NCBI GenBank assembly: GCA_003635185.1
Contig: PYJA01000025.1
Span: 1 to 64,000 of the forward strand
DNA length: 64,000 nucleotides
Reading direction: 5' to 3'
From: Candidatus Poribacteria bacterium
GTDB lineage: Bacteria > Poribacteria > WGA-4E > WGA-3G
The notes below the pieces were generated by a model. The model was given only the letters and a program-made list of their open reading frames with translations, did not search any database and was not told where the DNA came from. This document shows, piece by piece, positions 1 to 64,000 of the stretch. Positions within the stretch are counted from its first letter, which is position 1. The number at the start of each line of letters is the position of its first letter. The position numbers and the translations under genes were made by a program.

Positions 1-495
1 GTCGTCATGTTCCTCTTCGTGTTCCTCTTCGTGTTCCTCTTCGTGTTCATGTTCATCGAGATGGATCCTAATAATAGAGGAATCGTAACCCGATAGACTC
101 AAACTGAAGAATTCCGCCCCATCATGGTCATGGTCATGGTCATGTCCATCTTCACCCGGCGGGGCCTCTACTTCATCGAGATGGAGTTCGTTTTCATCCG
201 CGTCAAGAAAATGTACATCGATCTGAATCTCTTCACCAACGGGAACGGTGAGACCGCCTTCGTGGTGGCCTTGATGTTGATGATAGACCACTTTTCCATT
301 GATTTCCAGGTTAAAGCCGTCGGCATCGGCGTGAATGGGGGCATCCCCATTGTCGTGATCGTGATCGGGATCGTCAATAATGGGGTTGTCATCTTCGCCG
401 CAACCGCCAATAAAAGGAAGCATCGCAACAAAAGCAAGTAAAAATAAACGTGAAATAGTGACAGTAAAGTCACGTTCAAAAAAATACGTAAACAT
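1..495 (-). CDS. His/Asp/Glu-rich putative lipoprotein, metal-binding (3' end outside window)
   Basis: Reading leftwards from ATG at 495, the frame is open to the window edge (165 codons), so the C-terminus is missing. The N-terminus has a hydrophobic segment ending in IGGC (Cys32), a plausible lipobox, followed at once by an acidic stretch. Two histidine-rich patches are visible: HD repeats around residues 43-46 and 119-124, and a run of E/H repeats (H-E-E-E units) at the edge. GGAGA about 8 bases upstream supports the start. Such His/acidic repeats are typical of periplasmic zinc/copper/nickel-binding proteins. The next gene upstream on this strand, 839-1186, is also His/Cys-rich, which supports a metal role. 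The metal and exact function cannot be read from sequence. Confidence 0.7.
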   Translation of the reverse strand, partial: MFTYFFERDFTVTISRLFLLAFVAMLPFIGGCGEDDNPIIDDPDHDHDNGDAPIHADADGFNLEINGKVVYHQHQGHHEGGLTVPVGEEIQIDVHFLDADENELHLDEVEAPPGEDGHDHDHDHDGAEFFSLSLSGYDSSIIRIHLDEHEHEEEHEEEHEEEHDD

Positions 496-838
496 TGTAT
501 TCTCCAATTTTTGTTTTGCGGCACGAAATACGTGCCTAAATTTTTTATAGGTATAGCACAAAGTGTGCTTGATACAATACAGAAATTTTCATAGTAGATG
601 CATAGGTGCAAAGATAGCACTCACAGAAAGGTGCGTAAAATATCGCACTTCCTACACATCACTTAAACTATAGGTAAATCGCAGAAGGAAATGGAAACGA
701 TAGGGACGAAGACGCGCAAATCTATGCAAGCACGATTATACCTATCCATTGTTCGCCTTTATGGCTTCTACAAAGTTAGGTCCTTCTGCAAGAAATTACA
801 ACCAAAGATAGATCCTATCTTTATATTTCAAATTATTC
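496..838. other. Intergenic region with leader hairpin and operator-like palindrome
   Basis: Non-coding stretch between two co-oriented His-rich genes. It holds the promoter/operator candidate at 550-577 and a short leader hairpin near 513-530. I see no further gene or repeat in 600-838. Confidence 0.5.
550..577 (-). promoter_or_regulatory. Possible promoter with internal palindrome (operator candidate)
   Basis: On the minus strand a TTGTAT (572-577) and a TATACC (550-555) are spaced 16 bases apart. The spacer is largely the imperfect palindrome AGCACAAAGTGTGCT (555-569). A palindrome between -35 and -10 is a usual repressor position, and the gene downstream is the His-rich lipoprotein. A second hairpin, GGCACG-TATTT-CGTGCC on this strand, lies further down the leader. 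The regulator is unknown. Confidence 0.35.
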
Positions 839-1186
839 TTAGATGGAATTAGAGGATATAGGTGGAGCGCGACTCTGGATATTTGTCGCCGGTATTGAGG
901 GGACAAAAACAACCTTGCTGGGTAAAGGTTTATCAGAGCAAGGTGAAGGGAGGACTATAGCAGTTGGTTGGATTACGAATTCTACAGACGAATTGATAAA
1001 TACACAAGCTGCACAACTTTCCGAACAGTGAGAGGATTCACCGTGTTCAGACTCATGATTGTGTTCACACTCATGATTGTGTTCACACTCATGGTCGTGC
1101 AACAGCGGACTAAAACCAAGCACTGTTACATAACAAACTATCGCAAATAATATGAAGATATTAGAAACAAATTTGCGGTTTTTCAA
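839..1186 (-). CDS. Small secreted/membrane His-Cys-rich protein, DUF2946-like
   Basis: 115 aa, read from a TTG start at 1186 with a weak AGG upstream. Residues 4-25 form a signal/anchor helix. It is followed by a dense metal-ligand patch (about residues 28-62) with repeated HxxEC/HN(H)E units and a C-x3-C-x2-C cluster. The tail is Pro/Ser-rich. The layout (short N-terminal helix, HDH and CxxC-type motifs) resembles DUF2946 proteins, which often sit near copper or other metal transporters. With the lipoprotein at 1-495 it suggests a small metal-handling locus. No transporter is visible inside the window. The start is uncertain because no in-frame ATG exists upstream of the TTG. Confidence 0.6.
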   Translation of the reverse strand: MKNRKFVSNIFILFAIVCYVTVLGFSPLLHDHECEHNHECEHNHESEHGESSHCSESCAACVFINSSVEFVIQPTAIVLPSPCSDKPLPSKVVFVPSIPATNIQSRAPPISSNSI

Positions 1187-1322
1187 GAATGCATACCTAT
1201 TGATCCTGTGTATTTGTAATATATTATACTATACAAATCAGGTAATTGCAAATGTTTTTGAAGATATAGCAGCGGCATCCAATTGTCTAAATAAGTTTGT
1301 GCATATTCTGTATATATCAGAT

Positions 1323-1379
1323 AGGACTTACGCATTTTCTCTTAAAGTCCCCCTTGACAAGGGGGAATGCGTAAGTCCT
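1323..1379. repeat. Family B palindromic element (short copy)
   Basis: Ends are AGGACTTACGCATT and its inverted partner AATGCGTAAGTCCT. The interior carries CCCCCTTGACAAGGGGG, itself a hairpin. Longer copies with the same ends are at 18203-18322 and 38122-38262, and a solo right end at 1782-1807. No ORF inside; MITE- or REP-like. Confidence 0.8.
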
Positions 1380-1642
1380 GTCTGATAGACTTTACCTCAA
1401 AGTTTATATTACTTATTATTCTTTAGAGGTAAAAATGACGAAAGAAGAATCTTGCCACTTCCTTATGAAGTCTTGCACACGAGTCTCAGCTTCTTCTAAG
1501 GGGGCGCAAGGGGATGACGAAAGTTCCCCACACACCTCTATGGACACCAGTTGCAACTCTTGTTCCAACCGGTGAAAAACTCCCATTCCAGACAAAATCC
1601 TTATTCTTTGTATAGTAAAGCATATAATTACTTGGACATTTC

Positions 1643-1702
1643 TGTAGCATAACCTGTTAGGTTGTGCAGAAACGGAAACACAACCTAACAGGTTATGCTA
1701 CA
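1643..1702. repeat. Perfect 24-bp inverted repeat
   Basis: Two perfectly complementary 24-base arms (1643-1666 and 1679-1702) separated by 12 bases. The core of the arm is AACCTGTTAGGTTGTG. A related half-arm (CACAATCTAACAGATTATGC type) occurs near 60911. A mobile palindrome or a strong bidirectional transcription stop are both possible; no U-run follows directly. Confidence 0.75.
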
Positions 1703-1781
1703 ACACACATGCAGTCCGTTTGGTTTGCTAAACGCATGGATAAAATGTTCAGGTAATTCTAAAATCTACTATAAGAAAGCG

Positions 1782-1807
1782 CAAGCGAGGGGAATGCGTA
1801 AGTCCTG
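1782..1807. repeat. Solo right end of family B element
   Basis: CAAGCGAGGGGAATGCGTAAG followed by TCCTG matches the right terminus of the 18203-18322 copy without a left partner, so it looks like a decayed or partial copy. Confidence 0.6.
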
Positions 1808-1810
1808 CGT

Positions 1811-2689
1811 TCAATGTTTTCGCTGAATAAAACCTGTGCGTTGTAGGTCATGTAAAATTACAGACTCGGACGGAATATCTGTCCTTATACGCACATAACC
1901 GATACCTCGCTTTGTGCAAAAACGGTGTAAGTCTTCACAAAAATCTTTCTGTTGGTTTTGGTAGTGCGCGATTGTCTCATCGTTAATTGTAATTTCTTTT
2001 GTTTCACCCGTTTCAGCATCTTCCAATCGCCACTCGCCCGCAGGCGGCGGTTCAATTTCTTCAAGGCATTGAACGTGAATTAATGTCAATGCGAATCCGC
2101 GACCTAACAAGGCATTAATACCTTCCGCATAGCCCGCGGAATCCAAAAAGTCACTAACAATGATCACAACACCTGCTTGAGGTTGGGACACTGCAAAATG
2201 TTTGAGACATTCCGTCAACTGTGTTGTCCCGTTTGTCTCAATTGTTACAAGTGTTTTCTGAAGACGCGAATATTGTGATTTGCCGTAAATTGGCGGCAGC
2301 GCTGAAAACAGACGTTCTGCTAACGTATAAAGTGTTACTCGATCCGAATTCGCTAAAGCGATATAGCCTAACGCGGCAATAATCTGTTTCGCGTAGACTA
2401 ACTTCGTAGGGGCACCAAACTTCATAGACTGGCTTGTATCCATCAAAATGGAGACCAACACCTCTTCATCCGCTTGAAATAATTTGATAAACAACTTTTC
2501 CAGACGTGCATAGACGTTCCAGTCAAGATAACGGAGATCATCTCCATGTTCATAGAGTCGATAATCGGCAAATTCAACGCCAGTTCCGCGGTTGAGACTT
2601 CGGCGATCCCCCCTGAATTTTCCACGAACAGGTTGTTGGCAATGGATGCGGAGTTGTTCAAGTTTGGTGAGAAATTCAGGACTTAACAT
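1811..2689 (-). CDS. DUF58 domain protein (MoxR-associated vWA-like)
   Basis: 292 aa. Residues 37-62 carry the DUF58 signature (GVEFADYR...YEHGDD...DWNVYAR). A vWA-like MIDAS start, DTSQS, is at residues 84-88, and residues 170-180 give the second strand of the fold. DUF58 proteins normally work with a MoxR-type AAA+ ATPase, often encoded just upstream, and are thought to help assemble or activate partner complexes. No MoxR gene is next to it here; the upstream minus-strand neighbours are the 2750-3381 pair. No signal peptide or membrane segment, so it is cytoplasmic. Full length for the family; only the role is inferred. Confidence 0.85.
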   Translation of the reverse strand: MLSPEFLTKLEQLRIHCQQPVRGKFRGDRRSLNRGTGVEFADYRLYEHGDDLRYLDWNVYARLEKLFIKLFQADEEVLVSILMDTSQSMKFGAPTKLVYAKQIIAALGYIALANSDRVTLYTLAERLFSALPPIYGKSQYSRLQKTLVTIETNGTTQLTECLKHFAVSQPQAGVVIIVSDFLDSAGYAEGINALLGRGFALTLIHVQCLEEIEPPPAGEWRLEDAETGETKEITINDETIAHYQNQQKDFCEDLHRFCTKRGIGYVRIRTDIPSESVILHDLQRTGFIQRKH

Positions 2690-2749
2690 TTTTTTAATTT
2701 ACGTCCGTATCAACATTTATGTACGTATTGCTGCTGGTTAGGCAATATT

Positions 2750-3118
2750 TTACGGCAAAACGTCAATTGTTACATTGCCATTTGTTACCACATCCAGCGT
2801 CACGCGACTTCCATGAAGCAAGGACATACCAACTAACAATTCAGCGTCTGATCGCAGAACGTACACGATGCGTTCTATGTTGTGCCATAACACTTTCGCG
2901 CGATACAGATCAAGAGTAACATTGCTCCCATCGCCAAGGATCACGTTTCGGGTACCAATCAGTTGGAGGCTGAGGTGGTTAATCAAATCGCTCGGTAGCA
3001 TCAAATAACCAGTAAAACCTGTATCAAGGACCGCCTCAATTTTCGCTCGTTGAGCCAAGCCAATAACTTCCAATTCAATCACGGCTTCTCGATTCGCCTT
3101 AATTTTTCCTATAATCAT
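2750..3118 (-). CDS. Retropepsin-like clan AA aspartic protease
   Basis: 122 aa. The catalytic DTG is at residues 32-34 (AVLDTGFTG) followed by the hydrophobic strand YLMLP. A second conserved strand, LLVGMSLL, near residues 93-100 matches the family's C-terminal pattern. Single-domain retropepsin-like proteins of this type would dimerise to form the active site. Its ATG overlaps the last bases of the 3115-3381 gene, so the two are co-translated. Small proteases of this group commonly pair with such a short partner; the substrate is unknown. Confidence 0.75.
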   Translation of the reverse strand: MIIGKIKANREAVIELEVIGLAQRAKIEAVLDTGFTGYLMLPSDLINHLSLQLIGTRNVILGDGSNVTLDLYRAKVLWHNIERIVYVLRSDAELLVGMSLLHGSRVTLDVVTNGNVTIDVLP

Positions 3119-3381
3119 TGTGTCGGCACCGAAATTCTAAAGCCGAGACGATAGGCGGCTCCAAAGCCAATTTGCAAACCGTAAGTGACAGCATCAGGAT
3201 GCTTGGCCAACAGGCGTTCTGTAGCGACTAAATCCTCGTCAGCGATTTCATAATCTTCCGTTTTAATGTCAACCACAAAAAACTGTCCTTTGTACTGAGA
3301 TTCAAGTTCGTCACGAAACTGTTGATAAATTTCCTCACCGCGAGCGACAATGGCTTCGGAGGTATAATCAGAATATGACAT
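3115..3381 (-). CDS. Small hypothetical protein paired with retropepsin-like gene
   Basis: 88 aa, ATG at 3381 preceded by AAAGGAGAACACC, a good Shine-Dalgarno. Residues 10-35 are predicted helical and polar, then strand-rich (FFVVDIKTEDYEIA), ending GAAYRLGFRISV. The stop overlaps the start of the downstream protease gene by 4 bases. I do not recognise the family with certainty. The size and the 4-base overlap recall two-gene modules such as toxin-antitoxin pairs, but no DNA-binding motif is visible. Confidence 0.6.
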   Translation of the reverse strand: MSYSDYTSEAIVARGEEIYQQFRDELESQYKGQFFVVDIKTEDYEIADEDLVATERLLAKHPDAVTYGLQIGFGAAYRLGFRISVPTQ

Positions 3382-3806
3382 GGTGTTCTCCTTTTATAAC
3401 CCAAGTTGCTACCTATAAGTTTTTAGACAAGCAGACACCGTTTTGAAATAGAGAATAATTCATTTTTCGCAAGTTTTCGTAGCGCAAACTGTCAATTTGC
3501 GTCCTCACAGACACAATCTAAATGAAGATTAAGAAAATATTTCGGTAATTCTAATTTTTCCCAAACCCGGTAGGTGCGGTTTCCTAATCAATGCAGAATA
3601 CCACACGGGGAATGCTATATAGCATTCATACCGTTGATTTGGCGTATTCTGCTGGATATTCTCCAAAATTACCGAATTAATAAATTAATCTTCATACAGA
3701 TTGTGCTACAAAGAGAATGTTAGTAAACCCAACTCAACCCACTCATCAACGATGGTTGCGAAACTAATAAACATCAGCATTCCGGCTATCATAAAGTCCT
3801 ATGATA
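3382..3806. other. Intergenic region holding a family C element
   Basis: No gene seen. Positions 3512-3705 are a family C inverted-repeat element with a smaller palindrome inside; the flanks 3382-3511 and 3706-3806 show nothing recognisable. Confidence 0.6.
3512..3705. repeat. Family C inverted-repeat element containing the small 'core' palindrome
   Basis: Outer ends CACAATCT (3512-3519) and AGATTGTG (3698-3705). Inside them is GAAGATTAA...TTCGGTAATT facing AATTACCGAA...TTAATCTTC. The centre holds GCAGAATACC...GTATTCTGC split by a roughly 38-bp unit (3603-3640) that starts ACACGGGGAATGC and ends ATACCGTTGATTT. Relatives: 54203-54315 and 60767-60900. No ORF. Confidence 0.75.
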
Positions 3807-5972
3807 CTATTTCAGAATCAACATTTTGCGCGTAGCAGTGAAATCCCCTGCTGTTAGGGTGTAGAAATAAATTCCACTTGCAACAGACTCACCCACGTCA
3901 TTCCTGCCATCCCAATACGCCGCACGATTTCGGGTCTTGTATACACCTGCAGGCAGATGTCCTAATGCTAAGGTTCTGACTATTTTACCATTCGCAGCAT
4001 AGATTGTCAAACTCACCTCAGCTGGCTTCGCGAGCTGATACGGTATCCACGTCTCTGGATTGAACGGATTAGGATAATTCGCAAAAAGTGCTGTTTTCCT
4101 TACTGTTTTATCTACTGTTTTCTTAGATGTCAAAGATATTAAGATATTTTCAAGGTTCGTTATTCCTTTTTGGAATTCGATTGAGCCGTCGTATCTCGCC
4201 CATGCAAGTGTTATCCAATCTTGGACGATTGCGGGAGAGAGCGCGGCAGGTGCAGCTGCCTGAGCGTCTATATGCTGTGCAACCTCGACAAGGTCTGATA
4301 TGTCAATAACGCCATCACTGTTTAAGTCTAAACTGGAAAATGCGGGTTTGATATCTCGCCCAAAATAGAATGATATCTCAAGCATATCAAGGACACTCAC
4401 TTTTCCATCTCCATTTATATCTGCAGGATGTGGGGCTGGCAGACTATAATTTGGAATACGCACATCAAATTTCGTAGCAGGATCAAGTCCAAAAAAGCCT
4501 GACCACCACCCCTTGCCTTCGTAGACAGCAACTAATAGATAATTGTCTCCTTTTTTCAATGTAACACGAAAATTCTCTTGATAATTTTCTGCATCTCCGT
4601 CTACATCTCCGCTATATACCGCCTCGCCGTTGAGCCACACCTTTACAACATCGCTGCCCCCAACAAACATCGTTGATTCCTTTTCCTCCTGAGAATCCAA
4701 GATGATCGAACCGTATGCCACATGATGATTGACATCGTCTATTCCAAGCCCTATCTCGTTTACAAGCTCATTGATGTTATTACCACCTCTTCGAGAAAGT
4801 TTACCGACTGTCCACACCCTTTTCCCAATTTGGGTGCCTTGGGTTGCCCCCTGGGTCGCAACCATCTGTTCTGTTACATTACCTTCACTTGCTTGTTCCA
4901 AAAAATCGATGCCTGAAGATGCTGCCGCCTCTCCAGACTTTTCTTCTCCTATAGGGACTATCACCCACAGCCACGGCCCCAATATTTTCGGGGCATCAAT
5001 TATGAATCCTGGATTGTTGTCCCCAAGAATAACTGTACCTCCAAGACGCAGGACATTCAATTTGGTAAAATCTGCTATCCTATTGTCTTCAAGATCTATA
5101 AATCTCAAATTACGCAATTCGGCAAGTGCGGATACATCTGAGATTTCGTTCTGTTTTAGACTCAAACGGGTCAATCCTGTTAGGCTTGCCAGCGGAGATA
5201 TATCCTCTATTTCGTTGCGGAAGAGATATAGCTCTCTCAAACCTGTTAATCCCTCTAAAGGAGAAAGGTCCTTTATTCCTGCGCTACCGATATCAATCAA
5301 CCTGAGCTTAGGTAGACTTGCCAAGGGGGTTAGATCTGATATAGGAGTACCAAATGAGTGAAAATTTATTAGACTAATTAATCCTTCGAGGGGAGACAAG
5401 TCAGCTGCTTTATTATTGGATGTTGCTAATCCCTCCAGGTTATGCATCGTTAATTCCCTCAGTCTTTTTAAATTCCTAAGGGGGGATAGGTCTTCAATAA
5501 AATCATTATTCGAGATATTCAAGGATTCCAAGTTGATTAATCCTGCCAAAGGTGTGAGATCAGATACAAAAGTATTGTCGATCACCAGAGATCTCATGAT
5601 GATTTTGCCTTTGAGCGGTGAAATATCTTCTATAACGTTTTCACCCAAGTTGACGCTATTGAGTCGCTTCAATTCTGTCAGTTCGGATATGTCATCTATC
5701 AGATTGTTGCGAAGGTTAAGGTCTTGTAGATTCGTTGCCAACGCAAGTCCTGTCAGGTTTCCAATCTGCTTATCACCCGCTTGAAGGTCCAGCAAAGTTT
5801 GCATCTCTGCTTTTGTAATCGGAACACTTTCTGTTTTACCGAGTGCTTCTGCTATTGCGGTACGCAGGTTCGGGTCGGGGATGTTAACGACTTGTGCCAA
5901 TGCTCCCAGTGGCAGAATAAAAAGTACCGTCCAAAGGACGAATATACAGGTTAACAATTTCGTTCGTAGCAT
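3807..5972 (-). CDS. Secreted leucine-rich-repeat protein with dockerin-like repeats and FlgD-like C-terminus
   Basis: 721 aa. Signal peptide 1-26 (cleavage after ALA). Residues about 45-310 are internalin-type LRRs, roughly 22 residues each (LxxLxxLxLxxNxIxDIS-L). About 330-505 is a galactose-binding/carbohydrate-module-like region with a VKVWLNGE strand. About 513-570 has two Ca-binding loops of dockerin type (DINGDGKVS and DLNSDGVID). About 630-721 is the NYPNPFNPETW module ending in YFYTLTAGDF...RKMLIL, as seen in FlgD-like or Por/T9SS sorting tails. ATG at 5972 is preceded by AGGAGA. It shares this plan with the gene just upstream (6025-10254), so the two are paralogues in tandem. Probably exported and held at the surface; ligand unknown. 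Confidence 0.85.
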   Translation of the reverse strand: MLRTKLLTCIFVLWTVLFILPLGALAQVVNIPDPNLRTAIAEALGKTESVPITKAEMQTLLDLQAGDKQIGNLTGLALATNLQDLNLRNNLIDDISELTELKRLNSVNLGENVIEDISPLKGKIIMRSLVIDNTFVSDLTPLAGLINLESLNISNNDFIEDLSPLRNLKRLRELTMHNLEGLATSNNKAADLSPLEGLISLINFHSFGTPISDLTPLASLPKLRLIDIGSAGIKDLSPLEGLTGLRELYLFRNEIEDISPLASLTGLTRLSLKQNEISDVSALAELRNLRFIDLEDNRIADFTKLNVLRLGGTVILGDNNPGFIIDAPKILGPWLWVIVPIGEEKSGEAAASSGIDFLEQASEGNVTEQMVATQGATQGTQIGKRVWTVGKLSRRGGNNINELVNEIGLGIDDVNHHVAYGSIILDSQEEKESTMFVGGSDVVKVWLNGEAVYSGDVDGDAENYQENFRVTLKKGDNYLLVAVYEGKGWWSGFFGLDPATKFDVRIPNYSLPAPHPADINGDGKVSVLDMLEISFYFGRDIKPAFSSLDLNSDGVIDISDLVEVAQHIDAQAAAPAALSPAIVQDWITLAWARYDGSIEFQKGITNLENILISLTSKKTVDKTVRKTALFANYPNPFNPETWIPYQLAKPAEVSLTIYAANGKIVRTLALGHLPAGVYKTRNRAAYWDGRNDVGESVASGIYFYTLTAGDFTATRKMLILK

Positions 5973-5997
5973 TCATTCTATCTCCTGTCTTAAGATA

Positions 5998-6018
5998 GGC
6001 GCGCTTTAGCAGCGCGCC
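5998..6018 (-). terminator. GC-rich hairpin between the two LRR genes
   Basis: GGCGCGC and GCGCGCC separated by 7 bases form a strong stem in the 52-base gap between the two LRR genes. No clear U-run follows, so it may lower read-through or stabilise the upstream mRNA rather than stop all transcription. Confidence 0.45.
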
Positions 6019-6024
6019 ATAACG

Positions 6025-9000
6025 TTATTTCCGTATGAACATCTTGCGGGTAGCAGAAAAATCACCTGCGGTGAGAGTGTAAAAATAAACACCACTTGCA
6101 ACAGGTTCACCTAACGCATTTTTACCATCCCAATATGCCGCACGACTCCGACTCTGATAGATTCCAGCAGCCTGATGCCCTAACATCAACGTCCGCACCA
6201 CTGTGCCATTCGCAGCGTAGATAGTCAAGTTCACATTTGCGGGTTCCGAGAGATGATACGGTATCCATGTCTCCGGATTGAACGGATTAGGATAGTTCGC
6301 AAGCAGTGCAGATTTCTTTGGCACTATCAAAATCTCCAAAAGTTTCTGGAGATTCGCGATGCCCTTTCGAAAAGTGATAGAACCGTCATCTACAGCTTGT
6401 ACCTGTTCTATCCATTCCTGGACCATTACCGGGGTGACACCTGCCTTATCTATTGCGACAGTGGAAGGTGCCGATGCAGTGGACTCACCAAAGTGCTCTG
6501 CAACAATAACAAGGTCTCGGTTGTCAATTGTCCCGTCTTTATTCACGTCAGCCTGCGGGGCGGCAGATGCATCGGTACCTGCAGTAATGGCTTCTGCCAC
6601 TTGTACCAGATCCTGTGTGTCTACTTTTCCATCCTGATTCACATCCCACGCTGGCATGGGGAGTTCTTCGCCCTCCACAACGATGAGATACTCTGGTGGA
6701 AGAGAAGGAATTGGACTACCCAAGCGAGAACCCGCCTCAAAGTTTTCCAGTGTTAATAGACTCTCGCCGGGACCGATAACAGTAAAACTCACCGAGCACA
6801 ACGTGCCTTTTCCGCTGATCCCACCGCTGGAGAGTCGTAATGCGTTTATACCGGTGATTTTGCCGGTACTATTCTGAATTGTGCCACTAATAAAGCGGGT
6901 TTCTGTGTCCTCCGATGTCAGGAAATCACCCTCGCTCACCTCAACAGCTTCAAGAACATCAGGATTAAACACAAGGTCCGCTTGCCATCCTGCTAAATTC
7001 TTCACATTTTCTGTTTGCAGATGAAGCGTAAACGTATCTCCAACTTCAAAGCTCGTAGCATCTGTGGCAAATAAGAATCTGGTACCAGCACGGAACACCG
7101 TATATTTCGCGTCACTTGCAAAACCGAAATGACCAGCAAAACCACCATGTCCATGGTTGTCAAGAGCAACTAACAATACATTTTTCCCTTGTTTCAGCGT
7201 AACATCAAAAAAATCTTCGTAGTCAGCGGCGGCACGTACTCCGTAGGCTTCATGAACCAATTCGCCGTTGAGCCAAACCTTGACAGCATCATCGCTGCCG
7301 ACAAGCATTTTTGTATGCTGTTCGCTCGGCGAATCCAGGACGACTGAACCGTAGACAATATGGTCATATATCTCCGAACCTGTGCCCCAACCGAGTGATT
7401 CTGTCATTTCATTGATGTTATTCCCACCAGAAGCGGAAAGGGAATGCCACGTCCATGTGCTGTCTCCAACCGTTTTTCCGGCTGCAGCGCCGTTGGTAGC
7501 AACCTTAATTTCTGTAACTGCCCCCGCAGTTGCTTTCGCCAGAAAATCTGTACCAGCCGCCAATTCATTTCCCGGAACGATCACCCATAACCACGGTCCC
7601 GTTATTTTCGGACCATCAGCGGGGAACCCCGGATTCCCAGCCATCCGGATAAATGTATTCTCAGATAGTCCCTTTAAAGGTGTAAAATTTGTTATCGCAT
7701 TATTGCGAAGGTCTAACCGCTCCAAGTTGGTTAAACTACTGAGAGCGGATACATCTTGTATAAGATTGTTTTCAAGATACAACACCTTCAAATTGGTTAA
7801 ATCCGAGAGCCCTGACACGTCCGATATGAGATTGGCATCGAGATTTAACGTTGTCAAATTCTGTAGATTTTTCAGATCTGACAGTGCTTCACCTTCTATA
7901 GAGTTATTTACTAACTCTAACCATTCCAGCTGTGTTAAGTTCGCCAATCCGGAGAGATCCGAAATACTGCAGCCGTGAATTTCCAACCGCGTCAGAGATT
8001 CTAATCCTTCCAGAGATGGCAGCTCCGTTATCAATTTATCGTTGCCATATTCTATCCAGGATAGTCTCCGCAAAGATTTTAACATGGAGAAATCCTTTGT
8101 AGGTGTACGCCATGCATCTATCCGTTCTAAACTGGTTAATTCTGCAAGAGACGACACGTCCTCCACTGGATTGCCTGAAATCCCTATGCCTTCCAGTCTT
8201 TTGAGGTTCTTTAAAGGGGATAAATCAGTTATCTGATTCCCTTCAAGTCCAAGCCAATCCACTCTGGTTAAGTTTGCCAATGGGGTGACATCTGTTATCT
8301 GATTACCTCGCAGTTTGATGTTATTCAGTTGGGTTAAATCCTTCAACGGAGATAAGTCTGATATGGAATTATTGCGAAATTCTATCCGTTCCAAATTTGT
8401 TGCAAACTCAAGACCTCTTAAATCACTAATCCCTTGCTCGTCTGCTTCAATAATCTGCAACTTTTTCATATCTGCCGACGTGATTATAGCGCCGGGTGCC
8501 ATGTTGAGTGTCCGTTCTATTGCGGTGCGGAGGTTCAGGTCAGGGATATAAACTCCAATGAAATCATCATCTGGATCCGGAGGAAGTATTGGGTCATCAT
8601 GAGGCGTATACAGCGCAGCAATTACATCACCAAAGTTAGAAGTCCACGCATCCCGTTTCACATTTCCCCCTTCGCTCGTTAGTGCTAATAAACCTAAACT
8701 TTGTAAACGTGTATCTTCCCGTATCTTTTGAAGGAAGTCCTCCGTTTCTAAGCCGACAGCGGCCGCCGCGTGTGTTGCATCCAGTGCCCCCTGAAACGTT
8801 TCATGGAATCGATGTACCGGTTCAATATCTTCAATGTTTCCACCTGTCTTTTCAAGTGCTTCCTTATAACGTTTGGCATCGTCCTTCACAAGTGCATCCA
8901 TTACCGATTTTTCCACATAAAGGCGCAAAGCTTGCGTTTTGTTGTAAGGTGGGTTATCAGCTTGATCAATAGCAGCACGCACCGTATCTTCAAACTCTCG

Positions 9001-10254
9001 CATCCCTTCTGTATGGCATCCGATGCACGAAAGTCCATTGCGTACTGCTGGATCGCTCGCTGCAGGATTAGAGACTATATTTGTAGGTGCTACATTAATC
9101 CGATCCCCTACGGCATCTGCCAGATAATACGCCTGCAACCCGTTGGGAAGATTGAAGATAATTTCACCACCGTCATGTGTGAATGAGAGTGGATGTGCAA
9201 AGATATTCTGTGTTCCCACACTTCCCGCAAAATCGTAACTTTTCCAATATGCTCCATACCGTGATGTATGCCGCTCAACCACCCGATTATGACTTGAAAC
9301 GCCAGAGTCGTTGAACCCAGCACGCCACACACGAACCCCAGGGGCTGTTTGGAGATTTACGGCAACATCCACATCAAGTTTAGCTTCCAATGTACTCACA
9401 TTTTGCGGAAGATCAAGTATCTCGTGGTAAAGTGGCGGTAAAGACGCATTCGCCAGAAACCAATCTACATGCACAATCGGCACATGACATTCCATTTCTG
9501 TACGCAAACTTGTCAGTGTATCATATAAATCTTTTTGTGTTTCCTCATCGAATTCAATATTATAGTCATATTCCTGCTCTATCTGTGTCCACCGATTAGT
9601 GCCACGCTCCCATTCGTAATGTCGGAGATCAATGTATAAAAGGGTCTTTTCTTCGTTAATCGGTTGTGGGTTGACAACATTAATCCCCCAAGACAGGCTG
9701 TTCACCAGTTTTGAAAGCGCATTCCGGTAGTCATTGAGCGTATCTGGGGTTACACCTGCGTTGTAAAGATGTGTTAATGAAAAATACCGGGCAAACGGAC
9801 GATCGAATGCATCAAGACCTTCCAGATGTTCCTTAACAACTTTGAATACTGCATCAGTAGTTATAAAGGGAACATCTTGCTCTGTTACCCAGTTGGGTGC
9901 CCCTTCAGTAATCCAACGTTCAATCGTGTCAATTGATGTTTGCGGAAGTGCCGGTTGTCCAAGCGGCATTTGCGGCTTATTCGGATCGGTTGATGGCAAT
10001 AACCGTTTGTAAAATTCTGAGGATTCTGGATTGCCTGGAATAACCATTCCATTGTCTAAGAGTGATCTGTATTCAATCAATAGATCATCCTTAAAGTGCC
10101 CGGTTTCACCGTGGCAACCTAAGCAGTATTGCTCAATGATAACATAAGCTTCTTCTGCTATATTCTGTTGATTCTGTTGTGCCTCAACACTTTGACAAAC
10201 CAAAATCAAGGTGAATAGGCAAGTGACTGTAACGAAATTTATCAATACTTTCAT
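6025..10254 (-). CDS. Large secreted di-haem cytochrome / LRR / cohesin / dockerin protein
   Basis: 1409 aa. Signal peptide 1-25. An N-terminal planctomycete-type cytochrome c region has C44-x2-C47-H48 and a later MP-type Met ligand region near residue 95. A second haem motif, CIGCH, is at 410-414. LRRs cover about 570-860, followed by the same WLWVIVPG and VKVWLNGE module as in the neighbour (about 880-1030). A cohesin-like domain (about 1045-1175, strand pattern FEVGDTFTLHL...LAGWQADLVFNPDVLE) is followed by two dockerin-type loops (DVNQDGKVD, DVNKDGTID) at about 1185-1240. The FlgD-like tail is at about 1315-1409. AGGGAG precedes the ATG. Haem c and export imply a periplasmic or surface site. 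The order of domains is unusual; the redox role is inferred. Confidence 0.85.
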   Translation of the reverse strand: MKVLINFVTVTCLFTLILVCQSVEAQQNQQNIAEEAYVIIEQYCLGCHGETGHFKDDLLIEYRSLLDNGMVIPGNPESSEFYKRLLPSTDPNKPQMPLGQPALPQTSIDTIERWITEGAPNWVTEQDVPFITTDAVFKVVKEHLEGLDAFDRPFARYFSLTHLYNAGVTPDTLNDYRNALSKLVNSLSWGINVVNPQPINEEKTLLYIDLRHYEWERGTNRWTQIEQEYDYNIEFDEETQKDLYDTLTSLRTEMECHVPIVHVDWFLANASLPPLYHEILDLPQNVSTLEAKLDVDVAVNLQTAPGVRVWRAGFNDSGVSSHNRVVERHTSRYGAYWKSYDFAGSVGTQNIFAHPLSFTHDGGEIIFNLPNGLQAYYLADAVGDRINVAPTNIVSNPAASDPAVRNGLSCIGCHTEGMREFEDTVRAAIDQADNPPYNKTQALRLYVEKSVMDALVKDDAKRYKEALEKTGGNIEDIEPVHRFHETFQGALDATHAAAAVGLETEDFLQKIREDTRLQSLGLLALTSEGGNVKRDAWTSNFGDVIAALYTPHDDPILPPDPDDDFIGVYIPDLNLRTAIERTLNMAPGAIITSADMKKLQIIEADEQGISDLRGLEFATNLERIEFRNNSISDLSPLKDLTQLNNIKLRGNQITDVTPLANLTRVDWLGLEGNQITDLSPLKNLKRLEGIGISGNPVEDVSSLAELTSLERIDAWRTPTKDFSMLKSLRRLSWIEYGNDKLITELPSLEGLESLTRLEIHGCSISDLSGLANLTQLEWLELVNNSIEGEALSDLKNLQNLTTLNLDANLISDVSGLSDLTNLKVLYLENNLIQDVSALSSLTNLERLDLRNNAITNFTPLKGLSENTFIRMAGNPGFPADGPKITGPWLWVIVPGNELAAGTDFLAKATAGAVTEIKVATNGAAAGKTVGDSTWTWHSLSASGGNNINEMTESLGWGTGSEIYDHIVYGSVVLDSPSEQHTKMLVGSDDAVKVWLNGELVHEAYGVRAAADYEDFFDVTLKQGKNVLLVALDNHGHGGFAGHFGFASDAKYTVFRAGTRFLFATDATSFEVGDTFTLHLQTENVKNLAGWQADLVFNPDVLEAVEVSEGDFLTSEDTETRFISGTIQNSTGKITGINALRLSSGGISGKGTLCSVSFTVIGPGESLLTLENFEAGSRLGSPIPSLPPEYLIVVEGEELPMPAWDVNQDGKVDTQDLVQVAEAITAGTDASAAPQADVNKDGTIDNRDLVIVAEHFGESTASAPSTVAIDKAGVTPVMVQEWIEQVQAVDDGSITFRKGIANLQKLLEILIVPKKSALLANYPNPFNPETWIPYHLSEPANVNLTIYAANGTVVRTLMLGHQAAGIYQSRSRAAYWDGKNALGEPVASGVYFYTLTAGDFSATRKMFIRK

Positions 10255-10377
10255 TTATTACTCCCTTTATAGATTCTATCTCATAATAGTTTTTCTGAAA
10301 CATTTGATTTAAGTCATCATTGAACCATTATAGCATGCCCCTTTGAAAATAACAAGAGCAAGAATTTGACAATTAAT

Positions 10378-10406
10378 TTGCAATTGCCAAGAAAATGTAT
10401 TATAAT
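10378..10406 (+). promoter_or_regulatory. Sigma-70-type promoter for the tRNA cluster
   Basis: TTGCAA (10378-10383) and a consensus TATAAT (10401-10406) with 17-base spacing, about 40 bases before the first tRNA. A perfect TTGACA at 10366-10371 lies just upstream but has no matching -10. Confidence 0.7.
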
Positions 10407-10446
10407 ATAATCACTTATTGATAAATAAAAGAGAGATTTATACTAT

Positions 10447-10522
<76 letters not shown>

Positions 10523-10529
10523 TTCACAT

Positions 10530-10603
<74 letters not shown>

Positions 10604-10613
10604 TATTCAATAC

Positions 10614-10686
10614 GGTGGATGTAGCTCAGGGGTAGAGCGCCTGACTGTGGATCAGGAGGCCGTGGGTTCAATCCCCATCATCCACC
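10614..10686 (+). tRNA. tRNA-His (GTG)
   Basis: Acceptor GTGGATG with CATCCAC, plus an encoded extra 5' G (G-1) opposite C73, the hallmark of tRNA-His. Anticodon loop CTGTGGA, anticodon GTG. T-loop TTCAATC. Confidence 0.95.
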
Positions 10687-10695
10687 TTCACCCAT

Positions 10696-10768
10696 GCGTC
10701 CGTAGTTCAATGGATAGAGCAATAGCCTTCGGAGCTATAAGTTGGGGGTTCGAATCCCTCCGGACGCG
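10696..10768 (+). tRNA. tRNA-Arg (TCG)
   Basis: Acceptor GCGTCCG/CGGACGC; anticodon stem ATAGC/GCTAT with loop CTTCGGA, anticodon TCG reading CGN codons; T-arm GGGGG-TTCGAAT-CCCTC (one mismatch or wobble). Confidence 0.93.
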
Positions 10769-10769
10769 T

Positions 10770-10842
10770 GCGCCGTTAGCTCAATTGGCAGAGCATCTGA
10801 CTCTTAATCAGAGGGTTGAAGGTTCGATTCCTTCACGGCGCA
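10770..10842 (+). tRNA. tRNA-Lys (CTT)
   Basis: Acceptor GCGCCGT/ACGGCGC; anticodon stem TCTGA/TCAGA around CTCTTAA, anticodon CTT; T-arm GAAGG-TTCGATT-CCTTC. Only one base separates it from the preceding tRNA. Confidence 0.95.
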
Positions 10843-10855
10843 TCGGTCCGGAAAA

Positions 10856-10941
10856 GGGCGGGTGCTGGAATTTGGTAGACAGGATAGACTTAGGATCTAT
10901 TGGGGTTACGCCTCGTGAGGGTTCAAGTCCCTCCTCGCCCA
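10856..10941 (+). tRNA. tRNA-Leu (TAG)
   Basis: 86 nt with the long variable arm of class II tRNAs. Acceptor GGGCGGG/CTCGCCC, anticodon stem ATAGA/TCTAT with loop CTTAGGA, anticodon TAG. Last tRNA before the trigger factor gene, a common arrangement in bacteria. Confidence 0.95.
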
Positions 10942-10988
10942 TCTCACAATAGAAGATTTTAAAATTTTTTAACCTTGGAACATGAGAT

Positions 10989-11030
10989 GTAGTGCTTCAG
11001 TCGTATAAGAAATAGCGACTGAAGCACTAC
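10989..11030 (+). terminator. 15-bp hairpin between the tRNA cluster and tig
   Basis: GTAGTGCTTCAGTCG (10989-11003) and CGACTGAAGCACTAC (11016-11030) are perfect complements with a 12-base loop. A T-run starts about 10 bases later. It could end tRNA transcription or act as a processing site. Confidence 0.6.
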
Positions 11031-11071
11031 ACACAGACAATTTTTTGTAATTGACGAAGGGAGATTCTAAC

Positions 11072-12379
11072 TTGAGAATTGAAGTCGAAACGCTTGATAG
11101 TACGCAAGTCAAATTAGAAATTGAAGTCCCTGCCGAAGATGTAAACGAAGCATTAGAAGAAACTTATAAAGCGTTACGTACCTACGTATCGCTGCCGGGT
11201 TTCAGAAAAGGCAAAGCGCCTTTAACGATAATTAAGTCGCGATTCCCAGAACATATCAATGCAGAAGTTATCAAACAACTTGTCTTCCCTGCTTACGAAG
11301 ACGCGCTGTATGATGAAGACCTCATCCCCCTCACACAACCCACTTTTGACCCGCCTTTGGACCAGCTAAAAATCACTGAAAATCAACCACTTGTTTTTAC
11401 TGCCACCGTTAATGTCAAACCGACTTTTGAGGTTCCGGAGTATGAAGAGATAGAGACAGACAAAACACCTATCAATGTGCCGCGTGAGAACGTAGCGGCT
11501 CATATCAAACAATTACAATTGCAATCGGCAACTTTTGACCCCATTGAAGAAGACAGACCCGTTCAAGCGTCAGATTGTGTACGGATAGATTGGACATGCG
11601 TCATAGACGGTGAGGTACTTGATAACGAATCCGCACAAGACATTGATGTAGATTTAACATCGGAAGACTACCACGCCGACCTCGTTGCGGGACTTATCGG
11701 GATGCGCATTGGAGAAACAAAACCGATTGAGGTAAATTTCGATACAACACATAGAGTCGCCGCACTCGCTGGAAAGCAGGCCACATACAATGTAACACTT
11801 CATGCCATCACGAAAAAACATCTACCAGAACTTGACGATGAATTTGCGAAAGACCTCGGTTATGAAACCTATAACCAGCTGCACGGTGTCATTTGGAACA
11901 ACCTTGTTGAAGAAGAACGCATCTTACAGATTGAAAAACAAAAAACAGAAATACTTGAGCAGCTTATTGAAAAGACAAACATAACACTTCCTGATGACTT
12001 GGTTGATCAATATGTACAGCAAGCTTTGCAAAGCTTGCATAAGCAGATAAAAGCACAACAACAGACACCCGAAGAAGCGGGAATTAACATGGAAACCCTG
12101 CCAGAGGAATTGAGACGAGATGTAATTCAGCAGACAAAACAGAATTGGATTTTCGATGAAATAGCCGATCTTGAAGGTATTTACGTCAGCGAAGATGAAT
12201 TAGAATGGGAGATCCGCCGCGCAGCAGAACAGCAAAATCGAGATGCCAAAAAGTATGCTGATTTGTTGAAAGCGAGCAATCGCTTAGAAGATTTTAGAGT
12301 CCAACTACAACACGAAAAAATCTATCAGTTTTTAATCCAAGAAGCATCCGCCAAAAAATCATTGATTATTACTGGATAG
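11072..12379 (+). CDS. tig: Trigger factor, ribosome-associated chaperone and prolyl isomerase
   Basis: 435 aa from TTG at 11072, chosen because AAGGGAG (11058-11064) sits 7 bases before it; the longer TTG at 11051 would put that Shine-Dalgarno inside the coding region. The N-terminal ribosome-binding domain carries the signature GFRKGKAP (ribosome-docking loop). The middle domain is an FKBP-type PPIase (about 155-245, VRIDWTCVIDGE...LVAGLIGMRIGETK), and the C-terminal half is helical and charged. Trigger factor binds nascent chains at the ribosome exit tunnel. It heads the classic tig-clpP-clpX-lon order. Length is normal for the family. Confidence 0.95.
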   Translation: MRIEVETLDSTQVKLEIEVPAEDVNEALEETYKALRTYVSLPGFRKGKAPLTIIKSRFPEHINAEVIKQLVFPAYEDALYDEDLIPLTQPTFDPPLDQLKITENQPLVFTATVNVKPTFEVPEYEEIETDKTPINVPRENVAAHIKQLQLQSATFDPIEEDRPVQASDCVRIDWTCVIDGEVLDNESAQDIDVDLTSEDYHADLVAGLIGMRIGETKPIEVNFDTTHRVAALAGKQATYNVTLHAITKKHLPELDDEFAKDLGYETYNQLHGVIWNNLVEEERILQIEKQKTEILEQLIEKTNITLPDDLVDQYVQQALQSLHKQIKAQQQTPEEAGINMETLPEELRRDVIQQTKQNWIFDEIADLEGIYVSEDELEWEIRRAAEQQNRDAKKYADLLKASNRLEDFRVQLQHEKIYQFLIQEASAKKSLIITG

Positions 12380-12406
12380 TGCTTTGTCAATCCCAATATT
12401 ATGGGG

Positions 12407-12446
12407 TTGTAGGTCGGGTTTCGCTACCGCTCTACCCGACCTACAA
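12407..12446 (+). terminator. Hairpin downstream of tig
   Basis: TTGTAGGTCGGGT (12407-12419) and ACCCGACCTACAA (12434-12446) form a 13-bp stem with a 14-base loop. It lies 28 bases after the tig stop and may end tig transcription or be a dispersed palindrome. The remaining gap up to clpP (12447-12612) shows no clear promoter. Confidence 0.5.
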
Positions 12447-12612
12447 TTTGAATGTGGACAGAACAATAGTTCAAAATTAACCATTTTGTTAGCCAGTATT
12501 CGTTTGTGCCTATAGTCTTCACACTCACTTCATAAAATAACAAGATTGTAAACAGTTTCATAAGATTTAAAACATAACAAGAATACAACATACATTGCCC
12601 ACGGATACTAAA

Positions 12613-13200
12613 ATGCTTGTGCCTTTTGTTGTCGAACAAACAAACCGAGGTGAACGGTCCTACGACATCTATTCTCGGTTGCTTGAAGACCGAATTATCA
12701 TGATCGGTTCTGCAATTGAGGATGATACTGTAGCAAATTTGATTACAGCGCAGATGCTATTCCTTGAAGGGAAAGACCCCGATGCAGATATCGTCCTTTA
12801 TCTGAACACACCTGGCGGTTCGGTTTCGGCAGGTTTAGCAATTTACGACACTATGCAGTATATCAAAGCAGATGTGCAAACGTGGTGTTTAGGGCGGGCA
12901 TACAGCATGGGTGCCGTTCTATTGGCAGCCGGGACCCCCGGCAAACGATATGCATTACCACATGCCAAAGCATTGATTCATCAACCTATGGCGGGCGGTA
13001 TTGGTGGGCAAGCAGCGGATATCAGCATCCATGCAAACGAAATTTTGCGCGAAAGGGAACGCCTTTACACTATTTTGGCGCAGCATACAGGACAGAGTAT
13101 AGAAAAAATCGAAACAGATGCCGACCGAGATTTTTATATGACAGCACAAGAAGCTCTTGAATACGGCATCGTTGATACAGTTGTAACCCACAGGCAGTAA
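12613..13200 (+). CDS. clpP: ATP-dependent Clp protease proteolytic subunit
   Basis: 195 aa from ATG 12613 ([10 protein letters not shown]), which matches the usual ClpP start; an in-frame TTG at 12595 has no Shine-Dalgarno. The serine-protease triad is Ser98 (YSMGA), His123 (LIHQP) and Asp173 (DRDF), at normal family spacing. The stretch before the serine reads CLGRAYSMG where most ClpPs have C-x-GQAASMG, a small variation next to the nucleophile. ClpP forms a double heptamer that degrades proteins unfolded by ClpX, whose gene follows 17 bases downstream. Cytoplasmic. Confidence 0.95.
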
Positions 13201-13217
13201 ACACATCGGAGGAGAGA

Positions 13218-14510
13218 ATGTCAGAATCCATTGATGGTAGAGTATTTTGCTCATTCTGTAATAGAGAACGCAGCCAAGTAAATCGACTCCTTCAGGGAGG
13301 CGACGCGAATATATGCGACGGATGTATTGACTATTGTAATAGAATACTCACTCAGGGCGGTACTCCTGCAGCAGATTTACCGGAACCGCCTCCCAACACT
13401 GAGTCACCAGAGGAAGAAGACGTTGAACCTCCTGTGCTACTTCTGGGACCAGCAGAGATTAAAGCGAAACTCGATGAATACGTAATCGGGCAAGAACATG
13501 CCAAAAAAATACTGTCTGTCGCTGTTTACACACACTATAAACGCCTGCAGCATGAGAACACAGATGATGTTGAATTAGATAAAAGTAATATTCTCTTCAT
13601 AGGTCCCACCGGAACAGGCAAAACGCTGCTTGCACAAACCCTCGCGAAGGTACTAAACGTCCCCTTCGCTATTGCCGATGCTACTACCGTCACGGAAGCC
13701 GGTTATGTGGGTGAAGACGTAGAAAATATCATCCTGAAACTTGTTCAGGCAGCAGACGGCAACATTAAACGCGCTGAACACGGTATCATTTACATAGATG
13801 AAATAGACAAAATTACCCGCAAATCCGAAAATCCATCTATTACTCGCGATGTTTCTGGAGAGGGTGTGCAGCAAGCACTTCTTAAGATATTAGAAGGCAC
13901 CGTAGCCAGTGTCCCACCTCGGGGTGGGCGAAAACATCCGCACCAAGAAATGTTGGAAGTTAATACTAAAAATGTTCTCTTTATCTGTGGTGGAACTTTT
14001 ATCGGGTTAGAAAACCTTATCAAAAATAGATTAGGAAAACAGAGCATCGGGTTCGGTTCAGAAATTAAATCTAAACAGAAACAGAAAATTCACGAAATCC
14101 TTGAACATACTACTGCAAAAGACCTAATCAGGTATGGTTTTATCCCAGAACTGATTGGAAGGCTACCTATCGTTGCTAACCTTCATGAATTGGATGAATC
14201 TGCCCTTATTCGTATTCTGACTGAACCGAAAAACGCGCTTATCAAACAATATCGGCAACTTTTAGCTTATGAAGGTGTGCAATTTGATGTAACCGATGAT
14301 GCACTCTCAGCGATTGCACATCAGGTAATTGAACGCGAAACAGGCGCACGCGGGTTACGGGCAGTCATGGAAAAAATTATGCTGGAAACCATGTATCAAA
14401 TCCCATCACTTTCCGAAGTACACGCGTGTCAAATAACCGAAGATAGTGTTTTAGGGAAGAGTCCCCCTGAATTAATGAACACTGCATCTGAAGTCCTCAA
14501 AACTGCGTAA
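13218..14510 (+). CDS. clpX: ClpX, AAA+ unfoldase of the ClpXP protease
   Basis: 430 aa. N-terminal zinc-binding domain with C11-x2-C14 and C33-x2-C36. Walker A GPTGTGKT, Walker B YIDEID, then sensor regions and the ClpP-docking loop region [18 protein letters not shown] precedes the ATG. It unfolds tagged or native substrates and feeds them to ClpP. The stop codon runs into the Shine-Dalgarno of the next gene (TAAAGGAG), indicating co-transcription with the Lon N-domain gene and lon. Confidence 0.96.
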
Positions 14511-14521
14511 AGGAGCAAACC

Positions 14522-15232
14522 ATGAACCAAGAAGCTGAAAGACGCGCGAGCGATTCGACACTTTTATTGCCCGTTATCGCTTTACCACCACATTCTAGGA
14601 CATTTTTTCCAAAAACTAAAGCTGTCGTGAATGAAAAGCTAATGGATTGGACTCCGGTGGCTATCGACCGAAAAATGGGTGTACTTGCCGCACGTGCAGC
14701 GTTCAACACAGACAAGAAGGTTTTGCTTCTCCACCAAAAAACTGAACTTGAGGAAGACGTTGAACCTCAACCAGAAGACCTCTATTCTGTTGGTGTTGTC
14801 GCGACTATTGTCGAAATTTATGACCCTGAAGATGGAACGTTCCGAATGGCAATTGAAACCCCTATGCGCGCAATGGTCATAAGCTGCACATTCCTTGACG
14901 GTTATTTACAATCATCAGTTAAAATCGTTATCGAAATTGATGCTACTACACTTATAAAAGAAGCAAAACATGCTTTCCGAAGATATGTCAAGGCATATCC
15001 TAAGCATTATCTATTTGAAGCAGAAAGGGACATACGTGAAATTCAGGAACCAGGTACCCTTGCAGACAACATTACCCGTTTTATAGACCCACCCGCACAG
15101 AAATGCCAAGAGATCCTTGAAGAGTTTGATTCTGTCAAGCGCCTCAATTGTGTTGTCAATATCCTTGAAGAAAACATCAAGTTGTTAGAAAGTCGAAGGG
15201 TATTCAAAAATATTGCCGTCCAGATTGATTAA
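14522..15232 (+). CDS. Free-standing Lon N-terminal (substrate-binding) domain protein
   Basis: 236 aa. The whole length aligns with the first ~240 residues of the adjacent lon product: the first 16 residues and the Shine-Dalgarno (AAGGAGCAAACC) are nearly the same, and the later part is diverged. It has the LPVIA...FFPKTK strand of the Lon N (PUA-like) domain and ends in the following helical region, before any ATPase motif. No Walker or protease residues. It is a partial tandem duplicate of lon that has stayed open and in frame, placed between clpX and lon. Stand-alone LonN proteins exist, usually of unknown function; an adaptor or decoy for Lon is an inference. Confidence 0.8.
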   Translation: MNQEAERRASDSTLLLPVIALPPHSRTFFPKTKAVVNEKLMDWTPVAIDRKMGVLAARAAFNTDKKVLLLHQKTELEEDVEPQPEDLYSVGVVATIVEIYDPEDGTFRMAIETPMRAMVISCTFLDGYLQSSVKIVIEIDATTLIKEAKHAFRRYVKAYPKHYLFEAERDIREIQEPGTLADNITRFIDPPAQKCQEILEEFDSVKRLNCVVNILEENIKLLESRRVFKNIAVQID

Positions 15233-15260
15233 CTATACTTATAGCAGTAAGGAGCAAACC

Positions 15261-17753
15261 ATGAACCAAGAAGCTGAAAAACGCACGAGCGATTCGGCAC
15301 TTCTATTGCCCGTTATCGCTTTTCCACCAGATTTCGAGACCTTTTTTCCGAAAACCAAAGCTGTCGTTGATCAAAGGTTGACGGATTGGACACCACTAAC
15401 CATCGCACGCAAAATGGGTGTCCTTGCCGCACGAGCAGCACTCAACACAAATTTGAAGGTCTTGCTCCTTCATCAAAAAAACGAACTTGAAGAAGACACG
15501 GAACCCCAACCCAATGACCTACATACTATTGGAATAGTCGCGAATATCGTACAAGACTATGATCCCAAAGACGGAACACTCCGTATCGCGATAGAGACAT
15601 CTGACCGGGCAGTTGTCGCACACTGCACACAAGTTGAGGGTTACTTACAGGCTACAGTTAAAATCGTTTCGGAACTCACCGGCGTAGCAGATGCTGCTAC
15701 CGCATTCATAAAAGAGGCGAAAAGTGCTTTTAGACGTTATGCCAAAGAACATCCAAAACTTATCCTTCCCGATGTGGAAAGATACGTCCGCGATTTGGTA
15801 GAGCCCGGTATCCTCGCTGATAACATTGCACGTTTCGCAGACTTTCCCTCATACAGACACCAAGAAATACTTGAAGAACTTAATCCTATCAAACGGCTCA
15901 ATTTTGTCACCGAACTCCTTGATGCTGACCTGGACCTGGTTGACTTGGAAGAGGAAATTCAAAACGAGGTACAAGAATCTGTTAGAAAGACCCATCGTGA
16001 ATTTTACCTGCAAGAACGGATGAAGGCTATTCAACGGGAACTCGGCCGTGCCGATGAAATTGATGAAATTGATGACTTGCGCGAACAGGTCAAAAATGCT
16101 GGCATGACAGAAGAAGCGGAAAAGAAAGCACTCAAAGAACTCGACCGCCTTGCACAAATACCGCCTATGTCCGCAGAGTCCGGTGTAATTCGCAACTACG
16201 TCGATTGGCTCCTCGCGGTCCCGTGGAAAGAACGCACCGAAAATAATATTGAACTTGATCAAGCAGAAAATATCCTTAACGAAGACCACTACGGATTAGA
16301 TAAACCGAAACAAAATGTCCTTGAATACCTCGCTGTCCTGAAATTAGTTGAACAGGTAAAAGGACCTATTCTCTGTTTAGTCGGCCCGCCAGGCGTTGGC
16401 AAAACATCGTTAGGTAAATCTATCGCACGCGCTACCGGCAGAAAATTTGTCCGAATGTCTCTCGGCGGTGTACGCGATGAGGCAGAAATACGGGGACACC
16501 GCCGCACTTATATCGGCGCAATCCCAGGGCGCATCATTCAAGGATTACGTGATGTAAAAGTGAAGAATCCGCTCTTTCTGCTTGATGAAATTGATAAACT
16601 AAGTTCAGATTGGCGTGGTGATCCCGCATCGGCACTCCTTGAAGTTCTTGATCCTGAACAGAACGAAACCTTTAGAGACCATTATTTGGATGTTGAATTT
16701 GACCTATCGGATGTTATGTTCGTCACCACTGCGAATACGCGTATCACAATACCGCCCGCGCTTGAGGACCGGATGGAAGTTATAGAACTGCCCGGTTATA
16801 CCGATTTTGAAAAACATAAAATAGCAACGTTCCACCCAAACGGACTGATTCCAAAGCAGTTAAAAAGCCACGGTCTGAAGGAAGAAAATATCACTTTTGC
16901 AGATTCTGCTATTTTTGATATAGTTCACAAATACACGCGTGAAGCAGGTGTTCGGAATCTGGAACGCAATGTTACCGGCATCTGCCGAAAAATTGCCAAA
17001 CAGATTGTGACTGATGATACACCGGATCTAAAAGTTAAAGTCACAGCACTCAATTTAAGTGACTACCTCGGACCGCCAAAGTTCACTCGCACCAAAGCGC
17101 AAGAACACGATGAGGTCGGTGTCTCAACAGGAATGGTCTGGACACAAGTCGGCGGCGATATTGTCTCCGTTGAGGCAACCCTCATGCCCGGCGAGGGAAA
17201 ACTTGATATGACCGGTCAACTCCAAGAGGTCATGCGGGAATCTGTCCAAACAGCCGTGGCATATCTCCGATCACGAGCTAAACATTTTGACATCCCTAAA
17301 GACACTTTTGAGAAACATGATATCCATATCCATATTCCTGAAGGCGCAGTACCAAAAGACGGACCATCAGCCGGTATCACTGTCGCAACAGCGATTCTCA
17401 GTGCCATTACGGAACAAAAGGTCCGTAAAGATGTCGCAATGACCGGTGAAATCACCCTCCGTGGACATGTCCTCCCTATCGGTGGGCTTAAAGAAAAATC
17501 ACTCGCAGCGTACCGAAACGGAATTGTTGACATCATTATGCCAGAGGAAAATGAGAAAGACCTTGCGGATGTCCCAAATGAAATACGGGAAAAAATCCGA
17601 TGGCATCAGGTTAACGACATCACACAGGTCTTGGAATTAGCACTAAAAAAAGAGGTTGAAGACGATTCCGAAAGCGAACATGATGGAATCGCACCTGCTG
17701 CAGATGATCCAACGCTACAGAATCCTGACGCAATCGGACAGACTGGAAACTGA
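15261..17753 (+). CDS. lon: ATP-dependent Lon protease
   Basis: 830 aa from ATG 15261, preceded by AAGGAG (15249-15254); the longer upstream frame overlaps the previous gene and lacks a ribosome site. N-terminal Lon domain (1-~210), coiled-coil/helical linker, AAA+ module with Walker A GPPGVGKT and Walker B LFLLDEIDK, and the protease domain with Ser703 (DGPSAG) and Lys746 (GLKEK), the catalytic dyad at the usual 43-residue spacing. The C-terminus adds about 25 acidic residues after the conserved end. Degrades misfolded and regulatory proteins in the cytoplasm. Last gene of the quality-control block. Confidence 0.96.
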   Translation: MNQEAEKRTSDSALLLPVIAFPPDFETFFPKTKAVVDQRLTDWTPLTIARKMGVLAARAALNTNLKVLLLHQKNELEEDTEPQPNDLHTIGIVANIVQDYDPKDGTLRIAIETSDRAVVAHCTQVEGYLQATVKIVSELTGVADAATAFIKEAKSAFRRYAKEHPKLILPDVERYVRDLVEPGILADNIARFADFPSYRHQEILEELNPIKRLNFVTELLDADLDLVDLEEEIQNEVQESVRKTHREFYLQERMKAIQRELGRADEIDEIDDLREQVKNAGMTEEAEKKALKELDRLAQIPPMSAESGVIRNYVDWLLAVPWKERTENNIELDQAENILNEDHYGLDKPKQNVLEYLAVLKLVEQVKGPILCLVGPPGVGKTSLGKSIARATGRKFVRMSLGGVRDEAEIRGHRRTYIGAIPGRIIQGLRDVKVKNPLFLLDEIDKLSSDWRGDPASALLEVLDPEQNETFRDHYLDVEFDLSDVMFVTTANTRITIPPALEDRMEVIELPGYTDFEKHKIATFHPNGLIPKQLKSHGLKEENITFADSAIFDIVHKYTREAGVRNLERNVTGICRKIAKQIVTDDTPDLKVKVTALNLSDYLGPPKFTRTKAQEHDEVGVSTGMVWTQVGGDIVSVEATLMPGEGKLDMTGQLQEVMRESVQTAVAYLRSRAKHFDIPKDTFEKHDIHIHIPEGAVPKDGPSAGITVATAILSAITEQKVRKDVAMTGEITLRGHVLPIGGLKEKSLAAYRNGIVDIIMPEENEKDLADVPNEIREKIRWHQVNDITQVLELALKKEVEDDSESEHDGIAPAADDPTLQNPDAIGQTGN

Positions 17754-17823
17754 GAAAACGCGAGTTCGGCATCCGAGAAATGAAGTTTTTAATGCCTTGA
17801 ATTCTACTCTCAAAGCCACGGTA

Positions 17824-17844
17824 GGTGCGGTTTCTAACCGCACC
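17824..17844. repeat. Small hairpin GGTGCGGTT/AACCGCACC
   Basis: Nine-base arms with a TCT loop, 70 bases after the lon stop. The same motif (GTAGGTGCGGTTT...AACCGC) recurs at 3572 and 29565, so it is a dispersed palindrome that may double as a terminator. Confidence 0.55.
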
Positions 17845-17921
17845 GATGCCCAAAATCACTTATACTGAACTCACGTTAAGAAAACGAATAGAATAGATTG
17901 ACTTTGATTTAACACAGAAAG

Positions 17922-18182
17922 ATGCGAGTAGACAAATTTCTCCAAATCTCACGACTTGTCAAACGCCGGGCAACGGCAAATACATTGTGTAGCCGAGGCA
18001 ATGTCTTAGTCAACATGAACCCAGCGAAAGCTGGCAAAGCACTCAATGTCGGTGATCGTATTACAATAATTTCAGACCCGCTCCCCTTGGAGGAAGCAGA
18101 AGAATTAACTTACGAGGTTCTCGAAATACCGACAGGCAATGTCTCTAAAACCCGTGCGGCAACACTGTATCGTCTTGTCTAA
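17922..18182 (+). CDS. S4-domain RNA-binding protein (RqcP/HslR-like)
   Basis: 86 aa, essentially one S4 domain: MRVDKFL at the N-terminus, RRATAN...GNVLVN as the RNA-binding helix-strand. Size and sequence fit the Hsp15/RqcP group. RqcP binds stalled 50S subunits in ribosome-associated quality control; Hsp15 (HslR) binds free 50S-nascent-chain complexes. Either would fit the neighbouring tig-clp-lon block. It lies 168 bases after lon. No strong Shine-Dalgarno is seen. Assignment to RqcP versus HslR cannot be made by eye. Confidence 0.85.
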   Translation: MRVDKFLQISRLVKRRATANTLCSRGNVLVNMNPAKAGKALNVGDRITIISDPLPLEEAEELTYEVLEIPTGNVSKTRAATLYRLV

Positions 18183-18202
18183 TGTTCAAATAATTATAAA
18201 AC

Positions 18203-18322
18203 AGGACTTACGCATTTCTTCTTAAAGTCCCCTTGATAAGGGGGATTTAGGGGGTTAAATGCCTTAATTTCTGCCTATTTTACCCCCTAACCTCCCGCAA
18301 GCGAGGGGAATGCGTCCGTCCT
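18203..18322. repeat. Family B palindromic element (full copy)
   Basis: Ends AGGACTTACGCATT (18203-18216) and AATGCGTCCGTCCT (18309-18322). Interior contains CCCCTTGATAAGGGG, TTTAGGGGGTTAAA and TTTTACCCCCTAACC, so it folds as two nested hairpins. No ORF. Confidence 0.8.
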
Positions 18323-18695
18323 GACACATATCAGATTCACACTGTGGCATGCGATCATTCACTGCCGAGGCATACAGACAGATGGAGTTGAAAACAACAG
18401 GCATGGAGTTTGCATCGGAAATGGTCATCAAGGCGGTGCAAACAAATCTGAAAATACTTGAAATCCCTATTACCTCCATCCACGCGGCGGTGAGTCTAAA
18501 CTCAATGCTATCAGAGATGCACTCCGACATATCCGTTTTAGGCTGAAGTCCAAATTCTTCTGTCGACGTGCTGATTAATCCTACCCAAAATCTTTCCAAT
18601 CAGAATTAGAAATTCCTCCCTACATTAAAAACCAGAAACGCATCCCATCAAAATCGTTGGCAAACAAAAACATTTCAACAAGTTTCAAAATTTTC

Positions 18696-18724
18696 TTGAC
18701 AAATAAACAAAAATAACATATAAT
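18696..18724 (+). promoter_or_regulatory. Consensus sigma-70 promoter for the STAS operon
   Basis: Perfect TTGACA (18696-18701) and perfect TATAAT (18719-18724) with a 17-base spacer, about 50 bases before the first STAS gene. Implies strong constitutive expression of 18776-22958. Confidence 0.85.
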
Positions 18725-18775
18725 AGAATTAGGAAAAATGCCGTATAACTTTAAAACTGATAAAGGGAGAAAAAC

Positions 18776-19123
18776 ATGGCAACCACGGTACGATACAAAG
18801 ACGGTGTTACAATTTTGGAACCATCCGGTAAAATTATGGGGGCTGGCGTATCCGAACTGAGAGAAGTCATCACAGCAGAGGTAGATGCCTCCGATACACC
18901 AAAAATCCTTATTGACTTTGAAAAGGTCAATATGATGGACAGTTCCGGTCTTGGCACACTGATGGGAGCACATGTCACTATTACTCGACAAGGTGGCAGA
19001 GTTGGTGTTCTCAATGTTGGAAAAAATATCAAAAACTTGATTGTGCGCAGTCGACTTGCAAGTATCTTTGAACATTTTAATACTGAAGAGGAAGCTGTTT
19101 CAGCGTTAAGCAGCGATGCTTAA
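18776..19123 (+). CDS. STAS-domain anti-sigma factor antagonist
   Basis: 115 aa, one STAS domain. The phosphorylation loop reads MMDSSGLG with DSSGLG at residues 55-60; the conserved serine is present. This is the SpoIIAA/RsbV fold, where a kinase phosphorylates the serine to control binding to an anti-sigma or partner protein. AAAGGGAGAAAAAC is the ribosome site. A second STAS gene follows 39 bases on. No anti-sigma kinase (RsbW type) is encoded in the window. Confidence 0.88.
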   Translation: MATTVRYKDGVTILEPSGKIMGAGVSELREVITAEVDASDTPKILIDFEKVNMMDSSGLGTLMGAHVTITRQGGRVGVLNVGKNIKNLIVRSRLASIFEHFNTEEEAVSALSSDA

Positions 19124-19162
19124 CGCACATTTCATGACCGCAGCAACTTGGAGGCTGCACCA

Positions 19163-19528
19163 ATGGCGATCATTCAATCAGAGCGGGATGGCGTTTTCAT
19201 CTTTAAACTTGATGGTAAAATTATAGCACCCGATGTCCAAGAACTAACAGATGTCGTTCAAAACGCCCTTTCACAGGCAAATGACTCACCGAAACTTGTC
19301 TTCGACTTCAAAGATGTTACCGGGATGGACAGTTCTGGGCTCGGTGCTTTGATGAAAATCTATGCCGCTATCCATCCACTCGGTGGAACAATTGCTGTGA
19401 TTAATGTCAATAAACATGTTAAAAACCTCATTGTCATGGCGAGACTCATCACTGTCTTCCGTAACTTTGAGAGTGAAGACGAAGCAATTTGGGAATTATT
19501 GAATCCCCCCCCCGAGTCGCCACAATAA
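19163..19528 (+). CDS. STAS-domain anti-sigma factor antagonist (paralogue)
   Basis: 121 aa from ATG 19163; GGAGG at 19150-19154 supports this over an in-frame TTG at 19148 that would overlap it. STAS fold with GMDSSGLG, DSSGLG at 56-61. It resembles the preceding STAS protein along the whole length (same -VKNLIV-AR- region near residue 90), so the pair comes from a tandem duplication. Two adjacent antagonists may compete for, or act on, the same partner. It ends with a poly-C/Pro stretch. Confidence 0.87.
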   Translation: MAIIQSERDGVFIFKLDGKIIAPDVQELTDVVQNALSQANDSPKLVFDFKDVTGMDSSGLGALMKIYAAIHPLGGTIAVINVNKHVKNLIVMARLITVFRNFESEDEAIWELLNPPPESPQ

Positions 19529-19545
19529 TTTTGTAAGGCTGTCTC

Positions 19546-20307
19546 ATGATAAAAAATATCCTCGTTTCTATAGGTGATACGGATTACGAAAGAAACGCCT
19601 TTGATTACGCTGGACAATTGGCAGTTCTTTTAGGAACACACCTTTCTTGTGTCTTTTTTCAAGACAGTTCACACGGTGGAAGCACAGAAGTCTCGGAAAC
19701 AGTGCTGCACCGAACGGAAAAAGAATGTGCACTTTACGATTTTTTGGATTGTCACATTGAAGCGGTGGCAGGCAACCCGCGGCAGATGATCTGTCAAAAG
19801 GCACATTCCGCCGATTTGGTCGTAGTCGGACTCCCCGAAGATATTAAAACGCGTGGTCTAAAACTCATTCAAAACCAAATTGATGATGTCCTTGCACATA
19901 TTACAAAGCCCATCATCGTCGTCCACGAACAGTGCACCCTATTACGCAAAATTTTAGTTGTTAATCATGGGGATATTTATTCCGACCATGTCCTCTCACT
20001 CTCCGCAGAAATCGGTGAATTGACGAAATCTGAAATTCTCGGCTTAGCCCTTTCAAATACCACCCAAGAAGCAACAGAGATAAAGCAACAGATGGAAGCT
20101 TACCTTGAATTCTACGATGTCACCACTGAATTTCTCACTGCCCTCGGTTTTACAGTAACAAACATCTTGGAAAACGCTGAAGCGAACGATTGCGATCTAA
20201 TCGCTCTCAGTGCAAGCCACCACGGACGATTGTATGAGATGGTTTTCCAAAGCACTACACAAACTGTCGTTAAACTTGCCAATCGTGCCGTTTTGGTAAC
20301 TAAATAA
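19546..20307 (+). CDS. Universal stress protein, tandem UspA domains
   Basis: 253 aa, two UspA-like halves. The first (1-~127) begins MIKNILVSIGDTDYERNAFDYA and ends TKPIIVVHE; the second (~133-253) begins LRKILVVNHGD and ends NRAVLVTK. The ATP-binding G-x2-G-x9-G pattern is not clear in the first half. Stress-response proteins of this kind often travel with signal-transduction genes. It follows the STAS pair by 17 bases, and its stop overlaps the histidine kinase region, so the four genes look like one operon. Confidence 0.82.
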   Translation: MIKNILVSIGDTDYERNAFDYAGQLAVLLGTHLSCVFFQDSSHGGSTEVSETVLHRTEKECALYDFLDCHIEAVAGNPRQMICQKAHSADLVVVGLPEDIKTRGLKLIQNQIDDVLAHITKPIIVVHEQCTLLRKILVVNHGDIYSDHVLSLSAEIGELTKSEILGLALSNTTQEATEIKQQMEAYLEFYDVTTEFLTALGFTVTNILENAEANDCDLIALSASHHGRLYEMVFQSTTQTVVKLANRAVLVTK

Positions 20308-20318
20308 TGGGGACCCAC

Positions 20319-22958
20319 ATGGCATTTGAAACTCTTAAAAACCTCCCTTTTTTACAGATGTCATCGGATATGTTCGGATATATCCATCCTGACGGTAAAC
20401 TTCTGCCACTCAATCCTGCATGGGAACAGATCCTCGGTTTCACTTGCACAGAACTCCAAGCGCGACAGTGGACAGAACTTGTTCATCCTGACGATCAACA
20501 ATCCACGTCAGCAGAATTCACAAAGCTAAAAACAGAAGACTGTAATATCATCTCTTTTGAAAATCGCTTTATGTGTAGTGATGGAGACTACAAAAGGCTT
20601 TTCTGGACTATACAGCCAGATATGGATCATCCCCGCTATTGTGCTATTGCTAAAGATATCACCAAGCAAAAAAGGATTGAAGCAAAACTTCGTGAAAATG
20701 AAAAAAGGTTTAAGCAATTGGCACAAATCCATTCACAAGAAAGTGATTTCCTTCATACCCTCATGGATAATGCCCCCGACTATATCTATTTTAAGGATAT
20801 TGAGAGTAATTTTATACATATTAATCGATCTCTTGCAAATCGATTCGGTCTCAAAAATCCTGCAGAAGCCGTAGGTAAAAGCGACTTTGATTTTTTTACG
20901 CGCGAATATGCACAACAAGCATATCAAGATGAACGAACGGTGATTGACACTGGGAAACCGATTGAGGGAAAACGCGAAAAAGAAACCTGGCCAGGCGGAC
21001 AAGATACATGGGTATCTACAACAAAAGTACCAATTCGAGATAGAGGTGGACGTATCAAAGGCACATGTGGTATTTCTCGAGACATCACAGCGTATCATAG
21101 CGCGGATCAAGCACTTCGCGATTCTGAGGCAAAATGGCGGTCCTTGGTGGAAAGTGCTCCTGACATTATCGTGACACTTGATCTCCACTACCGATTGCAG
21201 TTTATCAATCGGATTCCAGCAGGTGTTGACCTCGCAATAGAAGATGTTGTTGGGGAAAGTGTGTTTGATTTTCTGACCGATGAGCATCATGATGGGTTTC
21301 GGCAGGCATGCCAACAAGTCATAGAAACTGGTGAAGTCGCAGGCTATGAAATTCAGGGAAGAATCAGTCAAAATTGGTATGCATCATGGATCGCTCCCAT
21401 TAAACACGAAGGTAAACTTGTTGGGTTCATTATGACTTCAACAAATATTACAGACCGGAAACAAGCAGAAACAGAATTGCAAGAATCTGAGGCAAAATGG
21501 CGGTCCTTAGTTGAAAGTGCGCCCGACATTATTGTAACACTCAGCCTTGACTACCGATTGCAGTTTATCAATCGGATTCCAGCAGGTGTTGACCTCACAA
21601 TAGAAGATGTTGTTGGAGAAAGTGTGTTTGATTTTCTGACCGATGAGCATCATGATGGATTTCGACAGGCATGCCAACAGGTCATTGAAACCAGTGAAGT
21701 CGCAGGCTATGAAATTCAGGGAAGAATCAGTCAAAATTGGTACGCATCATGGATCGCTCCCATTAAACGCGACGATAAACTTGTTGGGTTCATTATGACT
21801 TCAACAAATATTACAGACCGTAAACAAGCAGAAACAGAATTGCAAGAAAGTGAACAACGTTTTCGGCGGGCAGTCCTAAACGCTCCCTTGCCGATTATGA
21901 TCCATGCCGAGAATGGTGAAGTAATTCTTATTAGTCGCGCATGGACAGAACTGACAGGGTATACTTCTGAAGAGATGACAACCGTTTCTAAATGGTTAGA
22001 ACAAGCAAACAGTGAAATGAGCGAGCAGATTCAAGAATACCTCGTACAAGTGAATCAGAAGAAGGAACGGAGAGCACCAGAACAATTCGAAATTATGACG
22101 AAAGCAGGCAAAAAACAGATATGGGAATTTAGCTCCTCTTTACTTGGCATCCAACCGGATGGACAACAGATCATTATTAGCATGGCTCTTAACAATACTG
22201 ATCGCATAAAAGCACAGCAAGCCATGCAAAGTGCCAAGGAAACAGCCGAATATGCAAGCAGAGCAAAAAGCGATTTCCTTGCCAACATGAGTCATGAATT
22301 ACGAACGCCTTTGAATGCTATTATCGGATTCGCAGAAATTCTCAGAGATGAACTTGTGGGACCAGTTAACGATGAACAGAAAGAATGTGTCAACGACATC
22401 CGCATGAGTGGGCAACATCTTCTCGAAATGATTAACGATATTTTGGATCTCTCAAAGATTGAAGCTGGAAAGATGTTCTTACAACTTGAAGAATTTGGAA
22501 TCGTTGATGCAGTTGAAGAAGTTAACGCAATTATTAAGGCACTTGCTCTGAAAAAGAACATCGAGCTTACACTGGAGTATCAGCAAGATATGACGATTCA
22601 CGCTGATCGTGTCAAAGTGAAGCAAATCTTTTATAATTTGCTTTCAAACGCTGTCAAGTTTACGCCAGAAGGCGGCAAAGTAACAACACACTTAGAGGTT
22701 ACACCTACCGATCTACACGTCAAAGTGATAGATACTGGCATAGGAATTGCCGAAGAAGATCGAATGAAGCTTTTTGCGCCTTTTACACAAATTGACACTT
22801 CCAAGTCAAGACGATACGGTGGAACAGGACTCGGCCTTGCTTTGACGCAACGCTTGATCGAGTTACATGGCGGACAAATCCAGGTAACAAGCGAAGAGGA
22901 AAAGGGAAGTACTTTTTCTTTTAATATTCCTACAGACCAACCCGATCCAAGTACATAG
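20319..22958 (+). CDS. Multi-PAS hybrid-less sensor histidine kinase
   Basis: About 879 aa from ATG 20319, chosen because GGGGA sits upstream; an in-frame ATG at 20307 overlaps the previous stop. No membrane segment, so probably cytosolic. Five PAS domains in a row: about 5-115, 140-260, 270-385, 390-510, 515-635. PAS 3 and PAS 4 are near-identical (see findings). HisKA follows with His659 in HELRTPLN. The HATPase has NLLSNAVKFTPEGG, DTGIGIAEED and GGTGLGLAL. No receiver domain is attached and no response regulator is adjacent. Position behind STAS and Usp genes suggests a stress-signalling cluster. Confidence 0.9.
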   Translation: MAFETLKNLPFLQMSSDMFGYIHPDGKLLPLNPAWEQILGFTCTELQARQWTELVHPDDQQSTSAEFTKLKTEDCNIISFENRFMCSDGDYKRLFWTIQPDMDHPRYCAIAKDITKQKRIEAKLRENEKRFKQLAQIHSQESDFLHTLMDNAPDYIYFKDIESNFIHINRSLANRFGLKNPAEAVGKSDFDFFTREYAQQAYQDERTVIDTGKPIEGKREKETWPGGQDTWVSTTKVPIRDRGGRIKGTCGISRDITAYHSADQALRDSEAKWRSLVESAPDIIVTLDLHYRLQFINRIPAGVDLAIEDVVGESVFDFLTDEHHDGFRQACQQVIETGEVAGYEIQGRISQNWYASWIAPIKHEGKLVGFIMTSTNITDRKQAETELQESEAKWRSLVESAPDIIVTLSLDYRLQFINRIPAGVDLTIEDVVGESVFDFLTDEHHDGFRQACQQVIETSEVAGYEIQGRISQNWYASWIAPIKRDDKLVGFIMTSTNITDRKQAETELQESEQRFRRAVLNAPLPIMIHAENGEVILISRAWTELTGYTSEEMTTVSKWLEQANSEMSEQIQEYLVQVNQKKERRAPEQFEIMTKAGKKQIWEFSSSLLGIQPDGQQIIISMALNNTDRIKAQQAMQSAKETAEYASRAKSDFLANMSHELRTPLNAIIGFAEILRDELVGPVNDEQKECVNDIRMSGQHLLEMINDILDLSKIEAGKMFLQLEEFGIVDAVEEVNAIIKALALKKNIELTLEYQQDMTIHADRVKVKQIFYNLLSNAVKFTPEGGKVTTHLEVTPTDLHVKVIDTGIGIAEEDRMKLFAPFTQIDTSKSRRYGGTGLGLALTQRLIELHGGQIQVTSEEEKGSTFSFNIPTDQPDPST

Positions 22959-23042
22959 TTTCGTATACCAACGGCTCAGGTAGTCCAAAACTAATTGATG
23001 AATCTCGACCAAAATTACGGCATGAGATTCACTTTGGCAATT

Positions 23043-23960
23043 TCAAAACCGCACCGCTTCCTGAAGTTCCTGATACCGCGCCTCAATTTCGCTCAACTGC
23101 ACAGACTTCTGCCGATTGATACTAAAATCCTCAATGTTAAATGATGCAACAACAGTACCATAGATCATCGCTTTACGGATTGAACCTTCCGATACATCAC
23201 CGACAGATGTAAGGTACCCCATAAACCCGCCAGCAAAAGTATCGCCGGCACCTGTAGGGTCAATAACGTCTGTAAGCGGATATGCCGGCGCGCTAAAGAA
23301 CGATGATTCCGTGATACTGATTGCGCCGTGTTCACCTTTTTTGACAATAACTCGTTTAGGTCCATAACGTAGAATTGCGCGTGCTGCCCGCAATAGGTTA
23401 GATTCACCCGTCAGTAATTTCGCTTCGCTATCGTTCAGGATAAGGATATCCACGCGTTCTATTGTTTTTTTTAACGCTTCTCGCTCCTCATGTATCCAAA
23501 AATCCATCGTATCACAAACAATCAGTTTGGGATTAGATGCCTGCTCAATAATGCTCAGTTGCAATTGCGGCGGGTCGTTTGCTAAAAAGAGGTAGGGAGT
23601 TTCTTTGTAGGCATCGGGTAAAACGGGATGAAAATCAACAACAACGTTCAATTCTGTAAAGAGTGTATCACGCACATTAAAGTCTTCTGCGTATCTGCCG
23701 CCCCATCGGAAGGTTTTGCCATTTTCAACACGTTTTAATCCATCTAAGCAAATATCTCTGGTTTGCAGGAAGTCAGCGTACGGCTGTGGAAAATCAGCAC
23801 CCACAACACCGACAAGTCGAACGGGATTACCAAAAAAACTGGCGGCAACGGCAGCATAGGTGCCAGAACCACCAAGTACGTCCTCAACCTGTTTCTGTGG
23901 TGTTTGGACGGTATCTAAAGTGACCGTTCCGGCAATTAACACACCCATCATTTTCTCCAT
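23043..23960 (-). CDS. PfkB-family kinase (probable nucleoside/adenosine or sugar kinase)
   Basis: 305 aa, ribokinase fold. The N-terminal GGSGTYAAVAASFFG substrate region and the C-terminal DPTGAGDTFAGG motif with the catalytic Asp are both intact. Fourth gene of the minus-strand run metK-ahcY-small membrane protein-PfkB, 8 bases after the preceding stop. PfkB genes beside ahcY often encode adenosine kinases that remove the adenosine made by SAH hydrolysis; that is a contextual inference. ATG 23960 is used; a second ATG at 23951 with GGAG before it is also possible. Confidence 0.8.
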   Translation of the reverse strand: MEKMMGVLIAGTVTLDTVQTPQKQVEDVLGGSGTYAAVAASFFGNPVRLVGVVGADFPQPYADFLQTRDICLDGLKRVENGKTFRWGGRYAEDFNVRDTLFTELNVVVDFHPVLPDAYKETPYLFLANDPPQLQLSIIEQASNPKLIVCDTMDFWIHEEREALKKTIERVDILILNDSEAKLLTGESNLLRAARAILRYGPKRVIVKKGEHGAISITESSFFSAPAYPLTDVIDPTGAGDTFAGGFMGYLTSVGDVSEGSIRKAMIYGTVVASFNIEDFSINRQKSVQLSEIEARYQELQEAVRF

Positions 23961-23968
23961 CGGTTTTC

Positions 23969-24199
23969 CTAAAACGTTCCGGGACGGTTTTTATTTTCAC
24001 GCAAGGCACGGATGATTCTGCGCAAACGACGCACAAAAATGACAGCGAGTCCAATTAGGAGCGGATACAGTAAAAACTCAAGCATTGTGGTAATTGTAGG
24101 AGGAAATTGAACCTTACCAGACCGTGCTAACCATATCGGCAACAAGAGCAGTGCGGCAAAGAGTAGAATTACTCCCTCCCAAATTTCTGCTTTTTTCAT
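23969..24199 (-). CDS. Small two-helix membrane protein in the methyl-cycle operon
   Basis: 76 aa. Two hydrophobic helices (about 8-25 and 38-57) separated by a short polar turn, then a basic tail (RRLRRIIRALRENKNR), so the C-terminus is likely cytoplasmic. It lies between ahcY (26 bases upstream) and the PfkB kinase (8 bases downstream) on the same strand. I do not recognise a family and no function can be given. Confidence 0.6.
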   Translation of the reverse strand: MKKAEIWEGVILLFAALLLLPIWLARSGKVQFPPTITTMLEFLLYPLLIGLAVIFVRRLRRIIRALRENKNRPGTF

Positions 24200-24225
24200 A
24201 GGTTTTAGAAGAGTCTAAGTTTGCC

Positions 24226-25488
24226 TTATGTGCCCATCTCCCACGAGTTGAGGTACTTCTCCTGCTCAGCCGTGAGCGTGTCAATTTCAACACCGAATGC
24301 AGCTAACTTCAACCTTGCAACTTCCTCGTCAATAGATTTGGGAACATCGTAGACCTTATTTTCAAGTTTTTGCTGGTTTTGGGCGATATATTCAAGGGAT
24401 AGTGCCTGATTAGCAAAACTCATGTCCATAACGCTTGCGGGGTGTCCTTCTGCAGATGCTAAGTTTACTAACCGCCCTTCTCCTATAAGAAAGAGTGTTC
24501 GCCCATCAGCAAGTGTGTAAGATTGGACAAATTCACGTGCATTGGATTTTTCAGTGGCAAGTTCCTCAAGTGCGGGGATATCTATTTCAACGTTAAAATG
24601 TCCTGAATTTGCAATGATTGCACCGTCCTTCATTGCCTCAAAATGTTCTTTTCGAAGGACATGAATATCACCTGTTAGCGTTATCACAAGGTCTGCTTCC
24701 TGAACGGCTTGTTGCATCGGCATCACTCTGAAACCGTCCATCACAGCTTCTAACGCCTTCAGAGGCGTTACCTCTGTCACAATGACGTTAGCTCCTAAAC
24801 CGCGCGCACGGCTTGCGACACCTCTGCCACACCATCCATAACCTGCAACGATAACTGTAGTCCCTGCGATCAGCAGATTAGTCGCGCGAATGATACCGTC
24901 TAAAGTACTTTGCCCTGTGCCGTAACGATTATCAAAAAAATGTTTCGTGTCTGCGTCATTAACAGCGATAATCGGGTATTTTAGCACACCTTCGGCAGCC
25001 ATGCTTTTAAGCCTGATGACACCAGTCGTCGTTTCTTCTGTACCTGCAATCACTTGTTCAACGAATGCTGGATTTGTCTCTTCCGAATGTAGTTGTGAAA
25101 CCAAATCAGCACCATCATCCATTGTGATATGAGATTGCGTTGCAAGGGCAGATTGAATGTGTTTATAGTAAGTTTTGGTATCTTCACCGTTAATAGCAAA
25201 TACCGCTATATCATCATTCACAACAAGGGAAGCAGCGACATCATCTTGTGTGCTAAGCGGATTTGACGCGCACAACGCCAACTCAGCACCGCCCGCCTTT
25301 AAAGTCTGCATAAGATTTGCTGTTTCTGTTGTCACATGTAAACACGCGGCAACTTTTATTCCTTTGAGTGGTTGTTCTTTGGCAAAACGTTCGCGGATGG
25401 ATGTCAGAACCGGCATAAACCGATTTGCCCATTCAATCCGCTGTTTTCCTACATCTGCGATGTCTGTTGTTTTAATATCGTAGTCCAT
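24226..25488 (-). CDS. ahcY: Adenosylhomocysteinase
   Basis: 420 aa from ATG 25488 preceded by AAGGAGGAC (longer in-frame start 25536 would run into metK). NAD-binding Rossmann GYGWCGRG at about 213, the substrate-binding HVTTETANL at about 52, DNRYGTGQS near 180 and the C-terminal [14 protein letters not shown] are all present. The length is that of the shorter bacterial/archaeal form. It hydrolyses S-adenosylhomocysteine to adenosine and homocysteine, the step after SAM-dependent methylation. Directly downstream of metK (8-base gap), so the SAM cycle enzymes are co-expressed. Confidence 0.96.
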
Positions 25489-25496
25489 TGTCCTCC

Positions 25497-26624
25497 TTAC
25501 ATTTTTAGTCTTTCGACATAATCGGTTTGTTCCCACGTGAAACCCGGTTCAGTACGTCCGAAGTGTCCGTAAGCTGCAGTATTTCTGTATATTGGTTCGC
25601 GCAGATTTAATCTATCAATGATACCTTCCGGCGTTAGATCGAAATGCTGAGTGACCAATTTGGCTGCTAATTCATCGTTTCCTGTTCCAAAAGTGTCGAC
25701 CATTACTGAAACTGGGGCTTTACGCCCGATTGCATAAGCAATTTGGATTTCGCAACGTTCTGCTAACCCGGCTGCAACGAGATTTTTAGCAGCATGGCGT
25801 GCGGCATAAGCTGCGCTTCTATCCACCTTTGTTGCGTCTTTTCCAGAAAGAGCACCACCTCCATGACGCCCCATTCCTCCGTAGGTGTCTACAATAATTT
25901 TTCTACCGGTTAATCCAGCGTCACCGTGAGGTCCCCCTGTTACAAAACGCCCTGTTGGGTTGATATGGTATATAATGTCAGGACTCATGAGGTCTTCAGG
26001 AATAACTTTTTTGATAACCTCTTCAATTATCCCTTCTTTCAGGTCGGAATCTGCAACGTCAGGATGATGTTGTGATGAGACGACAACAGTTGTTACACGT
26101 GTCGGTTTATTATCAACATATTCGACTGTTACTTGGGATTTTCCATCGGGACGAATAAAATCAAGGGTCCCCTGTTTGCGAACTTGTGCTAAACGGTGGG
26201 TCAATTGGTGTGCTAAGGTGATTGGCAGAGGCATCAACTCAGGGGTTTCGGTGCATGCGTAACCGAACATGATACCTTGGTCACCAGCACCACCGGGATT
26301 CACACCCATTGCAATGTCTGGTGACTGTTTGTCAATAGTAATTAATACTGCGCTGTGTTCAGCATCAAAGCCGTAACTTGCATCAGTATATCCGATGTCT
26401 GCTATGACTTCGCGGGCAATTTCTTGCAGATTAGGAGTGGCTGATGTGGTAATTTCGCCAGCAATGATGGCAAGTCCTGTCGTTACGAGCGTTTCACATG
26501 CTACTCTCCCTTGGGGATCTTCGGTCAGAATAGCATCAAGAACAGCGTCGGAAATTTGGTCAGCCAGCTTGTCGGGATGTCCTTCCGTGACTGATTCAGA
26601 CGTAAACAAAAAATTTCGACTCAA
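25497..26624 (-). CDS. metK: S-adenosylmethionine synthetase
   Basis: 375 aa from TTG 26624. AGGAG (26632-26636 on the opposite strand) is 7 bases before it, and the product then starts [18 protein letters not shown] as in other MetK proteins; the longer frame runs through a leader hairpin. Signatures: GHPDK at 15-19, [31 protein letters not shown]. It makes SAM from methionine and ATP. The start codon overlaps the stop of a 7-codon upstream ORF (see next entry), so translation is probably coupled. Confidence 0.95.
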
Positions 26625-26644
26625 TTCGGTTCTCCTGTTTGCAT
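26621..26644 (-). promoter_or_regulatory. Seven-codon upstream ORF overlapping the metK start
   Basis: ATG at 26644 with AGGAGAGG eight bases before it, encoding MQTGEPN, ends in TGA (26623-26621), which overlaps the metK TTG (26624-26622). The metK ribosome site lies inside this mini-ORF. This geometry gives reinitiation or coupling of metK translation. Too short for an ordinary gene. Confidence 0.5.
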
Positions 26645-26664
26645 ATCTTTCACCTCTCCTATAT

Positions 26665-26689
26665 GTAGAACGGATAGTATCCGTTCTAC
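26665..26689. promoter_or_regulatory. Perfect 12-bp inverted repeat in the metK leader
   Basis: GTAGAACGGATA, one base, TATCCGTTCTAC. It lies 21 bases upstream of the mini-ORF. It could be an operator or an RNA hairpin. It does not match the SAM-I, SAM-II or SAM-III consensus that I know. Confidence 0.5.
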
Positions 26690-26823
26690 GTGATAGGTAG
26701 CACTTCTGCACATATTTTACCATTGCACAGAAGTACTCTGTTAGACAAATAGAGGAAACAACATTGGGCAGAACGCGTTAACAGAAAAATCTGGTAATTT
26801 AGATGTTGATATTTAACCCGCAC

Positions 26824-29355
26824 CTAACTTTCAGAATTTTCAGTATCCGTAGGCGTATCTGTGCTTTCAACCTCCTCAGAGGTTTCAGCGCTTTCAGTCT
26901 CTGTAGGAGTTTCTACACTTTCAGTATCCGTAAGAGTTTCTACGCTTTCAGTGTCTGCGGGAGTATCTGTGCTTTCAGTCTCCTTAGAAGTTTCTACATT
27001 TTCAGTCTCTGTAGGAGTTTCTACACTTTCAGTGTCTGCGGGAGTATCTGTATTTTCAACATCTGCAGAGACCTCTACATTTTCAGCGTTTGTGGGAATA
27101 TCTGTGTTTTCAGTTTCTTCAGAAGACTCAACACTTTCAGTCTCTTCCGTTTCCTGAGAATTTATTAGATTTTCAACATTGTTTTTCCCCATTTCCTGCT
27201 TGAGCAGCGCACCCATAATCGTATCTTCTTCTACAGGTTCAGATTCTTTGGGTTCGCGTCGCGGTGCAGGACGCTGGCGGCGGGGACGTTCCGGGCGTTC
27301 TCGCTGTTCTTCTTCTGGTGGTGCTGCAGCTCGTTCTTGGTCTGCTCTTGCTGCTTTCAAACTTAAGCCGATACGTCTCCCTTTTGGATCGAGGTTGATG
27401 ACTTTTACATCTATTTCATCACCAACAGAAATAACCTCTTCGGGTCTTTCGATTCGACGGTCTGCGATTTCAGAGATGTGAATAAGTCCATCAATACCTT
27501 CTTCAAGTTTGGTAAAAGCACCGAAACTGGTCAGATTAACAACCCGCCCTCGGACGATAGAACCAACCTTATATTTTTCGGGAACTTCATCCCAAGGATC
27601 GGGTTGAGTCTGTTTAAGTCCTAATGAAACGCGTCGTTCAGAAGCGTCAATTTGGAGTACCACAACCTCAACCTCTTCACCTTCCTTCAGTAATTCCTGT
27701 GGGTTAGACCCACGATCTGTCCAAGAAAGATCTGAGGTATGAATTAATCCATCAATACCTTCCTCAATTTCAACAAATGCGCCAAAGTTTGTGAGATTTC
27801 GGATGCGTCCGGTGATCTTCGTTCCAACGGGATACCTCTGTTCCAAGAGTTCCCAAGGATTCGGTTGCAATTGTTTGATTCCTAAGGAAATCCGTTTGTC
27901 CTCTTTAGAAATTTCAAGGACGATTGCTTCAATCTCATCGCCTTTACTCACAATGCGAGACGGAGCGACGTTACGGCGAGTCCACGCCATTTCTGAAACG
28001 TGAATCAAGCCCTCAACCGCTTCTTCAAGTTGGACAAAGACACCATAATTGACGATATTTACAACTGTACCGTTTATTCTTGATCCGATAGGATATTTTT
28101 CCTCAACATTTTCCCACGGGTCAGGAGTCTTCTGCTTCAGTCCCAACGAGATTTTTTCGCTTTCCTGAGCAATAGCGATGACTTGAACTTCAATTTCCTC
28201 ATCAATAGAAACAATTTCAGATGGATGATTAATGCGCTTCCATGCCATATCGGTCTTGTGGAGTAAGCCATCAACACCCCCCAGATCAACAAATGCGCCA
28301 AAAGCGGTAATGTTTTTGACGACACCGGTTACCTGTTGACCAACTTCAAGAGTTCTTAGGACTTCCTCTTTCCTTTCCGCCATTTCAGCTTCCAGCCATG
28401 CTCGACGGGACAAAACAATATTGTGCCGACGTTTACTCATGCTGATGACCTTCATCTGAAAAACTTCTCCGATGTATTGGTCAAGGTTTTGAGTAGGTCG
28501 TAATTCTACTTGTGAAGCAGGCAAAAATCCTCGCAAAGAGCCTACAGTTACCCGTAATCCGCCTTTAATCCGTTCTGTTACCTGACCTTCTATCGGTGAA
28601 CCGCTTTCATAAGCTTGTGTTATTTCGTCCCAAACTAATGTCTGATCGGCTATTTTCTTTGAAAGAACAATTTGCCCTTCTGAATCTTCTCTCCGGACGA
28701 TATAGACATCTATTTCATCGCCCACCTGTACCGAAGGTAAATCATTCTCAGCCGAATCAAATTCAGATGCTGGAATATAACCTTCTGATTTAAAACCGAT
28801 GTCAATCATCACCTCATCACGGCTTACATCAACAACGGTCCCTTTGACAATTTCTCCATCAGTAAACGCTTTGAGTGAATTATCATAAGCTTCTTCAAGA
28901 GATTCCTGACTCATCGAAGTCGTTTGTTCCTCCGTGTCGCTTCCGGGTTCAACAGTTGCAGAATCTTGATCAGACTCGGCTCCAGAGGTGTCACTTTCTG
29001 CCTCAGCAGTTGGGGGGGGATCATGAGATTCGGCTTCTGATACAGTATTCTCAGACTCAGCAGTTTCGGTTTCGGCTGTTTGATCAGCTTCTTCAGATTC
29101 AGCTTCGGATGAGGTGCCTTCAGCAGCTTCTTCAGATTCGACGATCTGCTCAGAATCATCAGTTGAATCCACTTGTGTAGCTTCTTCGGATGGAGATTCC
29201 GATTGTTCTGTTTCAGCATTATCAGAAGTTGTTTCTACCTCTGTTTCTGTTTCATTTCCTTCATCGTGCGTAACTTCAGTTGCGATTTCAACTGATTGTT
29301 TTTCTTCTTCCACATCAACGGTGGAATCATCTGTATGGGTCTGTTCGTTATTCAT
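26824..29355 (-). CDS. rpsA: Ribosomal protein S1-like, six S1 domains with acidic N- and C-terminal extensions
   Basis: 843 aa. Residues 1-~155 are almost entirely E/D/S/T/A (disordered). Six S1 domains follow, each with the G-x-V-x-G-x-V...G-x-F/Y...G-L/F-x-H/P-x-S-x-x pattern, at about 165-230, 250-315, 335-405, 420-490, 505-575 and 590-660. A Pro/Arg-rich basic stretch (about 670-700) and a ~100-residue tail of E-S/T-x-T repeats ([14 protein letters not shown]) end the protein. S1 delivers mRNA to the 30S subunit. The core is 30S S1-like; the flanks are unusual. TTGCAT-17-TATACT at 29455-29483 is its likely promoter. Confidence 0.88.
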
Positions 29356-29454
29356 TAAGATACCTGGGTCTCCTCAAAACGCGAAAGAGCGTTAAGTCCG
29401 CCAGTTCCTCCTTGTTGCGAAGTGCTTCTGGCACTTTCAAATCGGTTACTTAAT

Positions 29455-29483
29455 AGTATATCACAATGTACATAGAAATGCAA
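29455..29483 (-). promoter_or_regulatory. Promoter for the S1 gene
   Basis: On the minus strand: TTGCAT (29478-29483), 17-base spacer, TATACT (29455-29460), giving a leader of roughly 90 bases. The leader has two small hairpins (AGTGC/GCACT at 29421-29435 and AACGC/GCGTT at 29377-29392), which could serve S1 autoregulation. Confidence 0.65.
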
Positions 29484-29615
29484 CAATAATCTTTTATTGG
29501 GTAGGGTTATTTAGTTTTCGGTTTTTCGGACAAATTTTTAACACCTGCTATATACCCCAGGCCGGTAGGTGCGGTTTCTAACCGCATCATAGGCATCAAT
29601 TTAGTGCCGATTTTC

Positions 29616-29689
29616 TTGTTGGAGGGGTTTGTAACCCCGATTTTGTCCGCCTCACTCTGTCCAATCGGGGTTACAAACCCCTCCAACAA
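29616..29689. repeat. 27-bp inverted repeat
   Basis: Arms 29616-29642 and 29663-29689 are perfect complements around 20 bases. Arm core GGAGGGGTTTGTAACCCC is itself a small palindrome; a shorter relative (GGAGGGCTTTGTAAGCCC) is at about 37953. Confidence 0.75.
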
Positions 29690-29770
29690 TAGGATATATC
29701 CTTAAATTGACACTTATGATGCGGTTTCCCAACCGCATCATAAGTGTCAATTTAGCGTCCTTTTCTCCTG

Positions 29771-29971
29771 TCTGAATCGCGGATTAGCGCGGATTTATCG
29801 GATTTCGCGGAGTGGACACCTGGGGATGACAAGTCGTTTTCATAGATTGCCTGATAAAGGTGTTAGCAATATCCTGGTCGTTGTTGTTGGTTGGTTTATA
29901 GGATGTCCATTTTCTGCACAGGATAGAATAATCCGCGAAATCCGATAAATCCGATAAATCCGCGATTCAGA
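29771..29971. repeat. Long imperfect inverted repeat around GGATTTATCGGATTT motif
   Basis: Left arm 29771-29811 (TCTGAATCGCGGATT...) and right arm 29932-29971 (...AATCCGCGATTCAGA) are near-perfect complements, about 40 bases each, spaced by 120 bases. The right arm has an extra CCGATAAAT unit, suggesting slippage. No ORF between. Confidence 0.7.
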
Positions 29972-30010
29972 CAACTGACAAAATATTTACACATTCGTAG
30001 CGGCTTCCAC

Positions 30011-30039
30011 TTGACAAGAACTATAACATAGCGTAAAGT
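30011..30039 (+). promoter_or_regulatory. Candidate promoter for histidine kinase 30073
   Basis: TTGACA (30011-30016), 17-base spacer, TAAAGT (30034-30039); 33 bases before the ATG. Confidence 0.5.
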
Positions 30040-30072
30040 GTAGATATTGCTTTAGACATAAGGAACACCTCT

Positions 30073-31476
30073 ATGCGCCGCTACAGCATTCAAACTAAAA
30101 TTGTCCTCCCATTCTTGCTGCTTTTCGTTCTTTTTTCTATTCTTGTGCCGTTGATAACAGTTGAACTTTTCGTGTGGAAATATAGCGAACAGTTTACCCG
30201 CGAGACACAGGGATGGCTCAATGTGATTATACCTACTGGCTACCTACGAGATATTGAGAAGGTAAAACAGGCGTATAGTGTAGAGATTATGATTTTTGGG
30301 TCTGATTACACACTCAATTCTACTACCCTCACGGAACTTCCCGATACCGAACAAACCTCGGAGAATCTCGCCAAAAAGCTGCAGCTCAACAAGGTTAAGC
30401 AAACATTCCAAGAAGCAGATACATCATCTTTTACACAAGATGTTACACTGGGCGGTAAGCATTATAAGGTGTTTTACCGTTTAGTGCATCCCGGACGGTT
30501 TTATTGCTTGTTGCGTCCGATAGAGGAAATTGCAGACGCAAAGCGAACCCTTACGTGGTCTATGTTAGGCATTGCCGCCTTCGTTACTTTTCTTGTGGCA
30601 CTTATCAGTCATCGTATCGGAAAAAATCTAACAGATCCGATAAAAGATTTAGTCGGCTTTACCGAGCAGGTTGCCGAGGGAAATCTTGATGAACAGTGTG
30701 AAATTAAGACACAAGATGAAATAGGCGATTTAGCGTTAGCGTTCAACCAAATGACGCAGGAACTCAAGCAGTCACGGGATAAACTGATTCAAGCTGAACG
30801 CTTAGCCACAGCGGGGAAAATGTCCGCCTCATTTGCACATGAAATACGGAATCCGTTATCGTCTATGCGGATGTTATCGCAGATGTTAATGCAAAAACCA
30901 GAAATATCTGCAGAACAACGGCAATCACTGCAATATATCCTTGAGGAAATCGAACGGATTGACAATATCGTTAAAGGTCTGATGGATTTCGCACGTCCTA
31001 CAACGCTTAACCTTGAGCAACAACCGTTAGTGCCTATATTACAAGCCGTTTTAGCCTTGATGGAAGCGAACTTAACACATCATCAGATTCAGTTAGTCCA
31101 AAAACTTGCTCCCGATCTTCCTGATTTTCAGTTTGATTCCGATAAAATTAAACAAGCATTTATGAATGTTGTGTTAAATGCAATGGAAGCAATGCCGCAA
31201 GGCGGTACACTCACTGTGGTTACGTTCAAACAGGAAGATGCCGTCCGTATCAAAGTTATAGATACAGGAATCGGCATCTCTGCAGAAGATATTGAACATC
31301 TATTTGAACCGTTTTTTACCCGAAAAGAGAAAGGCACAGGACTCGGATTGGCAAATGTGAAACGTATCCTTGAGGAACATAACGGCACGGTTGAGATTGA
31401 AAGCTCACGAGGTGAAGGCACCACGGTTTCAATGTGGCTACCGCTAAGATTTTCTGAACCCTCCAAGTTTCACTAA
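30073..31476 (+). CDS. Membrane sensor histidine kinase (HAMP, NtrB-like)
   Basis: 467 aa. Two membrane helices (about 10-31 and 160-180) bracket a ~125-residue extracytoplasmic domain of no recognised family. HAMP about 182-235, then HisKA with His256 in AHEIRNPLSS (NtrB/AtoS subtype) and HATPase with NVVLNAMEAMPQGG, DTGIGISAED and GTGLGLANVKRI. Group-type kinases with this H-box usually signal to sigma-54 activators, but no response regulator is adjacent. AAGGAACACCT precedes the ATG. Confidence 0.9.
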   Translation: MRRYSIQTKIVLPFLLLFVLFSILVPLITVELFVWKYSEQFTRETQGWLNVIIPTGYLRDIEKVKQAYSVEIMIFGSDYTLNSTTLTELPDTEQTSENLAKKLQLNKVKQTFQEADTSSFTQDVTLGGKHYKVFYRLVHPGRFYCLLRPIEEIADAKRTLTWSMLGIAAFVTFLVALISHRIGKNLTDPIKDLVGFTEQVAEGNLDEQCEIKTQDEIGDLALAFNQMTQELKQSRDKLIQAERLATAGKMSASFAHEIRNPLSSMRMLSQMLMQKPEISAEQRQSLQYILEEIERIDNIVKGLMDFARPTTLNLEQQPLVPILQAVLALMEANLTHHQIQLVQKLAPDLPDFQFDSDKIKQAFMNVVLNAMEAMPQGGTLTVVTFKQEDAVRIKVIDTGIGISAEDIEHLFEPFFTRKEKGTGLGLANVKRILEEHNGTVEIESSRGEGTTVSMWLPLRFSEPSKFH

Positions 31477-31535
31477 ACGTTCTTGTGGAAGAACTTGCAA
31501 ATCCGCTGTGCCTTATGCCAAATACCGTAGCACAT

Positions 31536-32606
31536 TCAACGTTGATTTCGCAGGAAAAATAGCGCGTTTTGCGATAACGACTTGAACGCTTCACTGTGGT
31601 TATGAAGAAACTTCTTTATTGCACCCCACTGCGTTTGCATCTTACCTTCGGGGGTAACAGGCAGCACATCATCACTGATCCAATCTAACGTCCCATCCCT
31701 GCCCGGATGGTCTGTGAGCTGCGTAATCTCCTGTGTCTTTATATGATACTTGTAGATATTAGCAGGGGGGAACTCATCATTTGGCGGAGACGGTTTGTCC
31801 AGCTCGAGCCCGACATACGCATTGAAAACAACCGATTTGCCATCATCCATCCAGTCAATTTGTAGGGGGCGCCAGTCCTTCGGTATCTGGAGGCGTTTGA
31901 TGTTTTTTCCGTTGCGATCACAAATCAGATACCGATGCGCCTTGTAGATAAGATCTGGCTCCCAGACATACTCGTCATGCAGATAGACGATCTGGGTGCC
32001 ATCGGGCGACCAGCGCGGCGCTTTGAACCGTCCCCGTCCGGGCGGGGGCAGCAGTTTACGTGGGTTATGACCATCCGTCCCCATTACCCAAAGCGTCCCA
32101 CCGACTTCGCCGATCACCCCCAGCTCCGAGTACACAATTGACTTGCCATCGGGCGACCAATCACAGCCAATCGCCCGCACATCCGCTATTTTTTTTGTCT
32201 TCCCCGTTTCTATATTCAATACATTGACGCTATCTTTTATTTTGCCGTCTATTTCCACATACATATTAAAAACGATAGATTGGCTGTCCGGTGAAAATGA
32301 CATCCTACCGATATAGTCATTATCGGGAACTATCAGTTTCCGGATGTTTGTGCCATCCGGATGCATCAAAGAAAACTCACCAGCCCGACTCTTAAATAGT
32401 ATCTGTTGACCGTCAGGGGACCAGCACCAAGGGTATGTGGTCCAGCGGTTCCCTGTAAGGAGAAGCGTCTCGTTGCTACCATCATCATCCATCACGTAGA
32501 TACCTTGCACACCGTCACGGTATGAGCTGAAAACGATTTTTGCATCTGCTACTGTCCCGATCAGCAAGAGCAGCAAACAGAGCAAACTGACTCTTTGTGT
32601 GAACAT
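31536..32606 (-). CDS. Secreted TolB-like beta-propeller protein (PD40 repeats)
   Basis: 356 aa. Signal peptide 1-22 (ADA cleavage). Several WSPDG/FSPDSQ motifs at about residues 66, 106, 148 and 196 mark PD40/WD40-like blades. It is far shorter than TolB and lacks its N-terminal domain, so not TolB itself. AAGGAGCATACTC precedes the ATG. It follows the 32663-33457 gene by 56 bases, with a GC-rich hairpin between, and may be in one operon with it. Role unknown, perhaps binding of peptidoglycan-linked or outer proteins. Confidence 0.8.
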   Translation of the reverse strand: MFTQRVSLLCLLLLLIGTVADAKIVFSSYRDGVQGIYVMDDDGSNETLLLTGNRWTTYPWCWSPDGQQILFKSRAGEFSLMHPDGTNIRKLIVPDNDYIGRMSFSPDSQSIVFNMYVEIDGKIKDSVNVLNIETGKTKKIADVRAIGCDWSPDGKSIVYSELGVIGEVGGTLWVMGTDGHNPRKLLPPPGRGRFKAPRWSPDGTQIVYLHDEYVWEPDLIYKAHRYLICDRNGKNIKRLQIPKDWRPLQIDWMDDGKSVVFNAYVGLELDKPSPPNDEFPPANIYKYHIKTQEITQLTDHPGRDGTLDWISDDVLPVTPEGKMQTQWGAIKKFLHNHSEAFKSLSQNALFFLRNQR

Positions 32607-32627
32607 GAGTATGCTCCTTTTATGAAG

Positions 32628-32650
32628 GGCAGGGGCACGTGGCCCCTGCC
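32628..32650 (-). terminator. GC-rich hairpin between secreted-protein genes
   Basis: GGCAGGGGC and GCCCCTGCC with a 5-base loop. No U-run follows on the minus strand, so it is more likely an attenuator or mRNA-stability element for the downstream TolB-like gene. Confidence 0.45.
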
Positions 32651-32662
32651 GTTAGAATGCGT

Positions 32663-33457
32663 TTACCGATTGTCTTCATCAGTAAACCTATTCGAACCGC
32701 CCGCGAACCAGTTGTCTCCGTCTACAACGAGCCGAAGATACGTACTACACTCCCACGGTTCACCTTCCTGTATCGCGCCGCCGGTGGAAAAGAACATTCC
32801 ATAATCACTTGTGCAGTGGCTGTAAGTGGTTTTAAATCTTGCACCTGGCAGGTCCTGTTCTAACCTCAACCCTCTCTCGGCCTCTGTATGTCTGAATCTT
32901 CCAGAACCGTTCGCGAATTTGCCGAGATAGTTATAGGCATAGACGTACCCGCACATGACGATATAGCTACCATCAAAGTGATGAGATGTCAATTCCGACA
33001 ACCCGTATATACCCGTTTTTTTAGTTCCTGAATCGACATCCGGTTTATAAACAGAGGTCGAGGTCGTGCTGGTGTCAGAGATAAACGTATTGTTCTCCGC
33101 ATCAGAAAACCACACCACCGCTTTTACACTGTACTCGGCGATCTTGATATGTCCGTCGAACGAACCCAGGGCGACAGAGATACTGGTCCCGCCATAGGGT
33201 GAACTTGTGAATAGTTTTTTATAGTCCCTGTCATCTTTTTTCGGTTTCGGATATGTCTGTTTTATCCACCAGTCAATAAATTGTATGTCCTCATCCGCGG
33301 ACAGAGACGCGGAGATGGACGCGCCTGCACCATAATCAGTAGTCGCAGATACAGACAGCGACGTAATAGAAGCAGCATTACTATTATTGACACCTATAAG
33401 CAATAAAGAAGCGATTACCGCTGCAATCGCGATTGTCGTGAAATTCCTACGAAACAT
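32663..33457 (-). CDS. Secreted protein of unknown function
   Basis: 264 aa. Signal peptide 1-28 (NNSNA-A cleavage). Strand-rich, with a conserved-looking Cys pair late in the protein (HCTSDYG, WECSTYL) that may form a disulphide. Good AAAGGAGAATTACA before the ATG. Nothing in it is recognised; it is encoded just before the propeller protein, so both may act at the cell surface. Confidence 0.65.
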   Translation of the reverse strand: MFRRNFTTIAIAAVIASLLLIGVNNSNAASITSLSVSATTDYGAGASISASLSADEDIQFIDWWIKQTYPKPKKDDRDYKKLFTSSPYGGTSISVALGSFDGHIKIAEYSVKAVVWFSDAENNTFISDTSTTSTSVYKPDVDSGTKKTGIYGLSELTSHHFDGSYIVMCGYVYAYNYLGKFANGSGRFRHTEAERGLRLEQDLPGARFKTTYSHCTSDYGMFFSTGGAIQEGEPWECSTYLRLVVDGDNWFAGGSNRFTDEDNR

Positions 33458-33970
33458 TGTAATTCTCCTTTAGCACCCTAAACATGTGCTGATATTTAAC
33501 ATCAACGTCTGGGACGTTGGTTGTTTCACTATCAATCCAATATTGATATGTGATTTGAAGGAGATGTCCTATATTTTAGCACGTCTCCCGTTTTTATATA
33601 CTCTTAAGATACGTTTCGTCCGAAAAAGTTTAGTACTTTTTTCAGTTTCGCCTTAAAACACATAATAGACATTATTATTGCTGCCATCATGTGCAGACCA
33701 TATACAAAAAAGCATAGCTTTTAACCTTATATCAACCTCAAATGGAAAAAGTTAATAGCAAATTGCATATTTTTTGACAATTTTTGCAAGTTTTTCAGCA
33801 AATTGTGGAATTTTAAGGTGTTTTCACCTGATTGATTTCATAGACTATTTCGTTTTCCTACCATTTTGATCTTTTACTCACGATTCTTTTTTCTTGAATA
33901 AAAACAACGAATTGCTTATAATGCACGGCAAAGTTATCTATGCATTCACAATAACAAGGATGGACTGATA
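33458..33970. other. AT-rich divergent intergenic region
   Basis: About 510 bases between divergent genes. I see no gene or repeat family. The GH2 promoter candidate is at 33894-33922. Confidence 0.6.
33894..33922 (+). promoter_or_regulatory. Promoter for the GH2 gene
   Basis: TTGAAT (33894-33899), 17-base spacer, perfect TATAAT (33917-33922); about 49 bases before the GTG. Confidence 0.65.
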
Positions 33971-36643
33971 GTGATAAGAACAGAAACACCGCGCCCAGAA
34001 TATCCGAGACCCGATTTCCAACGCGGCACTTCCGAAGGAATTGACTGGATAAACCTTAACGGCACATGGGAATTTGCGTTTGACCCAGACGATGTTGGTG
34101 AAAAAGAGGAATGGTTTTCATTAAATGCAACCGACTTTCCTTTGCAAATACAGGTGCCATACCCTTGGGAAAGTCTTGCTGCGTGGGGAGAAGAGGATCG
34201 TGCTGATAGTGCAACCTACCTCAGCACAAACGCCTACCTTAAACCAGAAGAGGTTACCTGTGGTGGACTAAGCCGAGAAGGGAATTACCGTGGTGAACCA
34301 CGACATACAATCGGCTGGTACCGCAGAACTGTCTCTATCCCAGAAAACTGGGGAGATCAATGCGTTATTCTAAAATTTTGTGCTGTTGACTGGAAAACAA
34401 CAGTTTGGGTGAACGGCAAATTCATCGGTGAAAATGAAAACGGATATCTTCCTTTTGAATTTGACATCACAGCTGCGCTTACGCCGGGAAAACCAGCGCA
34501 TATCGTTGTCCGTGCGTTTGATGCACAAGACCACGGCGAACAACTTGCAGGCAAACAGATAGGGTGGTATACACGCACCAGCGGCATTTGGCAGCCTGTT
34601 ATTCTGGAACCCAGAAACGCAACCTATATCAAGCAGTGCTATATCACACCAGACATTGATAACAGCACCGCCTCTTTTGATGTGGCAATTGATGGCGAAA
34701 TTGTATCAGGCACAGAAATTCAATGGGAATGTGAAGATATGAGTGGCAGCGTGGCGGCATCAGAAAAGACGCAGTTCACCGTCAATATACCACCTGAAAA
34801 ACTCCGACTTTGGGACGTAGATACGCCAAATCTTTACAATGTCACACTCAAATTGGTATCTGAAGAATCTGTAATTGATAGGATTTACACATATTTCGGG
34901 ATGCGGAAGGTCTCAATTGAGAAAGCACCCGGTGGCGACTATAACTACATTTATCTCAACAATCGCCCGATATATCTGTTGGGCGCGCTAAATCAATCAT
35001 TTAACCCGGAAGGTGTGTATACCTTCCTTACCGATGAGGCAATCCGAACCGATGTGGAACGTTCTAAAGAATTCGGGTTCAACTTCCTGCGCCTTCATAT
35101 AAAAGTTGACGAACCGCGTCTCTATTATTGGGCAGACAAATTAGGGTTGCTCTTTATGTGCGATATTCCCAACTTCGGCAACTATACGGACTTAGCGAAA
35201 GACAGATTTGAGGAGACACTCCGTGGAAACATTGCACGTGATTACAATCACCCGTCTATCATTTCATGGTGTAATTTCAACGAAACGTGGGGGCTCGGTG
35301 GGGGAGGTTACAAGGAACAAAAGGATCGTCAAGAATGGGTGCGTGAAATGTACCACCTCGCCAAATCGCTTGATCCTACTCGGCTTATTGAGGACAACTC
35401 ACCCTGTCTCTATGACCACGTTGAAACCGACATAAACTCGTGGCATTTCTATATCAACGATTACAAACATGCTAAGGACCACATTGCTAACGTTGTCCAA
35501 CAGACATATCCCGGCTCAAAGTTTAATTACGCAGGCGATAACGAACAAACGGATGTGCCGCTAATTAATAGCGAATATGGTGGCATTAGTGCAGGCGCAG
35601 GTGATAAAGACGTCGCTTGGTGCTTTAAGTATCTCACAAATGAGTTGCGCCTCCACCCTAAAATCTGTGGGTATGTCTACACCGAACTGCAGGATATTGA
35701 GTGGGAACACAACGGTTTCATGAACTATGACCGCTCGGTGAAGGAATTCGGATATGATTACAACGACATCAACACGCTTGATTTTATTGCAATTGATTAT
35801 CCACCCGGTACCACCGTTGTCCCCGGTGAAACGATAAAGGCAGACATATACGCCAGCCACTTTTCACACAAAACGATTAACGGCACAACGCTCCATTGGC
35901 AATTGGATACCCTTGATAAAAATGGTGAACTGACGCATGGGCGTATAAGCAGGAGTGTTAGCATCCCCTTTCCACAATATCAGGTAGAACAGGTGCATCA
36001 ACTGGAACTTACTATCCCGGATATTAACGCCGCAGTTGGCACGTTACACGTATGGGTATCCGATGAGACAGGTGCAGTTGTCGCACGCAACTACATCAAT
36101 TTCGAGATATTCTTAGAAGATACTTCGGGACTTACTTCACTTTCTCATCTTCCGGGCGACATCTCCGCCAGCAAATGGGATTCGGCATCCGAAGTAACGG
36201 AACAACGCCTCACTGCACAAGGTGCAGGATACGTTGAATATCAGATAGCACTCCCAAACGATCTCAACCCTGACGAGATTACGAAGATGGAGCTCGTTTT
36301 TGAGGCATCTTCATCAAACGGTGGTTCACGACAAACAGAGTCAGAAAAATATCCATCGGATCTTACGATCTCTGTGAATGGCACTGAGGTTGAGACTTTG
36401 ACACTCCCCGATTGCCCAGCAGACGCACGCGGCGTACTCACCTATATCCACCAAAACCTTGGCAACTATGGCTACTTGTGTCGTGTCCAATTGGATAAAG
36501 AAACATGCTTAAACGGAAATTCTACAGAGCCAATCACCGTGCGCTATGAAGTTAAAGGCAATGCTGAAAATAAGGGCGGACTTACGCTCTACGGCAACCG
36601 TCGCGGTAGGTATCCGACAGCACCACATATTCACATATCATAA
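33971..36643 (+). CDS. Glycoside hydrolase family 2 protein
   Basis: 890 aa from GTG 33971 with AAGGATGGA upstream. N-terminal sugar-binding domain (about 25-200, NLNGTWEFAFDP...WYRR), immunoglobulin-like domain (about 200-300), TIM barrel (about 310-600) with acid/base Asn437-Glu438 (FNETWG) and nucleophile Glu535 (NSEYGG). About 610-890 are additional beta domains. No signal peptide is visible, so it may act in the cytoplasm. Family members cleave beta-galactosides, beta-glucuronides or beta-mannosides; which one here cannot be told. Followed by a 2-hydroxyacid dehydrogenase, possibly one sugar-catabolism unit. Confidence 0.9.
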   Translation: MIRTETPRPEYPRPDFQRGTSEGIDWINLNGTWEFAFDPDDVGEKEEWFSLNATDFPLQIQVPYPWESLAAWGEEDRADSATYLSTNAYLKPEEVTCGGLSREGNYRGEPRHTIGWYRRTVSIPENWGDQCVILKFCAVDWKTTVWVNGKFIGENENGYLPFEFDITAALTPGKPAHIVVRAFDAQDHGEQLAGKQIGWYTRTSGIWQPVILEPRNATYIKQCYITPDIDNSTASFDVAIDGEIVSGTEIQWECEDMSGSVAASEKTQFTVNIPPEKLRLWDVDTPNLYNVTLKLVSEESVIDRIYTYFGMRKVSIEKAPGGDYNYIYLNNRPIYLLGALNQSFNPEGVYTFLTDEAIRTDVERSKEFGFNFLRLHIKVDEPRLYYWADKLGLLFMCDIPNFGNYTDLAKDRFEETLRGNIARDYNHPSIISWCNFNETWGLGGGGYKEQKDRQEWVREMYHLAKSLDPTRLIEDNSPCLYDHVETDINSWHFYINDYKHAKDHIANVVQQTYPGSKFNYAGDNEQTDVPLINSEYGGISAGAGDKDVAWCFKYLTNELRLHPKICGYVYTELQDIEWEHNGFMNYDRSVKEFGYDYNDINTLDFIAIDYPPGTTVVPGETIKADIYASHFSHKTINGTTLHWQLDTLDKNGELTHGRISRSVSIPFPQYQVEQVHQLELTIPDINAAVGTLHVWVSDETGAVVARNYINFEIFLEDTSGLTSLSHLPGDISASKWDSASEVTEQRLTAQGAGYVEYQIALPNDLNPDEITKMELVFEASSSNGGSRQTESEKYPSDLTISVNGTEVETLTLPDCPADARGVLTYIHQNLGNYGYLCRVQLDKETCLNGNSTEPITVRYEVKGNAENKGGLTLYGNRRGRYPTAPHIHIS

Positions 36644-36809
36644 TAGGAGGAATCGTTAACAGTATTCAGTAAATAATCGGTATTTATAGTAAAGCCTATA
36701 TTCAAGCAATGCTACAGTTAAAAGAATTTTGATTAAACGCCCAGCGGTGAATTTGTGTTGATTGCTTTAACTGAAAACCGACAACCGAAAACTGATAACT
36801 ACAATTAAA

Positions 36810-37889
36810 ATGGCAACATACCAATTTCTATTTACACGTTCACCCGGTTTAGAAGGTTCGTGGCCTTTCGTCCACGAACAGATGGTAAAACGGCTTGAAG
36901 AATTAGGCGTTACACTTGTTCTCAATACAACAAGCAAAGACCCTCTCCATCAACAGGTGGACTTGAGCGAGGTGATCGGACTCTCACATTGGGGCGGTAG
37001 CCTTACTGAGGCATGCATTGATAACGCGACAAAACTCAAAGTGCTTGGCACAATGACAGACAACACAGGACACGGAATCCCGTACGCTAAACTTCAAGAG
37101 CGCGGTATTCCTGTGATTGAATCCACACGGGCATGGGCACAATCTGTGGCGGAATGCGCTTTTGGACTCGCTTTATCCTCACTGCGCCGCACAGCACAGT
37201 GGCACATGCAGATGGCACAAGGCGAAAAACTGTGGAATTGGAGCGATCCAATATGGGGACCGAACAAGCTCCCTGTTGCTCACCAATTCTGCGATGATCC
37301 TGACTTTGTCAACGGTGATCTCGGCACAAAACAGATCGGTGTTATCGGACTTGGGCAGATTGGCAGGAAAATCGCGCAGTGGTGCCGTGCCTTCGGCGCT
37401 ACCGTCATGGGATTCGACCCGTTCGTTCCTGATGAACTTCTACAAGATTGGGATGTGGAACGCGTTGATATGGACACACTCGTTGACAGAGCAGATATTG
37501 TTTTTGTTGCTGTTCCACCGACTCCATCCGCACGCCACCTGCTAAACCGTGAACGTATTTATCATCTGCAAAAAGGAGCGTTGGTTGTTATTATTACCCG
37601 TGCACACGCTGTTGATATGGCAGCCTTACGCGAACGGATTGTCAAAGATGAACTCGCCGGTGCGTTTGATGTGTATGACAGAGAACCTGTGCCGATTGAT
37701 GATGAATTGCGGAATAGGGATAACGTCGTGCATACACCGCATATTGCTGGCAGAACAAAGGATGCCAACCTACGCGTTGCGGATATGATTGTGGATGATT
37801 TTGAACGCGTACTTAAGGGAGAAGCACCGCTCGGTGCGTTAACACCTGAAGCAATTAAGGTGAGAACGTCTGATAATCCTTATGAGTGA
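36810..37889 (+). CDS. D-isomer-specific 2-hydroxyacid dehydrogenase family protein
   Basis: 359 aa. The Rossmann core begins at GLGQIGRK (G180) and has the conserved Arg (TRAHAVD), Glu (DREPVP) and His (HTPHIAG) that form the catalytic set of this family. N-terminal substrate domain is typical. It reduces a 2-keto acid with NAD(P)H or runs the reverse. The substrate is unknown; co-location with GH2 suggests sugar-acid metabolism. Gap from GH2 is 166 bases and no good Shine-Dalgarno is seen, so separate transcription is possible. Confidence 0.85.
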   Translation: MATYQFLFTRSPGLEGSWPFVHEQMVKRLEELGVTLVLNTTSKDPLHQQVDLSEVIGLSHWGGSLTEACIDNATKLKVLGTMTDNTGHGIPYAKLQERGIPVIESTRAWAQSVAECAFGLALSSLRRTAQWHMQMAQGEKLWNWSDPIWGPNKLPVAHQFCDDPDFVNGDLGTKQIGVIGLGQIGRKIAQWCRAFGATVMGFDPFVPDELLQDWDVERVDMDTLVDRADIVFVAVPPTPSARHLLNRERIYHLQKGALVVIITRAHAVDMAALRERIVKDELAGAFDVYDREPVPIDDELRNRDNVVHTPHIAGRTKDANLRVADMIVDDFERVLKGEAPLGALTPEAIKVRTSDNPYE

Positions 37890-38085
37890 GTTTCATTGAA
37901 CCTACAAACTCTTCTTGTAGGAGCGGGTTCCAGCTCGCGACATCTTGTTGGAGGGCTTTGTAAGCCCGATTTACAGTGCCTGCGTTTGTAGTCGCGCAAT
38001 TCATTGCGCCTCTTATATTCGTCGAACAACGATGTTCAGTTAATCGTACAATCTACTATAAATAGTCCTACGCAACACTTTTCGA

Positions 38086-38114
38086 TTGACATTCAATTTT
38101 TGGCCTGGTATTAT
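38086..38114 (+). promoter_or_regulatory. Consensus-like promoter upstream of family B element
   Basis: TTGACA (38086-38091), 17-base spacer, TATTAT (38109-38114). Close match to boxes at 40928 and 54028 (see findings). The family B element starts 8 bases later. Confidence 0.5.
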
Positions 38115-38121
38115 TTTCTTA

Positions 38122-38262
38122 CCAGGACTTACGCATTCCCCCTTGATAAGGGGGTTAGGGGGTTAAAAAGTCGTTATTTCAGTGATTTATCTTCCCGGAC
38201 GCTATTGCTATGGGCCCATCCCCTTATCAGGGAAGCTTTAAGAAAAAATGCGTCCGTCCTGG
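38122..38262. repeat. Family B palindromic element (longest copy)
   Basis: Ends CCAGGACTTACGCATT and AATGCGTCCGTCCTGG. The interior has CCCCCTTGATAAGGGGG and TTAGGGGGTTAAA. A 96-codon frame crossing it is not a gene. Confidence 0.75.
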
Positions 38263-38312
38263 TAGAATATGGAATAAATACCAAGAAATTCTGAGGTTTT
38301 GAGAAATAAAAC

Positions 38313-38342
38313 TTGGCATTTGCGGAAATCTTATGGTAGAAT
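38313..38342 (+). promoter_or_regulatory. Candidate promoter for lipoprotein 38399
   Basis: TTGGCA (38313-38318), 18-base spacer, TAGAAT (38337-38342). Confidence 0.5.
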
Positions 38343-38398
38343 ACGAAACTATAGTCCTTTTGTGCAAAACGCTCAAATAACTTAAGGAGGAGTTTGTT

Positions 38399-38941
38399 AT
38401 GAAAAAAAGAAATATAAAACCCAGGACGCAAGATCGTGCGGCTGACAATGGCTTCATCTCCAAAATTAAGCACGGAGCAGCAGCATTGATATTTGTAACT
38501 TTACTCTGTGGTGTGATGACCGGTTGTGACAGGGATGAAGATAGCCAAGAGCTTGTAGGTAGGGCGGTAGCTTACGAAAACGCCAGTGGTGAGTTGACCG
38601 AGGGGCGGGTAGACTCCGCTGAGGGCGATATGCTGTTTCTGAGTAGCGGCGAAGAACTGCATCAAAGCGAAGTATTAGGTCTCGCCAGTGCCCGACACAC
38701 ATCGGCAACCATCGTCATAGCCAAGGGCAACTATCTCGATGCCTATGGCGACAGGTTTGCTGATATTGAATACCTGATTGGCGGGATATCAAGCTCTTTC
38801 TATCTCAATGGCGAACACACCGTTTCGTTAGTCGAAATAAACTACGGAGACACCGCCTCAGGCGAGCAAATAGCCCTCTACAGAGAGTTAGGTGGTTCCA
38901 TAGCACTGTATATCCGTGCCGATGAATACTGGTTGAGATAG
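38399..38941 (+). CDS. Putative lipoprotein of unknown function
   Basis: 180 aa. Long positively charged n-region, hydrophobic core 26-40, and MTGC with Cys43 as a lipobox-like site, followed by acidic residues. AAGGAGGAG is a strong ribosome site. The rest is beta-rich with repeated acidic turns and no known domain seen. Next to it lies a minus-strand pair of Cys-rich secreted proteins, so the area is a secreted-protein cluster. Confidence 0.7.
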   Translation: MKKRNIKPRTQDRAADNGFISKIKHGAAALIFVTLLCGVMTGCDRDEDSQELVGRAVAYENASGELTEGRVDSAEGDMLFLSSGEELHQSEVLGLASARHTSATIVIAKGNYLDAYGDRFADIEYLIGGISSSFYLNGEHTVSLVEINYGDTASGEQIALYRELGGSIALYIRADEYWLR

Positions 38942-39005
38942 ACTAAGAAGCCGTCGCGTCCAAGCGAGTGCGGCGGCAGTTGTTGCCAGCGTAGCGGCAG
39001 GTCTT

Positions 39006-40118
39006 TTATTGCGAGGTTTCTAAGTCGCTACACCTGTTTTCTTTGGTATAAAAGCAGTAGACGCGCAGCGCAGTTACAATGCCTATGTCTCTGTCTGTTA
39101 ACTTTGAACAGAAGGGGTTCATGACCCGCCCATTCATCCAAGCCTTTTTGCTACTTTCTCTGCTATGCTTATCGATGGCGTAGTATTTCTCGTGGCTATG
39201 CCTGCTATGTTTGTCTTTGTCTTCCCAAGGTTTGTCGGTCGTGTCCGCAAACAGCCAACCTGTCCAGTTGCAATAAACATCTGGATACTCAGCAGCTTCC
39301 TTAACTTTGGCAGTAACGAATGCGTGCCTGGGGCGGAAAGGAAAGATCATGTGTCCCTCCTGCTGACGTTGATGGGCTTCAGCTTTAGCAAAAAAACGCA
39401 CCGTTTTGTCAGTGTGGCAGTATACGTTGATAAAGGTAAATAACTCTTCAGATTTTTTATACGCATCAAACCAAAAGTGGAAATGTTCGTCAGAATCATA
39501 CAGCCACCCATCCCAGTCGCAATACACGCCCCATTTATCTTTCCCTCTATCTTCAAAATCCACCCCATCATAAAACGGTGGGTCTTTGCCCTTGAACCTT
39601 GCGTGCATGCCCTCGTCTTCGTGGGAGCGCATCCACGATACCGCCGCCAGTATGTTCTTGCTATTACAATAAACGTTAGGCAGCACCCAATGCTCCTTCT
39701 CTTTGGTGTCAAAGAACCAAGGCACTGTGCCAGTATCCCAAGTATAGTATAGCCAACCTTTATCTTTCAGACTCTTACCTCTCAGAGGGAAGTCAAATGG
39801 CTGTATAATAGGGGCTATCCCTTGATCACATTCGATATAACTATTTGACCTATCGCTAAGCTTTTGAGGAAGATCTATTGTCTCCTTAACCTTCTTTGGG
39901 TTGTAGTCATAGGTTCTTCCCCCCACAGACTTATTTTGGTGATACCACCTTATCGCCTCAATCTCTATGCCGCCAGGCTCTGTGGGGTTCTCTATTCGCT
40001 GCGGTGCTTTGTATTTGAGGCGTAGGAGCTCCTCATAACTCTTATCAGCATACTTGGAATCATCGCTGTTGCTGACGATAAAGCCAGCCAATAGCAAGGT
40101 TGTGATTAGTTTTGACAT
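39006..40118 (-). CDS. Secreted Cys/Trp-repeat protein of unknown function
   Basis: 370 aa. Short N-terminal hydrophobic segment. A motif of type xVYCxW or xVYCxx recurs about five times (roughly residues 150, 198, 234, 283 and 352), preceded once by YIECD. Two copies continue as C-x-W-x-GWL, suggesting a repeated beta unit with paired cysteines. Charged and Trp-rich elsewhere. Its start overlaps the end of the 40106-40645 gene by 13 bases, so they are co-translated. I do not recognise a family. Confidence 0.65.
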   Translation of the reverse strand: MSKLITTLLLAGFIVSNSDDSKYADKSYEELLRLKYKAPQRIENPTEPGGIEIEAIRWYHQNKSVGGRTYDYNPKKVKETIDLPQKLSDRSNSYIECDQGIAPIIQPFDFPLRGKSLKDKGWLYYTWDTGTVPWFFDTKEKEHWVLPNVYCNSKNILAAVSWMRSHEDEGMHARFKGKDPPFYDGVDFEDRGKDKWGVYCDWDGWLYDSDEHFHFWFDAYKKSEELFTFINVYCHTDKTVRFFAKAEAHQRQQEGHMIFPFRPRHAFVTAKVKEAAEYPDVYCNWTGWLFADTTDKPWEDKDKHSRHSHEKYYAIDKHSRESSKKAWMNGRVMNPFCSKLTDRDIGIVTALRVYCFYTKENRCSDLETSQ

Positions 40119-40645
40119 GAGCCAACCTTTGCTCGCATAAATGTATCGCTGTTTTTTATGTCTGCTAACTCATACGCCACCCTATTTAATCTTCTTCTCT
40201 CACCTTTGAAGATAGGCTTACTGCCATCTGCTGTTACTAAGGATAGCTCTACCACCTTTATGATGATGTTCTGTGCATTGAGTTGTTTATCAATATGTAG
40301 ACGCGTCAAGCTTTGGCAATAGCAATTGCCTGGCTTGCCTATCTTGATACAACCCTCTAATAGTTTCCATTCGCCGTTAGCGGGGACAATAGACTCTACG
40401 CCGCCGAGATCAACATCCACACGACAGTCCTGACAGTTGGTCTCTACTCTAATCTTTAGCTTGCCTTCCTCAAAGCATCTATGCTCTAAACAGGCACTGC
40501 TCACCCCATCCAAAATATATTTTATCTTGCGCAAGTTCAGCAGATGATCAAACCGCGCCTTGACCTGATCTTCCAACTCAATAAGCGCATCTAAATCATC
40601 CTCATCGGCTAACGCCACACTCGCGCCCAGCCCTAATAACACCAT
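40106..40645 (-). CDS. Cys-rich protein, N-terminus possibly truncated
   Basis: 179 aa. The first 13 residues (MVLLGLGASVALA) look like the h/c-regions of a signal peptide without the positive n-region, and a stop codon and a family C-type repeat lie directly upstream (40651-40775). The start may therefore have been cut off by the repeat. Later it has CxxxxC-x-C groups (CLEHRCFEE, CQDCRVD, CYCQS) that could form disulphides. No good Shine-Dalgarno. Paired with 39006-40118 by a 13-base overlap. Confidence 0.6.
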   Translation of the reverse strand: MVLLGLGASVALADEDDLDALIELEDQVKARFDHLLNLRKIKYILDGVSSACLEHRCFEEGKLKIRVETNCQDCRVDVDLGGVESIVPANGEWKLLEGCIKIGKPGNCYCQSLTRLHIDKQLNAQNIIIKVVELSLVTADGSKPIFKGERRRLNRVAYELADIKNSDTFMRAKVGSCQN

Positions 40646-40650
40646 TTCAA

Positions 40651-40775
40651 ATTATAGTAAAACCCATAATTATCTTTACATTAGCGAGGTTAGGAAACCT
40701 TGCCAGCGGCAGGGGCTCTTGCTGGCGAGGTTTCCTAACCTCGCCAAAGGACCGATTTATTTTCTTAAACTTCAT
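40651..40775. repeat. Family C-related element with GCGAGG core hairpin
   Basis: GCGAGGTTAGGAAACCTTGCC...GCGAGGTTTCCTAACCTCGCC core (40684-40745), flanked by ACTATAA-type and TTAAACTTCA-type ends. Same core at 41807-41872, 55024 and elsewhere; here it is in the opposite orientation. Confidence 0.65.
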
Positions 40776-40837
40776 GTAAGCGCGCTTTTATTCTGTAAGG
40801 TGTAAGATTTATTGTCTGAACCAGGATGGATAAGATT

Positions 40838-40896
40838 ATGAGATTTTCAGGATTATTGTTATCTTGTGCGGAAACATAAAATCTTGAAAATCTCAT
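40838..40896. repeat. 17-bp inverted repeat (family E fragment)
   Basis: ATGAGATTTTCAGGATT and AATCTTGAAAATCTCAT with one mismatch. Flanking TCTGAACCAGGATGGA(T/C)AAG text recurs at 41710 and 41930. Confidence 0.6.
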
Positions 40897-40927
40897 TTCG
40901 GACAACATATACCGCAACCAATTTTGA

Positions 40928-40956
40928 TTGACATTCAATTTCAGACATGGTACTAT
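40928..40956 (+). promoter_or_regulatory. Promoter for the PD-(D/E)XK-like gene
   Basis: Perfect TTGACA (40928-40933), 17-base spacer, TACTAT (40951-40956). Confidence 0.6.
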
Positions 40957-40974
40957 TTTCTTGCAAAGGTCCAA

Positions 40975-41020
40975 AGCGGAACATATAGGAACACAACAGC
41001 GGAACATATAGGAACACAAC
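40975..41020 (+). repeat. Two tandem copies of a 23-bp direct repeat in the leader
   Basis: AGCGGAACATATAGGAACAC plus AAC occurs twice without gap, 20 bases before the ATG at 41040. It lies just after the -10 box, so it is transcribed; it may be regulatory or a slippage duplication. Confidence 0.7.
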
Positions 41021-41039
41021 ATTCTTGAGGACTGACCAG

Positions 41040-41639
41040 ATGGCATTTACCGATTTCAATTCAATCGCGCAAGTGCAAGAAGCCTTCAAAATCAAATATA
41101 CCGAATCCGAATATATTCAATACGCGGATATTGAACCTTCCCAAGCATTTTTGGAAGAATTTGAATTCAGCCAGCGTCACATCAACGTGTTTTCATCAGA
41201 AGCATCCCGTTGCGAAAATGTGATTTACCCAGTTCTTAGGGACGTATACAAGAACTATGTGGAGTGGTTTGCATTGTGGAGTCATGAATTGATTTCTTAC
41301 GATGAGGATCTCAGCGGCACGCCGGACTATCTGATCTCAACAAAATCAGAGTTAGGAAAAACGGTACCAGGGACTCCGATCATTATTGTTGTAGAAGCAA
41401 AACGAAACGACTTTATAAAGGGATGGGGACAGTGTTTAGCTGAATTGGTTGCTGTTCAAAAAATCAACGATGATGATAAAAGAACAGTTTACGGAATTGT
41501 AACAGATGGCGAATTTTGGCAATTCGGGAAATTAGATGGAAATCAGTTTACGCGTAACGAAACTGCCCTTACAATCAGCGATTTAAAAAAGGTGTTCGGT
41601 GCGATCGGGTATCTGATGGATGCCAGTTTACCGAAGTGA
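41040..41639 (+). CDS. PD-(D/E)XK-like nuclease-fold protein (orphan)
   Basis: 199 aa from ATG 41040 (GAGG at 41027-41030); an in-frame TTG at 41025 is less likely. The middle has GTPDYLIS ... IIIVVEAKRND ... GWGQCLAEL, the spacing of the D...ExK...Q motif seen in HsdR-N and related PD-(D/E)XK folds. No methylase or specificity subunit is near. Such short orphan proteins are common in cyanobacteria and poribacteria; nuclease activity is inferred only from the motif. Confidence 0.65.
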   Translation: MAFTDFNSIAQVQEAFKIKYTESEYIQYADIEPSQAFLEEFEFSQRHINVFSSEASRCENVIYPVLRDVYKNYVEWFALWSHELISYDEDLSGTPDYLISTKSELGKTVPGTPIIIVVEAKRNDFIKGWGQCLAELVAVQKINDDDKRTVYGIVTDGEFWQFGKLDGNQFTRNETALTISDLKKVFGAIGYLMDASLPK

Positions 41640-42013
41640 AGTAATTGCAAGTTGGGTGCACGCGAAACTGAACATTGTAATAAGCGGTTTCTGTGTCTCG
41701 TTTTCTCGTCTGAACCAGCATGGACAAGGTTATACCATTTCCGATAATATATATCTCTTATGTAGCACAAACTGTCTGAAGTTTAAATAAGTATTTCGGT
41801 CCGGGGGCGAGGTTAGGAAACCTCGCCAGCAGCAGGTGTACATCTCTGCTGGCGAGGTTTCCTAACCTCGCCAATGTCCAAGCAATTGTGGATTTTACTA
41901 TAAAGGGTTTCTGTGTCTCGTTTTCTTGTCTGAACCAGAATGGACAAGGTTATGGGATTTATAGGATTATTGTTTTCTTATGCAGAAACACAAAATCTTG
42001 AAAGGAGATAGTT
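41640..42013. other. Intergenic region with repeats before the sulfatase gene
   Basis: Two copies of the family E text (GTTTCTGTGTCTCGTTTTCT...CTGAACCAG...GGACAAGGTTAT) at about 41688-41730 and 41908-41955 bracket a family C-related element (41761-41902). No gene. Confidence 0.6.
41761..41902. repeat. Family C-related element with GCGAGG core hairpin
   Basis: CTGAAGTTTAAATAAGTATTTCGGTCC, then the core hairpin 41807-41872, then CAATTGTGGATTTTACTATAA. The same order is at 54985-55217 and, partly, 52470-52556. Confidence 0.7.
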
Positions 42014-43390
42014 TTGGCAACAACTCAACCGAATGTTCTGTGGATATACGGTGAAGACCTTTCACCCGATTTGGGATGTTACGACACCCCTGCTGTGCAG
42101 ACACCGAATATTGATCGTCTTGCGGAAGAAAGCACACGTTTTACAAACGCTTTTGCGACTTGTCCTGTTTGTTCTCCAAGTCGTTCAGCATTAATTACGG
42201 GTACATATCAAACCCATTTTGATGCGCACAACCATCGCAGTAATCGTGAAAAACCGCTGCGGGATGATATGAAACTTATCACCGATTGTTTCCGTGAGGC
42301 TGGATATTTCACATGCAATAGTCCTGGACCGCCCTATAACCGGCGCGGTAAAACAGATTTTAACTTTCAACGTGAGCAACCTTTTGACGGCATAGATTGG
42401 TCTGAACGAGCAGAGGGGCAACCTTTTTATGCGCAAATTAACATCCCTGATACACATCGCGTATTTAAACCGGATCCAGAACGTCCAATTAATCCTAATG
42501 ATGTTCAATTACCGCCTTACTATCCCAACCATCCGCTTACTCGCAAGGATTGGGCACTCTATCTTGAAAGCATTCAGATTTTGGATCGGAAGGTGGGGGA
42601 AATACTTGAACGTCTGGACGCTGAGGGGTTATCTGAAAATACAATCGTCTTTTTCATAAGTGATCATGGGCGTGCCCATATTCGGTGCAAGCAATTTCTC
42701 TACGATGGCGGTATCCACATTCCACTGATTGTCCGATGGCCAGGGAATATAGAAGCAGAGGTTGTGAGCGATGAACTTGTCAGCGGTGTCGATTTGACAC
42801 CAACAACGCTTTCTCTCGTTGGACTTGATATTCCGAACTATGTGCAAGGGCAAATCTTCCTCGGACCGGATGCAGAATCGCGCGATGCTGTCTTTGCAGC
42901 ACGGGACAGATGTGATGGAACGGATGATCGTATTCGCTGTATCCGCACGAGTCGTTATAAGCTTATTCGAAACTATCATCCTGAACTACCTTATATGCAA
43001 TTTAACGGCTATAAGAAACTGCAATACCCGCTCTGGACATTGATCCGTATCTTAGCCGAAAAAGATGAGTTGTCTGAAGCGCAACAGCATTTCCTACAAC
43101 AGACACGTCCCGCCGCAGAGTTATATGATTTACAAACAGATCCACACGAAGTTAATAACCTTGCAGACGATAAAAGGTATGACGCAGTGCGGAATGATCT
43201 GAATAGAAAATTGGATGCGTGGATAGAAGCAACAGGCGACATGGGTGAAACCCCTGAATCCGATGAAATTACCACTTATTGGGATGAAAACATGATGGAA
43301 AGTTTCAGAAAAAGTATGAAGGGACGCGGTCTCTCACCTGAGATAAGTGATGCTGATTACCTTGCATGGTGGGAACGCAAACTGCTATAA
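42014..43390 (+). CDS. Sulfatase (arylsulfatase A-type)
   Basis: 458 aa from TTG 42014 with AAAGGAGAT upstream. The formylglycine motif CSPSR is intact (Cys53). Metal-binding Asp/Asn set: GEDLSPD near 13-19 and FFISDHGR near 217. C-terminal part has the usual LYDLQTDPHEVNNLA. No signal peptide, so it may be cytoplasmic, acting on imported sugar sulfates or related esters. A formylglycine-generating enzyme is not in the window. Marine sponge symbionts carry many such enzymes for sulfated glycans. Confidence 0.9.
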   Translation: MATTQPNVLWIYGEDLSPDLGCYDTPAVQTPNIDRLAEESTRFTNAFATCPVCSPSRSALITGTYQTHFDAHNHRSNREKPLRDDMKLITDCFREAGYFTCNSPGPPYNRRGKTDFNFQREQPFDGIDWSERAEGQPFYAQINIPDTHRVFKPDPERPINPNDVQLPPYYPNHPLTRKDWALYLESIQILDRKVGEILERLDAEGLSENTIVFFISDHGRAHIRCKQFLYDGGIHIPLIVRWPGNIEAEVVSDELVSGVDLTPTTLSLVGLDIPNYVQGQIFLGPDAESRDAVFAARDRCDGTDDRIRCIRTSRYKLIRNYHPELPYMQFNGYKKLQYPLWTLIRILAEKDELSEAQQHFLQQTRPAAELYDLQTDPHEVNNLADDKRYDAVRNDLNRKLDAWIEATGDMGETPESDEITTYWDENMMESFRKSMKGRGLSPEISDADYLAWWERKLL

Positions 43391-43548
43391 TAACTCACGT
43401 TGCTACAAAATAGCACAATCTGTCCGAAGATAAAAAAATAGAGCGGTTTTACTCCCACCGTTATTGATGAAATCAAGGACGCTTTTACGTAAATCTGTTG
43501 AATATGCCATAATCACAAATGCTAACATAAATATCAGAAAATGTAAAC

Positions 43549-45903
43549 TTATTTTTCGACTTTACTATAATACCCGTAAGATTTGGCATGTTTTGGATTT
43601 ATCATGTTACATAACACCCCGATGCCCTTTGCTGGCAGCACTTCCTTAAGATGTTTTATGCCTGTCAATACGTCAAACCGCTTGGTTTTCGTGATGTCAA
43701 ACACATAAACAACAGTATCAACGATAGTTGCCAAAATAACTGGGTCCGCTACTGCGCGGACAGGTGGGGAATCAATAACAATCATATCATATTCAGATTT
43801 TGCAAGTTCCAGCCATTGCGTCATCATATCTGAATTCAAGAGCTCAATCGGATTTGGCGGTACAGTTCCCCCCGGTATAAGGTGTAAATTAGGAATTCCG
43901 GTCTGCCTAACTGTTGATTGGAAAACATCATAAATGTTTTCGGCGTTTATACTAATAAGAGCTTCACTCAATCCCGGTTTACGTGGGTCACTGTGCGTAA
44001 CCACCGAAGGCTCGTTGGATGTCCCTTCTTCATCTTGGGACATAATCTGAAGGAGTTGTTCTGTCGGAAATGCTGTATGTTGCGATGGTCTACGCATATC
44101 CGCATCTATTAAAAGCACCTTGTTCCCTTTTTGTGCAAGCGCAACAGCGAGATTAGAAGATACGGTACTCTTCCCTTCTCCACGGATAGAACTCGTGACA
44201 AGAACAGTTTTTAGGGCACCACTAAGGTTAAGGAATGGTAATTTTGCAACAAGTACCCTAAAGGCTTCCGCAGTCCTTGAATTAGGTGCGTCATTAACTA
44301 TAAGTGGGATTCGATAAGCATCACGCTTCTTAATGGACGGAATTACACCGAGAAAATTGGGAGGTTCTGGCAGCGAATCTAATTGACGGACAGAGTCCTC
44401 TAATCGCAAATAGGTGTCTTTGAAATAATTTTTAGCGACAGCAAACGTAAACCCAAGGAGTGCCCCAACCATAGCACCTAAAACAAGATTTAACTTCTTT
44501 CTCGGTTTTATAGGTTCTTCTGGGAGACGCGCTTGATCTAATACTTCAATACTTTCTGTGCGAGCTTCATCAATAATTTGGGACTCTCGAATTTTTGCTT
44601 CTAAGGCAATTACTTGCGTATTATAAATTTCAATATCGCGCTTGAGGCGAAACATTTCAAGTTGTTTTTCTGACCATCCACCGAGCTCCTTTACACGCTC
44701 ATCAATTTGCTCAGAAATCTTCGCTTTTTGTTTCTCAAGACTGATAATGGATGCCTGAGTCTCATTAACCTTTTGCGCGAGAAGTTGATGCAGAGGATTA
44801 TACGAAGACGTTGTACTTTTAATGTCTTTCTCCTCATCTCCAAGACGATCTTTTGTCTCCTTAATCTTTTCATCTATAGAAGTTATTTCTGGATGTTTTA
44901 CGTCTCCATATTTTCCGATAAGTGCTTTGCGTTCAATTTCGAATTCGTTTAAGTTGTCTTGTAGTTTCAAGTGTGAGGGATTCCTTGATATCGTTTCTGA
45001 GTCGAGCTCTTCTGGAACGTTTTCAAGTTCGTCTTCATAAGCTTTAAGTTTCAATTCAGCCCCGATCAATTGACTCGTCAATTCGTTTTCACTCAATTGA
45101 AGAGCTAAAACCAACTGTGCTTGTGTACTTCCCTCTACATTTAGAACGATTTGAGGGTTCGCTTTTTGAAAATTGAAGAGTTCTGTTTCTCTCTTTTGTA
45201 GTTCCTGTTTTGCTTCACTTAGCATTGATTGTGGTAGCGGTTTTTCCCACCACCGCATATTTTCTGCTTTTTCAGTTTCAATGATGTTGACGAGTACAGC
45301 AGCGATTCTGTTACACAAAAGCTGCGCGTTCTCTGGTTTTTGCTGCTTCACTGTGAGGGTAATCACATTGCCATCTGGGGACTCTTCAACCTTTAACTGT
45401 TCATCAATAAGCGTTTTGACGAAATAGTCTCTCCACTCAGAATCAGTGAGTTCCCCTTGTTCAGTCACACTCGGATCTAATTCAATATTCAGAAGACCTG
45501 CCAGCCACTTCACTGTGTCACCTCGGTGAATAGGTTGCGGTTTCAACAGTTCTTCATCTATAAGTTGGGTGACTGTTGGGGCAATCACTAAGTCGCGAGA
45601 CTGTATCAGCGTCGCGTAAGTTCCTAACGATGTATCTTTAAGAAATCCAGATAACGGGAATTGCGAAAGTAATGAAGTAGCCGGCTGGCCGTCAAGGATA
45701 CGAAGTGTCGTTTCGGATTGATAAACTGGCGGTGTAAAATCGGTTACGAGAAATGCCCCCAAAACACAAATTAAAAAGATAGCAAGAACACTCCACTTAT
45801 TTCGAAAAAGAATCCAAAAATAGTCTAATAATCGAATTTCTGTAATTTGTTCAAGTTGTCGATCTGTTGTTTCTGGCATATTAACCTCATCCTCGTTTTC
45901 CAT
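43549..45903 (-). CDS. Wzz-type polysaccharide co-polymerase fused to BY-kinase
   Basis: 784 aa. N-terminal Wzz domain with membrane helices near 40-58 and ~475-495 and long coiled coils between (about 215-440). The Pro-rich PIKPRKK lies before the second helix. The C-terminal tyrosine kinase has Walker A RGEGKST, Walker A' LLIDADMRRP and Walker B MIVIDSPP, and a C-terminal Tyr cluster (YGYYS) for autophosphorylation. It controls chain length and export of capsule/exopolysaccharide with the outer-membrane Wza-like protein encoded 60 bases upstream. Confidence 0.92.
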   Translation of the reverse strand: MENEDEVNMPETTDRQLEQITEIRLLDYFWILFRNKWSVLAIFLICVLGAFLVTDFTPPVYQSETTLRILDGQPATSLLSQFPLSGFLKDTSLGTYATLIQSRDLVIAPTVTQLIDEELLKPQPIHRGDTVKWLAGLLNIELDPSVTEQGELTDSEWRDYFVKTLIDEQLKVEESPDGNVITLTVKQQKPENAQLLCNRIAAVLVNIIETEKAENMRWWEKPLPQSMLSEAKQELQKRETELFNFQKANPQIVLNVEGSTQAQLVLALQLSENELTSQLIGAELKLKAYEDELENVPEELDSETISRNPSHLKLQDNLNEFEIERKALIGKYGDVKHPEITSIDEKIKETKDRLGDEEKDIKSTTSSYNPLHQLLAQKVNETQASIISLEKQKAKISEQIDERVKELGGWSEKQLEMFRLKRDIEIYNTQVIALEAKIRESQIIDEARTESIEVLDQARLPEEPIKPRKKLNLVLGAMVGALLGFTFAVAKNYFKDTYLRLEDSVRQLDSLPEPPNFLGVIPSIKKRDAYRIPLIVNDAPNSRTAEAFRVLVAKLPFLNLSGALKTVLVTSSIRGEGKSTVSSNLAVALAQKGNKVLLIDADMRRPSQHTAFPTEQLLQIMSQDEEGTSNEPSVVTHSDPRKPGLSEALISINAENIYDVFQSTVRQTGIPNLHLIPGGTVPPNPIELLNSDMMTQWLELAKSEYDMIVIDSPPVRAVADPVILATIVDTVVYVFDITKTKRFDVLTGIKHLKEVLPAKGIGVLCNMINPKHAKSYGYYSKVEK

Positions 45904-45963
45904 GAATACACCCTACGCAAATAAAAAAGGAATAGAGAACATATTTTCTTTCTTATCTTTCTT

Positions 45964-47145
45964 CTATCTGTACCTGAACCAAACATTTACGATTAAGCTT
46001 GTCAGCGAAGCAGCGAAGCTCAAAACTCGCCAATCAATCCGTGTCCGCTCTAATATCCGCAGTTGATCGTTCGGGTACAGATAAACTTCTGACTGAACTA
46101 AATTAAAGTCAAGTTCTTCTTGTGTTCCATTCGCCCGTGTAAGGATACATTTTTTGGGATTCGCTTTTTCCTCGTTTAATCCGCCCGCCATTGCGACTGC
46201 ATCTCTTAACAACGTTGGTTCGGTAATTACATATTGACTTGGCTTATCAACTGCCCCGACAACGCTTATTTTGGCTTCAGCAAGTGGGACAAATAGAATA
46301 TCTCCTGGTTTTAACATATCACTAACGTTTTCAGAAGTAAGATCGACGAGTGTATTTCCCGTGTCGGAGATAATCTCTGATTTTTTTAAATCTGCAAAGT
46401 TTGTTTTGGAACCTCCTGCAAGTTTCAGTGCATGGTCAGCAGAAATTTGGTCATTGGTAATGGGGTAATAGCCAGGAGTGGTCACTGCTCCTATTACACG
46501 GATCCGTCGTTGCGCATAGATTGATGGGATAATGACAATATCATAATTTTTTAACGGAATGTCAATACCCTCTGATTTGATATGTTCATTCAAATTAATT
46601 GTTTTGAATGTCTTGCCATCGCGCAATATGGCAATTTTGGTCAGATCCGCCAGTTCATAGTTGATTCCTGCTGCTGCCAAAGCATGCATCAAATACACTT
46701 GTCCTGTTTCAAAAACATGCATGTTTCCTCTTGGTCTCTGCTCAACTGCTCCGAATACTAAAATGTTACGCCTCGGTTGCATCAGCGTAACAAAAACACG
46801 GGCACTTGGGAGTTTCTCTGTGAAGATCTTTTGCATTTGTGCCTGAAGCTCAGGAACTGTTGAACCTGTTACTTTGACGAGTCCAATAAGCGGATAGGAG
46901 ATATAGCCATCTGGCTGAACCGGAATAGGAGCACGGTCTTTAGTATATTCAGGATAACCTTCAACAGTAACAACGATACTGTCGCCAACTTGCAATTTAT
47001 ATGTGGATGTTTCTGGAAACTGTGGACTTTTGGTTACAATGTTTTCATCAGAGGAATCTTCAGCAAAAACTGATGGAGAGAAACTTAGTAATCCTAAAAT
47101 TATCTGGAAAAGAATTAGAAAACGTAAGCGTAAAAACGTGTTCAT
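45964..47145 (-). CDS. Wza-like polysaccharide export protein
   Basis: 393 aa. Signal peptide 1-28. PES domain at about 48-125 (YKLQVGDSIVVTVEGYPEY), then three SLBB units beginning GAVEQRPRG, GAVTTPGYY and GAVDKPSQY. The last ~20 residues form a hydrophobic C-terminal helix (RVLSFAASLTSLIVNVWF). No lipobox Cys is seen. It would form the outer-membrane channel for the polysaccharide made and counted by the 43549-45903 protein. Divergent from the heptose/UDP-sugar genes, with 392 bases between. Confidence 0.9.
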   Translation of the reverse strand: MNTFLRLRFLILFQIILGLLSFSPSVFAEDSSDENIVTKSPQFPETSTYKLQVGDSIVVTVEGYPEYTKDRAPIPVQPDGYISYPLIGLVKVTGSTVPELQAQMQKIFTEKLPSARVFVTLMQPRRNILVFGAVEQRPRGNMHVFETGQVYLMHALAAAGINYELADLTKIAILRDGKTFKTINLNEHIKSEGIDIPLKNYDIVIIPSIYAQRRIRVIGAVTTPGYYPITNDQISADHALKLAGGSKTNFADLKKSEIISDTGNTLVDLTSENVSDMLKPGDILFVPLAEAKISVVGAVDKPSQYVITEPTLLRDAVAMAGGLNEEKANPKKCILTRANGTQEELDFNLVQSEVYLYPNDQLRILERTRIDWRVLSFAASLTSLIVNVWFRYR

Positions 47146-47537
47146 AAATTTTACATAACCTTTTTGTTTACTTTCTTGTAATGTCCCTTGAGGTAAACTT
47201 ATATTGACATTTTGGGAACTTGTATTAATTCTTAAATCCCTTGTGCAAACTTCCAGCTAAAGTGCGGTTTTATCAGTATAAACGTTCCATATTTTCAAGT
47301 TATTTCCTAAAGTATTTTAGCAAGAATATGGCAAAAATACAAGTAAAAATAGGAAAACTACTACAACATTTAACCTTGATAACATGTCAATTCATCAAAA
47401 ATTGGAGGGTTTTTACTCTTTTCATTTCTGTTTGTTGTAATCAATTTTGTTTTTCTTCAAGAAATTTGGAAAAGCTACACTTACTTGGGTGAGAATGTTT
47501 GTTGCTTTAACCTATTGAGTTATGCTAATATGATCGT
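47146..47537. other. Divergent intergenic region, exopolysaccharide versus heptose genes
   Basis: No gene or repeat family seen. A plus-strand promoter (TTGCTT-18-TAATAT) abuts the hldA-like GTG at its 3' end. A minus-strand promoter for the export gene is not clear. Confidence 0.5.
47502..47531 (+). promoter_or_regulatory. Promoter ending 6 bases before the hldA GTG
   Basis: TTGCTT (47502-47507), 18-base spacer, TAATAT (47526-47531) preceded by TGC. Transcription would start at about 47538, the GTG itself. Confidence 0.45.
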
Positions 47538-48593
47538 GTGAACTTAAAAAATGTTTTTACGCAACTTCAAGATAAAAGGGTGATGGTAATCGGAGACATC
47601 ATCGTAGATGAATATGTCTGGGGTGATGTGAACAGAATTTCGCCTGAAGCACCTGTTCCCGTGTTCGAGATGACCGAAGAAAGAACCAGCTGTGGTGGGG
47701 CAGCAAATGTCGCACAAAATATTGTCAGTTTAGGCGGCAAAGCTCAATTAATCGGTGTCATTGGGAAAGATAGAGATGGCGAAAAACTGATCCAGATGCT
47801 AAATCCTACAGGGGTTGGCACTACGGACATCTGTATGGATGTTCAACGTCCTACAACCAAGAAAACTCGTGTAATTGTCCGCTCCGATACCGCAGGTTCT
47901 TCACCTCAAAGTGTGCAAATCGCAGAAAACTTGTCTCTGCAACAAGGGCACCATCTACTTCGGATTGACAGAGAATCCAAGCAAGAAATCACTGCGATGT
48001 TAAGGGAACGTCTATTGAGTGCTGCTATTTCTCAAATCGCAGAGAGCGATGCAATTATTTTTTCTGATTACGATAAAGGAGTTGTTAGTACTGAGCTTAT
48101 CAAAGCAGTAGTAACCCATGCCAAGCATTACGGTATACCGATAGTTGTTGATCCGAAGCGCAATAATTTTTGGAAATATAAAGGTGTAACTGCTTTAACA
48201 CCGAACCACAAGGAAGCAGGGATGGCTGTACAGGAAGAAATTACCGATGTTTCTCACCTAATTACTGTGGGTGAAAAGATATTAGATCGGTTATCACTGA
48301 AAACATTATTGATCACCCGTGAAGAGGAAGGGATGTCTCTTTTTCAGAGGAATTCCGATGACACTTTACAGGTAGAGCACCTACCATCCAATTCAGGAAA
48401 AGTCACGGATGTAACAGGGGCGGGTGATACGGTGGTTGCCGTTTTCGCGCTTGCACTTGCGGCACAAGCTGACTACCGCACTGCTGCTCAACTATCAAGC
48501 CTTGCTGGTGGGATTGTAGTTGACAAAATGGGATGCGCAACTGTCATACCAGAAGAACTACATCAGGCTATTGATGCCTTGCCTGAAATCTAA
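47538..48593 (+). CDS. hldA: D-glycero-beta-D-manno-heptose-7-phosphate kinase-like (RfaE domain I)
   Basis: 351 aa, ribokinase fold. GDIIVDEYVWGDVNRISPEAPVPV at the N-terminus and DVTGAGDTVVAVFAL near the C-terminus match the kinase half of HldE; the adenylyltransferase half is absent, so it is the HldA-type protein. It phosphorylates heptose-7-phosphate to the 1,7-bisphosphate, the substrate of the next gene. GTG start without a Shine-Dalgarno; the promoter end lies 6 bases upstream. Confidence 0.88.
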   Translation: MNLKNVFTQLQDKRVMVIGDIIVDEYVWGDVNRISPEAPVPVFEMTEERTSCGGAANVAQNIVSLGGKAQLIGVIGKDRDGEKLIQMLNPTGVGTTDICMDVQRPTTKKTRVIVRSDTAGSSPQSVQIAENLSLQQGHHLLRIDRESKQEITAMLRERLLSAAISQIAESDAIIFSDYDKGVVSTELIKAVVTHAKHYGIPIVVDPKRNNFWKYKGVTALTPNHKEAGMAVQEEITDVSHLITVGEKILDRLSLKTLLITREEEGMSLFQRNSDDTLQVEHLPSNSGKVTDVTGAGDTVVAVFALALAAQADYRTAAQLSSLAGGIVVDKMGCATVIPEELHQAIDALPEI

Positions 48594-48651
48594 TCTACAG
48601 TGCCAATTTTGCTATCAAAATCTAATCGGATATGCGTATCGGAGACATAGC

Positions 48652-49215
48652 ATGAAAACCGTTTTTCTCGACCGTGATGGTGTTATCAACAGAAATCCAC
48701 CAGACAATGGCTATGTCTGTAACTGGGCAGATTTTACCTTTATCCCCAACGCCTTAGAGGCGATTCGAGATCTAACGCAAAATGGTTATTATATTTTTTT
48801 GGCAACCAATCAAGCAGGAATTGGCAGAGAAATTTTCACTGAGCAACAACTAACAGAAATTCATCGTCAAATGCTTGCTGAAATTGAGGCGGCAGATGGA
48901 CATATTCATAAAATCTACTACTGTCCACACCATCCAGATGCAGGATGCGAATGCCGAAAACCTAAACCGGGGATGTTACTACGAGCAGCGCACGAACATA
49001 ATATTAATGTGTCAAATACATTTTTCATCGGGGATTCAATCACAGATATTCAAGCAGCTCACAGCGCAAGGGCATTACCAATACTCGTTTTAACAGGACA
49101 CGGACGTGATTCTTATAAACGTTATATCAATTCCGACTGGACTGCCAAAACTGGTAAACCGAACAAAATTTTTACAAACCTTTATACCGCTTCACGTTGG
49201 CTAATTCAAAGTTGA
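48652..49215 (+). CDS. gmhB: D-glycero-D-manno-heptose 1,7-bisphosphate phosphatase
   Basis: 187 aa from ATG 48652 with CGGAGA upstream; the longer frame to 48520 overlaps hldA. HAD phosphatase: D7-R-D9-G nucleophile loop, the zinc-binding group CPHHPDAGCEC (four ligand pattern) and GDSITDI. It removes the C7 phosphate in ADP/GDP-heptose synthesis. Lies 58 bases after hldA, followed after 1 base by the UDP-sugar dehydrogenase, so these three are an operon for polysaccharide precursors. Confidence 0.9.
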   Translation: MKTVFLDRDGVINRNPPDNGYVCNWADFTFIPNALEAIRDLTQNGYYIFLATNQAGIGREIFTEQQLTEIHRQMLAEIEAADGHIHKIYYCPHHPDAGCECRKPKPGMLLRAAHEHNINVSNTFFIGDSITDIQAAHSARALPILVLTGHGRDSYKRYINSDWTAKTGKPNKIFTNLYTASRWLIQS

Positions 49216-49216
49216 A

Positions 49217-50632
49217 TTGCCTGAAAACAGATCGCCAAAAGCGTTAAAATTCAATTTGACTATGCTATTCAAAAAAATAGAAACTTGCACTGCCCATGCT
49301 GGGGTTATCGGACTCGGATATGTCGGTTTATCCCTTATGGTTGCTATTGCCGATGCAGGCTTCAGAGTCACTGGGATTGATATCAACCCACAAAAAATAG
49401 AACAATTGAAACGCGGCACCTCTGACGTTCCTGATGTGCCTGATGCTGTTCTCAGTTCCCTTATTGCCACAGGGCGAATTCAGCTGACAACAGATTATAA
49501 TGTTCTGAGTGAATTGGATACTGTCAACATTTGTGTACCAACGCCTTTGAACAAAAATAGAACGCCAGATATGCAATTCATCACCACTGCAGTCGACCAA
49601 ATTGCCCAACATTTGCATCGCGAACAACTGATAATTCTTGAAAGCACGACATATCCGGGGACGACTGAAGAAATCGTGCTTCCAATGCTTCAACCCAACC
49701 TCAAGAAGAAAATGATTGAAGCCGACTGCAGCACTAACCCTCCGAGTTTAAGTTCCGATTCTGCCGAACCACTACAAGTAGGGCGAGATTTCTATCTCGC
49801 TTTTTCACCTGAACGAATTGAGCCTGGGAATACTACCTATTTTATGACGAATACACCGAAAATTGTTGGTGGTGTTACGCCAAAATGCACTCAAGTTGCC
49901 AAAACGTTTTACGAACAGTTTATCAATAAGACATATACTGTCACCTCACCGCGAATAGCAGAAATGGCAAAGTTGCTTGAAAATACATTTCGGAGTGTAA
50001 ATATAGGGTTAATCAATGAAATTGCACTTATCTGTGATCGGATGGATTTAGATGTATGGGAAATAATTGAGGCTGCTGCAACCAAACCCTTCGGATTCAT
50101 GCCTTTCTATCCGGGCCCTGGTCTTGGGGGACATTGCATACCGATTGATCCGCACTATCTCTCTTGGCAAGCACGTAACTACAATTATCACGCTCGGTTC
50201 ATAGAACTTGCGAGTGAAATTAACAGCAGTATGCCGAAATATGTTCTTGACAAAGTCATTCATGCGCTAAATCTACAGCGAAAACCTCTCAACGGCTCAA
50301 ATATCTTAATCTTAGGTGTGGCATATAAAAAAGACATCGGAGACACTCGTGAATCCCCTGCGTTTGAAGTAATTAGATTAATACTTGACAAAGGTGCACA
50401 GATTTTATATCATGACCCACACGTTTCACAAATTGTTCTTGAGAAAGGAAAAACCTATTATTCACAAACGCTAACACCTGCTGTGGTAAAAAGTGTTGAT
50501 TGCGTTGTCATTCTTACTGACCATAGCACTGTAGACTATGACTTAATCGTTAGACATGCTCCTGTCGTTGTTGATACACGTAACGCAACACGTGCCGTTC
50601 AGAATGGATCCAGGAAAATAATCAAAATCTAA
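49217..50632 (+). CDS. UDP-N-acetyl hexosamine dehydrogenase-like nucleotide-sugar dehydrogenase
   Basis: 471 aa from TTG 49217; an in-frame ATG at 49262 (product MLFKKIETC) is an alternative and fits the usual start better. NAD-binding GLGYVGLS, the central GGVT...KLLENTFR...INE and the catalytic-loop FYPGPGLGGHCIPIDPHYL indicate the WbpA/TviB group (UDP-GlcNAc or UDP-GlcNAcA route) rather than UDP-glucose dehydrogenase. It oxidises a UDP-HexNAc to the uronic acid used in surface polysaccharide. Confidence 0.88.
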   Translation: MPENRSPKALKFNLTMLFKKIETCTAHAGVIGLGYVGLSLMVAIADAGFRVTGIDINPQKIEQLKRGTSDVPDVPDAVLSSLIATGRIQLTTDYNVLSELDTVNICVPTPLNKNRTPDMQFITTAVDQIAQHLHREQLIILESTTYPGTTEEIVLPMLQPNLKKKMIEADCSTNPPSLSSDSAEPLQVGRDFYLAFSPERIEPGNTTYFMTNTPKIVGGVTPKCTQVAKTFYEQFINKTYTVTSPRIAEMAKLLENTFRSVNIGLINEIALICDRMDLDVWEIIEAAATKPFGFMPFYPGPGLGGHCIPIDPHYLSWQARNYNYHARFIELASEINSSMPKYVLDKVIHALNLQRKPLNGSNILILGVAYKKDIGDTRESPAFEVIRLILDKGAQILYHDPHVSQIVLEKGKTYYSQTLTPAVVKSVDCVVILTDHSTVDYDLIVRHAPVVVDTRNATRAVQNGSRKIIKI

Positions 50633-50819
50633 AGTATTACATTGCATCGACTAAAAAACAAATCCGTTTATTCTATGAGTTTATGATATTGTAATAGGAG
50701 GTATTGCAATTACCCCTTACATCAAAAAATATAAAAAGTTTTCTAAAATACAGTTCACAAGCAAAACTAATAGCGCATCTATTCTCTCTATGTGAACTAA
50801 ATATCCTCGGAGGACTCTC

Positions 50820-52385
50820 ATGACAAAACCGAATCTAAAATTAAAGATACATCATGACCAACTTACCTGGTTTCTTGCGATACTATTAAATGAGAGAGAA
50901 ATTTTCCAACTACTAATAAAAACTAACCTTGCTGTCGATTCAGACAAGTTGCATTCTACTTCAAAACAGGAGTTATTGAACCAGTTAACCAGCGCATTTT
51001 TCAGGCAATCTCATATTGACGAAATCGTTGTCAAACACCTCTCACAAAAAACGGAGGCTGCTATCTCAAGAGTAGGATATATGGTAGTTGATGAAATCCA
51101 GACTTTTTTCAAATCTCCTGGACCTTTAATTGAATCGGGGGAATTTGGTGAAGTGGTCTGGGCACTTTTAGCGGATTCTCGGGAAGATGTGCACTCACAT
51201 GGAATCGATTTATTGGCAGCAGCATATCAAAATCACATAGAACATCATGAGGTAGAGACACAGCAGTTGCCAGCTTATCTGGAAACGCCACAAGTGCCTT
51301 CCCCAGAAATTCAGACAAAATATACCCGTGAGTTAGAAAAAGCGCAGAAGCAGATTGATAGACAGACAAATGAAATTGAACATCTTAAAAGTGCTTTAGC
51401 GAACTTACAAGTTGAACACACAGCGATTGAGAAAAAAAATAAACAGATGAAACAGCAGTGTCAATTACTGCTTGAAGAAAATGAGGCATTAAAAATAAAA
51501 GAAGATTTATTTCAGGAGAATAAAAATCAGATTGTTTCTTTACAACAGGAAAATGATAACCTTCAAGAAAAAGCGACACAGTACGCGGAGACCAACGCCT
51601 CGCTTATGAAATTAGATGCTGAACACCAACAGCTTCTGACGAAATATAAGGATATCACAGCACAGCTCAATGAACTTACACAAATCAGAGCAACCAAGGA
51701 AACTTTCCTGGCTGAACTAAAATTAGTTGAAGAAACCATTTATAAGGAATCTCAAGCTTTAGAACTACTAAAAACCGATCTACAAAACCATTTTGGTGCT
51801 ATTGAAAAATCGCATGAAGCTTCACGAAACGCGCTTAATCAAATTCGGCAGACAGCGGGCTATTTAGACAAACCTGCCTTGGAACCTACAAATCAAACGG
51901 AGCGGACAGGAGCGCAAGAACGTGTCGGTGTATTCGTTGATGTGCAAAACATGTTTTACGCAGCGAAAGATCAGTTTGAAGGTCGAGTGGATTACATCAA
52001 ACTTCTGGACTTGATCGTTGGGCCACGACAACTCCTGGCCGCCTACGCCTATATTGTTCAGATCCCTGAAATCAAGCAATTTAATTTCATTTCTTTATTA
52101 GAACATAACGGCTACACAATTCGTAGTAAAGACTTGCGCCTGCGCGGAGACGGTTCCGCAAAAGGCGATTGGGATGTCGGTATCGCAGTAGATGTGGTTT
52201 CTATGCTCGGCACGTTAGATGTTGTGATTTTAGCCAGCGGCGATGGGGACTTTTGCCCGCTCGCGGAACTCATTAAACAACAACATAAGCGGATAGAGGT
52301 AGTCGCATTTGAGCACAACACGTCCATGGATTTACAAGCAGTGGCAGACCAATTTTTCCCGATAGGTGAAGAATTATTGATGTAA
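50820..52385 (+). CDS. NYN (PIN-like) ribonuclease domain protein with coiled coil
   Basis: 521 aa. Residues 1-150 form a helical N-terminal domain of unknown family. About 165-345 are a long Gln/Glu/Lys coiled coil. The C-terminal NYN/LabA domain has D374-x2-N377 (FVDVQN), D450/D452 (GDWDVG) and SGDGDF with D475 and D477, the acidic set of the PIN-like nuclease centre. CGGAGGACTC precedes the ATG. NYN proteins are metal-dependent ribonucleases; the target and the coiled coil's role are unknown. It is flanked by repeats, with no clear partner gene. Confidence 0.85.
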   Translation: MTKPNLKLKIHHDQLTWFLAILLNEREIFQLLIKTNLAVDSDKLHSTSKQELLNQLTSAFFRQSHIDEIVVKHLSQKTEAAISRVGYMVVDEIQTFFKSPGPLIESGEFGEVVWALLADSREDVHSHGIDLLAAAYQNHIEHHEVETQQLPAYLETPQVPSPEIQTKYTRELEKAQKQIDRQTNEIEHLKSALANLQVEHTAIEKKNKQMKQQCQLLLEENEALKIKEDLFQENKNQIVSLQQENDNLQEKATQYAETNASLMKLDAEHQQLLTKYKDITAQLNELTQIRATKETFLAELKLVEETIYKESQALELLKTDLQNHFGAIEKSHEASRNALNQIRQTAGYLDKPALEPTNQTERTGAQERVGVFVDVQNMFYAAKDQFEGRVDYIKLLDLIVGPRQLLAAYAYIVQIPEIKQFNFISLLEHNGYTIRSKDLRLRGDGSAKGDWDVGIAVDVVSMLGTLDVVILASGDGDFCPLAELIKQQHKRIEVVAFEHNTSMDLQAVADQFFPIGEELLM

Positions 52386-52469
52386 TTGCAGGTTTTCGGA
52401 GAAAAGTTGCGTCTTATAGTCCAATCCGAAAATATGTGGACAATCTCAATGAACAACAATCTTGACACG

Positions 52470-52556
52470 CTCTCGCTGGTGAGGTTTCCTAACCGCCGCG
52501 CTGGCAAGGTTTCCTAACCTTGCCAATGTCCAGGTAATTGTGGTTTTACTATAAAA
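52470..52556. repeat. Degenerate GCGAGG-core element
   Basis: CTGGTGAGGTTTCCTAACC and CTGGCAAGGTTTCCTAACCTTGCC with CAGGTAATTGTGGTTTTACTATAA on the right, the same tail as at 41902. Core is partly rearranged. Confidence 0.55.
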
Positions 52557-52558
52557 TT

Positions 52559-53998
52559 ATGCTCTTTTCTAATTGTCCCTCAATGTTTGATTGTTCACAG
52601 TTACGTTTTTCTTCATGTAAACCTATCCGCCACGGCTTATTACTCTTTCTCCTTTTCATTATTTCGCTCTCTATTGCCCAACCAGAATGGTTGTCAGCGG
52701 AAAATGTGCCCGTGTGTACAGCTAAAGCTGATCAACATTTCCCGGTGTTAACAACGGATGGGAAGGATGGTGTCATTGTTGCTTGGCGTGATGCGCGCAA
52801 CGGCAACTATGATATCTATGCGCAAAGTATTAGCAGCAAAGGTGATATGGTCTGGACACCCGACGGTATCGCTGTCTGTGATCACGAAGCACCTCAAAGT
52901 AGCCCTGCTATTGTTTCTGACTTGAAAGGTGGCGCGATTATCGTTTGGGGAGATACACGAAACGGTACACAAGATAGTTATGCACAACGGATTGATGCTG
53001 ATGGAAAAAAAATGTGGAATCCCGATGGTGTTGAAGTTTGTACGGATGCCGCTTTGCAAGATGATTTTACCGTTATGCCAGATGGAAACGGTGGTTTGAT
53101 CGTTGTGTGGGAGGACTGGCGAACTGGTAATCAAGACATCTACGCCCAAAAAATTTCAGCTGAAGGAAAAGCAATTTGGAAAAAGAATGGGATTCCTGTG
53201 TATAGTGGTGAAGGAGACCAGTATGATCCTGCCATAATCAGCGATGGCGTGGGCGGATTCATCGTTGTGTGGTGGGATATCAGCACACCAGACTGGAACA
53301 TCTTCGCGCAACGGATTGATAGCAAAGGAAATAAGGTGTGGGATTCACCTGTTCCTGTTTGCACTGCACAAGGCAATCAAGGCGCACCAACTATCGTTAC
53401 CGATGGAAATGGCGGCGCATTCTGTGTGTGGTCGGACTATAGAAACGACCCGAATTTTTTTACAAAAGCTCAGCTCTATGCACAGCACATAGCCTCAGAT
53501 GGCACAACCTTATGGCAAAAAGATGGTATACCAATTTGTGAATTGCTCATCAATCAACAGCAAGCAAATTGTATCAGTGATGGTGAGGGTGGATTCATCG
53601 TTGTGTGGTGGGATGATCGGGATGTTTTTGCTGACATCTACGCCCAGCGCGTCAATGTCAAAGGTAAAGTTTTATGGAATAAGGAAGGTGTACCCGTCTG
53701 TACAGAAGGTGGCGTTCAACAAATTCCCATACTTGTTTCTGATGGTGCAGGCGGCGCAATAGCCTATTGGCTCGACTATCGAGAGGATTTTGGGAATATA
53801 ACGGAAGATGCTATCTATGCACAACGGATTGGGGCAAATGGGGTGCCGCTTTGGAAAGAGAATGGCGTACCGGTCTGTACTGCAAATAAAGAACAGATTA
53901 CACCGAAAGCAGTTTCTGCAGGGGTTGGTAGCGCAATTGTGGTCTGGAGTGATGCCCGCGGCGATGATTACGACATCTATAGCCACCGTGTCCACTAA
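52559..53998 (+). CDS. Secreted protein with eight Trp-rich propeller-like repeats
   Basis: About 479 aa from ATG 52559; ATG 52580 is also possible, while an in-frame TTG at 52538 lies inside a repeat. A hydrophobic signal segment (about 27-45) follows a Ser/Cys-rich start. About eight units of ~50 residues repeat the pattern V-x-W-x-D-R/Y-x...D-I-Y-A-Q-R-I...G-x-x-x-W-x...G-x-x-V-C, and the last unit is incomplete, so the blades may close with the N-terminus (NVPVCTAKAD). Likely a beta-propeller at the cell surface; ligand unknown. Confidence 0.78.
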   Translation: MLFSNCPSMFDCSQLRFSSCKPIRHGLLLFLLFIISLSIAQPEWLSAENVPVCTAKADQHFPVLTTDGKDGVIVAWRDARNGNYDIYAQSISSKGDMVWTPDGIAVCDHEAPQSSPAIVSDLKGGAIIVWGDTRNGTQDSYAQRIDADGKKMWNPDGVEVCTDAALQDDFTVMPDGNGGLIVVWEDWRTGNQDIYAQKISAEGKAIWKKNGIPVYSGEGDQYDPAIISDGVGGFIVVWWDISTPDWNIFAQRIDSKGNKVWDSPVPVCTAQGNQGAPTIVTDGNGGAFCVWSDYRNDPNFFTKAQLYAQHIASDGTTLWQKDGIPICELLINQQQANCISDGEGGFIVVWWDDRDVFADIYAQRVNVKGKVLWNKEGVPVCTEGGVQQIPILVSDGAGGAIAYWLDYREDFGNITEDAIYAQRIGANGVPLWKENGVPVCTANKEQITPKAVSAGVGSAIVVWSDARGDDYDIYSHRVH

Positions 53999-54027
53999 TA
54001 CAAACGTTGAATGTTTGTCGAACGGAT

Positions 54028-54056
54028 TTGACAACTCCTGCCTTGCATGGTATTAT
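54028..54056 (+). promoter_or_regulatory. Promoter upstream of the Sm/Hfq-like gene
   Basis: TTGACA (54028-54033), 17-base spacer, TATTAT (54051-54056). It is about 400 bases before the gene, with the inverted-repeat element between, so it may instead drive the element's transcript. Confidence 0.5.
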
Positions 54057-54202
54057 AACTATAGTTTGGACAGTTTCTATCCGTTTCACGTTGCGTTTTC
54101 AACAGAAAGTCTATTTTTGGACGAGTTTCGAATATGAATGGAAACCCAAGAAAATGCGGCACGCCAGCGGAGTGCTATGTGCGGAACACGGACCGCTCCG
54201 AA

Positions 54203-54315
54203 TGAAGATTAAAAAATAAATTGGGTAATTTGGCGAGGTTCGGAAACCTCGCCAGCAGCAGGGTACGCGTGTTTCATGCGGACAGAAAATTACCGAATTA
54301 ATAAATTAATCTTCA
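54203..54315. repeat. Family C inverted-repeat element
   Basis: TGAAGATTAAAAAAT...GGGTAATTT and AAATTACCGAATT...TTAATCTTCA ends, GCGAGGTTCGGAAACCTCGCC hairpin inside. No ORF. Confidence 0.7.
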
Positions 54316-54457
54316 TCTGGAACAAAGAGGGTTTCCGTTTTGATTTAATAACATAAGAGATAAACTAATTTCTGATATCAACCCACGTCTGAAAAATTGT
54401 CCAAACTATAGTCACGTCAAAAAATAAGTGTAAAAAATCTTTGAAGGAGGCAATCAG

Positions 54458-54928
54458 ATGCCACATCCCAATGATCCGCCGCCTGCGGTTGAAGCCGATA
54501 CATTCGATCGTTTTCAAGCTCCCGTGTTGTTGGTAACTTATGAAGGTAACAAAAAAGTGAATATCACCGGCATAGAGAAGTTCGATCTGTTGACATCTGC
54601 AGGGACGATCCCGAAAATCAATATCGTTTTCAGTCTGCTGGCAGATGCGGCTGACAAGTTAGGTGCTGCTTTGTATATGAACAGGGAAATAGAAGAGCTA
54701 GAGCTGCGCACACATAGGGATCCGAAGAAACGTAAGAAAGTGAGAGGTGTCCGCCCGATGCGCAAAATTGCGGGTAAGAAGGTCAAAGTGACGATGCGAA
54801 ATGGACACGTGCTTTACGGTACCCCGATGGAATATAACCAATTCAACTTCACAATGCAGGTGAGAGAGCAGTTGGTGTTGGTGTATCGACACGCGGTGTA
54901 TGCAGTAGAAATTGTGGAAGAATCTTAG
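54458..54928 (+). CDS. Putative tandem Sm-like (Hfq-like) RNA-binding protein
   Basis: 156 aa, GAAGGAGGC upstream. The C-terminal segment (about 106-154) has the Hfq pattern: V-x-V-x-M-x-NG-H-V-x-x-G (Sm1) then QFNF and V-x-V-Y-R-H-A-V (Sm2, cf. YKHA of Hfq). The N-terminal segment (about 20-65) reads LVTYEGNKKVNITGIEKFDLLT, similar to an Sm1 strand set. A basic linker (KKRKKVRGVRPMRK) joins them. Two Sm units in one chain would form a trimeric rather than hexameric ring; this is an inference. Next gene is tyrS with no clear link. Confidence 0.6.
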   Translation: MPHPNDPPPAVEADTFDRFQAPVLLVTYEGNKKVNITGIEKFDLLTSAGTIPKINIVFSLLADAADKLGAALYMNREIEELELRTHRDPKKRKKVRGVRPMRKIAGKKVKVTMRNGHVLYGTPMEYNQFNFTMQVREQLVLVYRHAVYAVEIVEES

Positions 54929-55249
54929 CAGGAAGCGTGTTGCCGCCTGACTCACGTTATTATAACCTAAGTTGTCACCTTGTCCCACAATCTGTCCGAA
55001 GTTTAAATAAATATTTCGGTCCGGGGCGAGGTTAGGAAACCTCGCCAGCAGCAGGTGTACAGCTCTGCTGGTGAGGCGGGGAATCATGGCGAATACCACA
55101 CGGGGAATGCCGGACGCGCATTCATACCGTTGATTTGGCGTATTCGCCCAATGGCATTGGTCCCGTTGATTTCTTCCGAACCTCGCCACTGTCCAGGTAA
55201 TTGTGAATTTCACTATAAACGGTAAAAATTTCTTGGAAGGATAACTCCG
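54929..55249. other. Intergenic region filled by nested palindromic repeats
   Basis: Repeat element 54985-55217 (see repeat entry and findings) occupies most of it. A ribosome site TTGGAAGGA precedes tyrS at the end. No gene. Confidence 0.65.
54985..55217. repeat. Nested GCGAGG palindrome with two inserted core units
   Basis: CACAATCTGTCCGAAGTTTAA, TTCGGTCC and GCGAGG...CCTCGCC begin it. The second GCGAGG-type hairpin is interrupted by a unit starting CGGGGAATC and ending TCCCGTTGATTT, which itself holds a second unit (55098-55136) starting ACACGGGGAATGC and ending ATACCGTTGATTT. Tail CCAGGTAATTGTGAATTTCACTATAA. Confidence 0.7.
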
Positions 55250-56491
55250 ATGTCAAATCTTTTTGAGGCCCTACAAGAGCGGGGTTTCGTTCAACAGTGT
55301 ACGAATGCAGAGCAGCTTTCCCGTTTACTCTCTGAAAATCAAATAACATATTATGTTGGTTTCGATCCAACAGCGGACAGTCTCCATGCTGGTAGTCTTG
55401 TGCCAATTATGGCGATGGCACATCTGCAACGCGGCGGACATAAACCGATCGCAATCATCGGCGGCGGCACAACAATGATCGGCGATCCGACTGATAAAAC
55501 AGAGATGCGTTCAATGATCTCTGCACAACAGATAGAAAAAAATGGAGCAAGTATTTTACAACAACTACAGCGTTACCTTGATTTAGGTGACACGGCAGGA
55601 TTTTTTCTGAATAATGCTGAGTGGCTGCTTTCTCTAAATTATATTGAATTTCTACGCGATATCGGGAAGCATTTTCGTGTCAATGAGATGATCAAAGTTG
55701 AAGGGTATCGGCAACGACTTGAACGCGAAATGGGGCTTTCATTCCTTGAGTTTAATTACCAATTGCTGCAAGCGTACGATTATTTGTGTCTTTTCCAAAA
55801 ATACGATTGCGTTCTCCAACTCGGTGGCGATGACCAGTGGGGTAATATCCTTGCTGGAGTCGAGCTGGTGCGTAGGATTGAGGGGAAACGTGTCCACGGC
55901 CTGACCTTTCCACTGCTCACAACAGCCGGTGGCGCAAAAATGGGAAAAACCGCTGACGGTGCAGTTTGGCTTGATTCAGATAAGACATCGCCCTACCAAT
56001 TCTACCAATATTGGATTAACATTGATGACCGAGATGTTGAGCGGTTCTTAGCATTTTTTACCTTCTTACCGATGGATGAGGTGAAACAGCTTGGCAGCTT
56101 GGAACATGATGAAATCCGCGAAGCAAAAACCGTGCTTGCATACCAAGCGACTAAACTGGCACACGGAAAGATTGAGGCAGACAAAGCACAGGAAACATCG
56201 CGCGCCGCATTTGGCGGCGGCGGACTTGATCTTGATGCAATGCCGACTACTACAATCTCTACAGAACGACTTGATTCAGGCATTCCGATAATGGAGTTGT
56301 TTCATGAAGTTGGGTTGACTACTTCAAAAAGTGAAGCGCGCCGACTAATTCAACAGGGAGGTGCTTATGTCAATGAGAAGCAGTATAAGGCTATAGATGT
56401 TATCATTGATGCGGATTTGTTAGAAGAAAATGCTTTGCTTCTGCGTGCAGGTAAAAAACGTTATCATCGTGTTGTGCTTGAAGAAGCGTAG
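55250..56491 (+). CDS. tyrS: Tyrosyl-tRNA synthetase
   Basis: 413 aa, TTGGAAGGATAACTCCG before the ATG. HIGH-like HAGS at 46-49, KMGKT (K230) as the KMSKS loop, GGDDQWGN and the Tyr-binding DPTADSLH. C-terminal S4 domain (about 345-413). It charges tRNA-Tyr in the cytoplasm. Length and architecture are normal. Two genes downstream are the DAHP synthase of aromatic amino-acid synthesis, a loose metabolic link. Confidence 0.96.
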   Translation: MSNLFEALQERGFVQQCTNAEQLSRLLSENQITYYVGFDPTADSLHAGSLVPIMAMAHLQRGGHKPIAIIGGGTTMIGDPTDKTEMRSMISAQQIEKNGASILQQLQRYLDLGDTAGFFLNNAEWLLSLNYIEFLRDIGKHFRVNEMIKVEGYRQRLEREMGLSFLEFNYQLLQAYDYLCLFQKYDCVLQLGGDDQWGNILAGVELVRRIEGKRVHGLTFPLLTTAGGAKMGKTADGAVWLDSDKTSPYQFYQYWINIDDRDVERFLAFFTFLPMDEVKQLGSLEHDEIREAKTVLAYQATKLAHGKIEADKAQETSRAAFGGGGLDLDAMPTTTISTERLDSGIPIMELFHEVGLTTSKSEARRLIQQGGAYVNEKQYKAIDVIIDADLLEENALLLRAGKKRYHRVVLEEA

Positions 56492-56499
56492 GATAAATA

Positions 56500-56662
56500 G
56501 ACACTTTCAGTCGACTGCTGGCGAGGTGGGGAATGCCAACAGGCATTCATACCGTTGATTTCTTCCTAACCTCGCGGGTGCAGAATATCCAATTCAGCCG
56601 ACTGCTGGCGAGGCGGGGAATGCCAACAGGCATTCATACCGTTGATTTCTTCCGAACCTCGC
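56500..56662. repeat. Two tandem GCGAGG palindromes, each carrying a core unit
   Basis: First: CTGCTGGCGAGG (56515-56526), core unit 56527-56561, TCTTCCTAACCTCGC. Second: GCGAGG (56608-56613), core unit 56614-56648, CTTCCGAACCTCGC. Separated by GGGTGCAGAATATCCAATT. Confidence 0.7.
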
Positions 56663-56663
56663 T

Positions 56664-56877
56664 AACTTTGTTGATTATTTTAGGGGAGGGAGCAGACATC
56701 ATGTTACGGCGTTTCAGAGAACATATCAGAAGAGAAAAAGAAATGATAGCGGAGGCAAGAGCGGAAGTTTACAGAGAAGTTGCAGCGTGGGATCGCAGGC
56801 GAAGAGAGGCTGAAGCGCGGGGTGTGGAATTCAACGAACCACCACCGACCCAAGAAAGCAATCAATCAAAAATATAG
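56664..56877 (+). pseudogene. Truncated duplicate of small membrane protein 57101-57535
   Basis: Matches 57319-57535 almost base for base (a few substitutions and one 12-base loss), but only the last helix and coiled-coil part is present; the first ~70 codons are missing. The open frame upstream (from 56533) translates the palindromic repeat and is not protein. Flanked by GACACTTTCAG(C/T)CG...CTGCTGGCGAGG repeats on both sides. Confidence 0.7.
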
Positions 56878-56985
56878 ACACTTTCAGCCGGCTGCTGGCG
56901 AGGCGGGGAATGCCTAAAGACGAATGCGCGTATGGCATTCGCCATGATTCATACCGTTGATTTCTTCCTAACCTCGCGGGTGCAG
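56877..56985. repeat. GCGAGG palindrome with a longer core unit
   Basis: GCTGGCGAGG, core unit 56904-56963 with an extra GAATGCGCGTATGGCATTC hairpin inside, then CTTCCTAACCTCGC and GGGTGCAGAATATCC. Third copy of the same arrangement in 500 bp. Confidence 0.65.
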
Positions 56986-57050
56986 AATATCCAATTAATT
57001 CTAAAATCTACTATGATCGCAATTTATTGTATAAGTCCTGTTAATCTTTC

Positions 57051-57079
57051 TTGAAATTCAGTCCAAAACATGTTATTTT
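57051..57079 (+). promoter_or_regulatory. Candidate promoter for gene 57101
   Basis: TTGAAA (57051-57056), 17-base spacer, TATTTT (57074-57079). Confidence 0.45.
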
Positions 57080-57100
57080 ATAAACAGAGGCAAAGCGAGG

Positions 57101-57535
57101 ATGAAAAATCTTGAAAAGGAAGACGCTATAGAGGACAAAAACAAACGATCATCAATATTTACCGTCAAAGATGCTGAAAATACTATTTTGTGGTTCAGTT
57201 TCTATGTAGTAATGCTTATCGTTTGTGTCATTTTGCACCAGCGTTTTATTCAAAACTACAAAGTAATTGATTCTCTTTACTTTGTAGTTGATAACATCTC
57301 AAAAATAATAGCAGCATCAACTTTGCTGATTATTTTAGGGGAGGGAGCAGACATCATGTTACGGCGTTTCAGAGAACATATCAGAAGAGAAAAAGAAATG
57401 ATAGCGGAGGCAAGAGCCGAGGCAAAAGCGGAAGTTTACAGAGAAGTTGCAGCGTGGGATCGCAGGCGAAAAGAGGCTGAAGCGCGGGGTGTGGAATTCA
57501 ATGAACCACCACCGACACAAGAAAGCGATCAATGA
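57101..57535 (+). CDS. Small two-helix membrane protein with coiled-coil tail
   Basis: 144 aa. Helices at about 28-48 and 62-82, then a basic/acidic coiled coil (EHIRREKEMIAEARAEAKAEVYREV...) reaching the C-terminus. AGAGG lies 10 bases before the ATG. A truncated copy is immediately upstream (56664-56877). Its fold recalls small membrane-anchored coiled-coil proteins; function unknown. Confidence 0.65.
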   Translation: MKNLEKEDAIEDKNKRSSIFTVKDAENTILWFSFYVVMLIVCVILHQRFIQNYKVIDSLYFVVDNISKIIAASTLLIILGEGADIMLRRFREHIRREKEMIAEARAEAKAEVYREVAAWDRRRKEAEARGVEFNEPPPTQESDQ

Positions 57536-57596
57536 AAAATAGTGTTATGTGTTTGGATTGTTTAAACTGTTTTGTCACAAAAAATACAATTAAAAT

Positions 57597-57626
57597 TTGA
57601 CTTTACCTTATAAAGTGTGTTATCAT
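57597..57626 (+). promoter_or_regulatory. Promoter of the DAHP synthase leader
   Basis: TTGACT (57597-57602), 18-base spacer, TATCAT (57621-57626). Transcript would start near 57633, about 395 bases before the DAHP synthase ATG. Confidence 0.55.
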
Positions 57627-57734
57627 ATTAAAAAGTAGTCTTAATATTTTTTAAACGTTTTGTTCGGAATAACGTTTTATAAGGCAAGAAAGCAGCGAAA
57701 GGTTTACAACCAAAGAAATTTAGGATCTTTTGTG

Positions 57735-57884
57735 ATGCAGAAGTTTGAACACATGGCCACCTCTACAGTACGGATGAGTGGAACACAGTCCGCTCTCACA
57801 TTTTTACGGGACTATTATTTTAGCCTTTGGGTGCTCTTTACGCTCGGGTTGTTCCCGTTTTTGTACTGCGGCGGTAGGTGGTGA
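57735..57884 (+). CDS. Aromatic-rich leader peptide candidate
   Basis: 49 codons from ATG 57735 (AGGA nine bases before it) to TGA. The last 24 residues hold nine aromatics (Tyr x3, Phe x4, Trp x2) ending in Trp just before the stop. It precedes a terminator hairpin and the DAHP synthase gene. Stop-codon region GGTGGTGATA (57877-57886) can pair with TATCACTACC (57927-57936), which overlaps the terminator's 5' arm. A small hydrophobic membrane peptide is the alternative. Confidence 0.45.
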   Translation: MQKFEHMATSTVRMSGTQSALTFLRDYYFSLWVLFTLGLFPFLYCGGRW

Positions 57885-57933
57885 TAGTTTGTAAGCACTC
57901 ATGAAAAAGTTTTAATCAATCTCATATATCACT

Positions 57934-57973
57934 ACCCAGCGTCGATAACAATCCGATGTTGGGTTATTTTTTT
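57934..57973 (+). terminator. Intrinsic terminator-like hairpin before the DAHP synthase gene
   Basis: ACCCAGCGTCG (57934-57944) pairs with CGATGTTGGGT (57954-57964) with two G-U pairs, loop ATAACAATC, then a T-rich run (ATTTTTTT). It lies 56 bases before the DAHP synthase ATG, a normal attenuator position. Confidence 0.6.
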
Positions 57974-58028
57974 AGAAATTATCAACATTGACTTGAAACA
58001 GAGTTATTGTCGGAGGGAATTGATAACC

Positions 58029-59045
58029 ATGGTAATCGTTACCAAAACGGATGCAACACCCGATCAGATTGACGCAATTGTCAAACGGATTGAGAGTGTA
58101 GGGTTGAAAGCACAGATTTCAACTGGCGAACAACGCACCGTCATCGGTGTAATAGGAGATAAAACATTGCTTGGCGATATTCCGATGGAGTCCATGTCGG
58201 GCGTTGAAAGGACAATGGCGATCACTGCCCCATATAAATTGGCAAGCCGTCAGTTTCGTGATGAACCGACTGTTATCTCCACAAACGGGACGAAAATTGG
58301 GGGTCGGAAGTTAGCGGTTATGGCGGGTCCTTGTGCAGTTGAAAGTACTGAACAGATTGTAACCATAGCGAAACACGTGAAAAAAGCAGGAGCCGGTTTT
58401 ATTAGAGGTGGCGCGTTTAAGCCTCGCACAGGTCCGTATAGTTTCCAAGGCTTCGGAGAAGATGCCCTGAAAATGCTCGCCGCAGCTAAAGACGAAACAG
58501 GCTTGGGTATCGTTACAGAAGTGATGACGCCCGATGAAGTTGAACTTGTCGGAGAACATACGGACATATTTCAACTCGGCACGCGGAACATGACAAACTT
58601 CTATCTGTTGCGTGAAGTGGGGCGAGCACGCAAACCTGTTATTCTGAAACGTGGTATGGCTTCGACAATTGAGGAATGGCTGCTTGCGGCGGAGTACATA
58701 CTTTCTGAAGGGAATCCTGATGTCATTCTATGTGAGCGAGGTATCCGTACTTTTGAAACCCACACACGCAACACACTGGATCTCAACGCAGTTCCTGTTG
58801 TTCACCAATTAAGCCATTTGCCTGTCGTCGTTGATCCAAGCCATGGAACCGGTATCCGCAGTTTGGTGTGCGATATGACGAAAGCATCCGTTGCCGCAGG
58901 TGCAGATGGGTTGTTATTGGAAGTTCACCATGACCCAGATAATTCTATGACAGGTGATGGTGCACAGTCTCTGTTTCCCGATCAGTTTGAGACACTCATG
59001 CAAGAACTAAAACCGATTGCAATCGCTGTCGGACGTGAAATATAA
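58029..59045 (+). CDS. 3-deoxy-7-phosphoheptulonate (DAHP) synthase, type Ib with N-terminal regulatory domain
   Basis: 338 aa from ATG 58029, with GGAGGG 11 bases upstream; the longer frame starts in the leader. Residues 1-~70 form the ferredoxin/ACT-like regulatory domain ([20 protein letters not shown]), then the TIM barrel with [22 protein letters not shown] and CERG...TFE and VDPSHGTG, metal/substrate residues of type Ib enzymes. The length equals the well-known Thermotoga-type enzyme. It catalyses the first step of the shikimate pathway, PEP plus erythrose-4-phosphate. The N-terminal domain usually gives feedback by Tyr/Phe. Confidence 0.92.
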
Positions 59046-59126
59046 GTGACAAAATGAATTCTAACTTAACTCCATTATGAAGTGATTTAACTTACAATGA
59101 TGGGTGCCTTTTTGGAGGAAATAACC

Positions 59127-60680
59127 GTGGACGATTTTGAAACTAATCAGGAAAAGGTTTATATTTTTGATACGACACTCCGAGATGCGGAGCAAACTCC
59201 CGGAGCCGCTCTCGGCATTCAAGAAAAATTGGAGATTGCCAAACACCTCGCGAAATTAAATGTTGATGTCATTGAAGCTGGTTTTCCAATTTCGTCACCG
59301 GGTGATTTTGATGCTGTTCAACGTATAGCTAATGAGGTAGAGGGACCTGAAATTTGCGCACTTTCCCGCGTTGTTGAAAAGGATATAACGGCGGCGTGGA
59401 AAGCGATTCAGGATGCGCCCCGCGCACGTATCCATACATTTGTTGGTACATCAACTATCCACATGGAACGCATCACCCGCACAACGCCAGAGAGAACCCT
59501 TGAAATGGCGGTAGATGCGGTTGCTTATGCGAAGAGTTTGTGTGGGGATCACCCCGATGCAACCGTTGAATTTTCTCCGATGGATGCAGGCAGAACGGAA
59601 TTGGCATATCTGTACGAGGTGGTTGAAGCTACAATCGCTGCAGGGGCAAATGTTGTCAATATCCCTGAAACTGTCGGATGGACAGTGCCCGCTGAATTTG
59701 GCAGTCTTATCGCAGGCATCAAGGAAAATGTCCCAAATATTGATGATGCTGTCATAAGTGTTCACTGCCATAACGATTTAGGGTTGGCAGTCGCAAACAG
59801 TCTTGTAGCAATTGAGCAAGGCGCACGACAGGTGGAGTGCACTATTAACGGACTTGGTGAACGGGCTGGGAATACCTCTCTTGAAGAGGTCGTCATGGCG
59901 ATACGCACCCGACGCGATTACTTTAAAACGTATTACACCGATATTAACGCCAAAGAGATCGTTCCTATCAGCAGACGTGTAAGTCGCACGATGGGTATTC
60001 CGGTGCAACCGAATAAAGCGATTGTTGGCGAAAACGCTTTTGCACACAGTTCAGGAATCCACCAAGATGGGATTATTAAGTCGCGTGTAACCTTTGAAAT
60101 CATTGACCCGAAAGAAATCGGTTGGCAAACGAGCCAAATAATTCTCAGTCCACGTTCTGGGCGGAACGCCTTGAAACATCGCCTGAGTGAACTCGGATAT
60201 GAATTGGATTCAGAGCAGTTAGAGAAGGTTTATGAAAGATTCCTTCGCGTTGCAGATAAGAAAAAAGCTGTTCATGATGCTGACCTTGAGGCAATCATGA
60301 GCGACGAAATTCGTACCGTGCCAGCTACCTTTGAACTTGACTACATTCAAGTTGTCAGTGGGACGAAGATTTCACCAACAACCACCGTCGGTATCCGCAC
60401 AGAGGAAGGAATAGTTGAGAATGCCTCCACAGGCGATGGTCCTGTTGACGCAGCTTTTAAGGCAATTAACCAAATTGTCAAAATCAAACTGAACTTAATT
60501 GATTATCAGATACGTTCGGTAACGGAAGGTGAAGATGCCATCGGTGAAGTTACGCTGAAGGTACAGGACAATGGACATATCATCACAGGACACGGTGCGA
60601 GTACGGATATTATTGAGGCAAGTGCCAAGGCGTATATTCATGCTGTAAATAAACTTATCCAACTCCGTTCAGAGGGATAG
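59127..60680 (+). CDS. leuA: 2-isopropylmalate synthase
   Basis: 517 aa from GTG 59127 with GGAGG at 59113-59117; ATG at 59097 would put that site inside. N-terminal TIM barrel: [14 protein letters not shown] and D for metal and substrate, [10 protein letters not shown] (HxH metal site), [10 protein letters not shown]-terminal regulatory domain (about 380-517) of LeuA type (leucine feedback). First step of leucine synthesis from 2-ketoisovalerate and acetyl-CoA. Neighbour of the DAHP synthase gene, so two amino-acid branch-point enzymes lie together. Confidence 0.93.
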
Positions 60681-60766
60681 TGTCAATATAGTGAACTTTC
60701 AAATTATTGGGACACTTTGATAAGATAAACCTGCTTCAGAAACATAATGGACAATAGAAGTTGTCC

Positions 60767-60900
60767 CACAATCTGTCCGAAGATTAATTTATTAATTCGG
60801 TCCTTTTTGGTCCGCATGAAACACGCGTACCCTGCTGCTGGCAAGGTTTCCGAACCTTGCCAAGCCCCGATTTATTTTTTAAATCTTCATGCAGTTTGTG
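60767..60900. repeat. Family C inverted-repeat element
   Basis: CACAATCTG at the left, AGATTAATTTATTAATTCGGTCC, the GGCAAGGTTTCCGAACCTTGCC hairpin, then TTTTTTAAATCTTCAT and CAGTTTGTG at the right. Confidence 0.7.
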
Positions 60901-60972
60901 CACTCAGAGGCACAATCTAACAGATTATGCTACAAAGGTAGCAACTTAGGTTACATTAGTTTCAGATAGCTG

Positions 60973-62427
60973 CTACTCTCCAGAATAGAGTTTTCCGAAA
61001 TAGGGGCGGAACCCAGCAGGCCCAGGATATCCATCCCAATAATTAGGATTTTCAGGAAACGCATCCTCTCCGCCACTTCGGAGCCATGCGATGAGTGCGG
61101 GGTCGGTACCGCGACGTTCTATTTCATCAACAGCAGCTGCATGCAATTTTGCAACGATATCCTGATGTTGATCCTGAACATATTCTAACTCACCGAGTTT
61201 GACAAGTTTGGAATTTTCAGGTTTAGTGGCAACTTCTAAACTCCACTCTTGGTCGAAAGCGGTGAAAAGGACGAATTTTTCCTTATTTGATGCTTGCTTC
61301 CATCTTTCAACGCTTCCACCTGATAGTGCCAGTTCTCTTTCCCCCGATTTTCCTTCGCGAGCAGGGGTTAGAAAGTCGTGTCCGACAATGCCTTCGGGAT
61401 AATCTTCGCCAAGAATACTCAAAATAGTCGGGAAAAAATCCTGTGGTTGAACGATAACGTTACTACGGCCTGAATCCCCTTCTGGTAGATGGACAAATAG
61501 CGGAACATGCCCCTCCTGTTCACGCACAGGCTGCCCTTTGCCAAACGAACCGCGTTCACCGACGTTTGTGCCGTGATCTCCCGTTAAAATGACAGCAGTA
61601 TTCTTGTCAAGCCCTGTGGATTCCAGCGCGTCTAAGAATTGCCCGAAGCAGTGATCCATCCATGTCAACTTTGCAGAATATTGTGCCTTGACATGTTGTC
61701 TTGCCTCATCAGAGAGGCTCGGTTTATTCCTACCGCCGAGACTGCGTGGGTCAATGTTGCCATCATAGCCTGGGCGTTTGTCATATTTTTTCATGAATTC
61801 AGGCGGTGCATCCCAAGGTTCGTGTGGATCGAAGCAGTCTACCCAGAGGAAAAAATTCTCTCGTTTTGCGTTATCTTTGAGGAATTGTGCGGCTGTGTTG
61901 AAAAGTTTAGCACAGTTCCAATCCTCTAATTTTTTACGATTGCGGTTGGCACGCGCATAACTCCGAAGCATATTTGATTGAAACGCCTGATCGTCAAGAC
62001 AATCAAAAAGTTCTTCCTTAACCCAATTGTCGGGCCACGGTACGGTATCCATAATCCAATCACGGTCTACTTCAGCACCACGTACGAATGTCCATGCATG
62101 AAAGGGCCAATCGAAGTTATGTCCACCATTGACGAGATGGGGTGTGTCGTGAATCAATTGTGTGGCGTAACCACGTTGTGCAAGCGTCCACGGTAGCGTT
62201 TGGCGTTCATGTCGCAACGGTTTCCACGAATGGAAGGGCGCGCCGTATTGGCTCGTAATAACATCAGTGCGATAGGGAATTGTCGGAAAACTTGCGCAAA
62301 AAGCACGATCATAAGCCCATGCTTTAGAGGCAAATCTATCAATGTTGGGTGTTTCTATCCAATCATTGCCGTTTGCGCCGATGTGGTCGTAGCGTAGGGT
62401 ATCAATAACAATATAAGCGATATTCAT
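60973..62427 (-). CDS. Sulfatase-superfamily hydrolase lacking the formylglycine Cys
   Basis: 484 aa. Alkaline-phosphatase fold with IDTLRYDH near the N-terminus and TGDHGTNVGER near 280 as metal sites. Where sulfatases have C/S-x-P-x-R, this reads T49-I-P51-Y-R53, so a formylglycine cannot form. Thr is the nucleophile of several other members of the superfamily, for example phosphodiesterases. No signal peptide. ACGGAGAAC before the ATG. Third gene of a unit with two PhyH dioxygenases upstream on the strand. Confidence 0.85.
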   Translation of the reverse strand: MNIAYIVIDTLRYDHIGANGNDWIETPNIDRFASKAWAYDRAFCASFPTIPYRTDVITSQYGAPFHSWKPLRHERQTLPWTLAQRGYATQLIHDTPHLVNGGHNFDWPFHAWTFVRGAEVDRDWIMDTVPWPDNWVKEELFDCLDDQAFQSNMLRSYARANRNRKKLEDWNCAKLFNTAAQFLKDNAKRENFFLWVDCFDPHEPWDAPPEFMKKYDKRPGYDGNIDPRSLGGRNKPSLSDEARQHVKAQYSAKLTWMDHCFGQFLDALESTGLDKNTAVILTGDHGTNVGERGSFGKGQPVREQEGHVPLFVHLPEGDSGRSNVIVQPQDFFPTILSILGEDYPEGIVGHDFLTPAREGKSGERELALSGGSVERWKQASNKEKFVLFTAFDQEWSLEVATKPENSKLVKLGELEYVQDQHQDIVAKLHAAAVDEIERRGTDPALIAWLRSGGEDAFPENPNYWDGYPGPAGFRPYFGKLYSGE

Positions 62428-62466
62428 ATAAGTTCTCCGTTAGTTGCGGCACAAGGATTGTGCCTA

Positions 62467-63213
62467 CTACCATTTTGGAATTGCGCCGAGCAATAACTTT
62501 TGTTGCGGTGTGCCTTCTTCGCGAAGTTTGGTTACGCGCGGTCCGTTGAACGGTTCACGGGATTTCATCCAAGCATTCTGATAACACATAAGACAGACGC
62601 GTCGGCGCTGTGAAGAGGTGTTTGCGGCACCGCGATGCCATGTCCACCCATCAAACATAACTGCTTGTCCCGGGGAAACTAATACACGTTTTTCGTCGGG
62701 CAGTTGAACTGGGCTTGACGGTGGACGGAACGGTGCTCTATGGCTGCCGGGCTGTACAACAGTTGGTCCTGCTTCATCGGTGACTTCGTCAAGGTAGTAT
62801 CCGCAATTTATCTGCGCGGGAAGACTTCCATAGGGTGTTCCGAATGGGTCAACCGGCCAAGGACCATCCCGATGCCAGTTTTGGTCGGGTGTTCCGGGTT
62901 CGGTGATGCGGGCAGTTGCACTGTGAAGTTGCACACACGTTCCCAATATCGCCTCCATCCGTTTCATCACAGGCGGATTGTCAAGCAAAAATGCAAACCT
63001 ATCGTCCTCTTCAAGCAGTTCACCGATGAATTGACTTTTGTTGTGTCTTTCGTAGCTTTCATCAAGTGCATTACGCAACGACTCAATTTGTTCAGGAGTT
63101 GCAGCATCATTGACAATAAGGTAACCCCATTTCAAAAAGAAATTGACCTCTTGTTGCAATTGGTGGTCAAGTTCTACGTTAAGCGTTGGTGGTACTACAG
63201 GTCCTTCAGCCAT
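62467..63213 (-). CDS. Phytanoyl-CoA dioxygenase (PhyH) family protein
   Basis: 248 aa. Fe(II)/2-oxoglutarate oxygenase with the iron triad H-x-D in NWHRDGPW and distal His in WTWHRGAANTS, followed by the Arg that binds 2-oxoglutarate (RRRVCL). AAAGGAGGAATAAACA before the ATG lies at the end of the preceding gene, only 3 bases beyond its stop, so translation is coupled. Substrate unknown. Poribacterial genomes are rich in PhyH genes. Confidence 0.9.
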   Translation of the reverse strand: MAEGPVVPPTLNVELDHQLQQEVNFFLKWGYLIVNDAATPEQIESLRNALDESYERHNKSQFIGELLEEDDRFAFLLDNPPVMKRMEAILGTCVQLHSATARITEPGTPDQNWHRDGPWPVDPFGTPYGSLPAQINCGYYLDEVTDEAGPTVVQPGSHRAPFRPPSSPVQLPDEKRVLVSPGQAVMFDGWTWHRGAANTSSQRRRVCLMCYQNAWMKSREPFNGPRVTKLREEGTPQQKLLLGAIPKW

Positions 63214-63216
63214 TGT

Positions 63217-64000
63217 TTATTCCTCCTTTATCGCCGCGCGATCAGCAGCTGCCCATGCTTCCCACCGCTCTTCGTCAGATTGGAGAAAGCCTGAGTTGCA
63301 TCGTGGTTGAAGCTGCTCGTCAACACCGAGGAGGCGCATCAGTTGGTGGTTGTTTGCTTCTTTCGCTTCTGCAAGCAGTTCTTGTGTATGCGGTCCAGTG
63401 TGGTGATCCGTGTGTTTGAGCCACGTCAAGTTGTAGTAGATGCTGAAAAAGTAGCGTAGATGCCCAGAGGTATTTGGTGTGCCAGAATGGATAAGCCCGT
63501 TGTGTGTAATGACAACATCACCTGCTTTCATGTGGACAAGGGTTTCATCGGGATGCGGGACTCCACGGTTAGCATCTTCAATAGTAATTGGTTTTCGGTG
63601 TGAACCGACAATCACACGTAACGGACCGAATTCATCTGTGAGGTCTTGTAGATATGAGATTGCATTGATTGCATTCGGACGATGATACGCATCCGTGAAA
63701 GGCACATGCGCCCACCGATCGCGATGCCATCCGGAGACTCTGCCCTCCGCCTTTTCCTGTTCGATTGAGGGAAACGCGGCAAGCGTTAAGTTGTCTAATT
63801 GCACAAAAGGTCCCATCACCTTTTCTATAAACTCAAGGATGGTCGGGTGTGAGACAGCGGGCCACATCAGTTCAGGTGCTAATTCAAGTGTGTTCCCGAA
63901 CCATGTTTGCCCATTATTTGCTGCAGAGAGTTCTTTGTGCTTCTCTTTCCACAGTTCCATCTGTGTTTCATCAAAAACTTTTTCAAAGATAGCGAAACCA
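63217..64000 (-). CDS. Phytanoyl-CoA dioxygenase (PhyH) family protein (5' end outside window)
   Basis: Open to the right edge: the frame runs past an internal Met at 63960 to 64000 with sequence of the family's N-terminal type (GFAIFEKVFDE), so the start lies beyond the window. H-x-D is in GWHRDRW and the distal His region is VITHNGLIHSGTPN, with a later Arg. A second PhyH gene follows after 3 bases. At least 261 residues. Confidence 0.88.
   Translation of the reverse strand, partial: GFAIFEKVFDETQMELWKEKHKELSAANNGQTWFGNTLELAPELMWPAVSHPTILEFIEKVMGPFVQLDNLTLAAFPSIEQEKAEGRVSGWHRDRWAHVPFTDAYHRPNAINAISYLQDLTDEFGPLRVIVGSHRKPITIEDANRGVPHPDETLVHMKAGDVVITHNGLIHSGTPNTSGHLRYFFSIYYNLTWLKHTDHHTGPHTQELLAEAKEANNHQLMRLLGVDEQLQPRCNSGFLQSDEERWEAWAAADRAAIKEE

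What the first reader, a model, noticed from the sequence alone, without database searches (positions are those of the whole stretch)
54458..54928. Tandem Sm/Hfq-like protein
The C-terminal ~50 residues match the Hfq Sm1/Sm2 pattern (NG...G...QFNF...VYRHA) and the N-terminal ~45 residues look like a diverged second Sm strand set, joined by a basic linker. Bacterial Hfq is normally a single-domain hexamer of ~70-100 residues; a duplicated form would be unusual. No ordinary hfq is in the window.
Basis: partly seen in the sequence, partly recalled or inferred. Interest (0 to 1): 0.6.

Follow-up and report, generated by a model that had tools for sequence, protein, structure and literature searches.

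The report
Two-domain Hfq-like protein of Poribacteria
This gene encodes a small protein made of two joined copies of the ring-forming RNA-binding fold of bacterial Hfq; in the bacterial phylum Poribacteria such double proteins occur instead of ordinary Hfq, and the same double module has repeatedly been attached to anti-phage enzymes.

Summary
The ORF at 54458-54928 is real (156 aa), and both halves are Sm/Hfq folds. The C-half is Hfq by sequence (family profile vs solved structures, E 6.9e-11) and keeps the aromatic-basic-His RNA-pocket motif. The N-half has no direct sequence hit to known families, but modelled alone its 50 best PDB matches are all Hfq. A single-domain Hfq-like protein from an outlying member of the phylum bridges both halves (E 2.2e-6 and 1e-5), which supports duplication. 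The genome is Candidatus Poribacteria. Tandem-Sm proteins occur in 80 of 85 genomes of the phylum (56 of 56 good ones); ordinary single-domain Hfq was found over cut-off in only one. The widespread core form usually carries a cold-shock domain. The window copy is an accessory paralogue, alone on a 1.16-kb insertion that relatives lack. Its nearest relative overlaps a DNA methyltransferase-Mrr gene. Other copies are fused to GmrSD, sacsin-like ATPase or UvrD/GIY-YIG proteins, or sit beside type ISP restriction enzymes. Most likely it is an Hfq-type RNA-binding ring protein (three chains giving six Sm domains; inferred). A role as RNA-recognition partner of defence enzymes is plausible but unproven for this copy.

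The parts
54458..54928 (+). tandem-Sm (Hfq-like) gene, 156 aa plus stop
   Evidence: ORF and translation; AF2 model pLDDT 86.3, pTM 0.81; dN/dS
54443..54450 (+). ribosome-binding site GAAGGAGG, 7 nt before ATG
   Evidence: read directly
54491..54691 (+). N-terminal Sm domain (residues 12-78): helix, then strands 23-27, 30-39, 43-46, 49-52, 56-61
   Evidence: AF2; Foldseek of this half alone: 50 of 50 listed matches Hfq, best E 0.027, TM 0.56-0.64
54614..54616 (+). Lys53, kept in 97% of 109 family members; aligns with Lys56 of the E. coli Hfq YKH motif
   Evidence: alignment-based equivalence
54692..54778 (+). basic linker, residues 79-107, pI 11.4
54758..54925 (+). C-terminal Hfq-type Sm domain (residues 101-156)
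54884..54892 (+). Tyr143-Arg144-His145, counterpart of Hfq Tyr55-Lys56-His57; aromatic 100%, basic 93%, His 90% of 109 members
54058..55214 (.). 1157-bp inserted segment that holds only this gene; absent in G041, where its flanks are contiguous; TATAA on both sides (54054-54058, 55214-55218)
54058..54412 (.). 355-bp MITE-like element with 19-bp inverted ends (ACTATAGTTTGGACA...), ending 45 bp before the ATG
   Evidence: pair I3; end sequence occurs 46 times in the genome, several as inward pairs about 340-350 bp apart
54232..54262 (+). dispersed hairpin repeat, copy 1
   Evidence: 32 exact copies in the genome
55025..55055 (+). dispersed hairpin repeat, copy 2

Best explanation
The protein is a two-domain member of the Hfq/Sm superfamily that arose by duplication and fusion of a single-domain Hfq-like protein. 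The C-domain keeps the Hfq signature and proximal-face residues and is the likely main RNA-binding site for U-rich RNA 3' ends or tracts; the diverged N-domain keeps mainly the lysine equivalent to Hfq Lys56 and may chiefly complete the ring. Three chains would give a six-Sm pseudo-hexamer, with the basic linker and acidic N-domain making the two kinds of position unequal. Shown: the gene, both folds (prediction plus fold search), motif conservation, the phylum-wide family, near-absence of ordinary Hfq, the insertion. Inferred: ring stoichiometry, RNA binding, and that this copy is a mobile accessory paralogue of a core cold-shock-domain/tandem-Sm protein that does Hfq-like work in Poribacteria.
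For: C-half Hfq by profile (E 6.9e-11) and against E. coli Hfq by hhalign (Prob 95, E 3.8e-8); N-half fold search finds only Hfq in the 50 listed matches; single-domain Hfq_1 protein L105 (PF21979 E 2.6e-10) bridges N-half (E 2.2e-6) and C-half (E 1e-5); Lys53 97%, His145 90%, basic 144 93%; tandem-Sm in 80/85 genomes, 56/56 good ones, while the only single-domain match over the Hfq cut-off is in one outlying genome; core form fused to a cold-shock domain and one form to S1 repeats (L101), both nucleic-acid-binding domains; empty site in G041; purifying selection.
Against: No experiment on any member. N-half gets no direct sequence hit to PDB or Pfam, and its Foldseek E-values are modest (0.027-0.1). 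Direct N versus C profile comparison is weak (E 0.0011-0.013, Prob at most 21%). Oligomeric state was not modelled. The window protein scores below the curated cut-offs for Hfq. The defence associations leave open a role other than RNA chaperoning.
Confidence: 0.65

Rival explanations
1. The protein is primarily a defence accessory: the tandem-Sm module is an RNA (or ssDNA) recognition or scaffolding part of restriction/anti-phage enzymes, and the window gene is a solo copy of such a part that works with a partner encoded elsewhere or is an orphan.
For: Nearest relative L008 overlaps (ATGA) an N6_N4 methyltransferase with an Mrr-like C-terminal stretch (L041). The L028 group lies in one conserved hot spot with type ISP, DrmD-like or TmtA-like genes or their remnants in 15 of 17 loci. 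The module is fused to GmrSD, sacsin-like ATPase and UvrD/GIY-YIG proteins; in G057 the ATPase and tandem-Sm are separate neighbouring genes, in L036/L037 one gene. The window copy sits on an insertion present in only 2 of 18 genomes of its genus.
Against: No defence gene is adjacent in the window. Seven relatives of the window's clade sit in a stable locus with phytanoyl-CoA dioxygenase-like and ABC genes, not with restriction genes. The phylum-wide core form is not a defence protein by architecture. No PADLOC hit for the window protein.
Confidence: 0.25
2. The barrels are generic SH3/Sm-like scaffold domains (as in WYL, Tudor or Rof proteins) used for protein-protein contacts and no longer bind RNA.
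For: Small barrels are reused for many contacts; Tudor domains and a viral protein appear lower in the whole-model fold search. WYL domains of defence regulators also have an Sm/SH3 fold and not all bind RNA (PMC9122601).
Against: The aromatic-basic-His motif of the Hfq proximal site is conserved across 109 members; partner domains CSD and S1 are nucleic-acid binders; the hits are specifically Hfq, not WYL or Tudor.
Confidence: 0.08
3. Only the C-half is Hfq; the N-half is an unrelated small barrel that AlphaFold places near Hfq by chance.
For: No direct sequence hit for the N-half; modest Foldseek E-values.
Against: All 50 listed structural matches are Hfq; the core N-half matches single-domain Hfq-like L105 over its full Sm length at E 2.2e-6, 35% identity; Lys56 equivalent kept in 97%.
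Confidence: 0.05

Closest known systems
Bacterial Hfq (PF17209, TIGR02383) and archaeal Hfq of Methanocaldococcus jannaschii (MJ1435, PDB 2qtx/4x9c)
   Same: C-half: same fold (TM normalised to target 0.81-0.86 for MJ1435), same sequence motifs including the YKH site.
   Different: Two Sm domains per chain, diverged N-domain, basic linker; window protein under family score cut-offs; not in the miaA-hfq-hflX gene order seen in E. coli.
NCBIfam NF010691 (PRK14091), tandem Hfq
   Same: Two Hfq segments in one chain of about 176 aa: E. coli Hfq matches positions 19-90, the window C-half 84-160.
   Different: Window protein scores 17.8 bits against a cut-off of 270; its N-half does not match the model.
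Hfq_1 / Hfq-related (PF21979, NF047718 cyanobacterial)
   Same: Matches the single-domain relative L105 (E 2.6e-10) and weakly the C-half of the core form (E 2.3e-4 in L055).
   Different: Single-domain; the window protein itself shows no match.
Burkholderia Hfq2 (189 aa)
   Same: A long, second Hfq-like protein.
   Different: One structured Sm region plus an unstructured glycine-rich C-terminal extension (PMC7074383), so not a tandem.
CoCoNuT type IV restriction systems
   Same: Restriction-type defence proteins carrying cold-shock domains, proposed to target RNA (PMC11090510).
   Different: McrBC-type GTPases; no Hfq or Sm-like domain is mentioned in that paper.

Membership tests
Hfq (single-domain RNA chaperone) | Sm fold | tested here: met
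   Both halves, (predicted structure)
Hfq (single-domain RNA chaperone) | family score cut-off (PF17209 27 bits; TIGR02383 61.7 bits) | tested here: not met
   Window 20.9 and 20.4 bits; C-domains of tandem-Sm relatives in 28 genomes do exceed the PF17209 cut-off
Hfq (single-domain RNA chaperone) | proximal-site Y-K-H motif | tested here: met
   Y143-R144-H145 in the C-half; in the N-half only the lysine is kept
Hfq (single-domain RNA chaperone) | one Sm domain per chain | tested here: not met
   two domains
Hfq (single-domain RNA chaperone) | homohexameric ring | not testable with these tools
   no multimer prediction available
Hfq (single-domain RNA chaperone) | sRNA/mRNA binding | not testable with these tools
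   needs experiment
Tandem Hfq NF010691 | two Hfq segments, 270-bit cut-off | tested here: not met
   17.8 bits, only one segment matched
Poribacterial tandem-Sm family (described here) | both Sm domains with the family spacing, Lys53 and Gly116/Gly121 kept | tested here: met
Known anti-phage component (PADLOC) | match to a PADLOC model | tested here: not met
   none for the window protein; fusion partners do match

The most novel reading that the evidence does not exclude
Poribacteria replaced ordinary Hfq by tandem-Sm proteins and then turned the tandem-Sm unit into a portable RNA-recognition module of restriction and other defence enzymes (GmrSD, type ISP, methyltransferase-Mrr, sacsin-like ATPase/DrmD-like helicase, UvrD/GIY-YIG); the window gene is a mobile solo copy of that module.
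Probability: 0.4. Interest if true: 0.8.

Novelty: new variant of a known kind. Interest (0 to 1): 0.6.

Why it matters
If right, a whole phylum of sponge-associated and other bacteria does without ordinary Hfq and uses asymmetric two-domain Sm proteins, most often tied to a cold-shock domain. That gives a bacterial parallel to unequal (heteromeric) Sm rings and a concrete protein to ask whether small-RNA regulation exists there. The repeated fusion of the same module to restriction-type enzymes would be a new way to bring such enzymes to RNA, and makes testable whether some DNA-restriction families sense transcripts.

Tried and rejected
Direct sequence search of the N-half (PDB, Pfam) found nothing. 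First genome-contig query was too diverse to scan; the core form worked but motif-based scanning reaches close relatives only, so absence outside Poribacteria is not proven. Plasmid, phage and viral collections: no relatives. Genomes of other phyla could not be reached with the genome search. No Rfam family around the gene. Burkholderia Hfq2 considered as a tandem precedent and rejected after reading PMC7074383. WYL and Tudor barrels considered and rejected because the hits are specifically Hfq. An early idea that the NYN-domain gene two genes upstream is a partner was dropped: that stretch precedes the insertion, and the intervening secreted-protein gene is present without the tandem-Sm gene in G041 and others. 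No preprints and few subscription papers are in the library, so prior description of this family cannot be excluded.

Full report
OBSERVATION. Window 54458-54928 encodes 156 aa with a good ribosome-binding site. A 99% identical copy exists in G045, and synonymous changes dominate (7 against 1, dN/dS 0.04; 0.21-0.23 to more distant relatives, where dS is near saturation). It is a real gene.

FOLD AND FAMILY. The C-half alone matches Hfq in Pfam and NCBIfam below cut-off and archaeal Hfq MJ1435 in the PDB. A profile of 24 relatives puts Hfq at the top of the PDB list, E 6.9e-11, and a profile of 109 relatives matches E. coli Hfq at E 3.8e-8. The AlphaFold2 model of the whole protein (pLDDT 86.3, pTM 0.81) shows two helix-plus-barrel units; the C-unit matches Hfq structures. 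The N-half gives no direct sequence hit, but folded on its own (pLDDT 83.4) its 50 best PDB matches are all Hfq, TM 0.56-0.64, Foldseek E 0.027-0.1.

DUPLICATION. Direct profile comparison of the halves is weak (E 0.0011-0.013). A bridge exists: G002, the single sampled genome of another family in the phylum, encodes a 93-aa single-domain protein (L105) that Pfam calls Hfq-related (PF21979 E 2.6e-10; PF17209 E 5.5e-7). It aligns with the N-half of the core proteins at E 2.2e-6 (35% identity) and with their C-half at E 1e-5. Both halves are thus most simply derived from one Hfq-like domain. Across 109 members Lys53 of the N-half is 97% conserved and aligns with Lys56 of the YKH motif of E. coli Hfq; the C-half keeps aromatic 143 (100%), basic 144 (93%) and His145 (90%). 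Inference: the C-half holds the fuller RNA pocket.

DISTRIBUTION. The genome is Candidatus Poribacteria: all 54 loci related to its cold-shock-fused paralogue in GTDB genomes carry that name (the scan is motif-based and finds close relatives only). Searching 85 genomes of the phylum with the family profile gives matches in 80, and in 56 of 56 genomes that are at least 90% complete. The recurrent form of about 300-345 aa has an N-terminal cold-shock domain, a linker and the tandem-Sm pair; some outlying lineages have an Arg/Pro-rich N-terminus instead. The Hfq family model finds single-domain Hfq over its cut-off in only one genome, G002; every other match over cut-off lies in the C-domain of a tandem-Sm protein. 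The same search does find Hfq over cut-off in five named control genomes including E. coli and B. subtilis. The window's own genome has three tandem-Sm genes: the window copy, a 57% identical paralogue (L002) and the core cold-shock form (L003/L055). The window's assembly is 81.7% complete, so absence of hfq there is not by itself decisive; the phylum result is.

FUSIONS AND NEIGHBOURS. Besides the core form the module occurs in S1-S1-Sm-Sm-CSD (L101), in GmrSD proteins, often followed by a cold-shock domain (L039, L091, L093-L096, L100), in sacsin-like ATPases of the PADLOC TmtA type (L036, L037 at the C-terminus; L038, L092 at the N-terminus), and in UvrD helicases with a GIY-YIG insert (L090, L097, L098, L099; some with S1). 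One group of solo copies sits in a conserved hot spot; in 15 of 17 loci a type ISP restriction enzyme, a DrmD-like helicase or a TmtA-like gene, or its remnant, lies nearby. The two exceptions are L168 and L175, the latter a 5.3-kb contig. In G057 the ATPase and the tandem-Sm protein are adjacent separate genes, whereas in L036/L037 they are one gene. By contrast the other solo groups examined (L176-L181, L040, L042-L046, L048-L050) showed none of these genes. The counts are not corrected for shared ancestry, and one hot spot is one history.

THE WINDOW COPY. In the tree it groups with its G045 copy and then with L008 of G033, within the clade of L002 (well supported). L008 starts inside the stop of an N6_N4 methyltransferase gene with an Mrr-like C-terminal stretch (ATGA overlap). 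The window copy itself has no such partner. It lies on a 1157-bp segment (54058-55214) between a secreted-protein gene and tyrS; in G041 the two flanks are contiguous. The TATAA at both ends suggests, but does not prove, a target duplication. The left end of the segment is a 355-bp MITE-like element whose end sequence occurs 46 times in the genome; a dispersed hairpin with 32 exact copies occurs twice in the segment.

MECHANISM. Most likely an Hfq-type RNA-binding ring with two kinds of position, three chains making six Sm domains; shown are gene, folds, motifs, distribution and insertion, while ring, RNA binding and biological role are inferred. The core protein is the natural candidate for the phylum's Hfq substitute; the window copy is an accessory version. 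The association of the module with restriction-type enzymes suggests a second use as an RNA- or ssDNA-recognition part, for which CoCoNuTs (restriction systems with cold-shock domains proposed to target RNA; PMC11090510) are a conceptual precedent only.

KNOWN OR NEW. Tandem Hfq as such is already in NCBIfam (NF010691 has two Hfq segments), but this family fails that model by a wide margin. I found no paper describing Hfq or tandem Sm proteins in Poribacteria, within an open-access library without preprints. I therefore call it a new variant of a known kind.

Noticed in passing
window 54232-54262, 55025-55055, 41807-41836: Dispersed hairpin repeat GCGAGGTTNGGAAACCTCGCCAGCAGCAGG, 32 exact copies in the genome, none for the reversed control.
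   Followed up: partly
window 54058-54412: MITE-like 355-bp element; its end CTATAGTTTGGACA occurs 46 times, several at the same distance (705 or 827) from a contig start, as expected of a transposon family that breaks the assembly.
   Followed up: partly
L036, L037, L038, L092, L171: Sacsin-like ATPase (PADLOC TmtA) beside a DrmD-like SNF2 helicase and often a type ISP restriction enzyme, with tandem-Sm fused or adjacent: a candidate defence locus.
   Followed up: partly
L051, L102, L167, L169, L038:4240-5082: Solo tandem-Sm proteins of about 280-300 aa carry short N-terminal stretches similar to DrmD and to the TmtA protein, as if left by deletion within the helicase-ATPase-tandem-Sm locus.
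   Followed up: partly
L090, L097, L098: UvrD helicases with a GIY-YIG-like insertion and a C-terminal tandem-Sm, next to a second UvrD-like gene and an MFS-type gene.
   Followed up: no
window 50820-52385: Coiled-coil protein with C-terminal NYN nuclease-like domain (PF01936 E 2.8e-31).
   Followed up: no
window 41025-41639: 204-aa ORF that looks by eye like a PD-(D/E)XK restriction-type protein; not searched.
   Followed up: no
window 56533-56877 and 57101-57535: Near-duplicate ORFs sharing about 70 residues at about 90% identity.
   Followed up: no
L042:8077-8352: Conserved small ORF (cluster c16, 92-108 aa, no Pfam hit) just upstream of the L002-type tandem-Sm gene in four genomes.
   Followed up: no
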